Part shown: one piece after another, positions 1-46,790 of the stretch
How the letters are laid out: the number at the start of each line of letters is the position of its first letter
Position numbering within the stretch: the stretch's first letter is position 1
IMG/VR virus record: IMGVR_UViG_3300029268_000033
Location: 1 to 46,790 of that record
DNA from: a virus
Length of the DNA: 46,790 nucleotides
Direction: 5' to 3' (one strand)
Notes under the pieces: generated by a model
What the model was told of the DNA's origin: nothing
Seen by the model: the letters and a program-made list of their open reading frames with translations, nothing else
Databases searched by the model: none
Position numbers and translations under genes: made by a program

Positions 1-54
1 CAATATTTCACAATCGTGAAAATCAATAAACTCCGTAATTAGTTTTAAAGACAT
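1..54 (-). CDS. 21: Prohead protease gp21, N-terminal fragment (partial)
   Basis: Only the first 18 codons are inside the window; they read MSLKLITEFIDFHDCEIL and run off the left edge. The ATG at 54-52 has a strong ribosome binding site (AAGGAGA) seven bases upstream. The identification rests mainly on position: in T4 the order is 20, 67, 68, 21, 22, 23, and here portal and gp67-like genes directly precede it. The opening KLITE followed by an acidic stretch is typical of gp21 in marine T4-like phages, from memory of the family. gp21 matures the prohead by cutting after (I/L)xE sites, which matters for the leader peptides described below. The short length keeps confidence moderate. Confidence 0.5.
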   Translation of the reverse strand, partial: MSLKLITEFIDFHDCEIL

Positions 55-70
55 GTTAGTCTCCTTTTGG

Positions 71-358
71 TTATTCTCCTGCACCAGTATCATCTGTCAC
101 CGTACTCTGACCATCTTTATTATCTTGGTCTATGACTGTTGTATCTACTGGTGGAGTATTATCAGTATCTTCCGGTTCTACTATTTCTGGTTCATCTTCA
201 ACTGGTGGAACATACTCAACACCGTTCACTTTAGCAATAACTTCAGCTTTTTTAGAAGCAATTCTATCCATAATCTTTTTATTGATTACTTTTTCAAGGT
301 TACCTTTTAGATCAACATATTCTTTTTTCTGTAGTGTGTCAATTAATGTATCAGACAT
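71..358 (-). CDS. 67: gp67-like prohead core protein
   Basis: A 95-residue protein: a charged, helical N-terminal half (residues 1-48) followed by an acidic Pro/Glu/Asp-rich tail with no cysteine. T4 gp67 (about 80 residues) has the same design, a short helical head and a very acidic C-terminus, and occupies the same slot between portal gene 20 and protease gene 21. It acts in the inner scaffold of the prohead and is degraded on maturation in T4. The start has a near-perfect AGGAGG site and a T4-type late octamer 43 bases upstream. No separate gene 68 is seen, so this may do the job of both. The match is by position and composition, not residue identity. Confidence 0.6.
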   Translation of the reverse strand: MSDTLIDTLQKKEYVDLKGNLEKVINKKIMDRIASKKAEVIAKVNGVEYVPPVEDEPEIVEPEDTDNTPPVDTTVIDQDNKDGQSTVTDDTGAGE

Positions 359-400
359 ACATAAACCTCCTAATTTAATTTTACCAATCGTTCATATTTC

Positions 401-408
401 TATTTATA
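401..408 (-). promoter_or_regulatory. Candidate T4-type late promoter upstream of gp67-like gene
   Basis: The plus strand reads TATTTATA, so the minus strand has an exact TATAAATA, the T4 late promoter octamer read by gp55-RNA polymerase. It lies in the 64-base gap between gene 20 and the gp67-like gene, 43 bases before its ATG. The phage encodes gp55 in this window. In DNA this AT-rich an octamer also occurs by chance, so the support comes from its intergenic position. Confidence 0.5.
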
Positions 409-422
409 ATACTATTCATAAC

Positions 423-2123
423 TTAAAACTGTAGATCTGTTTCTGCTGGCTGTTCTGCTGCAGAGTTTGGCTCTCCAGTGTTATCTCCACCCTCTGCTGG
501 TGATTGTCCAGCAGTTTCTTCTGGAGATGGAGCTGCTGCTTCTTGAGCAGCCTGCTCTTCTTTGGCCTTCTTATCAGCATCTTCTTTAGCTTTCTTCTTT
601 TCTTTTTCTAACAATGCGTCATTTTCAGCATATTCATCATCAGGCATCTTAAAGTATTTCTTAACAACAAACTCTTTTGAGAAGATACCGTTTTGTTCAT
701 TATCCAAACTCCAAATATAAGATGATGCTGTACCAAGCATGCTAAAACGTTGCTCTAATACATCGAGAGCTAAGAATTCTTTATAATAATTTGATTTAGT
801 ATAAACTAATTCTAAAACACCTCTACTACAATATTTAGGATCTATTCCACGCATGCGACATAATAATCTTAGTGGATCTAAAAGTATATACTTAAATCTA
901 CTATGCATTTTTTCAATAAAATGTGCAAGTTTTAGTTCTTCACGAGTAACTTCACCCATTCTTCCACCACTATATTGTGATGTAGGTTCCTGCCAACGAG
1001 ATGATGGTAATTTTAAAGCTTTATATAGTTTCTTTAGGAAGTAGTTGATATCTTCAATTTCTCCTAAATTCATAGCACCACCAATAGTATCAACTGTGGT
1101 ACCATTTCCATTCTCATCTTTGCTAAACCAGAAGTCTTCTGTTGCTGCTTGAATATTAAGAGATGAGTTAATGGCACCAGTATTTGGATCATATATGTTA
1201 CGTTTGCGATAACGTCTCATTAATCCTTGCATGTATTCTTCAGCTTTACCTTTTGGCATTCTGCCAGTGTAAATATTCCAAACTTTACGTTCTGGAGCTC
1301 TAACTAAACGGTAAACAACAATAGCATCTTCTAAATTCTTTAACTGGTTGTAAACACGAATAGCTGGTTCAAGAAAACCTCTAACATCCATTCTATTAGC
1401 ACCATATGTTCCATAGCTAATGTATATTATTTGTTCAGGTTCAAATTCTCTTGCTATAGCATTGCTTTTGCGTAATTCATCTATTGATTTTATACATGTT
1501 TGTTTGTATAGAGCATCTTGTATAACCTGTAAATATTTTACAGGTTCTCCTGTTCCACCTTCGTAAACAGGAATCATTGTAAATGCAGGGAGAGTTTTTA
1601 CTCCAATAATATTTTTCTTCTTATTATCAATAATAACTTCAAGATATAATTCACCTTCAGTTAAGAATTTTCTAAAATAATCATCAGCGTTTTCATTGAA
1701 ATGAAACACATCATCTATAAGGTATTTAAAAGCTGCTTGGATTCTCTTTTCAATATTTACAGGAACTTTAGAGCCATTTTTTGGCTTAACATTAATTTTA
1801 ACAATATCACCAAAATCATCTGCAATAATGGCATCATTTGTTATTTGATCAATTGCATCACCAACTTCAGGGTATAGATACATTTCTCTATATTTGCCTA
1901 TTCTATACATCTTATTATTTAAAATAGGTTGGAAGTCAACATGAGTCATGTCGCAGTCCATGTATGCACCCATAGAAGCAGCATTCATGAAAGAATCAAA
2001 TTGTTCCTGAGATATAGCTTGAGAATTCTTACGAACCTGAACTTCTCTTTCAGCTTCATCTTGTTCACGATACTTTTTAAATGTATCTGAAAATCCGTTT
2101 TTTATTACACCCCAAACACTCAT
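423..2123 (-). CDS. 20: Portal vertex protein gp20
   Basis: A 566-residue homologue of T4 gp20, the dodecameric portal that nucleates prohead assembly and conducts DNA during packaging. It is recognised from long family-typical segments such as the N-terminal run on proximal stem residues around YPEVGDAID (about 85-93), the IIYISYG (about 228) and the conserved core near EDAIVVYRLVRAPERKVW (about 265-283), plus the LPSSRW segment near residue 370. T4 gp20 is 524 residues; the extra length here is an Ala/Pro/Glu-rich low-complexity tail from about residue 505 to the end. The ATG has AAGGAGA upstream. It stands between small virion-block genes and the gp67-like core protein, as in T4. Confidence 0.95.
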   Translation of the reverse strand: MSVWGVIKNGFSDTFKKYREQDEAEREVQVRKNSQAISQEQFDSFMNAASMGAYMDCDMTHVDFQPILNNKMYRIGKYREMYLYPEVGDAIDQITNDAIIADDFGDIVKINVKPKNGSKVPVNIEKRIQAAFKYLIDDVFHFNENADDYFRKFLTEGELYLEVIIDNKKKNIIGVKTLPAFTMIPVYEGGTGEPVKYLQVIQDALYKQTCIKSIDELRKSNAIAREFEPEQIIYISYGTYGANRMDVRGFLEPAIRVYNQLKNLEDAIVVYRLVRAPERKVWNIYTGRMPKGKAEEYMQGLMRRYRKRNIYDPNTGAINSSLNIQAATEDFWFSKDENGNGTTVDTIGGAMNLGEIEDINYFLKKLYKALKLPSSRWQEPTSQYSGGRMGEVTREELKLAHFIEKMHSRFKYILLDPLRLLCRMRGIDPKYCSRGVLELVYTKSNYYKEFLALDVLEQRFSMLGTASSYIWSLDNEQNGIFSKEFVVKKYFKMPDDEYAENDALLEKEKKKAKEDADKKAKEEQAAQEAAAPSPEETAGQSPAEGGDNTGEPNSAAEQPAETDLQF

Positions 2124-2137
2124 GTTATCTCCTTAAA

Positions 2138-2644
2138 TTAAACTTCGTAAAATTTACGACTAACCGCATTAATACCAACTCCGTAATATGTTCTCGCATA
2201 AAATCTTAGAACTTCATTCATGTTTTCAATTGGAACTAATCTTGGTACTGCTACTCTGCTCATTCTATACTGTCTTGTTATTCTATTAGTGTGCTCATAA
2301 ATTAGCTGCATTCTATTATAGTTTAGCCATGGAATTCCAGTAATAGATTTCTTTAACTGTACAGTTTTTAATATTTTTGCAAGCACTGAAATTCTTCTGT
2401 ACCAAACAAGTCTTTCAGCAACAGGCATGTGATGAAAGTTCAATCCATGAAAAGTTTTATCTGTATAATTTACACTTGTCACAAACGTTAAAGGCATTAT
2501 ATCAAAAAACTTTAAAACATCAATCGGATAATCTTTGCTTGACTTATAAACATATGAATAAACATAACCAGGCTTTACCACTGACACACGTTCAAAGTTA
2601 TCATTTATATATGTTAAATAATCATTAACATTGTTGTACTGCAT
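2138..2644 (-). CDS. Conserved T4-like phage protein, unknown function (virion block)
   Basis: A 168-residue protein with an aromatic, basic composition and no signal peptide or membrane segment. The middle (about residues 45-80) contains FFDIMPLTFVTSV and FHGLNFHHMP, a pattern I associate with small virion-block proteins in diverse large myophages, although I cannot name a function. It sits in the slot where T4 has tail tube gene 19, but the sequence does not resemble gp19. The first 20 bases overlap the end of the preceding gene, implying translational coupling; only a weak ribosome binding site is seen. Confidence 0.75.
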   Translation of the reverse strand: MQYNNVNDYLTYINDNFERVSVVKPGYVYSYVYKSSKDYPIDVLKFFDIMPLTFVTSVNYTDKTFHGLNFHHMPVAERLVWYRRISVLAKILKTVQLKKSITGIPWLNYNRMQLIYEHTNRITRQYRMSRVAVPRLVPIENMNEVLRFYARTYYGVGINAVSRKFYEV

Positions 2645-2987
2645 TTAATTCAATCTCTATATACTCTTTAAGATTCTTGGCTTTCTTTTTATGTTTTACA
2701 GAAGCCATTTTTGGTGCATAAACATATGCACTTGGATCTACAGCACCATCTTTTGTTCCACCAATAGTTGATGTGGTGTTAGCTGCTGCAGAAACATCCT
2801 CAGTAACTTTCATCATTTTTTTAAAGACTGATACAGTCAAAGCATAGAACTTATAATTATCATCACTTGGTTTAATATTAGGATATTGACTCTTCACAGC
2901 TGCTTTGGCAGCAGACCATTTTGCTTCTGCTGCTTGAGGAGACATTCCTTTTTCTTTAGCTAATTTTAAAACATATGGTGTTGGCAT
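2625..2987 (-). CDS. Small conserved phage protein, unknown function
   Basis: A 120-residue protein. The N-terminal third (residues 1-60) has a helical motif, KLAKEKGMSPQAAEAKW, followed by a tyrosine-rich segment ending YALTVSVFKKMM; the same arrangement recurs in short phage and phage-virion-associated proteins, from memory. The middle is Ala/Thr/Ser-rich and probably flexible; the C-terminus is basic then acidic. The start has AGGAGA. It overlaps the next gene by 20 bases. A structural or packaged role is suggested only by its place in the head block. Confidence 0.7.
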   Translation of the reverse strand: MPTPYVLKLAKEKGMSPQAAEAKWSAAKAAVKSQYPNIKPSDDNYKFYALTVSVFKKMMKVTEDVSAAANTTSTIGGTKDGAVDPSAYVYAPKMASVKHKKKAKNLKEYIEIELNAVQQC

Positions 2988-3003
2988 CTTACTCTCCTAT
3001 TTC

Positions 3004-3690
3004 TTATAGAATTTTCTTGTTTTTCTTCTTCATATAATTATACATACTTTTGATAATACGAGCAGAACTTCGCTGAACTGTTTTTTCATCATCATTATCT
3101 TTTTTTCCACGCTCTTTAATACTATCTAATTCATCAAACATATTATCATCTCCTAAAAGATGATATAGTTGTGTTCTCCAATCTTTGGAAGCTTTACCTT
3201 GCTCTAAATCAGCAATAAGCTTTTTAAGATCTGCAGCTTTTTTTGGAGTAGATGGTATTGCCCAACTTCCCTCTTCTATCTTTACAGATTCAACTGCAGC
3301 CATTGGAATCTGAGTATCAACATATGAGTCAGTTTGTCCACGTTGTGTATCAGTAATATCATCTATAATTTGTACATCTATATCTAAGTCAGCAGCAGCC
3401 TCTATTAAACCAGACATATCTTCATTAGCTATACTTTTAGGCTCTAAGTAAATTGTGTTCAATTCTCTAATTCTTTTCTTTAATTCACAAACTAATTTGT
3501 ATACACATTTATCTAAAAGAAAATAACTTGCACGTTCTTGCTTACCGATTCCAACTTCTACAGCGTCAGCATCTTTTTCAATAATATACCAATTATATGT
3601 CTGCATTGGTTTTATATTATTATCATCTGATACTTTCAAAGTGCTTAAATCTTCGTTTAGCTGTTTAGCTATATATTCTGACCAGTTCAT
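3004..3690 (-). CDS. Unknown protein with capsid-targeting-like leader
   Basis: A 228-residue protein of unknown fold. It begins MNWSEYIAKQLNED, which resembles the leader of T4 internal proteins (MKTYQEFIAE): an aromatic residue, a second aromatic three residues later, then a hydrophobic-x-Glu site (LNE at 11-13) of the kind cut by gp21. The remainder has an alpha/beta region (about 30-115) and a lysine-rich C-terminus. The start is preceded by GAGGAGG. It overlaps the upstream gene by four bases. The leader suggests packaging in the head; that is inference. Confidence 0.7.
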   Translation of the reverse strand: MNWSEYIAKQLNEDLSTLKVSDDNNIKPMQTYNWYIIEKDADAVEVGIGKQERASYFLLDKCVYKLVCELKKRIRELNTIYLEPKSIANEDMSGLIEAAADLDIDVQIIDDITDTQRGQTDSYVDTQIPMAAVESVKIEEGSWAIPSTPKKAADLKKLIADLEQGKASKDWRTQLYHLLGDDNMFDELDSIKERGKKDNDDEKTVQRSSARIIKSMYNYMKKKNKKIL

Positions 3691-4115
3691 TCTAAATCCT
3701 CCTCTTGTATTTCTTCGTTTAAAACGCCCATCAAGTAAGTTTCAAACGACATATTATATTTTTCCATCATCTTCTCTACATCTTTTTTAATTCGCTTTAT
3801 TTCTCCTCGAGTCTCAACTCCACCTTTAATAATTATCTGATTGTAAAAATCATTACCTAAAGTAACAGTATATAGAAAATTATTTAAATTTGTTAGTTTT
3901 GAACCAAGTAATCTTTTAAGCTTAAAGACCAATCTATCTAATACAGTTAATGATTTCTTTTCATCATCTGTTTCAGGAGATTTAATAACTTTGCCAGCAT
4001 TATCAACTAAACCTGTTCTATAAGCTTGTGTTCTAATAATAGGAGTTACAATCTTTTTAATTAGTATGTAAGTTAAAACAGAGTCTATAGTTGATTGTTG
4101 AGCTGGTGTTGCCAT
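3687..4115 (-). CDS. Conserved T4-superfamily protein of unknown function
   Basis: A 142-residue protein starting MATPAQQSTIDSVLTYILIKK, then TPIIRTQAYRTGLVDNAGK and a KxLTVLDRLVFKLKRLLG segment (about 55-70). I recognise this pattern from small virion-block proteins of marine T4-like phages, where it is annotated only as hypothetical. The hydrophobic-basic N-terminal helix could be amphipathic; there is no clear transmembrane segment. The C-terminus is acidic. Ribosome binding site GAGGAT precedes the ATG. It overlaps the downstream gene by four bases. Confidence 0.75.
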   Translation of the reverse strand: MATPAQQSTIDSVLTYILIKKIVTPIIRTQAYRTGLVDNAGKVIKSPETDDEKKSLTVLDRLVFKLKRLLGSKLTNLNNFLYTVTLGNDFYNQIIIKGGVETRGEIKRIKKDVEKMMEKYNMSFETYLMGVLNEEIQEEDLE

Positions 4116-4124
4116 GTTATCCTC

Positions 4125-5642
4125 TTATATGCCAAACATAATATGTTTAATTGCCATTAATAATGAAACCCTATCATCTATAGTTGAAACAGCACGAGAA
4201 AGCTCTTGAAGTTTATATCCACCTATTCTCAAAGCTTTTAAAATATCCATTTTCTTAATATTTTTTTCGTCTGTAGACATTTTTTCATATTCTTGCTGCA
4301 ATTTAATGTATGCATCATTAATATGTTTGTTAATTCTGCTTATATTTATCTTTTGAGTGAAAGCAGCTGGATCACTATATGTTGTTTTGTTCTTTTTGAG
4401 CAAAAATAATTTAGGATCTCCGTTAATACCTTTAGCATTCCAAGAAACTTTGGTCATTTTTTTATCGATATTAACATCTAACTCTTCTTTGCTAATTTTT
4501 TGAACTGTATCTAATAATATCATGTTGAGACCATCATTTAGTGGTTTCCACAGATCTTGATTTATCTGAGCAAAATCACCAGTAATTTTAACCAAAGCGT
4601 TGTTAAAGGGAACGACTAATCCTTCAATCTTTGGATGTTTAGGTCCAGTTTTTCTATCTCCTTTGAACAATTCAGATGATAAATTGATAAGTATCTTAGC
4701 TCCAATTTTTGCAGTAAGTGATTTCTTTAACTCAAATTCTTCTTCTGATGTTATATTCGACTTCTGAAGTTGTTTAAACTCTGGGAAATGTCTCCACTCC
4801 TGAGCAATTTTAGATAACTCTTGTCTAATCTTATCATTGGAAACAATAATTTGGCTTTTAAATATCCAATTAGATTTCGATTTTTTAATATCTGTTTTTA
4901 CAGACCCTATATCTCCATAATATGTCACAACATCAGATACAACACTTTCTTGCTTAATAGTATTAGCTAAGAACTGTAATCTTTCTTTAATAGTTGATAG
5001 AACAGGACTACCTATTTTCTTCATGAATTTTTTTGTTCTTTCAACCCACTCAAACGAATCACCACTTCTATTTTGATATATACCCCAACCTTTATATGTT
5101 AAGCCAAGACCCTTCTTCTGACTCTCTTTTGCAGCTTCATTAAGAGGAGCATATTTTGTAGCATATGTTCCAACCATACTATGAAATATAATATAGTTAT
5201 CAATTGAAGAGTATTGAATCAAGTTTGGAATTTCACCATATATAATTTCAAGATTAACAAAAGATTTTGGAGATCCATCTAATCCAATCAAGCCAGCTTT
5301 TATTCTTTCATCTCTCGACAGTTTCTCAAACCCTTGTTGAAGAGCTTTAAAACCAGCTCTAAAAGCATCTCCACCTGGATGGCTTACTGGAAACTTCTTC
5401 TCTATATCTGTTGATGGTTGTTCAGATAAATTTCTTGCAAATGTTAACTTTCCAGCGTCATTAAAACCTACGAATAAATTAGCACCATCAACTTTTTCAG
5501 ATGCCTCTAATTTTCCAGAAAGAAGTTCATCAAAAAAGCTAAACAACTCAATCTTAGTTAAAACTTCATATGGGTGTGTAAGGTGTCCAGCGAGAGCCGA
5601 CTCTTTAATCATATTTGAATAATAAAACTGTTTAAAAGACAT
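4125..5642 (-). CDS. Ligase-fold nucleotidyltransferase with capsid-targeting-like leader
   Basis: A 505-residue protein with the motifs of the DNA/RNA ligase and mRNA-capping superfamily, whose members transfer NMP through a lysine adduct. Motif I is EKVDGAN with Lys50; a motif III-like stretch FVNLEIIYGE lies at 128-137; motif IV is IEGLVVPF (339-346) and motif V is LVKITGDF (350-357). The C-terminal 130 residues are helical and of unknown role. Residues 1-17 (MSFKQFYYSNMIKES) look like a T4 head-targeting leader with a gp21-type IKE site. Residues 172-208 hold a cassette also found in the neighbouring Pol-beta-type protein. Substrate (DNA, RNA or protein) is unknown. The family is seen in other T4-like phages without an assigned role. 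Confidence 0.75.
   Translation of the reverse strand: MSFKQFYYSNMIKESALAGHLTHPYEVLTKIELFSFFDELLSGKLEASEKVDGANLFVGFNDAGKLTFARNLSEQPSTDIEKKFPVSHPGGDAFRAGFKALQQGFEKLSRDERIKAGLIGLDGSPKSFVNLEIIYGEIPNLIQYSSIDNYIIFHSMVGTYATKYAPLNEAAKESQKKGLGLTYKGWGIYQNRSGDSFEWVERTKKFMKKIGSPVLSTIKERLQFLANTIKQESVVSDVVTYYGDIGSVKTDIKKSKSNWIFKSQIIVSNDKIRQELSKIAQEWRHFPEFKQLQKSNITSEEEFELKKSLTAKIGAKILINLSSELFKGDRKTGPKHPKIEGLVVPFNNALVKITGDFAQINQDLWKPLNDGLNMILLDTVQKISKEELDVNIDKKMTKVSWNAKGINGDPKLFLLKKNKTTYSDPAAFTQKINISRINKHINDAYIKLQQEYEKMSTDEKNIKKMDILKALRIGGYKLQELSRAVSTIDDRVSLLMAIKHIMFGI
5019..5129 (-). repeat. Shared coding cassette, copy 1 (in ligase-fold gene)
   Basis: Codons 172-208 of the ligase-fold gene encode K-E-S-Q-K-K, then L-T-YKGWGIY, then SFEW-x-ERTKKFMK. 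The second copy, in the gene at 6567-7598, aligns without gaps at about half of the positions. The surrounding parts of the two proteins are unrelated. Confidence 0.7.
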
Positions 5643-6567
5643 AATTACCTAACTGTTTGTTTAATATATTATCGATATTATTATATTCTTTATAAGAAAT
5701 GCGAATGAGATGAATTTTATTTTGAACACAATATTCATCTTTCATTAAGTCTCTTTTCACCATATATTTAAACTCTTTAATACCTCCAAATCGATCAACT
5801 GGTCTAAAATGCTGTTCTCCATCAAACTCAATACACATATTATGATCTGGTAAATAAAAGTCAAATTTAAGATGTTTCTTGCTCTTTAAATTATCAAACT
5901 TTTTCTCGATATCAAATTTAATTTTATTTTCTATTAAAAAATTAGAAATTTTACTTTCACCTTTACTACGTTTACAAAATTTACAACATGTTCCATTAGC
6001 TTGAACTTTTTGCCAAGATTTCCAATTCTCTCTACCACATGAGCAAACATAGTGTAATTTCTGCTGATTATTTTTATAATCTTTAGATAATAGAGTGCAA
6101 CTATCATCTTCAAATCTTTTATTAATTGTATTTATAGATACACGTTGTTTGTCTTTATTACAAATTTTACAATGTGATGATCCTCTATGTGACATAAAAT
6201 CATTTAATCTAATAGTGTCAACATGTCCATTTTCACAGCTAAACTTTAATGGTATCTGATTATTTCTATAATTTGTTTCTAATAACTCACAACCATCTTC
6301 TTTGAACAACTTTTTAACAGCTTCTATCGAATGTGTACTTTTATCTGCACATTTTTTACAAATATCTGCATATTGTCTATAATCAACATCTGATATATTT
6401 CCACAAACATCACAATATCTCTTAACTTTTACATTAGATCCCTTAGTTAAATGCTCTACTTTAACTCTAATTTTAGGATTAGTTCCTTCAACAATATAAC
6501 CTAATTCTATATAATGTCTTTTAACGTTATTTGAAATAGTTACATCAACCTCTTTCGTTAACAACAT
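5632..6567 (-). CDS. Free-standing homing endonuclease, Vsr-like with zinc ribbons
   Basis: A 311-residue protein. The N-terminal two thirds hold repeated zinc-binding modules: CDVC/CKKC near 53-72, then two about 60-residue repeats each opening with a C-E/T-L-L motif plus a YKNNQ/YRNNQ phrase and closing with CKIC or CKFC. The C-terminal domain (about 205-311) has FDFYLPDHNMCIEFDGEQHF and a distal IRISYKEY, the pattern of very-short-patch-repair-like (PD-(D/E)xK-related) endonucleases used by phage homing genes. Such enzymes nick or cut at a target so that the gene copies itself. It overlaps both neighbours (11 bases downstream, 1 base upstream), lying exactly between two nucleotidyltransferase genes. 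Confidence 0.8.
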   Translation of the reverse strand: MLLTKEVDVTISNNVKRHYIELGYIVEGTNPKIRVKVEHLTKGSNVKVKRYCDVCGNISDVDYRQYADICKKCADKSTHSIEAVKKLFKEDGCELLETNYRNNQIPLKFSCENGHVDTIRLNDFMSHRGSSHCKICNKDKQRVSINTINKRFEDDSCTLLSKDYKNNQQKLHYVCSCGRENWKSWQKVQANGTCCKFCKRSKGESKISNFLIENKIKFDIEKKFDNLKSKKHLKFDFYLPDHNMCIEFDGEQHFRPVDRFGGIKEFKYMVKRDLMKDEYCVQNKIHLIRISYKEYNNIDNILNKQLGNYVF

Positions 6568-7598
6568 TATACTTTATCCTCTATTTCTTCAGGAATAGGT
6601 AAACCAAGTTTTGTAAGAGCCTTTTTAACTTCAGATGCTATAATATCAACTCTATCTTTGTATTTAAAATCTGGGGAGTGCATCTTCTTCCAGATGGATT
6701 CAAAACTAACTACATCTAATCTTGTAGCATCTTTACCAAAAATAGTTTGTATTATCTTTTCAGGAACCTTTGTAATATGTTCTCTACTAATAGTGGTTGG
6801 ATTTTTAACAGGTTTGTTATTACTTCCAATATATGATACTGTTTTAACTCCCAACCCTTTAGACATGTCAAGAAATAGCTTTTTTTCCTTAGCAACTCCT
6901 CCACCATCAAATGTCTGAATAACATCTCTCTGTATATTACTTATAAGAGTTGAAAGAAGTATATTTCTATAGAACCCCATCTTTTTAAAACGTGATTCAG
7001 ATTCAGATGGAGACCAATAAGACCACACTGTATAATCCATATTATCAGTTATCATTAAATCAACTTGAACATTGTGTACTTCTTGAACTTCTTTTGGTTC
7101 AATCTTAACAAACTTCTTATGTTGTTCATCCCATTTAAATGAAGATTTGTTGGGGTCATTATATACACCCCAACCTTTATAAGCAAGCCTATGCATTTTC
7201 TTTTGTGTATCTTTTATAGTATTTTCATTGATATGTCCAGCTATAGGAAAGGCGAAAGAAAATACATTTATACCACTTGAAAACTTAAAATCGCTCACAA
7301 TAGATTCAAGAGTTTGAGTTACTTTTTTTATAACATCATCAATTGAATCTATGTGAAGATATTGCATCAGAGATAAAAGATTAACAGCAATATCTAAATC
7401 TCCAGATGGAGCAGACTTCTTTCCTGCAGATCCTAATAGCTCCCAATCTACACCTCGTTTCTTCAAACCAAGTTTATTAAATACTTCTGTTTGAAGAGTG
7501 TTTAGCGTTGCAGGAATATATTTCTGCTCTATAGGTCCAGCATGAACAGCAGCTCCACCTTCATTTAAATTATTGTAGTAGAAATCTTTAAATCTCAT
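6567..7598 (-). CDS. Pol-beta-fold nucleotidyltransferase with capsid-targeting-like leader
   Basis: A 343-residue protein with the signature of the polymerase-beta nucleotidyltransferase superfamily: LLGSAGKKSAPSGDLDIAV (residues 54-72) gives the GS and the Asp pair (67, 69), and VQVDLMI (177-183) supplies the third catalytic Asp180. Such enzymes add NMP to protein, RNA or small molecules; the substrate here is unknown. It starts MRFKDFYYNNLNEGG, again a capsid-targeting-like leader with an LNE site. Residues 129-165 carry the KGWG cassette, sitting between FPIAGHIN and the third catalytic strand, so it looks like an insertion in a hairpin. AAGGAA precedes the ATG. It abuts the homing endonuclease (TAATG overlap). 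Confidence 0.75.
   Translation of the reverse strand: MRFKDFYYNNLNEGGAAVHAGPIEQKYIPATLNTLQTEVFNKLGLKKRGVDWELLGSAGKKSAPSGDLDIAVNLLSLMQYLHIDSIDDVIKKVTQTLESIVSDFKFSSGINVFSFAFPIAGHINENTIKDTQKKMHRLAYKGWGVYNDPNKSSFKWDEQHKKFVKIEPKEVQEVHNVQVDLMITDNMDYTVWSYWSPSESESRFKKMGFYRNILLSTLISNIQRDVIQTFDGGGVAKEKKLFLDMSKGLGVKTVSYIGSNNKPVKNPTTISREHITKVPEKIIQTIFGKDATRLDVVSFESIWKKMHSPDFKYKDRVDIIASEVKKALTKLGLPIPEEIEDKV
7104..7214 (-). repeat. Shared coding cassette, copy 2 (in Pol-beta-type gene)
   Basis: Codons 129-165 encode K-D-T-Q-K-K, L-A-YKGWGVY, then SFKW-x-EQHKKFVK. Nucleotide similarity to copy 1 is highest around the YKGWG codons (ccccaacctttata on the plus strand in both). About 19 of 37 residues are identical between copies. 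Confidence 0.7.
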
Positions 7599-7606
7599 AT
7601 TATTCC

Positions 7607-8059
7607 TTAAGTGTAACTAACAACAAGACCATTTTTAACAACAGTGTGTTTAAACTCTTCACTATTTTCTATTTTTAACAATATGTCTTCTATTGAAGGT
7701 GCATCTGATCCTTTATTTCCTCTTGGTCCTCTTTCGCCTCGCTCTCCACGTGGTCCAATATCACCTCTATCACCTCGCCCTCCAGACTCTCCCTTTTCAC
7801 CCTTCTCGCCAATATCACCCTTATCACCGGAATCACCTTTAGGACCGGTATTGCCTTGATCACCTTTAGGACCTTTGCCCAAAATAATTGAAGTTTCATT
7901 TTTCTTCTCTCCTAATGAATTGTAAATTTTTTCCGTTATCTTTCCCAATACAATACTAACGTCCTCATCGCTAATATCAGAAAAAGACTTACCATCAGAA
8001 ATTATGTTATTGTTTATCAAAAATTGTTTGACAACGTTTTTCTGCTCATTAGAAATCAT
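7607..8059 (-). CDS. Collagen-like repeat protein
   Basis: A 150-residue protein. Residues 63-119 are 19 uninterrupted Gly-X-Y triplets rich in GPK, GDx, GEK and GER, able to form a collagen triple helix. The flanking N-terminal domain (1-60) and C-terminal piece (120-150) are ordinary sequence that may trimerise and cap the helix. Phage collagen repeats are usually in fibres or other trimeric virion proteins. Its place in the virion block agrees. The repeat DNA is visibly richer in G+C than the surroundings. No clear ribosome binding site is seen before the ATG, so it may be translated at low level or by coupling. Confidence 0.85.
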   Translation of the reverse strand: MISNEQKNVVKQFLINNNIISDGKSFSDISDEDVSIVLGKITEKIYNSLGEKKNETSIILGKGPKGDQGNTGPKGDSGDKGDIGEKGEKGESGGRGDRGDIGPRGERGERGPRGNKGSDAPSIEDILLKIENSEEFKHTVVKNGLVVSYT

Positions 8060-8065
8060 TTATTT

Positions 8066-8377
8066 TTATACCAATTTTTTTAGACGTTCAATATTCTCCG
8101 GTTTGATAATTTCATCTTTAGCTTTAGACAAACCATCTTCAGTTATTACACCATCATTTATAAATCCATATTTCTCAAGTTGAACTTTATAATCAGGTAT
8201 AATGACACTCTCTTGAATCAACACAACAGCTGCCACCAATGTTTCAATATCAATCAGATTACTTTCAGTGATAAACATCTTTAAAGCATCTTTAGCTGAA
8301 TCATGTTTTTCGAAAATATTTTTCTTTTTTTCTTGCTTAAACTTATTGAATTGTTCTTTTTCCATTTTTTCCTCCAT
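8066..8377 (-). CDS. Small lysine-rich hypothetical protein
   Basis: A 103-residue, Lys/Glu-rich, probably helical protein without recognised domain. Two starts are possible: the ATG at 8377, which overlaps the upstream stop as TGATG and has AAGGAAG five bases before it, or Met5 at 8365, for which the first codons (GGAGG) form an excellent ribosome binding site. The C-terminal half (about 35-103) looks like a small helical domain. Nothing indicates function beyond location in the virion block. Confidence 0.6.
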   Translation of the reverse strand: MEEKMEKEQFNKFKQEKKKNIFEKHDSAKDALKMFITESNLIDIETLVAAVVLIQESVIIPDYKVQLEKYGFINDGVITEDGLSKAKDEIIKPENIERLKKLV

Positions 8378-8766
8378 CAGTCTTCCTTTTCACCTTTCTT
8401 AGCTTCTTTTTCCATTTCATCTAATCTTGTATAATAATCTGGAATTTCTTGTAAATGATCTTTAGCTATTCTTTCAGCAATTAATGGACAGGAAGTGTGC
8501 TCCAGTTCAACTTTAATTCCCATTTTTAATTGCTTAGAATCAATATTAGCCTTTTTTTCTGCTTTATTATATAATCCTTTGCCAAAAAAATCTGTTAACA
8601 TTGAATAAATTTCAGATTCTAAATCATCAGGTTCCATTTTTAATTTATCAGCTAATTCATGAATCTTTTCATCTTTTGGGTATAGATTATTTGTAAAATA
8701 ATCTATAAGCATTTTTCTATGTTTTGAACATGCTTCAGATAAGATAAATTGTTTAAAGTTGTTCAT
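8377..8766 (-). CDS. DUF5661-like protein with capsid-targeting-like leader
   Basis: A 129-residue protein. The C-terminal half has LKMGIKVELEHT (about 80-91) and AKDHLQEIPDYYTRLDEME (about 101-119), the hallmark of a small family common in phages and mobile elements that I recall as DUF5661; its function is unknown. The start MNNFKQFILSEACS is the best match in the window to the T4 internal-protein leader MKTYQEFIAEA: two aromatics three residues apart, then hydrophobic-x-x-Glu before Ala. gp21 would be expected to cut after Glu11. A packaged protein is therefore plausible. Confidence 0.75.
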   Translation of the reverse strand: MNNFKQFILSEACSKHRKMLIDYFTNNLYPKDEKIHELADKLKMEPDDLESEIYSMLTDFFGKGLYNKAEKKANIDSKQLKMGIKVELEHTSCPLIAERIAKDHLQEIPDYYTRLDEMEKEAKKGEKED

Positions 8767-9564
8767 TTAATATATTCCTTGATTGGGGTCTTTTGGTTTT
8801 TCACAAGCAGTGGGAGCATAATTTACACCACTCTTCAATGTATTTATGTTACTTCTTATGTCAAAAATATCGGCACTGGTACGAATAATTCTAAATAAAT
8901 ACTCTGCACAAACATTGAGGACAATTCTAACAGTTGGTACATTGCCACTAAGAGTTAAAACTTGTGCACTATTTAAATCTATTATAGGACTTAGAGGATC
9001 AACACTAATGTAAGCAGGTTTTGATTCAGTATCATAACTATAATCATTAGACACAAGTAATATAACATGTTTGAGTCCAATATCATTATATGTGTGTTGA
9101 GGATTTTGTAAGAATGAGTGTGGACTACCATCTCCAAAATCCCACTCCCAATATGTTGGATTATCAGATGAGTTATCAAAGAAATTAACAACAAGAGGAG
9201 GATATCCAGCAACAATATCAGCACTAAAACTGGCTATTGGAGGTGTAAAGTTTTGTTCTATTAATTGTGCTGCTGTATCACCAGGAGAAACAGCAGATAC
9301 ACCATATGTTATACCTTTTGCAGTACTATATATAACTATAGGATTATTCGTAACCAGGTCAATGAAAGGATATCCAACATCTTCAATATATTCTTGAACA
9401 TTAGAAAATGCTATGTTAGAGCTGTTAACATAGCCAAGACACAATAAAACATCTGCCTCAGTTACTTCATGTGTATATAATGAAAACGTTTTTACTACAT
9501 TAGACACATATGAATTAACTGAGTATATATCATCACTAACATCATACGCATTAGTAAATGCCAT
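8767..9564 (-). CDS. Virion protein with PKD domain
   Basis: A 265-residue protein. Residues 109-189 form a PKD (polycystic kidney disease) immunoglobulin-like domain, with the diagnostic WEWDFGDGS at 139-147 and the closing HTYNDIGLKHVILLVSN. In phages such domains decorate capsids or tails and bind surfaces. The N-terminal 100 residues are of unknown fold. The C-terminus holds ADIFDIRSNINT (231-242) and ends with a CE-P motif that is echoed at the C-terminus of the neck-like protein at 11295-11966. The ATG is directly abutted by a TATAAATA octamer and lacks a good ribosome binding site. Confidence 0.8.
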   Translation of the reverse strand: MAFTNAYDVSDDIYSVNSYVSNVVKTFSLYTHEVTEADVLLCLGYVNSSNIAFSNVQEYIEDVGYPFIDLVTNNPIVIYSTAKGITYGVSAVSPGDTAAQLIEQNFTPPIASFSADIVAGYPPLVVNFFDNSSDNPTYWEWDFGDGSPHSFLQNPQHTYNDIGLKHVILLVSNDYSYDTESKPAYISVDPLSPIIDLNSAQVLTLSGNVPTVRIVLNVCAEYLFRIIRTSADIFDIRSNINTLKSGVNYAPTACEKPKDPNQGIY

Positions 9565-9571
9565 ATTTATA
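9564..9571 (-). promoter_or_regulatory. TATAAATA octamer abutting a start codon (weak late promoter candidate)
   Basis: The minus strand reads TATAAATATGG, the octamer running directly into the ATG of the PKD gene. A T4 late promoter here would start transcription inside the first codons of that gene, so it could only serve downstream genes. Chance occurrence is quite possible. Confidence 0.2.
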
Positions 9572-10739
9572 CACTCGATTCAGAGTCTCTAAAAAGAATT
9601 GCAATACCCGCATCATATACTTGTGTCAAAGCCCATGATGGTTGACAATATAGATAATTTACTCCAGAAATAATCTTTCCATCTAATCCCTGAGCCATAT
9701 TAACTAATGAAACAGCAAAACAGTTTTTAAGAAGCCCATACGATCTATTCATACCAAGAGTTGCTGTTGAGTCAACGTTTTCTTTTGCATGTTCTATTAT
9801 AATAGGACGCTGAGCTATATAATAACTCTCGTCATCTGGATCAACTGTAATCAATAAATTAGTATTAAACCCCATTGTAGCATCACCATATATTGGACCA
9901 ACTTGATCATGTATAATATTAGCTTGTTCTTGATAGCAAGAACAATATGGTAATTTACATAAATGAGATGTAAACTGAAGACCACTAATATATGAAGCTG
10001 TACCATTTCCAAAAGTAACATATCTATGAGCATACGCACACATAACAGCACTTGTAGGAAAACTTACGGTTGTAGCATCTACCGTAACTCTATCAGCTGA
10101 TAGATTAATGTTTGTTGCTCGAACATAATTAGCCCAAGTGTGTCCTTGAAGATCATATATATAGTAATATTTATTCAAGGTGAAATTGGCAGCTTGTCCT
10201 GAACCTAACTGTAAAATTACATTTGATCCTGCGGCAGCGCTTGTCTGTAATGTTCCTGTTTTATCAGTACCTTCTACTAAGTTGGTTAAGCCTTCCCATT
10301 CATCTAATCCTGCAGTGTACCAACTTGTTCCTAAACGTGTTTGTAGAATCATGCATTCAGCACCACCTCTAAAATCGTATGAAAAGTCAGCATCATCATA
10401 CGTATTTAATCTATGTCCACTCCAAATACCTTGACCAGTATGAGTTATAGGGTTCCAATACATATAAAACTGAACTCTTATGTATCCAGCTTCAGTTTTT
10501 ATCATACCAACTTTAATTATTTTAGCTACCTGATTAACAACATGTGACGGTAAATCACTAACAACAATATAAGGATCAGTTACAGCTGCACTCTGATCAT
10601 CTATAACATACCATTGTGGTCCACCAGAAGTGGGAGTTTTAGTAACCCAACTGGTAAATTTAGCCAAGTATCCATTTACATCTTGACCTGTGAAACCACG
10701 TCCATGACATACTCCACTCTCTACTTGAAAAATAGCCAT
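9567..10739 (-). CDS. Virion structural protein, unknown type
   Basis: A 390-residue protein rich in Gly, Tyr, Thr and Ser with alternating beta-type sequence, no signal peptide and no membrane segments. Notable pieces are GVCHGRGFTGQDVNGYL (9-25), a YSDFRGG-like YDFRGGAECMILQT stretch near 120, and a small cysteine cluster CKLPYCSCYQ near 260-270. The composition suits a baseplate, tail or decoration protein. It lies between the PKD protein and the neck-like proteins. AAGGAG precedes the ATG. I do not recognise the family. Confidence 0.65.
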   Translation of the reverse strand: MAIFQVESGVCHGRGFTGQDVNGYLAKFTSWVTKTPTSGGPQWYVIDDQSAAVTDPYIVVSDLPSHVVNQVAKIIKVGMIKTEAGYIRVQFYMYWNPITHTGQGIWSGHRLNTYDDADFSYDFRGGAECMILQTRLGTSWYTAGLDEWEGLTNLVEGTDKTGTLQTSAAAGSNVILQLGSGQAANFTLNKYYYIYDLQGHTWANYVRATNINLSADRVTVDATTVSFPTSAVMCAYAHRYVTFGNGTASYISGLQFTSHLCKLPYCSCYQEQANIIHDQVGPIYGDATMGFNTNLLITVDPDDESYYIAQRPIIIEHAKENVDSTATLGMNRSYGLLKNCFAVSLVNMAQGLDGKIISGVNYLYCQPSWALTQVYDAGIAILFRDSESSV

Positions 10740-10758
10740 AAAAAATACTCCTTCTAAT

Positions 10759-11295
10759 TTATCCTGTACAAATTTGTGTGATAAAACCTTTATCTCTAAA
10801 TGGTGACACTATAATATCCCAAGTGTGTTGTTCTTGTTCAAACTGTACTTCTGTGTCTTTTACGCTAACTATTTCATATAAATAATCATTATAGTTAGCT
10901 TTTAATATATCTCCAATTCTTGGAGTTATAGATTCATGAACACCTGGTAATCCAGTAGTACTATATGTAGAAGCCATTTCAAAATGTCTTTTAGAAATAA
11001 ATATATGAAAGTTATCGATTCCAGCAACACCAAATTTAGTAAAAGCTTCCTCTTCTCGAGGTAATTCATACATAGCCATAAAACTAAACAAACGCTCTAT
11101 AACCTTCTTATCATCTTCTGCCCAAATAGCGTTAGCGCTTGTTGAGAAACTAACTGAATAATAAGTCATGCAAACACCATGCAAGTTATACATCTCTGTT
11201 ACCAACAACTGATACAATAATTTTTCATTATTGTATTCAGGTTGATGTTGAAAGTATGAATTTTTTTGTCTTGATAAATTATCAAAGTTACCCAT
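10759..11295 (-). CDS. 14: gp14-like neck protein, copy B
   Basis: A 178-residue protein when started at the ATG at 11295, which has GGGGAGG six bases before it; an upstream in-frame TTG at 11310 would lack a site. It has the T4 gp14 neck protein layout: NNEKLLYQLLVTEMYNLHGV (N-terminal helix), an acidic loop, MAMYELP, a (T/S)KFG(V/L) motif, then RxGDILKANYNDYLYEIV and a C-terminal FR. It is clearly paralogous to the next upstream gene (same motifs in the same order). gp14 joins gp13 to seal the head-tail connector in T4. The stop of the neighbour overlaps its start (TAATG). Confidence 0.55.
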   Translation of the reverse strand: MGNFDNLSRQKNSYFQHQPEYNNEKLLYQLLVTEMYNLHGVCMTYYSVSFSTSANAIWAEDDKKVIERLFSFMAMYELPREEEAFTKFGVAGIDNFHIFISKRHFEMASTYSTTGLPGVHESITPRIGDILKANYNDYLYEIVSVKDTEVQFEQEQHTWDIIVSPFRDKGFITQICTG

Positions 11296-11966
11296 TACCA
11301 ACCTCCCCAAGTTGTTTTTGGAGGCAATTCACATGTTGCTGACGTGTAAATTATATCCTGTTTCTCTGTATTTATGACCTCTTTGATATTGAAGATATCA
11401 GCTTGGTTAATAGCTCCACTAATACTTGTTGCAGATGTAGATGGAGTTGTTGATAGCTGATTATCTCTAAACGGTTTAACAATAATATCATATGTGTGTT
11501 TGTATTGTTCAAACTGAACTTCTTCTTGTTTAACCATTACAACTTGGTAGTAATATTCGTTGTATTTTGCTTTAAGAATATCACCAACTAACGGTTGGTA
11601 CCCTCCTGAAATAGGGTATGTTCCTGTTCCTCCAGTTACACTGTTAAAGTGCATCTTTGAAACAAACATATGAAAATTATCAATACCTTCTAAACCAAAC
11701 TTAGACCATAAATTATCTTCGTGAGGAAGTTCATACATCGTCATTATGTCCCATTTATCAGTTATCTGACGATTACTATCCTCTGTCCATGGATATTGAA
11801 CGGCTGATGTTTGAAAAGATACAGCGTAGTATTCCATAGGAACACCAAACATATTAATCTGTTCCATCTGTAGTACTGCATATAACTCTCGCTCATTATC
11901 ATAATTTGACCCACACTTACGGAGCCATGTGTTTGGCATTGGATCATATGCAGAAAATTCAGCCAT
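11295..11966 (-). CDS. 14: gp14-like neck protein, copy A
   Basis: A 223-residue protein sharing with copy B the series NYDNERELYAVLQMEQINMFGV (21-42), YYAVSFQTSA, MTMYELP (76-81), WSKFGLEGIDNFHMFVSK (87-104), VGDILKAKYNEYYYQVVMV (127-145) and VQFEQYKHTYDIIVKPFRD. These are recognisable counterparts of the T4 gp14 motifs (EMY, SKFG, GDL). It has an extra Ser/Thr linker (170-185) and a C-terminal tail with ADIFNIKEVINT (189-200) and TCELPPK that resembles the end of the PKD protein. GAGGGTAAT precedes the ATG. Confidence 0.55.
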   Translation of the reverse strand: MAEFSAYDPMPNTWLRKCGSNYDNERELYAVLQMEQINMFGVPMEYYAVSFQTSAVQYPWTEDSNRQITDKWDIMTMYELPHEDNLWSKFGLEGIDNFHMFVSKMHFNSVTGGTGTYPISGGYQPLVGDILKAKYNEYYYQVVMVKQEEVQFEQYKHTYDIIVKPFRDNQLSTTPSTSATSISGAINQADIFNIKEVINTEKQDIIYTSATCELPPKTTWGGW

Positions 11967-11980
11967 ATTACCCTCAAAAA

Positions 11981-12412
11981 TTATTGTAGATTAATGATAC
12001 CGTTTGATGGCCAATTTAAGAAAAATGTACCAGCTATAGCTTGTTTATTAGCACCAAATGGCAAATAACAAACAACTAAATCACTTGCTGATGTATCAAT
12101 AATAGCAACAGCATCACTCGTAAATGAGGAGCTGGGCCAACTAATGTTATCAGCTGTCCATTTTCTAATTGAAGCATTTCCAGTAGACGATGTTTCTATA
12201 ACATTTGTTAGTTGTACTCCAAATGCTGTGTAACCAGCTCCAGATACTTCATATGCAGAAACATTTGAATAACTATTCCATGCCTTAATAGTATTATCAG
12301 CTAAAGCGCTTGTGCCCATTAGCAGTACAGCATTGAACACATCAGTATCAACATCAGCTACTCCTGTCCAAACTTGAGTTTTAAAAGCAGTAGTAACAAT
12401 TGCGTTTGACAT
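11981..12412 (-). CDS. Small virion-type protein, unknown function
   Basis: A 143-residue protein rich in Ala, Ser, Thr, Val and Asn with beta-strand periodicity and no cysteine except one. It has no transmembrane segment. The composition and place within the virion block suggest a tail, fibre or decoration component, but I do not recognise the family. AAGGAGG is eight bases before the ATG, one of the strongest sites in the block, suggesting high expression. Confidence 0.65.
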   Translation of the reverse strand: MSNAIVTTAFKTQVWTGVADVDTDVFNAVLLMGTSALADNTIKAWNSYSNVSAYEVSGAGYTAFGVQLTNVIETSSTGNASIRKWTADNISWPSSSFTSDAVAIIDTSASDLVVCYLPFGANKQAIAGTFFLNWPSNGIINLQ

Positions 12413-12424
12413 CTTAGATCCTCC

Positions 12425-12730
12425 TTATAGTAGCATTGCTGCCCTATTCACACTTTTACCAAATTTTTTTGAATTACCAACAACTTTAGTAGGTTCTGAT
12501 TTTTTCACAGGAGCTGGTAAACCTTCATATATAACTTTAGCTCTATTAACAATAGAGCCACGTAAATCTTGTTCTAATTTAACAGATGGTGCAATCACAG
12601 GAGCAACACGTAATACAGCAGCTGGTGAACTTGTGTTCATTCCAACTTTATCCTCTGATTTAATTGTTACTCTCTCAATTTTTGTACTAACAGGACACTG
12701 TTTATCTTTAAGATAATTTTTAAAACTCAT
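12425..12730 (-). CDS. Small basic hypothetical protein
   Basis: A 101-residue, basic, probably disordered protein starting MSFKNYLKDKQ. The first residues resemble the capsid-targeting-like leaders elsewhere in the block (aromatic, then aromatic three residues later) but an Asp replaces the Glu expected at the cleavage site. It is the first gene after the candidate late promoter at 12753-12760 and has GGAGGTG upstream of the ATG. Confidence 0.6.
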   Translation of the reverse strand: MSFKNYLKDKQCPVSTKIERVTIKSEDKVGMNTSSPAAVLRVAPVIAPSVKLEQDLRGSIVNRAKVIYEGLPAPVKKSEPTKVVGNSKKFGKSVNRAAMLL

Positions 12731-12751
12731 AATAGCACCTCCAACCTATTT

Positions 12752-14296
12752 TTATTTATATTTCAAATCTAACTTTCTATTCACTATTTCGAATCCTTGT
12801 TGCTTATAGAACTGCAATCTTGTTTCAAAGTGTTTATATAAGTGATTTTTATTGTGAGCTCCTCGCTCACCAATCCATGTTAAATCATCTGCTATATCCC
12901 ACCAGATTAATTGATCTTTACTCTCATGCAATCGTAAACCTCTTCCAATACTTTGCAGTACTTTGATTTTAGATTTATAGCTTGATGCAGCGACAACATG
13001 GTGTAGTCTTTTAATGCTAACTCCAGTACTCATTGTTGCAAATGTTGCTATAATTATAACATTTTCTTCTTTATCAACACTTTGCCTGATACATTCACGT
13101 TTTTCAGCACTAACATCTTTATAAATAATATAAACCTTGTATTTATCACCATGTTTTTTCTTTATATAAGATTCTATTCGCTTAAGATGTTCTATATGTC
13201 TGCATAAAAACAGTGCATTCTCACCATCACCCATATTATTAATTATAAATGAAAACACTTTATCTCTATCAGCATATTGCTCTATTCGTTGAACTTCACC
13301 AATATAAGAGCTATGTTTGTTAGCTTCAATTATTTCTTCTGGGTACTGTAATAATATGTTAGCAACAGCCATCTGAGATAATACACCACGATCCATTAAC
13401 TCTTTTGTATCTTGTGTAAATATAACTGGTCCTAAAAATGAATATATATTGAATTTATCTGAAACTTCTACTGGAAGTGTTCCTGTGAATCCTACTCTAT
13501 ATTCAGCATTTACACATTTTTTAGAAACATTTCTTACACTGTTAGATCCAGATTTGTTTGTAGATCCAGCACCATGTACTTCATCAATCAATAAAGCATC
13601 AAATGGTTCAAAGAACTCATCGGGTCTGCGAAATAAGCTTTGCCATGTACTAACTAAAACGATGGGGATTTGATCACCCTTCTTATTTACTGAATGAGAG
13701 TATGTTTTACCACTGTAAAGCTTTTTAACGTTTGCATCACAATTATCCCAGCCGTAGGATTGAAAATCATTATACATTTGCTCAACAAGTGAAATACTTG
13801 GAACAATTAATAATATTTTAGACTTATTGAAATTATCCATTAGGTATCGGATCAAGTGATAAATAATCAAACTTTTTCCAGAAGCAGTTGGAGAAACAAC
13901 TATGCCTGTTTTTTTATTAATAGCCTTTAATGTCGCTTCTGCTTGATAGTCATAAATATCAAACACAGTGTTTTTCATTAACTCTTCAGAATAGTCATAT
14001 ATTTCATCAATTGTAATATTATTGTATAAATCTTTAGTGTTAAAGTGCAGATTATATGTGTGATGAAATGCATTGCAAAATTCTATAAATTTTTTAAATA
14101 AACCTTCAGGAAGCATTCTGGTTTTCATGTCAAACATTGATATAGTACCATCCCAAATACCCATTTTGTATTTTGGATAAAACCAGAAGTTTGGCATCTT
14201 GAATGATAGATAATCTTTTAATTCATGAGATGGACCATCTTCAATATCGAGTTGGTAGTATACTTCATTAAACTTATAAACATCAATGTGTGACAT
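12752..14296 (-). CDS. uvsW: UvsW-type helicase
   Basis: A 514-residue superfamily 2 helicase homologous to T4 UvsW (about 500 residues), which drives branch migration and unwinds R-loops, switching phage replication from origin to recombination mode. It has an N-terminal domain typical of UvsW (PNFWFYPKYKMGIWDG, 35-50), the Q-like YDYQAEA, Walker A SPTASGKS (135-142), DEVH box (238-241), VGFTGTLP (motif III region) and the C-terminal QSIGRGLRLHE motif VI. It overlaps uvsY by one base (TTAATG), so the two are co-translated. The late promoter of the next block lies over its stop codon. Confidence 0.95.
   Translation of the reverse strand: MSHIDVYKFNEVYYQLDIEDGPSHELKDYLSFKMPNFWFYPKYKMGIWDGTISMFDMKTRMLPEGLFKKFIEFCNAFHHTYNLHFNTKDLYNNITIDEIYDYSEELMKNTVFDIYDYQAEATLKAINKKTGIVVSPTASGKSLIIYHLIRYLMDNFNKSKILLIVPSISLVEQMYNDFQSYGWDNCDANVKKLYSGKTYSHSVNKKGDQIPIVLVSTWQSLFRRPDEFFEPFDALLIDEVHGAGSTNKSGSNSVRNVSKKCVNAEYRVGFTGTLPVEVSDKFNIYSFLGPVIFTQDTKELMDRGVLSQMAVANILLQYPEEIIEANKHSSYIGEVQRIEQYADRDKVFSFIINNMGDGENALFLCRHIEHLKRIESYIKKKHGDKYKVYIIYKDVSAEKRECIRQSVDKEENVIIIATFATMSTGVSIKRLHHVVAASSYKSKIKVLQSIGRGLRLHESKDQLIWWDIADDLTWIGERGAHNKNHLYKHFETRLQFYKQQGFEIVNRKLDLKYK
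12753..12760 (-). promoter_or_regulatory. Candidate T4-type late promoter for the virion block
   Basis: The plus strand TATTTATA gives an exact TATAAATA on the minus strand, located across the uvsW stop codon and 23 bases before the ATG of the first virion-block gene. It is positioned to separate late expression of the structural genes from the earlier uvsY-uvsW transcript. Chance cannot be excluded in DNA this AT-rich. Confidence 0.5.
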
Positions 14297-14703
14297 TAAT
14301 TTCCTTCGAGATATTTTTTAATTTCTAACCAGTTTTTTATGTTAAATGATAATTTTTTAATGTTATCTATTGTTTCTTCGAGATACTTAACTATGATCTC
14401 TTGACGATTAACCTCTATACTAAGTGTGTTATATTTATCATTAGAGTAAATGTAGTTTTCATATTCATGCTTGCTTTCTAACTCTCTGTTGTAATCTTCT
14501 TTGTAAAACTTATACAGTTGACCATATAGATATTCTCGTTGCTGTTTGATGTCTTTAAGCTCATCTAATTCACTAACCAGCAAAGTTATGTAATTCTGCA
14601 GAGTCTTAGATAAGGATCTGGTTTTGTCAAGTATGTTAAGCTCAGTAATATTAAAAATTTTAGATGTTACATCTTTAAGCTCAGCGAATGTATCTTGGTT
14701 CAT
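14296..14703 (-). CDS. uvsY: UvsY recombination mediator
   Basis: A 135-residue protein when started at ATG 14703, close to T4 UvsY (137). The site AAAAGGAGT eight bases upstream fixes this start; an open frame continues upstream to 14835, but through two hairpins and without a good site. Family-typical parts are NILDKTRSL, YITLLVSELDELK, LYKFYKEDYNREL, the YSNDKYN segment and the C-terminal FNIKNWLEIKKYLEG. UvsY loads UvsX on gp32-covered ssDNA. It is followed directly by uvsW, as part of one leftward unit fed by the promoter at 14806-14835. Confidence 0.85.
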   Translation of the reverse strand: MNQDTFAELKDVTSKIFNITELNILDKTRSLSKTLQNYITLLVSELDELKDIKQQREYLYGQLYKFYKEDYNRELESKHEYENYIYSNDKYNTLSIEVNRQEIIVKYLEETIDNIKKLSFNIKNWLEIKKYLEGN

Positions 14704-14734
14704 CCTTAGACTCCTTTTAGATTTATATAGAAGC

Positions 14735-14753
14735 AGAGGTGCTTCGCACCTCT
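14735..14753. other. Hairpin 1 in uvsY leader
   Basis: A perfect 8 bp stem, AGAGGTGC / GCACCTCT with a TTC loop. It lies in the predicted 5' leader of the uvsY transcript, 32 bases before the ATG, and directly abuts hairpin 2. No U-tract follows on either strand, so it does not look like a terminator; it could protect or regulate the leader. Confidence 0.7.
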
Positions 14754-14770
14754 TGATCGCGCAGCGATCA
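14754..14770. other. Hairpin 2 in uvsY leader
   Basis: A perfect 7 bp stem, TGATCGC / GCGATCA with a GCA loop, immediately adjacent to hairpin 1. The two stems could stack coaxially in the RNA. The G+C-rich stems contrast strongly with the AT-rich surroundings. Confidence 0.7.
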
Positions 14771-14805
14771 CATAGCATCTTTAAACGTGTTGCATCTCTA
14801 TTTTT

Positions 14806-14835
14806 AATATCCTTATTTTTATGTCCACTTGTCAA
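14806..14835 (-). promoter_or_regulatory. Promoter candidate for uvsY-uvsW
   Basis: On the minus strand there is TTGACA (14835-14830), 18 bases, then GATATT (14811-14806). This matches the TTGACT-N18-TATATT layout seen upstream of several rightward genes. It would start transcription near 14800 and give a leader of about 95 bases containing hairpins 2 and 1. Confidence 0.5.
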
Positions 14836-14914
14836 CAGTCTCTACTAATCAAATATCAAGGTCTGATTTTGAACAAGCATGATATATAATTAAATATAGA
14901 ATATAATATATAAG

Positions 14915-14935
14915 AGATTATGCTACGCATAATCT
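14915..14935. other. Hairpin 3
   Basis: A perfect 9 bp stem AGATTATGC / GCATAATCT around a TAC loop. It is the longest stem in the divergent region and is separated from hairpin 4 by no gap. It has the loop style CTACG also present in hairpin 4. Confidence 0.7.
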
Positions 14936-14962
14936 TTAATACCTCACTACGTTCGGTATTAA
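14936..14962. other. Hairpin 4
   Basis: An 8 bp stem TTAATACC / GGTATTAA enclosing an 11-base loop TCACTACGTTC. It abuts hairpin 3 and leads into the AT-rich tract. The loop sequence type (CACTACGTTCG) is reminiscent of small palindromic elements scattered in many phage and plasmid genomes. Confidence 0.65.
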
Positions 14963-15041
14963 TTATTAATTAATTAATATATATTATTATAATTCAATAT
15001 CAAGTATTTATGGATTATTATTCAAAAATCACATTCACCTG

Positions 15042-15071
15042 TTGACTTCTTGTTTTTAAAATTATTATATC
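15042..15071 (+). promoter_or_regulatory. Promoter candidate for gene 46 unit
   Basis: TTGACT (15042-15047), 18 bases, TATATC (15066-15071), 41 bases before the gene 46 ATG. It is a host sigma70-like promoter in the same format as the others listed here. Confidence 0.55.
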
Positions 15072-15111
15072 TTAGTTAAGTGTTTAAGCTATTTACTAAC
15101 TCTGGAGTTTT

Positions 15112-16860
15112 ATGTACGTTAATTTTAAAAAGCTTGTTTTTCAGAACATTTTATCATATGGGTCATGTCAGCAAGAGATTAGCTTTGATAATGGTTTAAA
15201 TTTAGTAACTGGAAAAAATGGGTCTGGAAAATCAGGATTCTTACTTGACGCTCTATCATTCTGTTTATTTGGAAAGCCCTATCGTAAAATTAAGATTAAT
15301 GAACTAATAAACCGCAAAAATAAAAAGCGTCTTTATACAGAGTGTGTTTTTGAAGCAAACAATCACTCTTATAGAATTATAAGAACGCTTCAACCAGCCA
15401 AATTAGATATATTTAAAGATGGTGTTGAGATTGAGCAGCTCTCATCAAAAGGATTGACACAAGATGAGATAGATAAGATAATTGGAGTAGATTATACTCT
15501 GTTTAAGCAGATAATTACACTATCTATTAACTATAACAAACCATTTTTAGCTCTATACGCTTTTGATAAACGAGCTATTGTTGAATCTATTTTTAATATC
15601 AAAATTTTCAGTGATATGTTAAAGATTCTTAAAAAAGAATCAGCTAACTTGAAAATGCAGTGTGATATTGATAGAAAAACTCTCGCAATTATGGAAAACA
15701 ACATTAAATCCATGAGAAAGAGAATGCGAGAATTATCAATAGCACTAAAAGATTTTGAGATTAATAAACAGACAGATATATCTAAAATTCAATCAAATAT
15801 AGATAAGCGATCAACAGAATTATCAACTCTTCAAAGCCTGTTAATTAATCTTCGAGAGCAGATCCACGAAATAGAACCTCTAAAACAACACACATCTATA
15901 CTTGAAAAAGCTCAGAAAAATGTTAGTGTTGAGCAATATAAAATCAAGCATCAAAAAGAGTTACAACAATTGTTGTTAACTAATACATTATGTCCGGCCT
16001 GTAACTCGCAGATAACTGATGAACATAGAGAGAAAGAGTTATATAAAATTACAACATCGATACTTCAAAGTGATAAAATTATTGATGTTAGTAAAAAAGA
16101 GATAACAACAAGTCAGATCAATATAGACTCTATAAACAAAAAAACAGCAGATAATGATAAAACAAAGTCAATAATAAATGAAACTGAAAGAAGAATAGAG
16201 TGGGTAAGTGAAGAATTGCAGGACCTGCAAAATCAGCTTAAAAGTACGTCTGAAAGAGCAATTGATTTCAATCTTGATTCTTTACAGCAAGAACTTGATG
16301 AAAAAGCTGATGAATATGCTAAATTATATGAAGTTTTTCAGAAAAACTTAGATAGTGTTCAAATAAATGATGTAGTTTTATGCATACTATCTGATAATGG
16401 TATTAAGTCTCATTTTTATAAAAAACTAATGCCTCTATTAAATTCAAAAATAAACCATTATTTGTCAAAATTTGAGTTACCAATTCAAATTGAACTGAAT
16501 GAATTGATGGAAGAAAAGATTGTAGGTTTAGATAACAGTTCCAATGAAATGTCATATTTTGCACATTCTGAGGGAGAGAAGAAACGTATAGATATGGCAA
16601 TACTTTTGAGTTTTATTTCAATGACTAAACTAATATCTAACTGGGAGTGCAACATATTAATATTTGATGAACTACTTGATAGTGCTATGGATGATGATGG
16701 TTTAGAAAGTGTTGTAAGTTGTTTAAAAGGAATAAAGAACGAAAATAAGAATCTGTGTGTGTATGTTATATCACATAGGTTAATAGATTATGATCAATTT
16801 AACAAACAAATATACGTTGAAAAACAGGGTGGTTTCTCAACAATTTCTTTTAAAAGTTGA
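15112..16860 (+). CDS. 46: Recombination nuclease subunit gp46 (Rad50/SbcC-like)
   Basis: A 582-residue SMC-type ATPase, slightly longer than T4 gp46 (560). Walker A is TGKNGSGKS (33-41); a long coiled coil (about 170-415) is split by a zinc hook CPAC (294-297); the signature is AHSEGEKKR (484-492) and Walker B is ILIFDE (515-520) with the D-loop LLDSAMDDDG. With gp47 it resects broken DNA ends for recombination-dependent replication and helps degrade host DNA. It is the first gene of the rightward block. Its partner gp47 lies two genes downstream with gp55 in between. Confidence 0.95.
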   Translation: MYVNFKKLVFQNILSYGSCQQEISFDNGLNLVTGKNGSGKSGFLLDALSFCLFGKPYRKIKINELINRKNKKRLYTECVFEANNHSYRIIRTLQPAKLDIFKDGVEIEQLSSKGLTQDEIDKIIGVDYTLFKQIITLSINYNKPFLALYAFDKRAIVESIFNIKIFSDMLKILKKESANLKMQCDIDRKTLAIMENNIKSMRKRMRELSIALKDFEINKQTDISKIQSNIDKRSTELSTLQSLLINLREQIHEIEPLKQHTSILEKAQKNVSVEQYKIKHQKELQQLLLTNTLCPACNSQITDEHREKELYKITTSILQSDKIIDVSKKEITTSQINIDSINKKTADNDKTKSIINETERRIEWVSEELQDLQNQLKSTSERAIDFNLDSLQQELDEKADEYAKLYEVFQKNLDSVQINDVVLCILSDNGIKSHFYKKLMPLLNSKINHYLSKFELPIQIELNELMEEKIVGLDNSSNEMSYFAHSEGEKKRIDMAILLSFISMTKLISNWECNILIFDELLDSAMDDDGLESVVSCLKGIKNENKNLCVYVISHRLIDYDQFNKQIYVEKQGGFSTISFKS

Positions 16861-16885
16861 TTAGTTTACAATTAAAGTGTATATT
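16857..16885 (+). promoter_or_regulatory. Promoter candidate for gene 55
   Basis: TTGATT (16857-16862), 17 bases, TATATT (16880-16885), overlapping the gene 46 stop codon and ending 19 bases before the gene 55 ATG. It matches the recurrent phage promoter format. Confidence 0.5.
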
Positions 16886-16903
16886 TAATAATGGAGGTTT
16901 AAA

Positions 16904-17323
16904 ATGGATCAGAACAAAAAACACTATGTTAATAATAAGAGTCTTAGAGACCTGCTAATTGACTATAAGACTACAAAGTCGAAAGCTACATTTAATAAAA
17001 TAGGTCATATGTTTTTACTTATAGCACAAAATTATTGTAATAAACCTAATTTTATTAACTATACTCAAGACCGAAAAGAAGAAATGATTAGTGATGCATG
17101 CTTTGTTATGGTATCTAACATTGATGATTTTGATGTTGAACGTAGTAATGCATTTGCATACTTTACTCGTGTTGTTCATAATTGCTTTCTACAGTATATT
17201 AAAAAATATAAGAAGCAAAGACAAACTTTTATATCTTTAGATTTAATTGAATCATCACCAGATTTTTTGATTACAAATGAAGATAATATGAACAAGTATG
17301 AGAAGAATAATCACATAAATTGA
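16904..17323 (+). CDS. 55: Late sigma factor gp55
   Basis: A 139-residue protein, shorter than T4 gp55 (185). It keeps the diagnostic features: YVNNKSLRDLLIDYK (8-22), INYTQDRKEEMISDACFVM (about 50-70), the ERSNAFAYFTRVVHNCFLQYIKK region corresponding to sigma region 2, and a C-terminal SSPDFLITNEDN similar to the SLDFLYEANDE clamp-binding tail of T4 gp55. It directs RNA polymerase to TATAAATA late promoters together with gp33 and the gp45 clamp; both partners are present in the window. GGAGG precedes the ATG. Confidence 0.9.
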   Translation: MDQNKKHYVNNKSLRDLLIDYKTTKSKATFNKIGHMFLLIAQNYCNKPNFINYTQDRKEEMISDACFVMVSNIDDFDVERSNAFAYFTRVVHNCFLQYIKKYKKQRQTFISLDLIESSPDFLITNEDNMNKYEKNNHIN

Positions 17324-17351
17324 TAATTGTTTTATTAAAGGAAGTTTTATA

Positions 17352-18407
17352 GTGGAAATTGCACTCATATCAGACCTTCACTTTGGACACAAGAAGAACT
17401 CAGATCCATTTTTAGAAAATCATATTGATTATATTAAAAATGAATTTGTACCTTATCTTAAAAAAAATAATATTAGCACTATTATGATTTTAGGAGATCT
17501 GTTTGATAACAGGAGTTCTATTAACGTTAAAGTAAAGAATGCTGTTTATGATCTATTCGATCAATATTTACATGAATTTAAAATATTCATGATAGTTGGA
17601 AATCACGATACATATTTTCATAATTCTATCAACACTCATTCATTAAAATTCTTTAAAAAGTTTTCTAATATAACAGTTGTTGATGATATTGATCGAATAT
17701 ATCTTGATAATCGATATATTCTTATGGTACCATGGCAAACAAATTATGATGAGTTCGCTGAAAGAGTAGCCCGAAAAAACTTTCATTGTGATGTTTGTTT
17801 GGGACATTTTGATATATCTGGTTTCAAATTAAATAAAACGAGGTTGAGTGAAGAAGGATTGAGCAGTGATCTTTTCTTCAATAATTATACACTAACATTT
17901 TCAGGACACTTCCATACTCGTAGCAAGTCTATGAGAGGTACATTTTCAATTATTTATATTGGATCTCCTTATCATTTAACTCGACATGATACTGGTGAAG
18001 AAAGAGGTTTCTGTGTACTTGATTTGGAAACTTTGAAATATAAATTTGTAAACTCTAAAAACACAATAAAGTTCATTAAAATTGAGTATCCAAATACAAT
18101 AAATGAAAAGATTATACATAATAACATAATTGATATTCATGTTAAAGTAGATGAGCAATATAGTGAAGAGCAACTACAAAAATATATTAGAACCATTGAA
18201 GAATACAATCCTTTATTTTCTCCAAATATTGTTGTAGAGAATAGTAACATAAACCCATTAATTAATTCTGATGTTAAAAACTTTGGGTCCGCTATTACAA
18301 TGATTAAAGAATATGTTGATGGTCTGGATATTCCAAATAAAGATAAAGTGTACTTCACAATTGAAAAAATATACAATAGTGCTAAAAATTCTGAAACAGA
18401 TATTTAA
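17352..18407 (+). CDS. 47: Recombination nuclease subunit gp47 (Mre11/SbcD-like)
   Basis: A 351-residue calcineurin-type metallophosphoesterase, matching T4 gp47 (339). Metal-binding motifs are visible: SDLHFGH (7-13), LGDLFDNRS (46-54), VGNHDTY (77-83), LGHFD (near 145) and SGHFHTR (near 179). It cleaves DNA ends in complex with gp46. The start is a GTG at 17352, giving MEIALISDLHFGH, with AAAGGAAG upstream; no ATG is available before the first motif. The gene is separated from gp46 by the gp55 gene. Confidence 0.95.
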   Translation: MEIALISDLHFGHKKNSDPFLENHIDYIKNEFVPYLKKNNISTIMILGDLFDNRSSINVKVKNAVYDLFDQYLHEFKIFMIVGNHDTYFHNSINTHSLKFFKKFSNITVVDDIDRIYLDNRYILMVPWQTNYDEFAERVARKNFHCDVCLGHFDISGFKLNKTRLSEEGLSSDLFFNNYTLTFSGHFHTRSKSMRGTFSIIYIGSPYHLTRHDTGEERGFCVLDLETLKYKFVNSKNTIKFIKIEYPNTINEKIIHNNIIDIHVKVDEQYSEEQLQKYIRTIEEYNPLFSPNIVVENSNINPLINSDVKNFGSAITMIKEYVDGLDIPNKDKVYFTIEKIYNSAKNSETDI

Positions 18408-18416
18408 GGAGCTTAT

Positions 18417-19607
18417 ATGGTAACAATACCCACAAGTAATAAAGATGATTTTATGAGACAGCTTAATAGTCCAAATACAAATTTGCCTGTTAATATGCAA
18501 TTTGAACAGCAAGTGAATAAAATAGTTAAAAATATTGTTATTTCATATGTATCAGATTCAGCAGGTTGTGGACATATTAGAAATGTATTTCCATTCACTT
18601 ATTTAAATGCTGTTTTTGCACGTGATGGAAATTTAATTCCAATGATAGCTCCATTCTATCTATATCAACATGATATTTTGCTACGTACAAGATCAATTTT
18701 CTTTCAACGACAAATGTCTCCTCAACAGATTCCTCAGATACAACAGTATAAGAATCTTCAGAAGAACTATCAGTATAAAATGGTGTATGATATTGATGAC
18801 TTTATTTGGAAAGGTCCTAATGAAGGTGAATGTTTACCTGAATATAATTTTGCATCCACTCAGATTGGAGAAGATGTTCGAAAATCATCTATTGAAATTA
18901 TGAATATGATGGATACTGTATGTGTTAGTACTCAATTTTTAAAAGACTATTTATCTACACATGGAGTAAATAAACCAATTGAGGTTGTTCATAATACTGT
19001 TCCTAAATCTTTTTGGGGAACTGTTAAAAGAGGTCCTATTAAAGAAAAAATTAAGAAGCCTCGAGTAGTTTATACAGGATCTCCAACTCACTATTGTAAT
19101 CAGAGAAAAATGGTTGGAGATTGGGATAATGCTTGGAGAGAATGGGTTATTAAGAACGTAAAAGATAATAAAATTGAATTTATGTGTATGGGTGGATTAC
19201 CTTTCTTCTTTGAAGAAATTAAAAATAAAATACATGTTGTTAAGTGGGTCAATAGTTATCAATATCATCTACCTGTTATAAAGTTTAGACCTGATTTTGG
19301 TATAGCTCCTCTTGTTAGAAATTATTTTAACTATAGCAAGAGTTCAATTAAGTATCAAGAGTATTGTGCAGCAGGTTGTGTTGGAATAGGTACAGTGTTT
19401 ACAAATGACATGCCATCTCCATACGATATTAATATTGTCAAAGCACCTGACACAATAACAGTTGATCAAATTAATCAAATAATTAGCGAATACTCAGAAC
19501 CAGTTAAATTTAATGATACTATAACTAAACAGTTTAAGCAAATTGAAGATAATAACTGGTGGCTTGAATCTCAAGGATTCATTAACAGACTTGCAAGTTT
19601 ACTATAA
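18417..19607 (+). CDS. GT4-like glycosyltransferase
   Basis: A 396-residue protein with GT-B features. An N-terminal domain holds VYDIDDFIWKG (about 122-132) and CVSTQFLKDYL (about 162-172); the C-terminal half has RVVYTGSPTHY (about 217-227), FRPDFGIAPLVRNYFNYSKSSIKYQEY (in pieces about 290-316) and AAGCVGIGT, the donor-binding region of GT4 enzymes. Such proteins occur in T4-like phages and might modify DNA, virion proteins or host surface sugars. The acceptor is unknown. AAGGAG-type site precedes the ATG, nine bases after the gp47 stop. With the GT2-like protein at 42290 it makes two glycosyltransferases. Confidence 0.8.
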   Translation: MVTIPTSNKDDFMRQLNSPNTNLPVNMQFEQQVNKIVKNIVISYVSDSAGCGHIRNVFPFTYLNAVFARDGNLIPMIAPFYLYQHDILLRTRSIFFQRQMSPQQIPQIQQYKNLQKNYQYKMVYDIDDFIWKGPNEGECLPEYNFASTQIGEDVRKSSIEIMNMMDTVCVSTQFLKDYLSTHGVNKPIEVVHNTVPKSFWGTVKRGPIKEKIKKPRVVYTGSPTHYCNQRKMVGDWDNAWREWVIKNVKDNKIEFMCMGGLPFFFEEIKNKIHVVKWVNSYQYHLPVIKFRPDFGIAPLVRNYFNYSKSSIKYQEYCAAGCVGIGTVFTNDMPSPYDINIVKAPDTITVDQINQIISEYSEPVKFNDTITKQFKQIEDNNWWLESQGFINRLASLL

Positions 19608-19618
19608 AGGAGAATATA

Positions 19619-20506
19619 ATGAATACAAGTAAAAAGATTCTTAGCATAAGTCACTATGATATGGATGGTCAAGGATGCGCTATAGTTTTAGCTAATGTCT
19701 TTAAAAACATTAAATTCATTACAGCAACATTTACTAATATTGATGGTATCATAAAAAATACTGATTTTAGTGAGTATGATTTAGTTTTTATGACTGATGT
19801 GTATCCAAAAGATATAGAGTTATTAGATGATATACCTAACCTAATACTTTTGGATCACCATGAAACAAATAAATCTCATGAACCATCTAATAACAGATAT
19901 GTTATAACTGATATTTGTGGTGCTATGATCACCAAAAATTATATTGAAAGTAAACTTAATGTAGATTTGAGTCATCTCAATAGTTTAATTTATTTGATTA
20001 ATGATTATGATATGTGGATTCATAATAATAAAAAAAGCAAAATGTTGAATGAGTTATACTATTGGTATAGAGGTGATAAATTTAGAGAGCGTTTTATGTC
20101 AGGTAATACTCGTCTTTTGCCCAATGAAATTGATTATATCAAAAAACAAAAGAAGAAATTCTTAGAAACATATAATGAATTAGAAGTGTTTGATTTTGAT
20201 AAAATAAATGGATGCTTTTTCATATTTGACTTCAATTTCGTTAATGATTTGTGTGAAAAGCTTCTCAAAGAAGAAAAATATGATGTTGTTTTCTGTCAAA
20301 ATCCAAGAACAGGTAACATTAGCGTACGGACCAATATTAGACCTGATATTAATTTAGGAGAGACTTTTACAGAATTAGAGCTGGGTGGAGGTCACTGTAG
20401 TTCAGCGGGACTTCGAGGTATAGATAATTCATTTGACTCACTAAAATCGGTGTTAAAAGTAGTTGAATATGAATTATTAAAGAAATATCCACAAATAAAG
20501 CGTTGA
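19619..20506 (+). CDS. DHH/DHHA1 phosphoesterase
   Basis: A 295-residue protein with DHH-family motifs in order: SHYDMDGQG (motif I, about 11-19), VFMTDV (II), LLDHHET (III, about 78-84), NDYDMW (IV) and, at the C-terminus, GGGHCSSAGLR of the DHHA1 domain (about 261-271). Members include RecJ, nanoRNases of the NrnA type and cyclic dinucleotide or pApA phosphodiesterases. The size suits NrnA/GdpP-type stand-alone enzymes rather than RecJ. Recycling of short oligonucleotides for phage DNA synthesis or clearing of signalling nucleotides are both possible. AAAGGAGA precedes the ATG. Confidence 0.85.
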   Translation: MNTSKKILSISHYDMDGQGCAIVLANVFKNIKFITATFTNIDGIIKNTDFSEYDLVFMTDVYPKDIELLDDIPNLILLDHHETNKSHEPSNNRYVITDICGAMITKNYIESKLNVDLSHLNSLIYLINDYDMWIHNNKKSKMLNELYYWYRGDKFRERFMSGNTRLLPNEIDYIKKQKKKFLETYNELEVFDFDKINGCFFIFDFNFVNDLCEKLLKEEKYDVVFCQNPRTGNISVRTNIRPDINLGETFTELELGGGHCSSAGLRGIDNSFDSLKSVLKVVEYELLKKYPQIKR

Positions 20507-20532
20507 TTTTTAATATCATAAAATATTATATT
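20503..20532 (+). promoter_or_regulatory. Promoter candidate for DNA polymerase gene
   Basis: TTGATT (20503-20508), 18 bases, TATATT (20527-20532), beginning inside the stop of the DHH gene and 35 bases before the likely polymerase ATG. It matches the recurrent format. Confidence 0.55.
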
Positions 20533-20567
20533 TTAAAGAAATAACATTCTTGCAAAGAAAGACTACT

Positions 20568-23147
20568 ATGATTGATGATTGTGAAGTAATGTTTAATAGA
20601 ATTTATTATGATGCACGAACAAGCACTATACATCTATGGGAAACCATAGATGGATCAAGAGGATATAGTAAGTATCCATTTCAGCACACTTTCTATGTTG
20701 AAGATTCAACGGGGGAATCTGATTTAAGGGATATTTATGGAAATTCTATGACTAAACGAACAGCTTCAAGAAAAGCTGAAATGCAATCGTTTGTTGAGAG
20801 TGGTTTAAGATGTTGTGAAACAGATATTCCTCCAGAAATTAAATTTTTGCATGAGCGATATGAAAAAGTTAAGTTAATTAAGAACATGAGCTTTTTCAAC
20901 ATATGTTATCTTGATATTGAAATTGAATCTGGATCTGAGTTTCCAAAACCAGATGAGGTTAAATATCCTATCAATTTAATAACTATGAAATTTTCTAAAT
21001 CTGGAAACATTTATACTTTTGGGAACAGAGAATACACAGGCAATAGTAAAGAAGTGAAGACTTACTACTATATTCCTGATGAAGTAGCTATGTTAACAAA
21101 GTTCATCGAGATTTTCCGCAAAGAAAAAGCTGATTGTATTACTGGATGGAATTCTCACACATTTGATATTCCATATATTATTAATAGATGTAATAAATTA
21201 CACATTACAAAATCATTGTCTCCTTTAAATATTGTAACTTCTAATAAATATGGTGAGTATAAAATAGCTGGTATAGCTGATTTAGACTATATAAAACTGT
21301 ATAGAGATAGATTCACATTCGATACAAAAGATAGTTATTCACTACAAGCTATTGGTACAGAAGAGTTAAAAGAAGGTAAATTAGATTATGAGGGTGAGCT
21401 TTATGATCTATATAAAACTGACTGGAATGGTTTCGTAGAGTATAATATTCAAGATGTATTGTTAGTGGAGAAATTAGAAGCTAAGAAGAAATTTATCGAG
21501 TTGACGCTTGATGTATGTTTTCAGGCACTAATTCCATTTGATAAAATATTTTCAACTATAGCAATGCATGAAGGGTATATTTTAGGATTTTTACATAAAT
21601 CTAATTTGGTTATGCCAGATAGAAAAGATGAAGATGAGCAAGAATATCCTGGTGCATATGTTGAGGCTCATAGTGGATTATACAAATATGTTATAAGTTT
21701 TGATGTTGAAAGTTTATATCCATCTATTATTATGAGGGATAATATTGGTCCAGAAACTCTAAGACTTAGTCCTACTAACACTGATGGACTAATTCAAACT
21801 CCTTTATCAGAATATAAAGAGTGGGATACTAAAAATGGTAAGATTACCATTGGTGGTATATATTATGATAGAAGTAAAATAAGTGTTTTGTCACAAGTAG
21901 TGAGACAAATTATTGCAGAACGTAAAATGTTTAAAAAGAAAAAACTGATATGTGAGCAAAGAGACACTAATACAGTTATAACTAATAAAAATGATTTAAA
22001 GATTCTCGAGGAAATAAATTTAGAAAACGGAAATGCTAAGTTTTATGATTCTCAACAACACATTCGAAAAATCATGATTAACTCACTGTATGGTGCACTT
22101 GGTAATAGATTCTTTCATTTTTATAACACTAATAATGCAGCTAATATTACGCTAAGTGGTCAGCATCTTATTAAGTATTTGAGTGAGTGTTTCAATGATT
22201 ATTTTACGAATTATTTTTGGTTGAATAAGAGATATTTTCCTATTAAAGATGAGAAAAATAAACTAACAAACAATGTTGTAGTGTTAATTGACACTGATTC
22301 AAACTATATAACATTACAAGAAATTATTCAAAAATTAAATATCAAATTTAAAGACAATAATGATTTTATTGTATGGGCTAATGAATTTATTAAAGATGTA
22401 ATTGATCCATTTGTATCAGATATTCTTCAAATATATGCTGATCAATATGGTGTCGAGCAGGTTATCAATTTTAAACGAGAAAAAATAATTTCAAATATGT
22501 TTATAGTTGGTAAAAAACACTATGCAACAGAAGTTTTAGATAATGAGGGAGTTACATATTTAGAACCAAAAATAAAAATAACTGGTATTGAAACAGTTAA
22601 AACAAGTACTCCTAAATTCATTAGAAAACGGTTGACAGAAGTGTTGAAAATGATTTTACATTGTCCTAAAGATGAAGTTTTAGCTGAGTTGAAAAAAATC
22701 AAAAATGATTTCAAACAATCAGATGTTGAAGACATAGCTAAACCTATAAGAATAACAGATTATGATAAATATGCAAAACCTGTTGACTATTATATTAAAA
22801 ATGGGATATCTTTTAAAAAAGGAGCAACAAAGCAAGCTAAAGCGTCCATAATATATAACTTTTTGATCAAAAAAATGTCTCTTAAACTCATGCCTATTGG
22901 TAATCAAACTAAACTGAAATATATAACCGTAAACACAAATAATTTGTGGAGAGTTGAAACGGTTGGGTTTATTGGAAAGTATCCAAAAGAGTTTAAAGAA
23001 CTATTTAAAGTTAGTTATGAGGATCATTGGCAATCAGTAGCTCAAAATTTATTAGATGGATGGTTTGAGGCTTTGGGTTGGGGTAAAGCTAATTTGAATG
23101 AAAACACGTTTAAGAAATTTTTCACAAAAACAAAGAAGGAGATTTAA
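20568..23147 (+). CDS. 43: Family B DNA polymerase gp43
   Basis: A replicative polymerase of about 859 residues (T4 gp43 is 898). The 3'-5' exonuclease is intact: LDIE (D116/E118), NSHTFDIPY and YNIQD. Polymerase motifs are FDVESLYPS (motif A, Asp379), KIMINSLYG (motif B) and IDTDS (motif C, Asp575/Asp577). The C-terminus, ENTFKKFFTKTKKEI, looks like a sliding-clamp binding tail. The start is uncertain: ATG 20568 or in-frame TTG 20550, neither with a strong ribosome binding site, perhaps meaning translational control, as T4 gp43 is autoregulated. Next comes groES, three bases away. Confidence 0.95.
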   Translation: MIDDCEVMFNRIYYDARTSTIHLWETIDGSRGYSKYPFQHTFYVEDSTGESDLRDIYGNSMTKRTASRKAEMQSFVESGLRCCETDIPPEIKFLHERYEKVKLIKNMSFFNICYLDIEIESGSEFPKPDEVKYPINLITMKFSKSGNIYTFGNREYTGNSKEVKTYYYIPDEVAMLTKFIEIFRKEKADCITGWNSHTFDIPYIINRCNKLHITKSLSPLNIVTSNKYGEYKIAGIADLDYIKLYRDRFTFDTKDSYSLQAIGTEELKEGKLDYEGELYDLYKTDWNGFVEYNIQDVLLVEKLEAKKKFIELTLDVCFQALIPFDKIFSTIAMHEGYILGFLHKSNLVMPDRKDEDEQEYPGAYVEAHSGLYKYVISFDVESLYPSIIMRDNIGPETLRLSPTNTDGLIQTPLSEYKEWDTKNGKITIGGIYYDRSKISVLSQVVRQIIAERKMFKKKKLICEQRDTNTVITNKNDLKILEEINLENGNAKFYDSQQHIRKIMINSLYGALGNRFFHFYNTNNAANITLSGQHLIKYLSECFNDYFTNYFWLNKRYFPIKDEKNKLTNNVVVLIDTDSNYITLQEIIQKLNIKFKDNNDFIVWANEFIKDVIDPFVSDILQIYADQYGVEQVINFKREKIISNMFIVGKKHYATEVLDNEGVTYLEPKIKITGIETVKTSTPKFIRKRLTEVLKMILHCPKDEVLAELKKIKNDFKQSDVEDIAKPIRITDYDKYAKPVDYYIKNGISFKKGATKQAKASIIYNFLIKKMSLKLMPIGNQTKLKYITVNTNNLWRVETVGFIGKYPKEFKELFKVSYEDHWQSVAQNLLDGWFEALGWGKANLNENTFKKFFTKTKKEI

Positions 23148-23148
23148 T

Positions 23149-23463
23149 ATGAGTTTCAATTATAAGCCAACATACGACAAGATTGTTGTCAAGCAGGTTG
23201 ATGAAGTAGAAGAGGTCACAAAATCAGGACTTATTATTCCTGAGATGGCAAAGAAGCAGAATTTTAGAACAGGTGTTGTTGTAGCTGCAGGACCTGGATA
23301 TATTGATCATGGTAATGTTGTTGCACCTCAGTCAAAAACTGGCGATACTGTTATATATAGTGGTTTAGGAACATATCCTATTAAGATTGATGGTGTACAG
23401 TATTTAATTATGCCAGATAAAGAGATTCTTGCAATTGTTAAGGAGGAAGTAGTTAATGGCTAA
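23149..23463 (+). CDS. groES: GroES-like co-chaperonin
   Basis: A 104-residue Cpn10. The start ATG 23149 has AAGGAG. It shows KPTYDKIVVKQVD, a mobile-loop region VEEVTKSGLIIPEMAKK (about 20-36), VVAAGPGY, KTGDTVIYSGLGTY and the C-terminal YLIMPDKEILAIV. T4 uses the unrelated-looking gp31 to help host GroEL fold the major capsid protein gp23; here a bacterial-style GroES probably does this. The gene overlaps uvsX by eight bases. Confidence 0.93.
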   Translation: MSFNYKPTYDKIVVKQVDEVEEVTKSGLIIPEMAKKQNFRTGVVVAAGPGYIDHGNVVAPQSKTGDTVIYSGLGTYPIKIDGVQYLIMPDKEILAIVKEEVVNG

Positions 23464-24508
23464 ACCAGTTAAACCTACCATATCAATGGTAGATAAATTG
23501 TTACAGAACTCAGGATCAAAATTTTCGAGTATTTTACCTAAGTCTCCTTTTTTCTCAGACTCAATTGAGTTAGTTGATACAGACATTCCTATGTTGAATG
23601 TAGCACTTTCTGGAAAGGTTGATGGAGGTTTGACTGGTGGAGTTACTATGATTGCAGGAGAATCAAAGCGTTTTAAAACGCTTTTCGGACTTCTTATGAT
23701 GGCAGCTTATCTAAAGAAGTATCCTACAGCAGCAGCAATTATATATGATACTGAGTTTGGAACACAGAAAAACTATTTTGATATGGTAGACCTTGATATA
23801 AACAGGGTTGTACACATTCCAATCAACTGTGTTGAGAATATGAAGCATGAAGTTATTACTCAACTTGATGCCCTAACAAAAATGAAAGAGGATGGAGAAG
23901 ATGTCAAGGTTTTTATGCTTGTTGACTCTATTGGTAATATGGCATCAAGAAAAGAAATAAATGATGCTCTTGAAGAAAGTGAAAAAGCTGACATGACTCG
24001 TGCAAAACAGCTTAAATCATTCTTTCGAATCATTACTTCAACTGTTAAAATGTTGAATATTCCATTTGTGTGCATTAACCATGTTTATAAGTCTCAAGGA
24101 TCTTTTATTCCTGTTGATATTGTTGGTGGTGGTCAAGGAGGAATTCTTGCAAGTGATAATATTTGGATTATCAGTAGATCACAAGATAAAGAATCTCAAG
24201 AACTTGTAGGTTATAACTTCACAATTGGTGTAGAGAAATCTCGATTTGTGAAAGAGAAATCAAAGATTCCAATAACTGTTCATTTTGAAGATGGTATTCA
24301 TAAGTATTCTGGTTTAGCTGAACTTGCTGTTGAATATGGTATCATTGAAGAAACTAAAATCGGTAAATCTTCAGCATACAAATGGAATGATATTGAGATC
24401 AAGGATAAAGATATAGACACTGATGAAGCTTTTTGGAATGCTATTTTTGAGAACACTAATATTAAAGAACTAATTCAACAGCAGTTTGAATTAGCAGGGA
24501 AGAAGTAA
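23456..24508 (+). CDS. uvsX: UvsX recombinase (RecA-like)
   Basis: A 350-residue RecA-family strand-exchange protein. The atypical Walker A AGESKRFKT (67-75) parallels GPSKSFKS in T4 UvsX. Walker B is VFMLVDSIGN (about 151-160), and VCINHVYKSQG with VGGGQGGILASDNIW gives the L2-type region. It forms filaments with UvsY help on ssDNA coated by gp32 and initiates recombination-dependent replication. It is the second gene of a groES-uvsX-41-33-59-32 run, with spacing of one base to gene 41. Confidence 0.95.
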   Translation: MAKPVKPTISMVDKLLQNSGSKFSSILPKSPFFSDSIELVDTDIPMLNVALSGKVDGGLTGGVTMIAGESKRFKTLFGLLMMAAYLKKYPTAAAIIYDTEFGTQKNYFDMVDLDINRVVHIPINCVENMKHEVITQLDALTKMKEDGEDVKVFMLVDSIGNMASRKEINDALEESEKADMTRAKQLKSFFRIITSTVKMLNIPFVCINHVYKSQGSFIPVDIVGGGQGGILASDNIWIISRSQDKESQELVGYNFTIGVEKSRFVKEKSKIPITVHFEDGIHKYSGLAELAVEYGIIEETKIGKSSAYKWNDIEIKDKDIDTDEAFWNAIFENTNIKELIQQQFELAGKK

Positions 24509-24509
24509 T

Positions 24510-25916
24510 ATGTCAGATCGTTTAGATCCATTATTTATTGAAAAGGTTGTATTGAAATCCCTTTTTGTAAAGGATCATGTTAGGGAGAGGATAATTCCTT
24601 TCCTTAACACAAATATCTTTCATTCTGTTGAAGCTAAAATAATTGTAAAGCATATTTTGCAGTTTAGAGCCAAATATAATAATTTTCCAACTGTAAGTGA
24701 AATTCAATTAGAAATTGAGGACGATAAATATAATTCGTTTTTATCTGATTGTGTTAAACTTGACACTACTGAGTATACAGATGAACACCTGCTTGATAGA
24801 ACAGAAGATTTTATTAAGCAGAGTTTATTATTTAATGTGTTCTCAGAAGCTGTTGATAATGTGGATAATGGCAAGCTTAAAGAAATAGAAGATATTCCTG
24901 ACAAATTAAGGGAAATTGTTAGTTTCAGCTTTAATACTCAGATAGGATTAGATTTATTTAGTGAAGATGGTGAAGAATCAATGTTTAACCATCTTCATGA
25001 TGAAGATAAGGTTATACCAACAAATATACCTTATTTTAATGCTGCTGTAAAGGGTGGATTTCATGAAAAAGCTCTAACGCTTTTCTTAGCAGCAACAAAC
25101 GTTGGTAAAACTTTAATTATGTGTTCTATGGCAAGTGATGCATTACTGCAAAATAAAAAGGTTTTGTATGTTACACTTGAAATGGAAAAGCATATGATAG
25201 GTGAGAGAATACTTGCTAATTTATTTGATGTTAGTCTTAATGATCTCCCATTAATGACAAGAGAAAAGTTTAAACTTAAATTTGAAAAAATTAGACAACA
25301 CATTAAACAAAATCTAATTATTCAAGAATATCCTACAAAATCTATAAATGCTAACCATCTTAGAACTTTAGTTAAAGATCTGGGTATTAAAAAGGGGTTC
25401 AAACCAGATATTCTATTCATTGATTATATTGGACTAATGGTTCCTATTCATATTCGTAAAGAGGAAAACAGTTATACAGAGCAAAAAAGAATATCTGAAG
25501 AAGTTAGAGGTGTAGCTGGAGAGTTAGGACCTGCAACAGTTTCTGGAGTTCAAACAAACAGAGATGGTGCTGAATCATCTGATATTGATTTGACTAATAT
25601 TGCTGACTCATTTGGAACAGCAGCAACAGCTGACTTAATTATCGCAGTCACTCAATCTGATGAAATGAGAGAGGCTGGTAAATTCTTATGGATAATATTA
25701 AAAAGTAGATATGGTAGAAACAAGATTAAATTCAAAGTTTGTGTAGATTATCCTAAGATGAGAATAACTGCAGATGAAGAAGAAGTTGAAAAAATGAATC
25801 GAAATGAAGCTCCAAGAGCGACAAGAATAGTTGATGATGCAAGTGTAGTAGCTTTGAAAACTATGTCTAATAGTAGAGCTACCTCTCGTATCGAAAAGAA
25901 AATACAATTTAATTAA
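24510..25916 (+). CDS. 41: Replicative DNA helicase gp41 (DnaB-like)
   Basis: A 468-residue hexameric helicase, matching T4 gp41 (475). An N-terminal helical domain (1-150) is followed by the RecA-like motor: Walker A LAATNVGKT (193-201), a VLYVTLEM strand, Walker B ILFIDYIGLM (about 306-315), and the QTNR/KSRYGRNK motifs that sense nucleotide. It unwinds the fork and carries primase gp61. The loader gp59 lies two genes downstream. Confidence 0.95.
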   Translation: MSDRLDPLFIEKVVLKSLFVKDHVRERIIPFLNTNIFHSVEAKIIVKHILQFRAKYNNFPTVSEIQLEIEDDKYNSFLSDCVKLDTTEYTDEHLLDRTEDFIKQSLLFNVFSEAVDNVDNGKLKEIEDIPDKLREIVSFSFNTQIGLDLFSEDGEESMFNHLHDEDKVIPTNIPYFNAAVKGGFHEKALTLFLAATNVGKTLIMCSMASDALLQNKKVLYVTLEMEKHMIGERILANLFDVSLNDLPLMTREKFKLKFEKIRQHIKQNLIIQEYPTKSINANHLRTLVKDLGIKKGFKPDILFIDYIGLMVPIHIRKEENSYTEQKRISEEVRGVAGELGPATVSGVQTNRDGAESSDIDLTNIADSFGTAATADLIIAVTQSDEMREAGKFLWIILKSRYGRNKIKFKVCVDYPKMRITADEEEVEKMNRNEAPRATRIVDDASVVALKTMSNSRATSRIEKKIQFN

Positions 25917-25927
25917 AGGATCTGTTT

Positions 25928-26278
25928 ATGAGCCCAAATGAAGTATCTGAAAATGAAATTATTGAAAATATAACATCTTATGTGTTTCTTAATGAATTAA
26001 AGAAACGAAATATTGATGTTCAAATATTTTTCAATGACTCAAAAAATATTAAACGGTCTGATGTTGATGATTTAAATGCTGTTATTCAAACATGTAAAAC
26101 TGAATATAATTTACAAATTATGGATTGTGTGTTGTTTCTTGAACGATATATAATCGATATTAAGAAAGCAGTTGAGTTGTTAAACGATAAAAACTATAAA
26201 GAACTTAGACGTGAGCTTGTTACTATGTACAAAATAAAAGATACTAAAAACTCTCTATCCAAATACTTTAAAAAATGA
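25928..26278 (+). CDS. 33: gp33-like late transcription co-activator (probable)
   Basis: A 116-residue helical protein without a recognised fold by motif alone. Placement between gene 41 and genes 59/32 is where marine T4-like phages carry gene 33. The central EYNLQIMDCVLFLERYIID (about 55-73) resembles the FGMSYLEATTAFLEENSIP segment of T4 gp33, and the C-terminus NSLSKYFKK looks like a sliding-clamp binding motif, as expected because gp33 ends in a clamp-binding tail (NTLDFLL in T4). gp33 bridges RNA polymerase and gp45. Identification is inference from place, length and these features. The stop overlaps gene 59 (ATGA). Confidence 0.5.
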   Translation: MSPNEVSENEIIENITSYVFLNELKKRNIDVQIFFNDSKNIKRSDVDDLNAVIQTCKTEYNLQIMDCVLFLERYIIDIKKAVELLNDKNYKELRRELVTMYKIKDTKNSLSKYFKK

Positions 26279-26853
26279 TATATAGTTCTCCACTAATGGT
26301 TTTATCCATTGTGACAAATATTTCAAAAGCTGTTAATAAAAAGAGTACTGATTATAGTACTCTTAATATTTACAAATTATCTCATCAATTTCACTATGAT
26401 AGAAGTCCTGAGTATATAAAGCAAATTTGCAAAAAAATATATAATGATATAGAAAATCATTTCTATAGCTATAGAGATTTAGCCTTATTTATTGCATGTG
26501 ATTTCCTTTATAATCAAAAAAATAGTTGGAAATCTATAGACGTTAAAAACATAAATATAGTTAAAGAAATGTTTACAGAAAGCAGATTTCTAATAGATCA
26601 ACAAACTATCATAGAGATCAATAAAAAAACAGGATTTGAAAAGCTTTCTCAATACTTTCAATTAAATAGTGATGGTATATCTGTTATGTATGATTTAGTA
26701 ATGCATAAGAAGCATTTTATTTCACCATTATTCTATTTAAAGTATGAAAAAATTTCTATACAAAATGACGTTGACTTTATTCCAAGTGAATGTTATATTT
26801 ACTTTATAAAGTTAACGAAACTTATTAAAAACATCTTAACAACAAAAACCTAA
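26275..26853 (+). CDS. 59: Helicase loader gp59
   Basis: A 192-residue, Lys/Ile/Tyr-rich helical protein with the T4 gp59 plan (217 residues): NIYKLSHQF near 31-39, a FYSYRDLALFIACDFLYNQKNSW segment (about 63-85) corresponding to KELALIFISNLVANQDAW, and a C-terminal HFISPLFYLKYEKIS block. gp59 loads gp41 onto gp32-covered forks. It sits directly before gene 32, as in T4. It overlaps the previous gene by four bases. Confidence 0.75.
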   Translation: MIYSSPLMVLSIVTNISKAVNKKSTDYSTLNIYKLSHQFHYDRSPEYIKQICKKIYNDIENHFYSYRDLALFIACDFLYNQKNSWKSIDVKNINIVKEMFTESRFLIDQQTIIEINKKTGFEKLSQYFQLNSDGISVMYDLVMHKKHFISPLFYLKYEKISIQNDVDFIPSECYIYFIKLTKLIKNILTTKT

Positions 26854-26866
26854 TAGGAGGCTTCAA

Positions 26867-27778
26867 ATGGCCACAAGACGTAAAATGAATTGGGACGGTT
26901 TAGCTGACAAACTTGAGAACGCAATGAAGGGTAAGGCTCGTCCAACTGACGAGAGATTCTACCAGCCAAAGTTCGATGAAGAAGGATCTGCACAATCAAT
27001 CGTACGATTTCTTCCATCTCCAGACACTGACATTCCACTTGTAACGATTTATGAGCATAAGTTTAGAGGTGCAGGAGGATTCTATTCTGAAATGTGTCCA
27101 ACGACTATTGGACAGCAGTGTCCTGTTTGTAAGAAAAACTCTGCTATGTGGGATACTGATAAGGATACTGTGCGTACTCGTGCACGTAAACAGAAGTTTG
27201 TTTCAAATATTCTGATTATTAACGATCCAGCTACTCCAGAGAATAATGGTAAAGTGTTTCTTTTCAGATATGATAAGAAGACTTATCAGAAGATCATTGC
27301 TAAGATCAAGCCTAAAAAGGGTGGAATTGAATCACCTTGTAATGTGTTTGATTATGATGAGGGTGCTAACTTTAAACTTATTGGTGAGATGAAGAGTGTA
27401 ACAATTGGTGGAAAAGCTGTAGTGTTTCCAGATTATACTGGTTCAAGTTTTGCAGAGCCAACTGCACTTAAAGCTGCAGAAGCAGATGCAGCTGACAAGC
27501 AGTTGTTTCCTCTTGCACCATTTCATGATGCTAATCTCTTCAAATCTCAGTCTGAACTTGAGGAGATTCTTGATCGTGTTATTGGAGAACAGAAATCTAC
27601 TGCATTTGTAGCTCCTAAGCGTAATAGTATGACTGATTTCTCTGCAAATATGGATAACACAGCAGATGAAACACCATCTCAGACATCTAATGAACCCATA
27701 ACAGATGATGCTATGGAATTTGCAGATACAGATGATGATTTTATCGCTAAGTTGAAAAACCGCAAAGTAAAGAAGTAA
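26867..27778 (+). CDS. 32: Single-stranded DNA binding protein gp32
   Basis: A 303-residue protein (T4 gp32 301). The N-terminal basic segment MATRRKMNWDGL is the cooperativity B-domain. The core has a zinc-binding cluster within CPTTIGQQCPVCKKN (about 78-92) and OB-fold strands with NILIINDP and FLFRYDKKTYQKI. The C-terminus is acidic (DDAMEFADTDDDF), the usual region for protein partners. GGAGG precedes the ATG and codon use is less AT-biased than in neighbours, consistent with high expression. A terminator follows. Confidence 0.95.
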   Translation: MATRRKMNWDGLADKLENAMKGKARPTDERFYQPKFDEEGSAQSIVRFLPSPDTDIPLVTIYEHKFRGAGGFYSEMCPTTIGQQCPVCKKNSAMWDTDKDTVRTRARKQKFVSNILIINDPATPENNGKVFLFRYDKKTYQKIIAKIKPKKGGIESPCNVFDYDEGANFKLIGEMKSVTIGGKAVVFPDYTGSSFAEPTALKAAEADAADKQLFPLAPFHDANLFKSQSELEEILDRVIGEQKSTAFVAPKRNSMTDFSANMDNTADETPSQTSNEPITDDAMEFADTDDDFIAKLKNRKVKK

Positions 27779-27800
27779 ACAAACACATCGGTCTTATTTG

Positions 27801-27828
27801 AGGGCAGCGAAAGCTGCCCTACTTTTAT
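27801..27828 (+). terminator. Rho-independent terminator after gene 32
   Basis: An 8 bp stem AGGGCAGC / GCTGCCCT closed by a GAAA tetraloop, followed by ACTTTTATT. It ends the highly expressed gene 32 message. It stops only two bases before the primase ATG at 27830. Confidence 0.85.
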
Positions 27829-27829
27829 T

Positions 27830-28840
27830 ATGAAATTAAATTTAAATAATCACCAATTAGTTTTAGATAAATATTTACGTGTTATTCTAAACACGTATTT
27901 TAACAACTCTACTCCGACTGCAGCTGGATATAATTTTAGATGTAATATTTGTAATGATTCTAAAAAAAGTAAAAAGAAAAAAAGAGGATGGATTTTAAAG
28001 AACAAAAGTCCATGGATGTTTTACTGTTTTAATTGTGGAGCAAGTATTCCTGCTACAAAATGGGTTAAATCCTATTTTCCTGACATTTTTAGAGATTTTT
28101 TAAAAGAAGTTTTAATAATAAGTAGATCAACAGACTCAGAATATGAAGTCCAGAAACCTGTTGTTGAAATTGTTCAAGAAGAAATAAAACCTGTCGTCGT
28201 ATTAGATAAAACTGATATATTTGTACCTATATTAAAATGTAAAAACGTTGATTACTTTAATAGAGCTGTGCAAATGTGCAGAAATAGAAATATTTCAGAC
28301 CATATTTGGCATAGATGGTTCATTGCTGTTGAAGGTAGATATAAAGGACGTTTAATAATACCGTTTTACAATGATGAAAATCAAATATACTATTTTCAAG
28401 CAAGAACTCTGTTTAATTCAGATAACAAATATTTAAATATGCTTGAGAATCGTGAAGAAGCTATATACAACTATTATGGTGTAAATAATGATAAACCAGT
28501 AATTGTATTAGAGGGTATAATAGACTCGCTTTTTATTGAAAATGGTGTAGCTGTATTAGGTACTAAGTGGCCAGAAGAATTACAGCAAAAGCTTGACAAG
28601 TTCAATGATTTATATTTTCTACTTGATGATGATAAAGCTGGAAAAGAGAGATCAAAAGAATTGTTGATGATGGGGTATAAAGTATTTATGTGGAAGAAGT
28701 TTATGAAGTGTATTAAACTTCCCAAGCGTGAAAAATGGGATATAAATGATATTTGTTTATATCTGAATAAAAACGGTTTTACTTTTAATGAATTGAAAGA
28801 GTTTTTTACAAACTCAATGGTTCAAGGAGTGTGGTTATGA
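27830..28840 (+). CDS. 61: DNA primase gp61
   Basis: A 336-residue primase (T4 gp61 342). The N-terminal zinc ribbon has CNIC (about 38-41) and CFNC (about 64-67). The Toprim domain has VIVLEGIIDS (about 223-232) and FLLDDDKAGKERS (about 262-274). It makes RNA primers with gp41 at the fork. The ATG follows directly after the gene 32 terminator and has no visible ribosome binding site, unlike nearly every other gene here. Confidence 0.92.
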   Translation: MKLNLNNHQLVLDKYLRVILNTYFNNSTPTAAGYNFRCNICNDSKKSKKKKRGWILKNKSPWMFYCFNCGASIPATKWVKSYFPDIFRDFLKEVLIISRSTDSEYEVQKPVVEIVQEEIKPVVVLDKTDIFVPILKCKNVDYFNRAVQMCRNRNISDHIWHRWFIAVEGRYKGRLIIPFYNDENQIYYFQARTLFNSDNKYLNMLENREEAIYNYYGVNNDKPVIVLEGIIDSLFIENGVAVLGTKWPEELQQKLDKFNDLYFLLDDDKAGKERSKELLMMGYKVFMWKKFMKCIKLPKREKWDINDICLYLNKNGFTFNELKEFFTNSMVQGVWL

Positions 28841-29532
28841 TAATTGCCGGAATAGATAGTTCTTATGCAAGTCCTGCTGTTGTATGGGCTGAACTTGATA
28901 ATAAAACACTTGATGTAATTTGGAAAAAATATATCGGCTTTACATCTGTTAAAAAGTTTACTTCTGAAGATGTATATTGTTATGAGAAGAGTAAGCAAGA
29001 GTCTGACAAAGATAATATTATAAGCCGATATGTTATGTTTGTTAGTGTAATATCAGAAGCTTTGAAAATGGATAATGAAGAAATAAATTATGTTAGCTTT
29101 GAAGATTATGCTTTTGGCGCTCCTGGTCAGTTAACCAAGCTTGCTGAAACAGTAGGATCTATTAAAGTGTTATTTTATAATCATGGTTCTAATTTAAGAT
29201 TATATGAAATTGGAAATATTAAGAGGTTTGCTACTGGTATAGGAAATGCTGATAAATTTATGATGGAAGATTCCTATGAGAAAATACCAACCAATGAAAA
29301 ATTTGATCTAAGACACCTTCCACTTGTTAAGGATAAGAAGACTGGAAACCCTAAAGATAATATTGTTGATGCTTACTTTATAATGAAGTTTCTTCAAACT
29401 GAACTGAAAATTAGAAAAGGAATAATATCTTTACAGGATTTACCAGAACACCAAATAAAATGCTTTAACTTAGTAACCAAAGCTAACCCTCTAAATCTAC
29501 CTGTACGTCCTTTTATTCACAAGGAAATTTAA
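28837..29532 (+). CDS. RuvC-like Holliday junction resolvase
   Basis: A 231-residue RNase H-fold nuclease when started at ATG 28837, which has AAGGAG seven bases upstream; the in-frame GTG at 28831 is too close to that site. Motifs are IAGIDSSYASPAVVW (catalytic Asp7), YVSFEDYAFGAPGQL (acidic Glu) and NIVDAYFIMKF (terminal Asp). Similar RuvC-like genes occur in many T4-superfamily phages lacking endonuclease VII (gp49). It would resolve branched DNA before packaging. It overlaps gene 61 by four bases. Confidence 0.8.
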   Translation: MIIAGIDSSYASPAVVWAELDNKTLDVIWKKYIGFTSVKKFTSEDVYCYEKSKQESDKDNIISRYVMFVSVISEALKMDNEEINYVSFEDYAFGAPGQLTKLAETVGSIKVLFYNHGSNLRLYEIGNIKRFATGIGNADKFMMEDSYEKIPTNEKFDLRHLPLVKDKKTGNPKDNIVDAYFIMKFLQTELKIRKGIISLQDLPEHQIKCFNLVTKANPLNLPVRPFIHKEI

Positions 29533-29533
29533 T

Positions 29534-30457
29534 ATGCAACGTAATACGTTATCTTCGTTCTTTAAGAAAGACCAAGTTGTGTCAAGCAATAGTAACAAAC
29601 TATTATTGATAGATGGACATAATCTTGTATTCAGAACAATATTTGTGGCTGCAGCTGTAGCTAAACGAGATATGCTCACTGACAATGAATTGTATGATTA
29701 TTGGAGATATCTTATGTTGAACAACATATTCAACTTAATAAAAGATTTCAAACCAAGTAGAGTAGTTATGACTATTGATGGCCGTGATAATTGGAGAAAA
29801 GATGTTTATAAGGAGTATAAGGCAAAAAGAAAAGTGGATCGAGATAGTAATATGTCAATCGACTTTAAAACTTTTTGGCCCATTATGGATGAATTCATTT
29901 CATCTTTCACCAATATATTTAAAAATATTATTATTCTACAAATAGATCGATGTGAAGGTGATGATATTATTGCTATTCTTGCTAAACAAGAGATGAAAAA
30001 TGGCGAAGTTGTGATAATAACTTCGGATAAGGATTTCATTCAGCTTTTACAGTATAAGAATATATCTCTATATAATCCGATTAAAAGAAAGCTTGTTAAA
30101 TCAGTTGATCCTAAAAAAGATTTAGAGCTTAAAATTATTTCTGGTGATAAATCTGACGGAGTTCCAGCGATAAAACCTAAATGTGGATTAAAAACTGCGG
30201 AAAAAATGATAAAAAGTGGAATTGATATATACTTACAAAATGAGACGATAAAGTTAAACTATGAGCGCAATAAAAAGCTAATTGATTTTGAATTTATTCC
30301 AACCGATATTCAATCTTTAATTATTAATAATTACCAGAAATATCAAGTTAGCGAAATTGATCGTAAAAAAGTATTTGGTTTTTTGACAAGTTGCAATGTC
30401 TCTAAAATTTTAGAAAATTTTAATCAGTATTCCACTCACTTGAATAATTTGAAATAA
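29534..30457 (+). CDS. rnh: RNase H / 5'-3' flap exonuclease
   Basis: A 307-residue FEN1-family nuclease homologous to T4 RNase H (305 residues), which removes RNA primers. Key acidic motifs are LLLIDGHNLVFR (23-34), MTIDGRDNWRKD, CEGDDIIAILA, IITSDKDFIQLL and the helix-hairpin-helix-type ISGDKSDGVPAI plus GLKTAEKM. The N-terminus MQRNTLSSFFKKDQ resembles a clamp-binding box like the C-terminus of gp43. It lies one base after the resolvase. Confidence 0.92.
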   Translation: MQRNTLSSFFKKDQVVSSNSNKLLLIDGHNLVFRTIFVAAAVAKRDMLTDNELYDYWRYLMLNNIFNLIKDFKPSRVVMTIDGRDNWRKDVYKEYKAKRKVDRDSNMSIDFKTFWPIMDEFISSFTNIFKNIIILQIDRCEGDDIIAILAKQEMKNGEVVIITSDKDFIQLLQYKNISLYNPIKRKLVKSVDPKKDLELKIISGDKSDGVPAIKPKCGLKTAEKMIKSGIDIYLQNETIKLNYERNKKLIDFEFIPTDIQSLIINNYQKYQVSEIDRKKVFGFLTSCNVSKILENFNQYSTHLNNLK

Positions 30458-30458
30458 T

Positions 30459-30935
30459 ATGGGATGTTATAAAACATATCACGGTAAATATGATTTGAAA
30501 AGACCTGATAAGTATATAGGTTCACAGGCACCTATATACAGATCATCATGGGAAGCTCAAGCATTTCGTTTTTGTGAAATGAATGCAAATGTGCTAAAAT
30601 GGGGATCTGAAATTATCAAAATACCGTATTGTTGGCCTGATGGATCTGTACACAAATATATTCCAGATCTTTATATTGAAATGTTGGTTGATAAAACTAT
30701 TAAAAGATTTATTGTTGAAATTAAACCTCATGGACAAGGACCTTTTGCTAACAGAGCAGGAGAAGTTAAAATTCCACAGCGTCCAAAAAACAATAATCCT
30801 CGCGCTCTTAAAAGATACATTACAGAGATGATAACTTACAAAAAGAATGAATCAAAGTGGATAGCTGCACAAGCTTATTGCAACGCTAATAATATGCAAT
30901 TTATAATTTTATCAGATGAAGACTTTACTCTTTGA
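30459..30935 (+). CDS. 4: Head completion protein gp4
   Basis: A 158-residue protein (T4 gp4 150). It shows IYRSSWEAQAFRFCEMN (about 26-42), NVLKWGSEIIKIPY (about 44-57), HKYIPDLYIEM and FIVEIKPHGQ followed by AKW-type WIAAQAYCNANNMQFIILSDEDF. The D-x(n)-ExK layout is nuclease-like. gp4 (with gp50/64 in older naming) is needed for the filled head to accept the tail. It is unusual that this head gene lies in the replication block, one base after RNase H. Confidence 0.88.
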   Translation: MGCYKTYHGKYDLKRPDKYIGSQAPIYRSSWEAQAFRFCEMNANVLKWGSEIIKIPYCWPDGSVHKYIPDLYIEMLVDKTIKRFIVEIKPHGQGPFANRAGEVKIPQRPKNNNPRALKRYITEMITYKKNESKWIAAQAYCNANNMQFIILSDEDFTL

Positions 30936-30945
30936 GGATTAATAT

Positions 30946-31134
30946 ATGATATTAACATGTACGAGAATTTTAAAGGCTCCCATTCAGACACTAACAATTA
31001 GTGAAATCAAAGAATCTATTAGGTTCATTAGAACTTGGATAAATTCTGGTAACTATAGGTACGATTTAAGTTTATTGATAAACAGGTTAAAAGATTTAGA
31101 AGAAATACAAGATTTTGGAGGAATAAATGGTTAA
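30946..31134 (+). CDS. Small hypothetical protein
   Basis: A 62-residue protein with a basic N-terminus and a helical C-terminal part ending in GGING. It has GAGGAT upstream, fits exactly between genes 4 and nrdJ, and overlaps nrdJ by eight bases, which supports it being translated. Function is not recognised. Confidence 0.6.
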   Translation: MILTCTRILKAPIQTLTISEIKESIRFIRTWINSGNYRYDLSLLINRLKDLEEIQDFGGING

Positions 31135-33697
31135 AGATTCAATGTTTAAGACACAATTAGCTTTTAATAACTGGAAGAAGAATTATCAATTTGGAAATGA
31201 AACTCCAATTGAAACATTTAAAAGAGTTGCTCATGCTTTAGCTGCAAATGAGAAAAATCCTGCTGAGTGGGAGCAAAGGTTTTTAAACACAATGGTTAAC
31301 TTTGACTCCGAAGGAAATCCAATTGGTCTAAAGTGCACTACTGGTGGAAGAATTACTGCTAATATTGGCACTTCATTTGAAAAAGCCACATTAATGAATT
31401 GTTTTATTAATGGTCCGGTTAAAAATGCTAAAATAAGTTATAAGAGAAGCAATTTTGATAAAAGTGTTGTGTATGATATTAATATTGATACTTTAGATAA
31501 TCCAGACAGTCTTTTTAATATTTTTCTCACTATTTTAGAGCAGAGCAAAACTCTTGCATCTGAAGGTGGGTGGGGAATGGATTTTTCTTGGATACGTCCT
31601 CGAGGAAGTTTCATTAAAGGGACTGGTATTCAGCATCCTGGAGTTGTTTCATATATGCAAATTTTCGATGCTGTTGCTGAATGTATTGTTAAGGGCAATA
31701 ATGATGGGTACTCTGATAAGTTAAAAAATTATGTTGATGTGTTTAGAGAAAATAACAAAGAACAACTTGAAGATATAGAAGTTATTTTAAAAAAGCAGAC
31801 CCGTAAAGGTGCTATGCTATCAGTTCTTCGTTGTGATCACCCAGATATTGAAGAATATGTTAGAGCAAAACAGGAATCTGGCAAATTGACAAAGTTTAAT
31901 ATGTCTGTTGGAATTACAGATGAATTCATGAATGCGGTTATTAATAATCATCTTTTTCCACTGAAGTTTGAAGGCAAAGTTATTAAAATTGTTAGTGCTG
32001 CTAAACTATATGAACTTATCATGAAATCCAATTATAATCGAGGCGAACCAGGAGTTATTTTTCTGGACAATGCTATGAAAAATAATCCAATTGCATATGT
32101 TGGAAAGATAACAGCCGCTAATCCTTGTGGAGAAGTAGTTGGTAATGGAGATTTAACCACAGTTTGTTTACTTGGTTCACCAAATTTAACTCAATATGTT
32201 GGTATTATTGATGGAATTCCTGTATTTAATTGGTCACAATATGAAGAAGATATTAAGGTTTTTACAAGAATGTTGGATAATGTGTGTGATCTAACAACTC
32301 TACCACTACCATCGTATGAACATGCTGTTAAAAACTTTAGACAGTTTGGTATGGGTATTAACGGTCTTGGATCAACTCTTTTAATGTTAAATATTCCATA
32401 TAATTCAGAAGAGGCTCTTGATTTTATCAAAAAAGTCTGCTCCCTTAAAGAAAATTTAACATGGCAAACATCAGCTCTGTTAGCTAAAGAAAAGGGTCAG
32501 TTTCCTGCGTATGATAAGGAAAAGTTTTGTAACACTGAATACTTCCTTTCAGATAGAATTACAGAAGAGACAAAAGAAATGATTAGAATGTATGGAGTTA
32601 GAAATGCTAAGACCACAACAGCTCCACCTCTTGGTAATTCATCTATTACGTGCGATAATTGTTCAAATGGTATTGAGCCTATATTTGATATTGAAGTGGA
32701 AAGAACTATTGTATGCAATAAATGGCCAGAAGGCTTAACAGCAGATAATGTTAAAAATGTTTTAACTGAAAAAAAGCAGAAAGATTATACTGTTTGGCAA
32801 GGTGAGTTCAATGGTCAAAAATATTACTATGAACCACACAATAGAGGATTATGTGAGATTGTGTATATTAGAGATTATGGATACCAATGGATAATTGATA
32901 ATAAGTTGGACCATTCTAAAAGCATTATCACGACAAAGGATCTATCTGTTGATGACCATTTAAATGTACAATCAATTGTGCAGTATTACAATAATCAATC
33001 AACAAGTAAGACCGTTAACCTTCCAAGAAATTATTCTTTTGAAGATTTTGAAAACCTTTATATTAAAGGTTGGAAAAAAGGTTTAATTGGACTTACTTCA
33101 TATCGTGAAGGATCTATGGAGTCGGTGTTAAATACCATTCAAGAAGCCGAAGAAAAGAAAGAAATAATTAAACAGAACCTAAAACTACCAACAACGTTTA
33201 TTAATGGCCCTACAGAAAAGATTAAGCGTGAGGGTGTAAAATTCTACATTCATTTTAGCTATCTTCCTGCAGACAATGAAATGAAATATCCAATTGCTAT
33301 ATGGATAACAACAAATGCGAAGCAAGAAGCGGTTGTTTGTAATAGAGCGTGCAAATCTTTAACAAAATTAGCTCTTGATGTTGGGATATCTGATAAAATA
33401 GTTGAAGACACTTGGGATAAAGCTCTTGGCGATCTATCTTATAATAGACTTGCAAGAATGATATCTCTTTGTTTAAGACACAATATTCCAATTGCTGACA
33501 TTATTGTTACTCTAACAAATATAGAGGGTGACAATGTTTCTACAATTTTAACAGCTGTTAGAAAATTTTTAGGTAGACATGTTAAAAATGGCACAAAAGC
33601 AAAAGGTATAAAGTGTGGATCATGTGGTAGTGATGATATGCGTATGGAGTCTGGATGTTATGTCTGCAAAAGCTGTGGAAGTCAAAAATGCGGTTGA
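31127..33697 (+). CDS. nrdJ: Class II (adenosylcobalamin-dependent) ribonucleotide reductase
   Basis: An 856-residue single-chain reductase producing dNDPs or dNTPs. It has LASEGGWGMDFSWIRPRGS (about 142-160), the active-site NPCGE motif with its Cys (AANPCGEVVG, about 331-340), HPGVVSYMQIFDA, and SNGIEPIFDIEVER. The usual PTGT phosphate loop is replaced by PPLGNSSIT. The C-terminus ends with CGSCG...CYVCKSCGSQKCG, zinc-ribbon or redox cysteines typical of NrdJ. T4 has a class I NrdA/B instead; dependence on B12 points to the host's cobalamin supply. Its stop leads into a promoter. GGAGGAA precedes the ATG. Confidence 0.88.
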   Translation: MVKDSMFKTQLAFNNWKKNYQFGNETPIETFKRVAHALAANEKNPAEWEQRFLNTMVNFDSEGNPIGLKCTTGGRITANIGTSFEKATLMNCFINGPVKNAKISYKRSNFDKSVVYDINIDTLDNPDSLFNIFLTILEQSKTLASEGGWGMDFSWIRPRGSFIKGTGIQHPGVVSYMQIFDAVAECIVKGNNDGYSDKLKNYVDVFRENNKEQLEDIEVILKKQTRKGAMLSVLRCDHPDIEEYVRAKQESGKLTKFNMSVGITDEFMNAVINNHLFPLKFEGKVIKIVSAAKLYELIMKSNYNRGEPGVIFLDNAMKNNPIAYVGKITAANPCGEVVGNGDLTTVCLLGSPNLTQYVGIIDGIPVFNWSQYEEDIKVFTRMLDNVCDLTTLPLPSYEHAVKNFRQFGMGINGLGSTLLMLNIPYNSEEALDFIKKVCSLKENLTWQTSALLAKEKGQFPAYDKEKFCNTEYFLSDRITEETKEMIRMYGVRNAKTTTAPPLGNSSITCDNCSNGIEPIFDIEVERTIVCNKWPEGLTADNVKNVLTEKKQKDYTVWQGEFNGQKYYYEPHNRGLCEIVYIRDYGYQWIIDNKLDHSKSIITTKDLSVDDHLNVQSIVQYYNNQSTSKTVNLPRNYSFEDFENLYIKGWKKGLIGLTSYREGSMESVLNTIQEAEEKKEIIKQNLKLPTTFINGPTEKIKREGVKFYIHFSYLPADNEMKYPIAIWITTNAKQEAVVCNRACKSLTKLALDVGISDKIVEDTWDKALGDLSYNRLARMISLCLRHNIPIADIIVTLTNIEGDNVSTILTAVRKFLGRHVKNGTKAKGIKCGSCGSDDMRMESGCYVCKSCGSQKCG

Positions 33698-33723
33698 CTT
33701 TGGAAGTTAAAAGATGATATATT
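33694..33723 (+). promoter_or_regulatory. Promoter candidate before deazaguanine block
   Basis: TTGACT (33694-33699), 18 bases, TATATT (33718-33723), starting at the nrdJ stop codon. The -35 also forms one arm of a short inverted repeat AAGTCAA...TTGACTT. It could separately drive the downstream queE-folE2 genes. Confidence 0.6.
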
Positions 33724-33742
33724 AAAATAAAAAGGAGATATA

Positions 33743-33976
33743 ATGTCTTTTAACTCAATAGTTCCTCAAATATCGTTCATGTTAGCTTCCAATAATTTAC
33801 ATAGAACTATCATGAACGGTTACAGATCATCTTCTATAGGATATCATAACCAATCAAACAATAATAACAAATTTATTGAAGATAATAAGGTGATGCTTAA
33901 AAAAGAACGTATAATAATATCAGATGAAGAAAATAATATAATTCAACACGCTAAAAAAATATTAGGAGATCAATAA
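33743..33976 (+). CDS. Small hypothetical protein
   Basis: A 77-residue Asn/Ser-rich, basic protein with a helical C-terminus (LKKERIIISDEENNIIQHAKKILG). It follows the promoter at 33694, has an AAAGGAGA site and overlaps queE by one base (TAATG), so it is likely to be expressed with the deazaguanine genes. No family is recognised. Confidence 0.65.
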   Translation: MSFNSIVPQISFMLASNNLHRTIMNGYRSSSIGYHNQSNNNNKFIEDNKVMLKKERIIISDEENNIIQHAKKILGDQ

Positions 33977-34704
33977 TGTCTATATTACTCGCAAAAGAGT
34001 CACCTTTTTTAGGGTGGCAGGGCGAAGGTTCAACACAAGGTAAGAATTCTCTCTTTATACGTTATGTTGGATGCAATTTATGTTGCACTGATTGTGATAC
34101 ACCATATGCTTGGAAAGCTGGTAGTATTGAAAGTAAGAAGTGGGAATTTAAAGAACTAATTAACGAAATAAGAAAGTATAATACCAACCATATTGTTTTC
34201 ACTGGAGGTGAACCAGTCTGTTTAGCCACTAATTTTAATCATTCACTTGAGTTAATGCGAGCTTTAGAGAGCTATGTTTATACATGTGAGTATGAAACAA
34301 ATGGTGTTGTCGCCAAAAATCAAATAAACAATGTAAAATCAAAAATTCAATATTGTTTACCATCGAGAGATCGAATTCAGTTCAACATTTCTCCTAAGTT
34401 TAATTTCAAACAAGATAGAGAAGTTAACACTGACCCTACACTAATAGATATTCTTCAGTATATAGATTATAAGAACTATATTGTTAAATTCTTATTTGAT
34501 TGCGAAGAAGATTTAACAGAAATAGAGCAATTTCAGAAAAACCATAATATTTCAAAGAAAAGAATTTGGGTCCAACCAAAAGGAATTGATTCTGATACTC
34601 TTAAAAATGTAATAGTTGAACATTATGATCGCATTATTAATAATGGTTGGAATGTTAGCATGAGATCGCACATTTTTCTTTTCGGAAATAAAAAAGGAGT
34701 ATAG
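33976..34704 (+). CDS. queE: QueE, 7-carboxy-7-deazaguanine synthase
   Basis: A 242-residue radical SAM enzyme. The start LLAKESPFLGWQGEGSTQGKNSLFIRY gives QueE's substrate region; the iron-sulfur cysteines are C33-x3-C37-x2-C40 (GCNLCCTDCDTPYAW), the variant spacing of QueE. FTGGEP (about 74-79) binds SAM. It converts carboxytetrahydropterin (from QueD) to carboxy-deazaguanine, CDG. GGAGATC precedes the ATG. A homing endonuclease gene now separates it from queD. Confidence 0.9.
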   Translation: MSILLAKESPFLGWQGEGSTQGKNSLFIRYVGCNLCCTDCDTPYAWKAGSIESKKWEFKELINEIRKYNTNHIVFTGGEPVCLATNFNHSLELMRALESYVYTCEYETNGVVAKNQINNVKSKIQYCLPSRDRIQFNISPKFNFKQDREVNTDPTLIDILQYIDYKNYIVKFLFDCEEDLTEIEQFQKNHNISKKRIWVQPKGIDSDTLKNVIVEHYDRIINNGWNVSMRSHIFLFGNKKGV

Positions 34705-34772
34705 TTGTCTTTGAGATCGTTTTCACGGTTAAAACATAAATACATGCACACAGTCAACAAGAGAGGTAAAAC

Positions 34773-35768
34773 ATGTCTAACTGGAAAACGATAGATCCTC
34801 CAATTAATAAGATATTTTTACAAAATGTACTACACCAACATAATTACAAAGATATTAGAAATGCTATTTGTAGAGTTAAAGAAAAAATATTAAAAGATAG
34901 ACCTGATATTGAAATTTGCTTTGAAAATCATAAACAAAACGGGTCATATATTGTAACATCTCCATGTATATTTATAGCAGATATTGACAGATTCTTAGTT
35001 TGGTTTAAATCATCTAAACAAGAAACATGTAAATTTTGTAGTAATATTTTTTATCCAAAAGATTCAAAAGCAAAAATATGTCCTGTGTGTAAGTTAGAAC
35101 ATGATTGTAAATGCGGATGTGGTCAAAAAGTTAAAGGACCTGCAACATATGCTAAAGGACATCATTTAAAAGGTAAAACATATAAAGAAATACATGGTGA
35201 TAAAATTGTCAATTGTGGACATAGAAAAGGTGAATTGAATGCTGCAAAACGACAGGACATTCGTGCTAAAATTTCTATAGGTGTTAAAAAGAGTTACGAA
35301 AATAATCAATATTACAAAGAAAAATGTGAACATTTAGAAAAAATAAGATGTGTTGAAGCATTATATTCAAAGCAATCACAATTTTTATTTTGGAAAATTT
35401 TTAATTTATTAAATGAAGATGATAAAAATAGCTGCTATTTTGGAGAATTGAATAGAGAGTTTGAGAAAAGTGGAGATGGATGTTCTAAGCAACAATATTT
35501 GTATGATTTTGTCCTAAATAATAGAAAAAAAGTGATAGAGTTTAATGGTGATTATTGGCATATGAATCCATCTAAATTTAAAGAAACGGATATAAATGAA
35601 GTAACTAAATTAACAACAAAACGTACTGTAGAAAATGATAAAATTAAAAATGATTTTATCAAACGCTTTGGATTCACAGTGTTGATAATATGGGCATCTG
35701 AATTAGAAGAAAATGAAGCTATAACAATTCAAAAATGTATTGATTTTTTAACTAAGGAGACAAAATGA
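34773..35768 (+). CDS. Free-standing homing endonuclease, Vsr-like
   Basis: A 331-residue protein. It has zinc-binding CKFC (about 91-94), CPVC and CKCGCG clusters, a NUMOD-like middle (LKGKTYKEIHGDK, about 131-143, and ELNAAKRQDIRAKIS) for target recognition, and a C-terminal nuclease domain with YLYDFVLNNRKKVIEFNGDYWH (about 243-264) and TVLIIWASELEEN, the Vsr-like EDxHD arrangement of phage homing enzymes. It lies between queE and queD in the same orientation, overlapping queD by four bases. Confidence 0.82.
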   Translation: MSNWKTIDPPINKIFLQNVLHQHNYKDIRNAICRVKEKILKDRPDIEICFENHKQNGSYIVTSPCIFIADIDRFLVWFKSSKQETCKFCSNIFYPKDSKAKICPVCKLEHDCKCGCGQKVKGPATYAKGHHLKGKTYKEIHGDKIVNCGHRKGELNAAKRQDIRAKISIGVKKSYENNQYYKEKCEHLEKIRCVEALYSKQSQFLFWKIFNLLNEDDKNSCYFGELNREFEKSGDGCSKQQYLYDFVLNNRKKVIEFNGDYWHMNPSKFKETDINEVTKLTTKRTVENDKIKNDFIKRFGFTVLIIWASELEENEAITIQKCIDFLTKETK

Positions 35769-36214
35769 TCGAAATTTGTAAACGTGTAGAATTTGCTGCA
35801 GCTCATAGATTAAATGGTCATGAATCAAGATGTATGTTTTTACATGGTCATAATTATAAAGTTGATATTTTTATAACCGGTAATACTTTGGATTCAGTAG
35901 GTCGGTTAGTTGATTTTAAAGAAGTAAAAAACGGTCTTGGTAAATGGATCGATGATAATTGGGATCATTCTTTTATATATAACTCTTTGGATAAAATTAG
36001 TTGTGATATTGTTAGTGTATTACTTAAACATAACAAAGCCGAAAGAATTTACTGCTTTCCATGTGCAAATCCTACAGCTGAAAACATGTGTGTTAAATTA
36101 GATGAAATTGTTAAAATGAACAGTGATAAATGGAATAGTGTCAACTATCATATATCTAAAATTAGAGTTTGGGAAACAGATACAGCATATGCTGAAGTAG
36201 AGGTTGTATACTAA
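35765..36214 (+). CDS. queD: QueD, 6-carboxytetrahydropterin synthase
   Basis: A 149-residue T-fold enzyme. Zinc ligands His14 (FAAAHRL), His27 and His29 (FLHGHNY) and catalytic Cys23 are visible, followed by GRLVDFKEVKNGL, DHSFIYNS, NPTAENM and the terminal KIRVWETDTAYAEV. It converts dihydroneopterin triphosphate (from FolE) into carboxytetrahydropterin for QueE. It overlaps the homing endonuclease and the next gene, so it is within one unit. Confidence 0.92.
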   Translation: MIEICKRVEFAAAHRLNGHESRCMFLHGHNYKVDIFITGNTLDSVGRLVDFKEVKNGLGKWIDDNWDHSFIYNSLDKISCDIVSVLLKHNKAERIYCFPCANPTAENMCVKLDEIVKMNSDKWNSVNYHISKIRVWETDTAYAEVEVVY

Positions 36215-36729
36215 TGAACGAAAAGTACTACATGACTTGGGATGATATGTTTCATCGTCTTTATTTGCTTCAGGAATATTGGAATGATGCTCTTTCATAT
36301 TTTATTCCCACTAAAAACTATCCTGTTAGAGTTTATGGTATCCCAAGAGGTGGAATGATTTTAGCATCGTTTTGTAAGGGATGGGTGTCTGTTTATAAAC
36401 CTGAACTTGCACATATTATAATTGATGATATTGTTGACTCAGGAAAAACAATGAAGAAATATGAAAACAAGTATATGCTTGATAAGAATACTCATGTTCC
36501 TGTTGTTGGATTGATTGATAAAAAAAGCAACGAAGAACATAAAAAACTTGGATGGATAGTATTTCCTTGGGAATCAGATAAAGAGGATAAAGAAGATATA
36601 GATGATCACATTATTCGCATTTTAGAATTATATGGTCATATGAAGCCTGATCAGCCTGCTTGTAATGCAGAGAATGTTAGACGTTTAAAGGCACTTGTTG
36701 ATAGTTTTTTTAATTTTGATGATAGATGA
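36214..36729 (+). CDS. Phosphoribosyltransferase
   Basis: A 171-residue type I phosphoribosyltransferase. GIPRGGMILA (43-52) is the beta-hairpin/PPi loop region and HIIIDDIVDSGKTM (69-82) the PRPP-binding signature; VGLIDKKS and WIVFPWES follow, a style typical of phage members. These enzymes join a base to PRPP. Lying inside the deazaguanine block it might handle guanine or a deazapurine, but the substrate cannot be read from sequence. It overlaps queD by one base. Confidence 0.8.
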   Translation: MNEKYYMTWDDMFHRLYLLQEYWNDALSYFIPTKNYPVRVYGIPRGGMILASFCKGWVSVYKPELAHIIIDDIVDSGKTMKKYENKYMLDKNTHVPVVGLIDKKSNEEHKKLGWIVFPWESDKEDKEDIDDHIIRILELYGHMKPDQPACNAENVRRLKALVDSFFNFDDR

Positions 36730-36740
36730 AAGGGAAGTAA

Positions 36741-37169
36741 ATGAATATTAATCCGAATGAAGTATTGAAAAGAGGTATTATCACTGGAATTGATAAAACT
36801 CTTAAAGAGGGAGATAAAGAATATCAGGTAGCTCAAGTTGGAATTGATCTTAGAATTAATGAAGACCTCACTCTACTTCCATTAAATGGAAAGAACGTAG
36901 AGATAATGGAAAAGTTTTGCATGCAAGATACTGTTGGATATCTTTGGATTAGATCATCTCTATCTCGTAAATTGGTATGGATGAGTTGTGGTGTATTTGA
37001 TCCTGGCTTTATAGGATCTGGTGGAATATCTCTATATAATTTTGGTCAAGAACCAATCTCTATTCCAAAAGGTTTTAGAATATGTCAGATTGTAGTTTAT
37101 CCAGCCACTTTTGCAAGATCCTATTCTGGCTTTTACAATCAGAACCAAACTATTAAATCACAATATTAA
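36741..37169 (+). CDS. dCTP deaminase/dUTPase-superfamily protein
   Basis: A 142-residue trimeric-fold nucleotidase-type protein with QVGIDLRI (about 31-38), WIRSSLSRKLVW (about 71-82), CGVFDPGFIGSGGISLYNFG (85-104) and IPKGFRICQIVVY (109-121). These are the dCTP deaminase/dUTPase motifs. RSSLSR and DPGF favour the dCTP deaminase branch, but the catalytic Glu expected after the ISL strand is not obvious, so the exact reaction is uncertain. It would feed the dTTP pool. It is eleven bases downstream of the phosphoribosyltransferase. Confidence 0.75.
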   Translation: MNINPNEVLKRGIITGIDKTLKEGDKEYQVAQVGIDLRINEDLTLLPLNGKNVEIMEKFCMQDTVGYLWIRSSLSRKLVWMSCGVFDPGFIGSGGISLYNFGQEPISIPKGFRICQIVVYPATFARSYSGFYNQNQTIKSQY

Positions 37170-37172
37170 CCG

Positions 37173-37202
37173 TTGACTATTGAATTTATTTAAGGATATA
37201 TT
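37173..37202 (+). promoter_or_regulatory. Promoter candidate before T-fold/dpdA genes
   Basis: TTGACT (37173-37178), 18 bases, TATATT (37197-37202), overlapping the start of the 39-base gap after the dCTP deaminase-like gene and ending seven bases before the next ATG. Spacing and both hexamers are identical to the site at 33694. Confidence 0.6.
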
Positions 37203-37208
37203 ATTATC

Positions 37209-37595
37209 ATGATTAAAACTTCTATAATCGTAAACTTACAAATAGACGCTATACATAATTGGCCAACTTGCAATGTTGAAGGTGTGGACTTTCTTAAATA
37301 TCCACATCGTCATGTGTTTCATATTACATGCAAGAAACGTGTATGGCATAGCGATCGAGATATCGAAATTATCAAATTTAAAGGTGAAGTAACATCATAT
37401 TTGGTAGATAAATATGGTGAAAATGTACCAGAACAGTTTGCTTGGGTTATGTGTGATTTTAAAAATAACAGTTGTGAGATGATTGCAACAGAACTATTGA
37501 ATAAGTTTGACTTGACACATTGTCGAGTATTAGAAGATGGAGAAAATGGTGCTGAGTGTGAAACGTATTATGATCCAAATACAAGACTTGGTTAA
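37209..37595 (+). CDS. Conserved phage protein, possible QueD-like T-fold
   Basis: A 128-residue protein with FLKYPHRHVFHITC (about 28-41), WHSDRDIEIIKFKGEV (about 46-61), NSCEMIATELLNKF and VLEDGENGAECE. The His-rich first strand, the CEMIA helix in the position of QueD PTAEN(L/M), and the terminal Glu motif suggest a remote relative of QueD, but the standard C-x3-HGH is absent. The family recurs in phages and is usually left as hypothetical. It lies between two nucleotide genes and the dpdA-like gene. Confidence 0.65.
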   Translation: MIKTSIIVNLQIDAIHNWPTCNVEGVDFLKYPHRHVFHITCKKRVWHSDRDIEIIKFKGEVTSYLVDKYGENVPEQFAWVMCDFKNNSCEMIATELLNKFDLTHCRVLEDGENGAECETYYDPNTRLG

Positions 37596-37603
37596 GGATA
37601 AAT

Positions 37604-38170
37604 ATGAAAGAAATTAAGTTTATTTTAGGAAAATTATGTTCTGGAAAAAGCTATTATTGTGAACATCATCTTCAAGACCACAAATATATTAGTGTGTCTA
37701 AGATCGTAAAGCAGTTAGCTAAAACTCAAAGTCGAAGTGAACTTCAAAAAACAAAATGGCTCGATAATGAAATTGCAAACGAGATTATAGATCAAATTAC
37801 AGATCCAACTGATACTATAACACCAATAAACAATAAAATAGTTATTGATGGTGTTAGACAGTGGTCTATTATTAAAGAGATTGTTTCTCATTGCAAGATT
37901 CAATATAGACCTTTATTGTTAATTTCGTTTGTTTGGCTGCAGGTTGAAGAGAATATATTACGAGATAGATATGATATGCTAAAATCTTCATCTCAAAGTT
38001 CAAAATATGATATTAGTTTTGAAGATGCTATTGATAATGATTATAGTTTAGGTTTAAATGATATTGCTAACAATATATTTTCACCTGATAGAGCTTTTGA
38101 CATCTGTGAAACTGTAAAAGTATTAGTTTATAAAGGAGAAGATCAATGGGAAACTGTGTCGAGGGGTTGA
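37604..38170 (+). CDS. P-loop nucleotide kinase-like protein
   Basis: A 188-residue P-loop NTPase. Walker A is LGKLCSGKSY (8-17); IVIDGVRQ (about 84-91) occupies the Walker B-like place as in dephospho-CoA and nucleotide kinases, and LRDRYD supplies arginines of a lid. Likely a nucleoside monophosphate kinase; a kinase for modified nucleotides is possible from its neighbours but not shown. It overlaps the dpdA-like gene by 25 bases. Confidence 0.7.
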   Translation: MKEIKFILGKLCSGKSYYCEHHLQDHKYISVSKIVKQLAKTQSRSELQKTKWLDNEIANEIIDQITDPTDTITPINNKIVIDGVRQWSIIKEIVSHCKIQYRPLLLISFVWLQVEENILRDRYDMLKSSSQSSKYDISFEDAIDNDYSLGLNDIANNIFSPDRAFDICETVKVLVYKGEDQWETVSRG

Positions 38171-38991
38171 AGAAAGTTAAAGTTGGTTATATAACTCCTA
38201 TTGAGTATTTGGAATGTGTTCCAAAAACATCTACATTTCATCTTATTCTTGCTCATCTTTTAGGTGATCATCGTTATGTTGATTTTTATAACGATCGATA
38301 TGATGCTGGTGATTACATTATTCTTGATAATAGTGCTTTTGAATTTAAGCGACCAATCGAAGCTGATGAATTGATAGAGTTTATTAAGGGTAGTGGAATA
38401 AAGGTCGATTGTGTAGTAGCACCTGATTATCCTTTCTGTAAAGGAGATAAGACAGTTGATTCAGCTAAGAACTTTATTAAACAGATCAGAGAATATGGCT
38501 ATGATTATGATGTCATGGCTGTTCCTCAGTCTGAAGAGGGCGATGTTGCTGATTGGTTGAGTTGTTATCAGAAGTTGCAGAATATTGATGGCATAACTCA
38601 TATTGGTATGAGCATTCTTGGAATACCTAATGCATTTTGTTCTGTCACTGGAACTAAAGATATTATGGTTAATCGATTATTTGCTGCTGAATATATTGTT
38701 AAGAATAACCTTAATACAGGATCTATGTGGCACCATTTCTTAGGTTTAGGACAACCAAGAGAACTGTTACTACAACGTCAGATAGGGTTAATAGATAGTA
38801 ACGATTCCTCATCTGCTTGTTGGCATGGTATAAATGGTATAACATATGATGATTCTTTAGGTGGTTTAGTAAATGGTAAAATTGATGCGCCAGTAAATTT
38901 TGAATTACATTGTACTAAAACTGATAAAGAAAGACAGATGAAATACATTATGTTAAATATTAATTTCATTAAAAAGATGTGTGGAGAATAA
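38146..38991 (+). CDS. dpdA: DpdA-like DNA deazaguanine transglycosylase (TGT-fold)
   Basis: A 281-residue TIM-barrel protein related to tRNA-guanine transglycosylases. DNSAFE (61-66) carries the first Asp, VVAPDYP (90-96), VMAVPQS (123-129), HIGMSILGIP (152-161), HHFLGLGQPREL (196-207) and LIDSNDSSSACWHG (215-228) follow the TGT/DpdA order, with the SxS(A)CWHG end typical of DpdA. There is no RNA-binding or C-terminal zinc domain of classical TGT. DpdA proteins exchange guanine for a 7-deazaguanine in DNA to evade restriction. AAAGGAG is placed correctly for the ATG even though it overlaps the kinase gene. Confidence 0.78.
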   Translation: MGNCVEGLKKVKVGYITPIEYLECVPKTSTFHLILAHLLGDHRYVDFYNDRYDAGDYIILDNSAFEFKRPIEADELIEFIKGSGIKVDCVVAPDYPFCKGDKTVDSAKNFIKQIREYGYDYDVMAVPQSEEGDVADWLSCYQKLQNIDGITHIGMSILGIPNAFCSVTGTKDIMVNRLFAAEYIVKNNLNTGSMWHHFLGLGQPRELLLQRQIGLIDSNDSSSACWHGINGITYDDSLGGLVNGKIDAPVNFELHCTKTDKERQMKYIMLNINFIKKMCGE

Positions 38992-38993
38992 AA

Positions 38994-39992
38994 ATGAGTG
39001 ATTACTTACCAGATGTTCAAAAATCTACAGATGGATTTCCAAGAATTCCAATTCAAAAAGTTGGTGTTAGAGGTATTAAGGTTCCTTTTAGAGTAAAGCA
39101 AAAAGCAGATTATAGTTATTTTAATACTATTGCTACTGTTTCCAGCTATTGTGATTTAGTTGCGGATTTAAAGGGAATTAATATGAGCCGCATCTCACGC
39201 ACAATTAATGATGTTCTTGGACAAAATACATGGGGATTCGATAATCTTAATGATTTTGTACTTGAACTACAAAGAGCTCATGAAACAAACAATGTTTGGA
39301 TTAAGGCTAAGTTTGAATATATTTTTAAAACAGAAACACCTGTAACAAAAATCACATCTTATGAGCCAGTTCAAGTTACTTTTGAAAGTGTGTTGACTGA
39401 TGGAGTAATAAAAAACTATCTTTCTGTAGAGACAGTTGAGATGAGTTTATGTCCATGTTCTAAAGAGATGAGTTTGTTGACTAATAACCTAACTGAAAAA
39501 GAACGTGACCTTTTAGAAAGGCTTTTTAAAAGTGATCTTTTTCATGATTTCAATGGTCAATCAACAAATATCGTTGAAAAAGTTAACAAAGCTGGTTTTG
39601 GTGCCCACAATCAAAAGAGTATTATTAATGTTAAGGTTGAATTAAATCGTTTTAATAAACTCAGTAATATCTTGTGGATTGAAGATATTGTTCAGCTTAT
39701 TCAAAACTCGTCCAGCTCTCCAACTTGGTCCACATTAAAGAGACCAGATGAAAAATATGTTACTGAAGTATCTTATATGGGAGCATATATTAATGAAGCT
39801 GGAGATTTTGTAAATGTTGGTGGGGGTCCTCGTTTTGTTGAAGATATTGGAAGAAATGTTGCTGAAGAATTGAATAAGTTTTTGGATAATAAAATTCTTG
39901 ATTATTGCATTGTTGTTAATAACCAAGAATCTATTCATTCAGATAATATTGTAGCAACATCAATTGTTACAGCTAACCGAGAAATGAAATAA
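38994..39992 (+). CDS. folE2: FolE2, GTP cyclohydrolase IB
   Basis: A 332-residue T-fold enzyme started at ATG 38994 behind GGAGAA; a GTG 15 bases earlier overlaps the dpdA-like gene and lacks a site. Motifs are GVRGIKVPFRV (24-34), MSLCPCSKEMS (150-160; active-site Cys153), GFGAHNQKS (201-209), KYVTEVSYMGAY and GGPRFVEDIGRNV. It converts GTP to dihydroneopterin triphosphate, the first step of the deazaguanine pathway, so with QueD and QueE it provides CDG. It differs from the FolE type found in most phage deazaguanine clusters. Confidence 0.88.
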   Translation: MSDYLPDVQKSTDGFPRIPIQKVGVRGIKVPFRVKQKADYSYFNTIATVSSYCDLVADLKGINMSRISRTINDVLGQNTWGFDNLNDFVLELQRAHETNNVWIKAKFEYIFKTETPVTKITSYEPVQVTFESVLTDGVIKNYLSVETVEMSLCPCSKEMSLLTNNLTEKERDLLERLFKSDLFHDFNGQSTNIVEKVNKAGFGAHNQKSIINVKVELNRFNKLSNILWIEDIVQLIQNSSSSPTWSTLKRPDEKYVTEVSYMGAYINEAGDFVNVGGGPRFVEDIGRNVAEELNKFLDNKILDYCIVVNNQESIHSDNIVATSIVTANREMK

Positions 39993-40004
39993 TAAGGAGA
40001 TATG

Positions 40005-40721
40005 ATGAAAAACAAAGATCGTGTAGAAATTACCTTTAAAAAAGATGTTCTATCTTTGATTAAAGATCTGACCGTAATTTCTAATAGTGTTGTTCTCAAT
40101 AAATCAGAAGATAGCATTATTATTAGTCAAGGAAATAGCTGTGAGAGTTTGGGATTTATTTTGAAAACTCCTCTAAATAGTTTTAGTTTTACTGGAGAAA
40201 AAGTTGCGTTTTATGATTTCAGAGAGTTTTATCAATTGTTAGATGTATTTCAAAATCCTACTCTTGTAGAGGATGGTAGACACATCATTATGAGTGATCA
40301 AACTACTAAAATTAATTATTTGTTGTCAGAAGAGGATACAATTGAGTGTGGACCTACAAATATAGATTTCGGATCTCCTGATGCATCTATTGATATTGAT
40401 TCATCTGTATTAAATGATATCAGAAAAATGTTAAACGCTATGTTTGCTCAATCTAATCAAGCTGTGCCTATTAGATGTAAGATTACTGTAAAAAAGAAAA
40501 AGGTTATAATGACTTTTTATAAAGAAGAATTTGATAATTCATTTGAACGAACATTTGAATGTGATAGTTCTAAAGATTTTGAATACATAGCGTCAGCTGA
40601 AATGTTTACAGATGTTCCAAAGGGTAGTTATACTATAGATTTTCTTGAAATCGGTATGACAAGATTAACTCTGAAAACAGATGCTGCAAAAGTTGAAATT
40701 TTTACCGGTGAAATACAATAA
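40005..40721 (+). CDS. 45: Sliding clamp gp45
   Basis: A 238-residue clamp (T4 gp45 228). It has RVEITFKKDVLSLIKDLTVISNSVVL at the start, SFTGEKVAFYDFREFYQLLDVF (about 58-79), and a C-terminal YTIDFLEIGMTRLTLKTDAAKVEIFTGEIQ-type end in the usual two-domain layout. It is the processivity ring for gp43 and the activator of late transcription. Two ATGs are adjacent; 40005 has better spacing from AAGGAG than 40002. Genes 45, 44 and 62 follow in the T4 order with insertions. Confidence 0.92.
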   Translation: MKNKDRVEITFKKDVLSLIKDLTVISNSVVLNKSEDSIIISQGNSCESLGFILKTPLNSFSFTGEKVAFYDFREFYQLLDVFQNPTLVEDGRHIIMSDQTTKINYLLSEEDTIECGPTNIDFGSPDASIDIDSSVLNDIRKMLNAMFAQSNQAVPIRCKITVKKKKVIMTFYKEEFDNSFERTFECDSSKDFEYIASAEMFTDVPKGSYTIDFLEIGMTRLTLKTDAAKVEIFTGEIQ

Positions 40722-40730
40722 GGAGATATT

Positions 40731-41315
40731 ATGAGTGAAGAGAATTTTGATGGTCTTGTTGACAAAGATTTTGATTTTGATCCTGCGTGTGAGTCAGCTT
40801 TCCCTGATCAAATTCAAGATGAGTCTGAACAAACAAACGATGAATTTGATACTTCTGAGTTTGACAAGACAGATTATAAGGTAAAAAATATTGAAGAGTT
40901 TGTTGATGTCAATAAAGGTGAAATCATTGATAAAAACTCTTTAACTCCCTGGGACAAAATCAAATATTTAGCTAAACAGCTGAATGTTAAAATTCAAGAT
41001 CCTGATACCAGTTGTAAGAAGTGTTTTGGTAGAGGTTATACTTCTATTGACGCAGAGAGTAAAACTCCTATTCCATGTCTCTGTATTTTCACAGAGAAAG
41101 TTAATCCAGCTGATATGAATTCATCTACATTGATGAAGCACAATCGCCACACTCGTAGAAACATGGATAAACTTATGGCTGCTCAGAGACGAATTATTCT
41201 CAGAGAATCTGAGAAGGCTGAACAGAAAAAGACTCCTACAAAAGCGTTCATTAAAAAGAAGAATAACAAGAAAATGAGAGAGCAGACACGAAAAATTAAC
41301 CGTGGAAAGAAGTAA
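40731..41315 (+). CDS. Conserved phage protein with CxxCxGxG zinc motif
   Basis: A 194-residue protein. The first 50 residues are acidic; CKKCFGRGYTS (about 95-105) and PCLC (about 115-118) form a DnaJ-like zinc knuckle; the C-terminal 70 residues are very basic (HNRHTRRNMDK, TRKINRGKK), probably binding nucleic acid. I have seen this CxxCxGRGY motif in other large phages at the clamp genes but it has no known function. It lies between genes 45 and 44. Confidence 0.75.
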   Translation: MSEENFDGLVDKDFDFDPACESAFPDQIQDESEQTNDEFDTSEFDKTDYKVKNIEEFVDVNKGEIIDKNSLTPWDKIKYLAKQLNVKIQDPDTSCKKCFGRGYTSIDAESKTPIPCLCIFTEKVNPADMNSSTLMKHNRHTRRNMDKLMAAQRRIILRESEKAEQKKTPTKAFIKKKNNKKMREQTRKINRGKK

Positions 41316-41321
41316 TTTTTT

Positions 41322-42284
41322 ATGGTACCGAGTGATAACAATAAAAAGTTTTCTAATTATATTTGGTGTGAAAAATATAGACCAAACACTGTAAAAGATG
41401 TTATATTACCAAAACAGTTTACAAAACTTTTTAATCAAATTATAAAAGCTAAAGAAATTCCTCATCTATTGCTCTACTCTAATTGCAGTGGTAGTGGAAA
41501 AACAACATTAGCTAAAGCTCTCTGTAACGATGTAAAGGCTAACTACCTTTACATCAATACTTCATCTGATAGTGGTATAGATACATTAAGATCCCGTATT
41601 ATGAAATTTGCTACAACTAAATCAATTTATTCTAATCAACCAAAAGTTGTTATATTAGATGAGTTTGATGGAGCTGGAATAAATTTACAACAAGGTCTTC
41701 GATCTCCAATGGAAGAGCTCTCAAATACATGTCGTTTTATTCTAACATGTAATTACAAAAGTAAAATTATTAACCCACTACAATCAAGATGTCAAGTTAT
41801 TGATTTCAATATGACTGAAAAATCAGTTGTGGAAGAAATAAAACCAAAGATATTTAAAAGGTTATGTGGTATTTTAACTGTTGAAGAAGTACAATTCGAT
41901 CAAGATACAATCAAACAACTTGTAGATACATTTTATCCAGATATGAGAAAAATGTTGAATTTGCTTCAACAGTTTGCAAATCAAAATAATAATATTATAG
42001 ATAATAGTGTATTTAATTTTGAGTGTGTTGATCAGCAGTTTTTTGACATGATTATAAATTATGAATTTCAGCGCGCTCGTAGATATATTATTGAGAGCAA
42101 TCACAATATAGATGAAATGTATAAAGCTCTTAACGATTATCTCTTACCAAAAGCTCCTAAAGATAAAGTTCCACAACTCATTATAACTATAGCAGAATAC
42201 ATGTATAGAAGTGCTTTTGTTGTAGACAAAGAAATTAATTTAGCTGCATGTATTATGGAAATTATTAGTATATTACAAGGATAA
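41322..42284 (+). CDS. 44: Clamp loader large subunit gp44
   Basis: A 320-residue AAA+ ATPase (T4 gp44 319). It has WCEKYRPNTVKDVILP (15-30), Walker A SNCSGSGKTT (53-62), Walker B VVILDEFDGAG (109-119), and the SRC arginine finger motif in LQSRCQVIDF (about 153-162). It opens the gp45 ring with gp62. Ribosome binding site is weak, and the start is close to the preceding stop. Confidence 0.93.
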   Translation: MVPSDNNKKFSNYIWCEKYRPNTVKDVILPKQFTKLFNQIIKAKEIPHLLLYSNCSGSGKTTLAKALCNDVKANYLYINTSSDSGIDTLRSRIMKFATTKSIYSNQPKVVILDEFDGAGINLQQGLRSPMEELSNTCRFILTCNYKSKIINPLQSRCQVIDFNMTEKSVVEEIKPKIFKRLCGILTVEEVQFDQDTIKQLVDTFYPDMRKMLNLLQQFANQNNNIIDNSVFNFECVDQQFFDMIINYEFQRARRYIIESNHNIDEMYKALNDYLLPKAPKDKVPQLIITIAEYMYRSAFVVDKEINLAACIMEIISILQG

Positions 42285-42289
42285 ATAAT

Positions 42290-43096
42290 ATGATTAAATT
42301 TATTGTTTCAGTTGGCAATAATGCAGTATTCAATAATTATATAGGACCATGCATAAAACAGTTAAATGTGCCAACCTGTATAGTACAAAATAGTGATAAT
42401 ATTGTTGAAAGTATTTTTGATAAATATAATAAAGGAATAGATGCATTACAGCGTACAAATGGAACACAAATAGCGTCTGATGATGCTATTTGTTTTGTTC
42501 ATGAAGATGTTAAAATCATTGACCCTTATTTTATGGCAAAAGTGTCTACTATTTTTGAACAGAAGCCTGATGTTGGATTGTTGGGATGTGTTGGCACAAC
42601 ACATTTATATAATCATTGTGCTTGGTATTTAAATGAATCTGGACAAATGGATAGATCATCTTCTAATCTTCATGGACATTTAATGCAAGAATTAAATAAT
42701 CAAAAACCATACGAAAGTGTTTTTGGTAAATCTATTGGTTATTATGATGATTTATGTGTAGTTGATGGATTTTTCATTGTTATTAGAGGAGATTTAATCA
42801 ACAGAGGTTTAAGATTTGATAATGCTGTGTATAGTGGCTATGATTTTTATGATTTAGATATATGTATGCAAGTTCTTGAAATGGGTTATAAGATTGCAGT
42901 AGCTGATATACTTATGCTTCATAAAAGTGAGGGAGCTGGTGTTAACAAGCCAAATTGGCAAGTTGCTAAGTTTGCCTTTCAAGAGAAGTGGAAAAAGAAG
43001 GGTAAAAGGTTTCCAATTACTACAAATCAATTTAAACATGTTGATTTAAACAAACCTGAAAAAATTAACGAAGATGTTACAGTAATAGAGATTTAA
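42290..43096 (+). CDS. GT2-like glycosyltransferase-fold protein
   Basis: A 268-residue protein with GT-A features: an N-terminal FIVSVGNN strand, NKGIDALQRTNG, ICFVHEDVKIIDPYF (about 68-82; the HEDV takes the DxD-like place), VDGFFIVIRGDLI and YDLDICMQVLEMGYKIAVAD (about 184-203) then HKSEG. This layout is common in GT2 proteins of large phages and mobile elements. Acceptor unknown. It is inserted between genes 44 and 62, which are adjacent in T4. Confidence 0.75.
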   Translation: MIKFIVSVGNNAVFNNYIGPCIKQLNVPTCIVQNSDNIVESIFDKYNKGIDALQRTNGTQIASDDAICFVHEDVKIIDPYFMAKVSTIFEQKPDVGLLGCVGTTHLYNHCAWYLNESGQMDRSSSNLHGHLMQELNNQKPYESVFGKSIGYYDDLCVVDGFFIVIRGDLINRGLRFDNAVYSGYDFYDLDICMQVLEMGYKIAVADILMLHKSEGAGVNKPNWQVAKFAFQEKWKKKGKRFPITTNQFKHVDLNKPEKINEDVTVIEI

Positions 43097-43306
43097 ATGT
43101 TGAAAATTAAACTTACAAAAAATTATGATATATGTATAAGCATTGGAAGAAAATATTTTCTACCATTTATACTATTTACTGATCTAAGCAATAAACCTGA
43201 ACGGTTCATTGTTGGCATTGATAGAGTTTTATGTGTTGAGCTTCTGTTTGTTAGAATTGAATTTATAAGCACTCTTGACCAAAAATTTTCTATGAGAGAT
43301 GTATAG
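43097..43306 (+). CDS. Small hypothetical protein
   Basis: A 69-residue protein, hydrophobic and basic, with FFLPFILF-like YFLPFILFTD (about 20-29) but too short for a sure membrane segment. It is directly downstream of the GT2-like gene with no gap and overlaps the GTG of gene 62 (TAGTG). It lies near where T4 has the repressor gene regA, but is much shorter and I see no RegA similarity. Confidence 0.5.
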   Translation: MLKIKLTKNYDICISIGRKYFLPFILFTDLSNKPERFIVGIDRVLCVELLFVRIEFISTLDQKFSMRDV

Positions 43307-43779
43307 TGAAAAAACGAACCAAAATAGTAGATGAAAAAATTAAAGATAAATCTTTTTTTGATTACTTAAATGATGTAACAGTTACAAAGATTGATTTTGA
43401 TGATACATCAGACACTGTAAAAAACTACACACCATATTTAATAAATAGGTATATATCAATGTGCAATATGTATATACCATATGTTAATGAGATAAATAAA
43501 TTTAATGTTTCGAAAAGTGTACATTATAAATATTTCCAGACTCTATTACCCCAGAGAAAGCAATATTTTAGCTATATTCAAAAAAAGAAAAAATTTGACG
43601 TTGAAGTTAAACAGAAAATAGCATCTTATTTTCAAATTAGTATAAAAGAGGTAGAAAAATATGCTGAAATTCTCTCGGAACAACAATTTAACGAAATTTG
43701 CAACGCCTTTGATTATGGCAAACAAGGCAGTTCAAGTAAAACTAAAAAAGCTGCTGTACACACCTCCAATGGAGGGTAA
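43306..43779 (+). CDS. 62: Clamp loader small subunit gp62
   Basis: A 157-residue helical protein (T4 gp62 187). It has a SFFDYLNDVTVTKIDF start, TPYLINRYISMCNMYIPYVNEINKF (about 44-68; compare the KF-Q-P layout of T4), KYFQTLLPQRKQYFSYIQKKKKF and IASYFQISIKEVEKYAEILSEQQFNEI, the family order. It holds the gp44 ring together at the clamp. It uses GTG as start, overlapping the preceding stop. The last 119 bases overlap the next frame. Confidence 0.75.
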   Translation: MKKRTKIVDEKIKDKSFFDYLNDVTVTKIDFDDTSDTVKNYTPYLINRYISMCNMYIPYVNEINKFNVSKSVHYKYFQTLLPQRKQYFSYIQKKKKFDVEVKQKIASYFQISIKEVEKYAEILSEQQFNEICNAFDYGKQGSSSKTKKAAVHTSNGG

Positions 43780-44227
43780 CGGTGATGCTTGTTGGTGTCC
43801 TATTGTTGTAAAAAATAGAGATGCTTTGATTAGTTGGCTTGGTGGTTATAATTTTATGAGAGATTTTGCGGAATCCATTTTTGAAGTTAAATTAGGCAAT
43901 ATTAGATTACCCATTAGTTCTAATCGATTTAATGATATAATGCCAAATGGACGAAGACTTGGTAAAATGAGCAAAAAAGAACAACAAGATTATCTAAATC
44001 AAGTTGTTGATCAAAAGGTAGATCAGATGAATGATGAGGTCCATAAAAGTGAGATGAATGTAATGGATCCAGTTTTTTTAGACATTGAATGTCCTAAGTG
44101 TGGAATTCCATATATATTTGACACATCTGATGATATACCTCATGTAAACTTTAACTGTAATACGTGTGGAGCATTGATAATACAATATACAGGTCATGAT
44201 GATGAAGAGTATTTATTTGACGGCTAA
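43661..44227 (+). CDS. Zinc-ribbon protein overlapping gene 62
   Basis: A protein of up to 188 residues with CWCPIVVKNRDALISWLGGYNF and a C-terminal zinc ribbon IECPKCGIPY (about 144) ... NFNCNTCGALI (about 166). The start is unsure: ATG 43661 has GAGGT before it but makes 119 bases of overlap with gene 62; Met19 at 43715 fits the conserved part (VQVKLKKLLY) but has no site. Similar zinc-ribbon proteins occur near clamp loaders in other large phages; function unknown, perhaps RNA polymerase or DNA contacting. Confidence 0.65.
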   Translation: MLKFSRNNNLTKFATPLIMANKAVQVKLKKLLYTPPMEGNGDACWCPIVVKNRDALISWLGGYNFMRDFAESIFEVKLGNIRLPISSNRFNDIMPNGRRLGKMSKKEQQDYLNQVVDQKVDQMNDEVHKSEMNVMDPVFLDIECPKCGIPYIFDTSDDIPHVNFNCNTCGALIIQYTGHDDEEYLFDG

Positions 44228-44239
44228 ATAGGAGAAATT

Positions 44240-44425
44240 ATGAGCAAAAAAATTCTTAAAAATTCAGTGAAGTGTAGAAAGTGTGGAGAAACAGTTGAAT
44301 CTTTTTCAGAATCTACTTTTACTTCATGTAAATGTGGAGAAACTAAAATTTCAGGAGGTTTTCTTCAGTTGATTAGAGAAGGAAGTAACTTTGATGAATT
44401 ATCACAGTTTTATTTAACGGAGTAA
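44240..44425 (+). CDS. Small zinc-ribbon protein
   Basis: A 61-residue protein with CRKCGE (about 12-17) and CKCGE (about 30-34), giving a four-cysteine zinc ribbon, and a hydrophilic C-terminal extension. TAGGAGA precedes the ATG. No specific function is recognised. Confidence 0.7.
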   Translation: MSKKILKNSVKCRKCGETVESFSESTFTSCKCGETKISGGFLQLIREGSNFDELSQFYLTE

Positions 44426-44432
44426 TTAAATT

Positions 44433-44699
44433 ATGCCTATGTTTGATTTTAAGTGTAATAAGTGTGGTTTTAAGGATGAATTTCAAGATGGTGTAAATGT
44501 ACCTCCATCTTTAAAAGTTCCAGAAAAATGTCCAAAATGTAATGAAGGACTTCTTGAAAAGCAATTTTCTCCAGGAGGACAAAGTTTTGATATAATTGGT
44601 TCGTGTTATATGAACGATTATGGAAAACATGCATGGAAGAAAAATATGAATACAGTTGAAAAAGCTGCTGTGTTAGCAGGAAACAAAAACCCATATTAA
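44433..44699 (+). CDS. FmdB-like zinc-ribbon protein
   Basis: An 88-residue protein starting MPMFDFKCNKCGFKDE with a second CPKC (about 34-37), the FmdB/CxxC-CxxC putative regulatory protein layout; the C-terminal half (HAWKKNMNTVEKAAVLAGNKNPY) is phage specific. Such proteins are common in phages with unknown roles. It lies in a run of three zinc-binding genes. Confidence 0.75.
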   Translation: MPMFDFKCNKCGFKDEFQDGVNVPPSLKVPEKCPKCNEGLLEKQFSPGGQSFDIIGSCYMNDYGKHAWKKNMNTVEKAAVLAGNKNPY

Positions 44700-44722
44700 A
44701 TAGGAGTAACAAGGGTGTTGCT

Positions 44723-44899
44723 ATGGATGTAAAAGAGATTCGCTATCTAAATAAGACTGATAAAAAGCGCAATAATAAGTTTGATAAAAAAAGCTCAAGA
44801 TTTAAAGATATGTATCAAGAGAGCAAACTTACTAAGCAAAGTTATAAAAGAGATAATCATAAAACTTTTCATGATTATTTAGAAGAAGAAATCAATTAA
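44723..44899 (+). CDS. Small basic hypothetical protein
   Basis: A 58-residue protein, MDVKEIRYLNKTDKKRNNK at the start and DYLEEEIN at the end; very Lys-rich. It fills the gap between the FmdB-like gene and the endolysin, has AAGGGTG six bases before its ATG, and its stop is adjacent to the endolysin ribosome binding site. That packing supports it being a real gene despite its size. Confidence 0.55.
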   Translation: MDVKEIRYLNKTDKKRNNKFDKKSSRFKDMYQESKLTKQSYKRDNHKTFHDYLEEEIN

Positions 44900-44909
44900 G
44901 GAGATTATT

Positions 44910-45308
44910 ATGCCATCTTTTGGCAAAGTGTCAAAACAGCGATTGTCAACATGTGATAAGCCACTAATAGATCTGTTTAACGAAGTTGTTAAACATTTTG
45001 ATTGCTTTGTTGTTTGTGGGACTCGATCTAAAGAAGATCAAGAAGCAGCATTTAATGCAGGTAATAGCAAGTTACATTATCCTAATTCAAAACATAACAA
45101 TCTACCATCAAAAGCAATAGATGTGGCCCCATACCTAAATGGAGCTATTAATTGGGATCCTCGTGAGTGTTTATATTTTGCAGGAGTTGTAAAAGGTATA
45201 GCTGCTATGATGGGAATTAAAATTAGATATGGTGGAGATTGGGACAGTGATAATAATATAATCGAAAACAAATTTAACGATTTGGTGCATTTTGAGATAT
45301 TAGAATAA
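44910..45308 (+). CDS. Endolysin, M15-type peptidase
   Basis: A 132-residue zinc peptidase of the VanY/L-alanyl-D-glutamate type. It has VCGTRSKEDQEAAFNAGNSKL, then the metal motif with SKHNNLPSKAIDVAPY (about 61-76; His and Asp ligands) and the terminal LVHFEI with the third His. It would cut peptidoglycan cross-links to release progeny. No membrane segment or signal peptide, so it needs a holin; none is seen in this window. AAGGAG precedes the ATG. Confidence 0.88.
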   Translation: MPSFGKVSKQRLSTCDKPLIDLFNEVVKHFDCFVVCGTRSKEDQEAAFNAGNSKLHYPNSKHNNLPSKAIDVAPYLNGAINWDPRECLYFAGVVKGIAAMMGIKIRYGGDWDSDNNIIENKFNDLVHFEILE

Positions 45309-45312
45309 AAAG

Positions 45313-45342
45313 TTGCTCCTTAATAAGTTTTTAATGTATATT
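45313..45342 (+). promoter_or_regulatory. Promoter candidate for RNA ligase gene
   Basis: TTGCTC (45313-45318), 18 bases, TATATT (45337-45342), in the gap after the endolysin stop. The -10 and the spacing equal those of the other sites; the -35 matches only at TTG, so it is the weakest of the set. Confidence 0.4.
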
Positions 45343-45369
45343 TATATTATACTTATTAAGGAGACATTT

Positions 45370-46365
45370 ATGAACACATTCACAGATATTGGTCAGTTTC
45401 GCACTCTAATACATAACGTCAAATCTAACTTCGACTATCAGGGCCAAGATGAGTCAGACGAACCCATCTACAGACATGAACAGCCCTATCCAACCCTCCC
45501 ATTTCGAGGCACTGTCAAGCTTCACGGCTCTAATGCTGGAATAGTCCTATACAAAGATAATCATATTGAATATCAGAGCCGTGAACGCGTCCTATCTATT
45601 ACACAAGATAATGCTGGTTTCATGCTACATATGCTTAATGTTGATGTCAAAAGCCTATTTGACAATATACCATTTAATGATAATATTGCTATTTTTGGAG
45701 AATGGTGTGGATCAAGCATTCAAAAGGGCGTTGCCATAACCAATCTTCCTAAAATGTGGGTAATTTTTGCTGTTAAAGTTGATAATGTGTACCAAGACAT
45801 GTCAAACTTTAAACATCTTAAAATGGAAGATAATAGAATATTCAATATTCTTCAGTTCCCAACATTTAACATTGATATTGATTTTGAACATCCAGAAATA
45901 GCACAGAATAAACTTGTTGAGTTGACAATTGATGTAGAGACTCAATGTCCTGTTGGAAAGTACTTTGGAGTTGATGGTGTTGGAGAAGGTATTGTGTGGG
46001 AATATGTTGATGCCTCCAAACGATATATCTTTAAGGTAAAAGGTGAAAAGCATCAGAGCAGCAAAATAAAAAAGCTTGTGTCTGTTGATGTTGAAGAACT
46101 AAACACCATTAACGAGTTTGTTGATTATGCTCTGACAGAAAGCCGCCTTAAACAGGGTATAGAAAAACTTCGAGAGAATGGTATAGATATTGATGTTAAA
46201 TCTACAGGCGCTTATCTAAAATGGATAGCTAACGATGTCATGAAAGAAGAAATGGACACTATTGTTAAAAATCAGATTAATGTCAAAAAGGTTGGAGGGG
46301 TCATATCTCAAAAAGCCCGACACTTCTGGTTGACTTTCCTAAATTCAGAGGCAGGTATTAAGTGA
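45370..46365 (+). CDS. rnlB: RNA ligase 2 (Rnl2 family)
   Basis: A 331-residue ligase, matching T4 Rnl2 (334). The start ATG 45370 has AAGGAGA; an in-frame ATG further upstream lacks one and falls in the promoter. Adenylation motif FRGTVKLHGSNAGI (45-58, Lys50), EYQSRERVL, FGEWCG (motif III type), VGEGIVWE (motif IV) and FKVKGEKH (motif V) are all present, with a helical C-terminal domain. It seals nicks in dsRNA. The first 250 or so bases are visibly more C+G-rich than the neighbourhood. Confidence 0.92.
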   Translation: MNTFTDIGQFRTLIHNVKSNFDYQGQDESDEPIYRHEQPYPTLPFRGTVKLHGSNAGIVLYKDNHIEYQSRERVLSITQDNAGFMLHMLNVDVKSLFDNIPFNDNIAIFGEWCGSSIQKGVAITNLPKMWVIFAVKVDNVYQDMSNFKHLKMEDNRIFNILQFPTFNIDIDFEHPEIAQNKLVELTIDVETQCPVGKYFGVDGVGEGIVWEYVDASKRYIFKVKGEKHQSSKIKKLVSVDVEELNTINEFVDYALTESRLKQGIEKLRENGIDIDVKSTGAYLKWIANDVMKEEMDTIVKNQINVKKVGGVISQKARHFWLTFLNSEAGIK

Positions 46366-46790
46366 AGAAGTATGTTCACAAGGATGATGAGTACACAACA
46401 GACTTTAGTGTGTTTTTGGATTCTTTAAAAGAACCTAAATCTATTTGGACTAAATTCAACAGATTTCTATGGCGGTTTTATGATCGCTGTATAGATCCTA
46501 AAAATTGGTATTATAGATTTAAAAATATTGTGAAGTGGATTCAGTGGGGATTCAATCCAAGAGATATATGGTCGCTTGACCACACTACATCAAAATGGAT
46601 ACTTCCTCGTTTGATGAAACTTAAAGAAGTTAAACATGGTGTTCCTATTGGTGTTTATGAACTGCTTGTTGAAAAAGGTATATGTCTTGAAAATAATTCT
46701 TCTGAACAATATCAAGAGCTTGAAAAGATTTGGGATGAAGTTCTTTGCAAGATGATAAAAAGTTTTCAGATGGTTGTTGACGATGATTGG
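46362..46790 (+). CDS. Conserved phage protein, partial at right edge
   Basis: The frame opens with a GTG that overlaps the RNA ligase stop (GTGA) and stays open for 143 codons to the window end. It encodes aromatic and basic sequence, including RFYDRCIDPKNWYYRFK, KWIQWGFNPRDIWSLD and WDEVLCKMIKSF. I recognise the K-W-x-x-x-G-x-x-x-x-D-x-W-x-x-D pattern from proteins common in large myophages with no known function. No internal stop and the family resemblance support it; the C-terminus is missing. Confidence 0.65.
   Translation, partial: MKKYVHKDDEYTTDFSVFLDSLKEPKSIWTKFNRFLWRFYDRCIDPKNWYYRFKNIVKWIQWGFNPRDIWSLDHTTSKWILPRLMKLKEVKHGVPIGVYELLVEKGICLENNSSEQYQELEKIWDEVLCKMIKSFQMVVDDDW

Follow-up and report, generated by a model that had tools for sequence, protein, structure and literature searches.

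Four proteins encoded in the head-gene block of an uncultured T4-like phage begin with short leaders that very probably serve as capsid-targeting propeptides of the T4 type, placed on enzymes that would be packaged in the head, injected with the DNA and active early in infection. The sequences of this phage and its relatives contain the leader motif, its enrichment at N-termini, a conserved junction behind it, and a protease with capsid-protein sites that would match this reading.

Four leader proteins upstream of the portal gene

The window analysed here (the whole stretch of 46,790 bases) is the entire IMG/VR contig IMGVR_UViG_3300029268_000033, a fragment of a T4-like phage; a megablast search of 20 kb of it against isolates gave no match. 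The head block was marked by a gp20-type portal protein, found by comparison with 2,490 phage records, and the four leader proteins lie upstream of its gene on the minus strand. The features are as follows, with a slash at the predicted cut.

71..358, minus strand: small acidic ORF in the gp67 position, placed from its sequence and from the block order of the sister contig
423..2123, minus strand: gp20-type portal protein, the C-terminus 85% identical to that of sister contig L002
3004..3690, minus strand: orphan protein, 228 aa; leader MNWSEYIAKQLNE/D at 3652-3690, with a strong Shine-Dalgarno; resembles the sister-contig leader MKFKDYLVENIFNE/A
4125..5642, minus strand: ligase-like covalent nucleotidyltransferase, 505 aa; leader MSFKQFYYSNMIKE/S at 5601-5642; EKVDG motif I; junction present in 44 distinct relatives
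6567..7598, minus strand: pol-beta-type nucleotidyltransferase, 343 aa; leader MRFKDFYYNNLNE/GG at 7560-7598; signature GS...SGDxDIA...QVD; junction present in 35 distinct relatives
8377..8766, minus strand: DUF5661 protein, 129 aa; leader MNNFKQFILSE/A at 8734-8766; Pfam PF18905, E = 7e-17

All four leader ORFs start with ATG, and Shine-Dalgarno-like sequences (AGGAGG or AAGGAAT) precede three of them, with a weak site before 4125-5642. The original prediction had described leaders with an aromatic pair followed by (I/L)xE at these positions, and the ORFs and leaders match as written. It had also called two of the proteins nucleotidyltransferases, which holds by motif for both and by predicted fold as well for one, and had likened 8377-8766 to DUF5661, in agreement with the Pfam match.

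Identity of the two nucleotidyltransferases

Among 16 sequences of the 4125-5642 family, K50-x-D52-G53, E132, E340-G341 and K352-x-T354-G355 are invariant and R70 is nearly so; the window protein has motif I (KxDG) of the ligase/capping superfamily as well as the Arg, Glu, EG and Lys motifs that follow it. The label 'ligase-like' is taken from these motifs, since the AlphaFold model (pLDDT 50.5) was not good enough to search for similar folds and an hhalign comparison of the family with T4 Rnl2 aligned motif I at a score that was not significant. Sequence searches of the PDB returned nothing meaningful.

For the 6567-7598 family, the two paired Asp residues that come first are invariant in 25 sequences, as is the third Asp. 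The AlphaFold model of the window protein (pLDDT 85) resembles DNA polymerase lambda (VIA Z 10.5, rmsd 3.7, 180 aligned), and also TdT and polymerase beta (Z about 10). The leader counts among the regions modelled with the least certainty, which is consistent with a flexible, removable tail. Neither family matches a Pfam or PHROG model, and 6567-7598 has no NCBIfam match either.

Enrichment of the leader motif at N-termini

The leaders were captured by the regular expression M.{1,6}[FYW]xx[FYW].{0,5}[ILV]xE, which was drawn after they had been seen, independent support being that of relatives. In the window, 4 of the 55 ORFs begin with a true match, against background rates of 0.86% at internal Met (binomial P = 0.0013) and 0.53% in shuffled N-termini (P = 0.0002). 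A fifth match, at 45313, was rejected as the product of a wrongly extended start. Within the window, leaders are found on four of the nine head-block ORFs versus none of the 46 others (P = 0.0004).

Across about 150 related loci, the motif stands at 135/1305 ORF starts versus 53/6191 internal Met (0.9%), and with the window left out the N-terminal enrichment gives a Fisher P of about 1e-61; these loci were chosen for holding the enzyme families described here, and the 10% leader rate is therefore not a genome-wide one. The original prediction had proposed checking whether the leader is fused to many unrelated proteins. Such fusions are indeed frequent: a slightly looser expression yielded 154 leaders across the related loci, whose mature parts fall into about 70 unrelated BLAST clusters. 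Directly after the Glu (P1'), Ala, Ser and Gly are enriched 4.4, 2.6 and 2.6 fold, respectively. The head blocks of known T4-like cyanophages and of Melnitz, used for comparison, have almost no leaders, and leader-like motifs at C-termini showed no general enrichment (1.2% versus 1.1%). As a positive control, T4 itself has MKTYQEFIAE/A in IPII and IPIII and MKTFKEFTSTTTPVSTITE/A, with a longer gap, in IPI; it is thus normal for the distance from the aromatic pair to (I/L)xE to vary, as it does in the window.

A conserved junction behind a variable leader

Scans of viral contigs with the two enzymes as single proteins returned nothing, and relatives were recovered with alignments that included distant homologues. 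In the ligase-like family, the residue before the mature start (P1) is Glu in 43 of 44 distinct junctions and Cys in one, I/L/V stands two residues before it (P3) in 44/44, and P2 is free at 3.2 bits. In the pol-beta-type family, P1 is Glu in 29/35 distinct junctions and is followed by (G/S)G; two relatives have the junction without Glu (KPN/GG and TKA/GG). Several relatives have no leader, and in three leaderless nucleotidyltransferases the initiator Met falls exactly at the junction (MSGMA, Lak-type; MGGYA; MGGNA). Upstream of the junction, leader sequence and length vary freely. We read the junction as a protease site because its middle residue is free and the part upstream of it is dispensable, both of which a folded-domain constraint would forbid.

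Leaders are also carried by the nearest full-length relatives of the DUF5661 protein (for example MRKFREFMVE/G), and most of the distant DUF5661 proteins have none. In the distant huge phage LR756500, the ligase-like and the DUF5661 homologue both bear leaders and lie in one block, and the sister contig holds a cluster of several leader-type genes, including a cytidylyltransferase (Pfam 28.6 bits, cut-off 21) with the leader MRFHLFYSERLALLKE/A. The expectation that the leaders would be kept in homologues is borne out for three of the four proteins. For 3004-3690, no homologue turned up in the phages or viral contigs searched, and its candidate leader is named from the motif.

Protease and capsid-protein sites in related phages

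A gp21-type protease is not seen in the window phage itself because the contig ends before that gene, short of the protease and capsid genes. On the sister contig, the portal gene is followed by a gp67-like ORF, a gp21-type protease (Peptidase_S77, E = 2.8e-30), a scaffold gene and gp23. Of 25 related records, 20 contain Peptidase_S77, the gp21 family, with 18 of these scoring above the curated cut-off, and 18 contain gp23. The N-arms of gp23 in the relatives carry the motifs LYE/N, LNE/A, INE/N, ISE/A and LTE/A, and that of the sister phage L002 carries ILGE/D; from their position and the alignment with T4 gp23, these are presumed cut sites. The unusual LYE is common to a capsid N-arm and two nucleotidyltransferase junctions. 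A gp21 preference suited to the leaders, on which the original prediction had relied, is favoured by the sister contig, where the protease occurs together with a capsid-protein site of the same type.

Polyproteins and fusions in relatives

In many relatives the ligase-like domain closes an ORF of 600-2000 residues. These giant ORFs often open with a cytidylyltransferase-like domain behind a leader-like start (MSELSNFLVESILGE/...) and may hold DUF5661; one such polyprotein also includes a poly(A)/CCA polymerase head and an RNA-binding domain. Among cultured relatives, Microcystis phage Mel-JY01 has a cytidylyltransferase-ligase polyprotein. An (I/L/V)xE/GG site precedes the ligase-like domain both where it is a separate gene and where it is an inner domain, and internal sites in fusions and polyproteins include a second copy, AFEQFVSE/SGNA, and NESLIME/GGAYGH. 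In L115, a leader, DUF5661 and a nucleotidyltransferase are fused with a second site between them. Several effector domains in one polypeptide are seen only in relatives (for example L077 and L095), the window having separate genes. Since the contents form one precursor elsewhere and the same site stands before the domains, the window phage appears to encode the contents of such a precursor as separate tagged genes. The polyproteins also hint at a further role for the prohead protease, that of releasing enzymes from precursors.

Comparison with the virion proteome of Atu_ph07

The virion proteome of Atu_ph07 comprises 131 proteins, including 29 detected from the cluster CDS 31-76, counted clusterwise (PMC6102473); the numbering used there agrees with the sequence record (gp70 helicase-primase). 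This cluster includes gp65, gp66 and the tandem array gp53-gp62. The product of gp65 is a clear member of the nucleotidyltransferase family (hhalign probability 99.7%) that starts leaderless with MGGRA, and the adjoining gp66 has a weak RNA_ligase match (18.7 bits, below cut-off). The T4-type expression is not enriched in the virion-protein clusters of Atu_ph07 (3/142 versus 2/193, P = 0.36). A different start, M(R/K)WxQL(T/N)E/, is found in nearly all members of gp53-gp62, which are one paralogue family; it is enriched at the level of clusters only (9/142 versus 3/193, P = 0.02), with all nine cases coming from this one array. As partial support for packaging these data are no more than suggestive, and the leaderless gp65 and the lack of T4-type enrichment count against the reading.

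Proposed route of the enzymes and alternative readings

We propose that during prohead assembly the leader (aromatic-x-x-aromatic, then I/L/V-x-Glu) would take each enzyme into the scaffold core, where the gp21-type protease that also trims the capsid protein would cut after the Glu, so that the mature enzyme stays behind in the head. At a minimum, the cargo would comprise the ligase-like and pol-beta-type nucleotidyltransferases and the DUF5661 protein, to which the sister phage would add its leader-bearing cytidylyltransferase-like enzyme. Entering the cell along with the DNA, the mature enzymes would act prior to any phage gene expression, most likely by healing nucleic-acid ends (of tRNA or other RNA that host defences have cut) or, alternatively, by repairing the ends of the incoming DNA. 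Because the leader and its cut site are kept in relatives of three of the proteins, the enzymes are probably carried inside the window-phage particle and would be on hand to pass into the bacterium together with the genome. The sequence evidence argues strongly for packaging and cleavage in this phage, and injection with the DNA is likely by analogy.

The alternative that survives best, itself improbable, is that the leaders are prohead-core tags on cargo that works in assembly (in the core, in packaging or in processing DNA ends within the head) rather than being injected as an early-acting set of enzymes. The leader genes lie in a late head block beside the portal gene, and in relatives beside terminase, portal and protease genes, as an assembly role would have it, and the evidence on targeting and cleavage says nothing on injection. 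However, the catalytic motifs are intact and largely invariant, and the T4 internal proteins that bear the same tag are injected (PMC9391042). About half as probable as that alternative is a leader that remains uncleaved and acts in the infected cell as a docking or localisation signal, for example for the late-transcription or replication machinery. In some leaders the last residue is indeed D or K, not E (in L004, MEYVKLFEEFVND and MKFILEYEKFLNK), but the near-invariant Glu at P1, the I/L/V at P3 and the free P2 point to cleavage, as do the leaderless members that start at the junction residue, the same site within polyproteins and the motif common to capsid-protein N-arms. That all four leaders are coincidental amphipathic N-termini has next to no probability: the expression was post hoc and the motif is short and degenerate, yet the more than 10-fold N-terminal enrichment and the sharp junction conserved in relatives of two unrelated families largely refute chance, which survives as an explanation for 3004-3690 only.

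For enzymes delivered in the head, RNA end repair is the likeliest job, a suggestion that we make tentatively and with low confidence; three observations speak for it: a ligase-like enzyme is paired with a pol-beta-type one, one precursor contains a poly(A)/CCA polymerase, and gp65 of Atu_ph07 lies beside gp66. DNA-end repair is kept in consideration by the polymerase X-like fold of 6567-7598, and we regard it as unlikely. More broadly, we give an even chance to such delivery being widespread among uncultured T4-like and huge phages. In this reading, a removable leader for packaging in the head would sit on many unrelated proteins per genome, and a recurrent core of nucleotidyltransferases (ligase-like, pol-beta-type, cytidylyltransferase-like and sometimes poly(A)/CCA polymerase) would arrive with the genome as a set for nucleic-acid repair, encoded by individual tagged genes in some phages and in others by a polyprotein that the prohead protease cuts up.

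The injected proteins of large phages are mostly unknown. A leader with a sharp junction offers a sequence rule for predicting which proteins uncultured phages load into their heads, and this rule points to nucleotidyltransferases, in families outside Pfam and PHROGs, as first-strike cargo.

Relation to known systems

The capsid-targeting sequence of the T4 internal proteins was reportedly described by Mullaney and Black in 1996. With this sequence the internal proteins are packaged and then injected with the DNA (PMC3012670, PMC9391042). The leaders described here are, like those of T4 IPI, IPII, IPIII and Alt, short and N-terminal, ending in (I/L)xE with a small residue after the cut; they share paired aromatics with the internal proteins specifically, and a gp21-type protease and a gp23 capsid protein occur in the same phage group. 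Unlike in T4, the cargo consists of nucleotidyltransferases and DUF5661 rather than internal-protein folds or the Alt ADP-ribosyltransferase, and in relatives the leader genes form long tandem arrays, with some relatives joining the cargo into a polyprotein in which the same site stands in front of domains. A literature search, thin in its coverage of subscription journals and preprints, gave no earlier report of injected nucleotidyltransferases in virions; as far as the literature searched shows, the capsid-targeting leader is already known, and the nucleotidyltransferase cargo, the leader arrays and the polyprotein form are new.

In phiKZ-like giant phages such as SPN3US, the prohead protease removes propeptides from inner-head and ejected proteins (PMC5694885). 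An N-terminal propeptide cut after Glu is common to both systems, here as a prediction from sequence; the SPN3US motif is A-x-E and several of its propeptides exceed 100 residues, whereas the leaders here are T4-like and 10-20 residues long. Phage-encoded RNA repair by an RNA ligase and the pol-beta nucleotidyltransferase RlaP is also known (PMC7824862). The pairing of ligase-like and pol-beta-type enzymes is similar, with a poly(A)/CCA polymerase added in one relative's polyprotein, but the enzymes here appear to be tagged for the virion and belong to families that fit no Pfam or PHROG model. Finally, the polyvalent proteins of phages and conjugative elements are large multidomain effectors, including pol-beta nucleotidyltransferases, that are predicted to enter with the DNA (PMC5512222). 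The window enzymes differ from these in being separate genes, each with its own leader, and the polyvalent-like giant ORFs of the relatives carry T4-type protease sites before their domains.

Capsid-arm-like segments in small proteins

Residues 63–92 of a small protein encoded in the window, which lie behind VTE, are similar to the N-arm of mature gp23, the major capsid protein. The likeness (EDVSAAANTTSTIGGTKDG vs EDTGAFSNGLGTVGGSIDG; E = 3e-5) was reached in 0 of 500 shuffles, and the matched capsid segment lies right at the predicted capsid cut. The C-terminus consists of a lysine run and a leader-like motif, KHKKKAKNLKEYIEIE. Small proteins of two other phages (L004 and L105) share this layout.

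Window 2625-2987, minus strand: small protein, capsid-N-arm-like especially at 2712-2801
L004 8548-8931: small protein with capsid-N-arm-like segment (0/500 shuffles)
L105 11002-11403: small protein with capsid-N-arm-like segment (0/500 shuffles)

In the latter two, the capsid-N-arm-like segment is followed by the lysine run and then by the C-terminal leader-like motif, ...KKLKYIKTYESFILE↓NKKR (↓, putative cut); the DUF3008 assignment is clear for one of the pair and weak for the other.

Other genes in or near the leader-bearing block

Window 5632-6567: match to PHROG HNH endonuclease (E = 6e-53); this homing-endonuclease-like gene separates the leader-bearing genes for the two nucleotidyltransferases
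Window 7607-8059: protein with collagen repeats (Pfam Collagen, E = 2e-9), inside the block
Window 12425-12730: small protein with the start MSFKNYLKD↓K, leader-like but without Glu; its gene adjoins a UvsW-type helicase gene

Leaders and leader-like starts in other phages

L106, L111-L113, L107, L098 and L132 hold short genes in tandem arrays; the genes are unrelated to one another, yet each begins with a near-identical leader (for example MKHIKLFEQFINE↓A or MKNIPTFENFLNE↓A). A distinct N-terminal segment, GSKERLFEMVNRVNRLNE↓, recurs in L248, L267, L271 and L273, where two types of protein carry it, DUF5661 fusions among them; it is perhaps the leader of another phage group. In Atu_ph07 (L201), gp53-gp62 are tandem paralogues with a YRGM motif, and are perhaps ADP-ribosyltransferase-like. 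Nearly all start with M(R/K)WxQL(T/N)E↓, and they sit within a gene cluster many of whose products mass spectrometry detected in virions.
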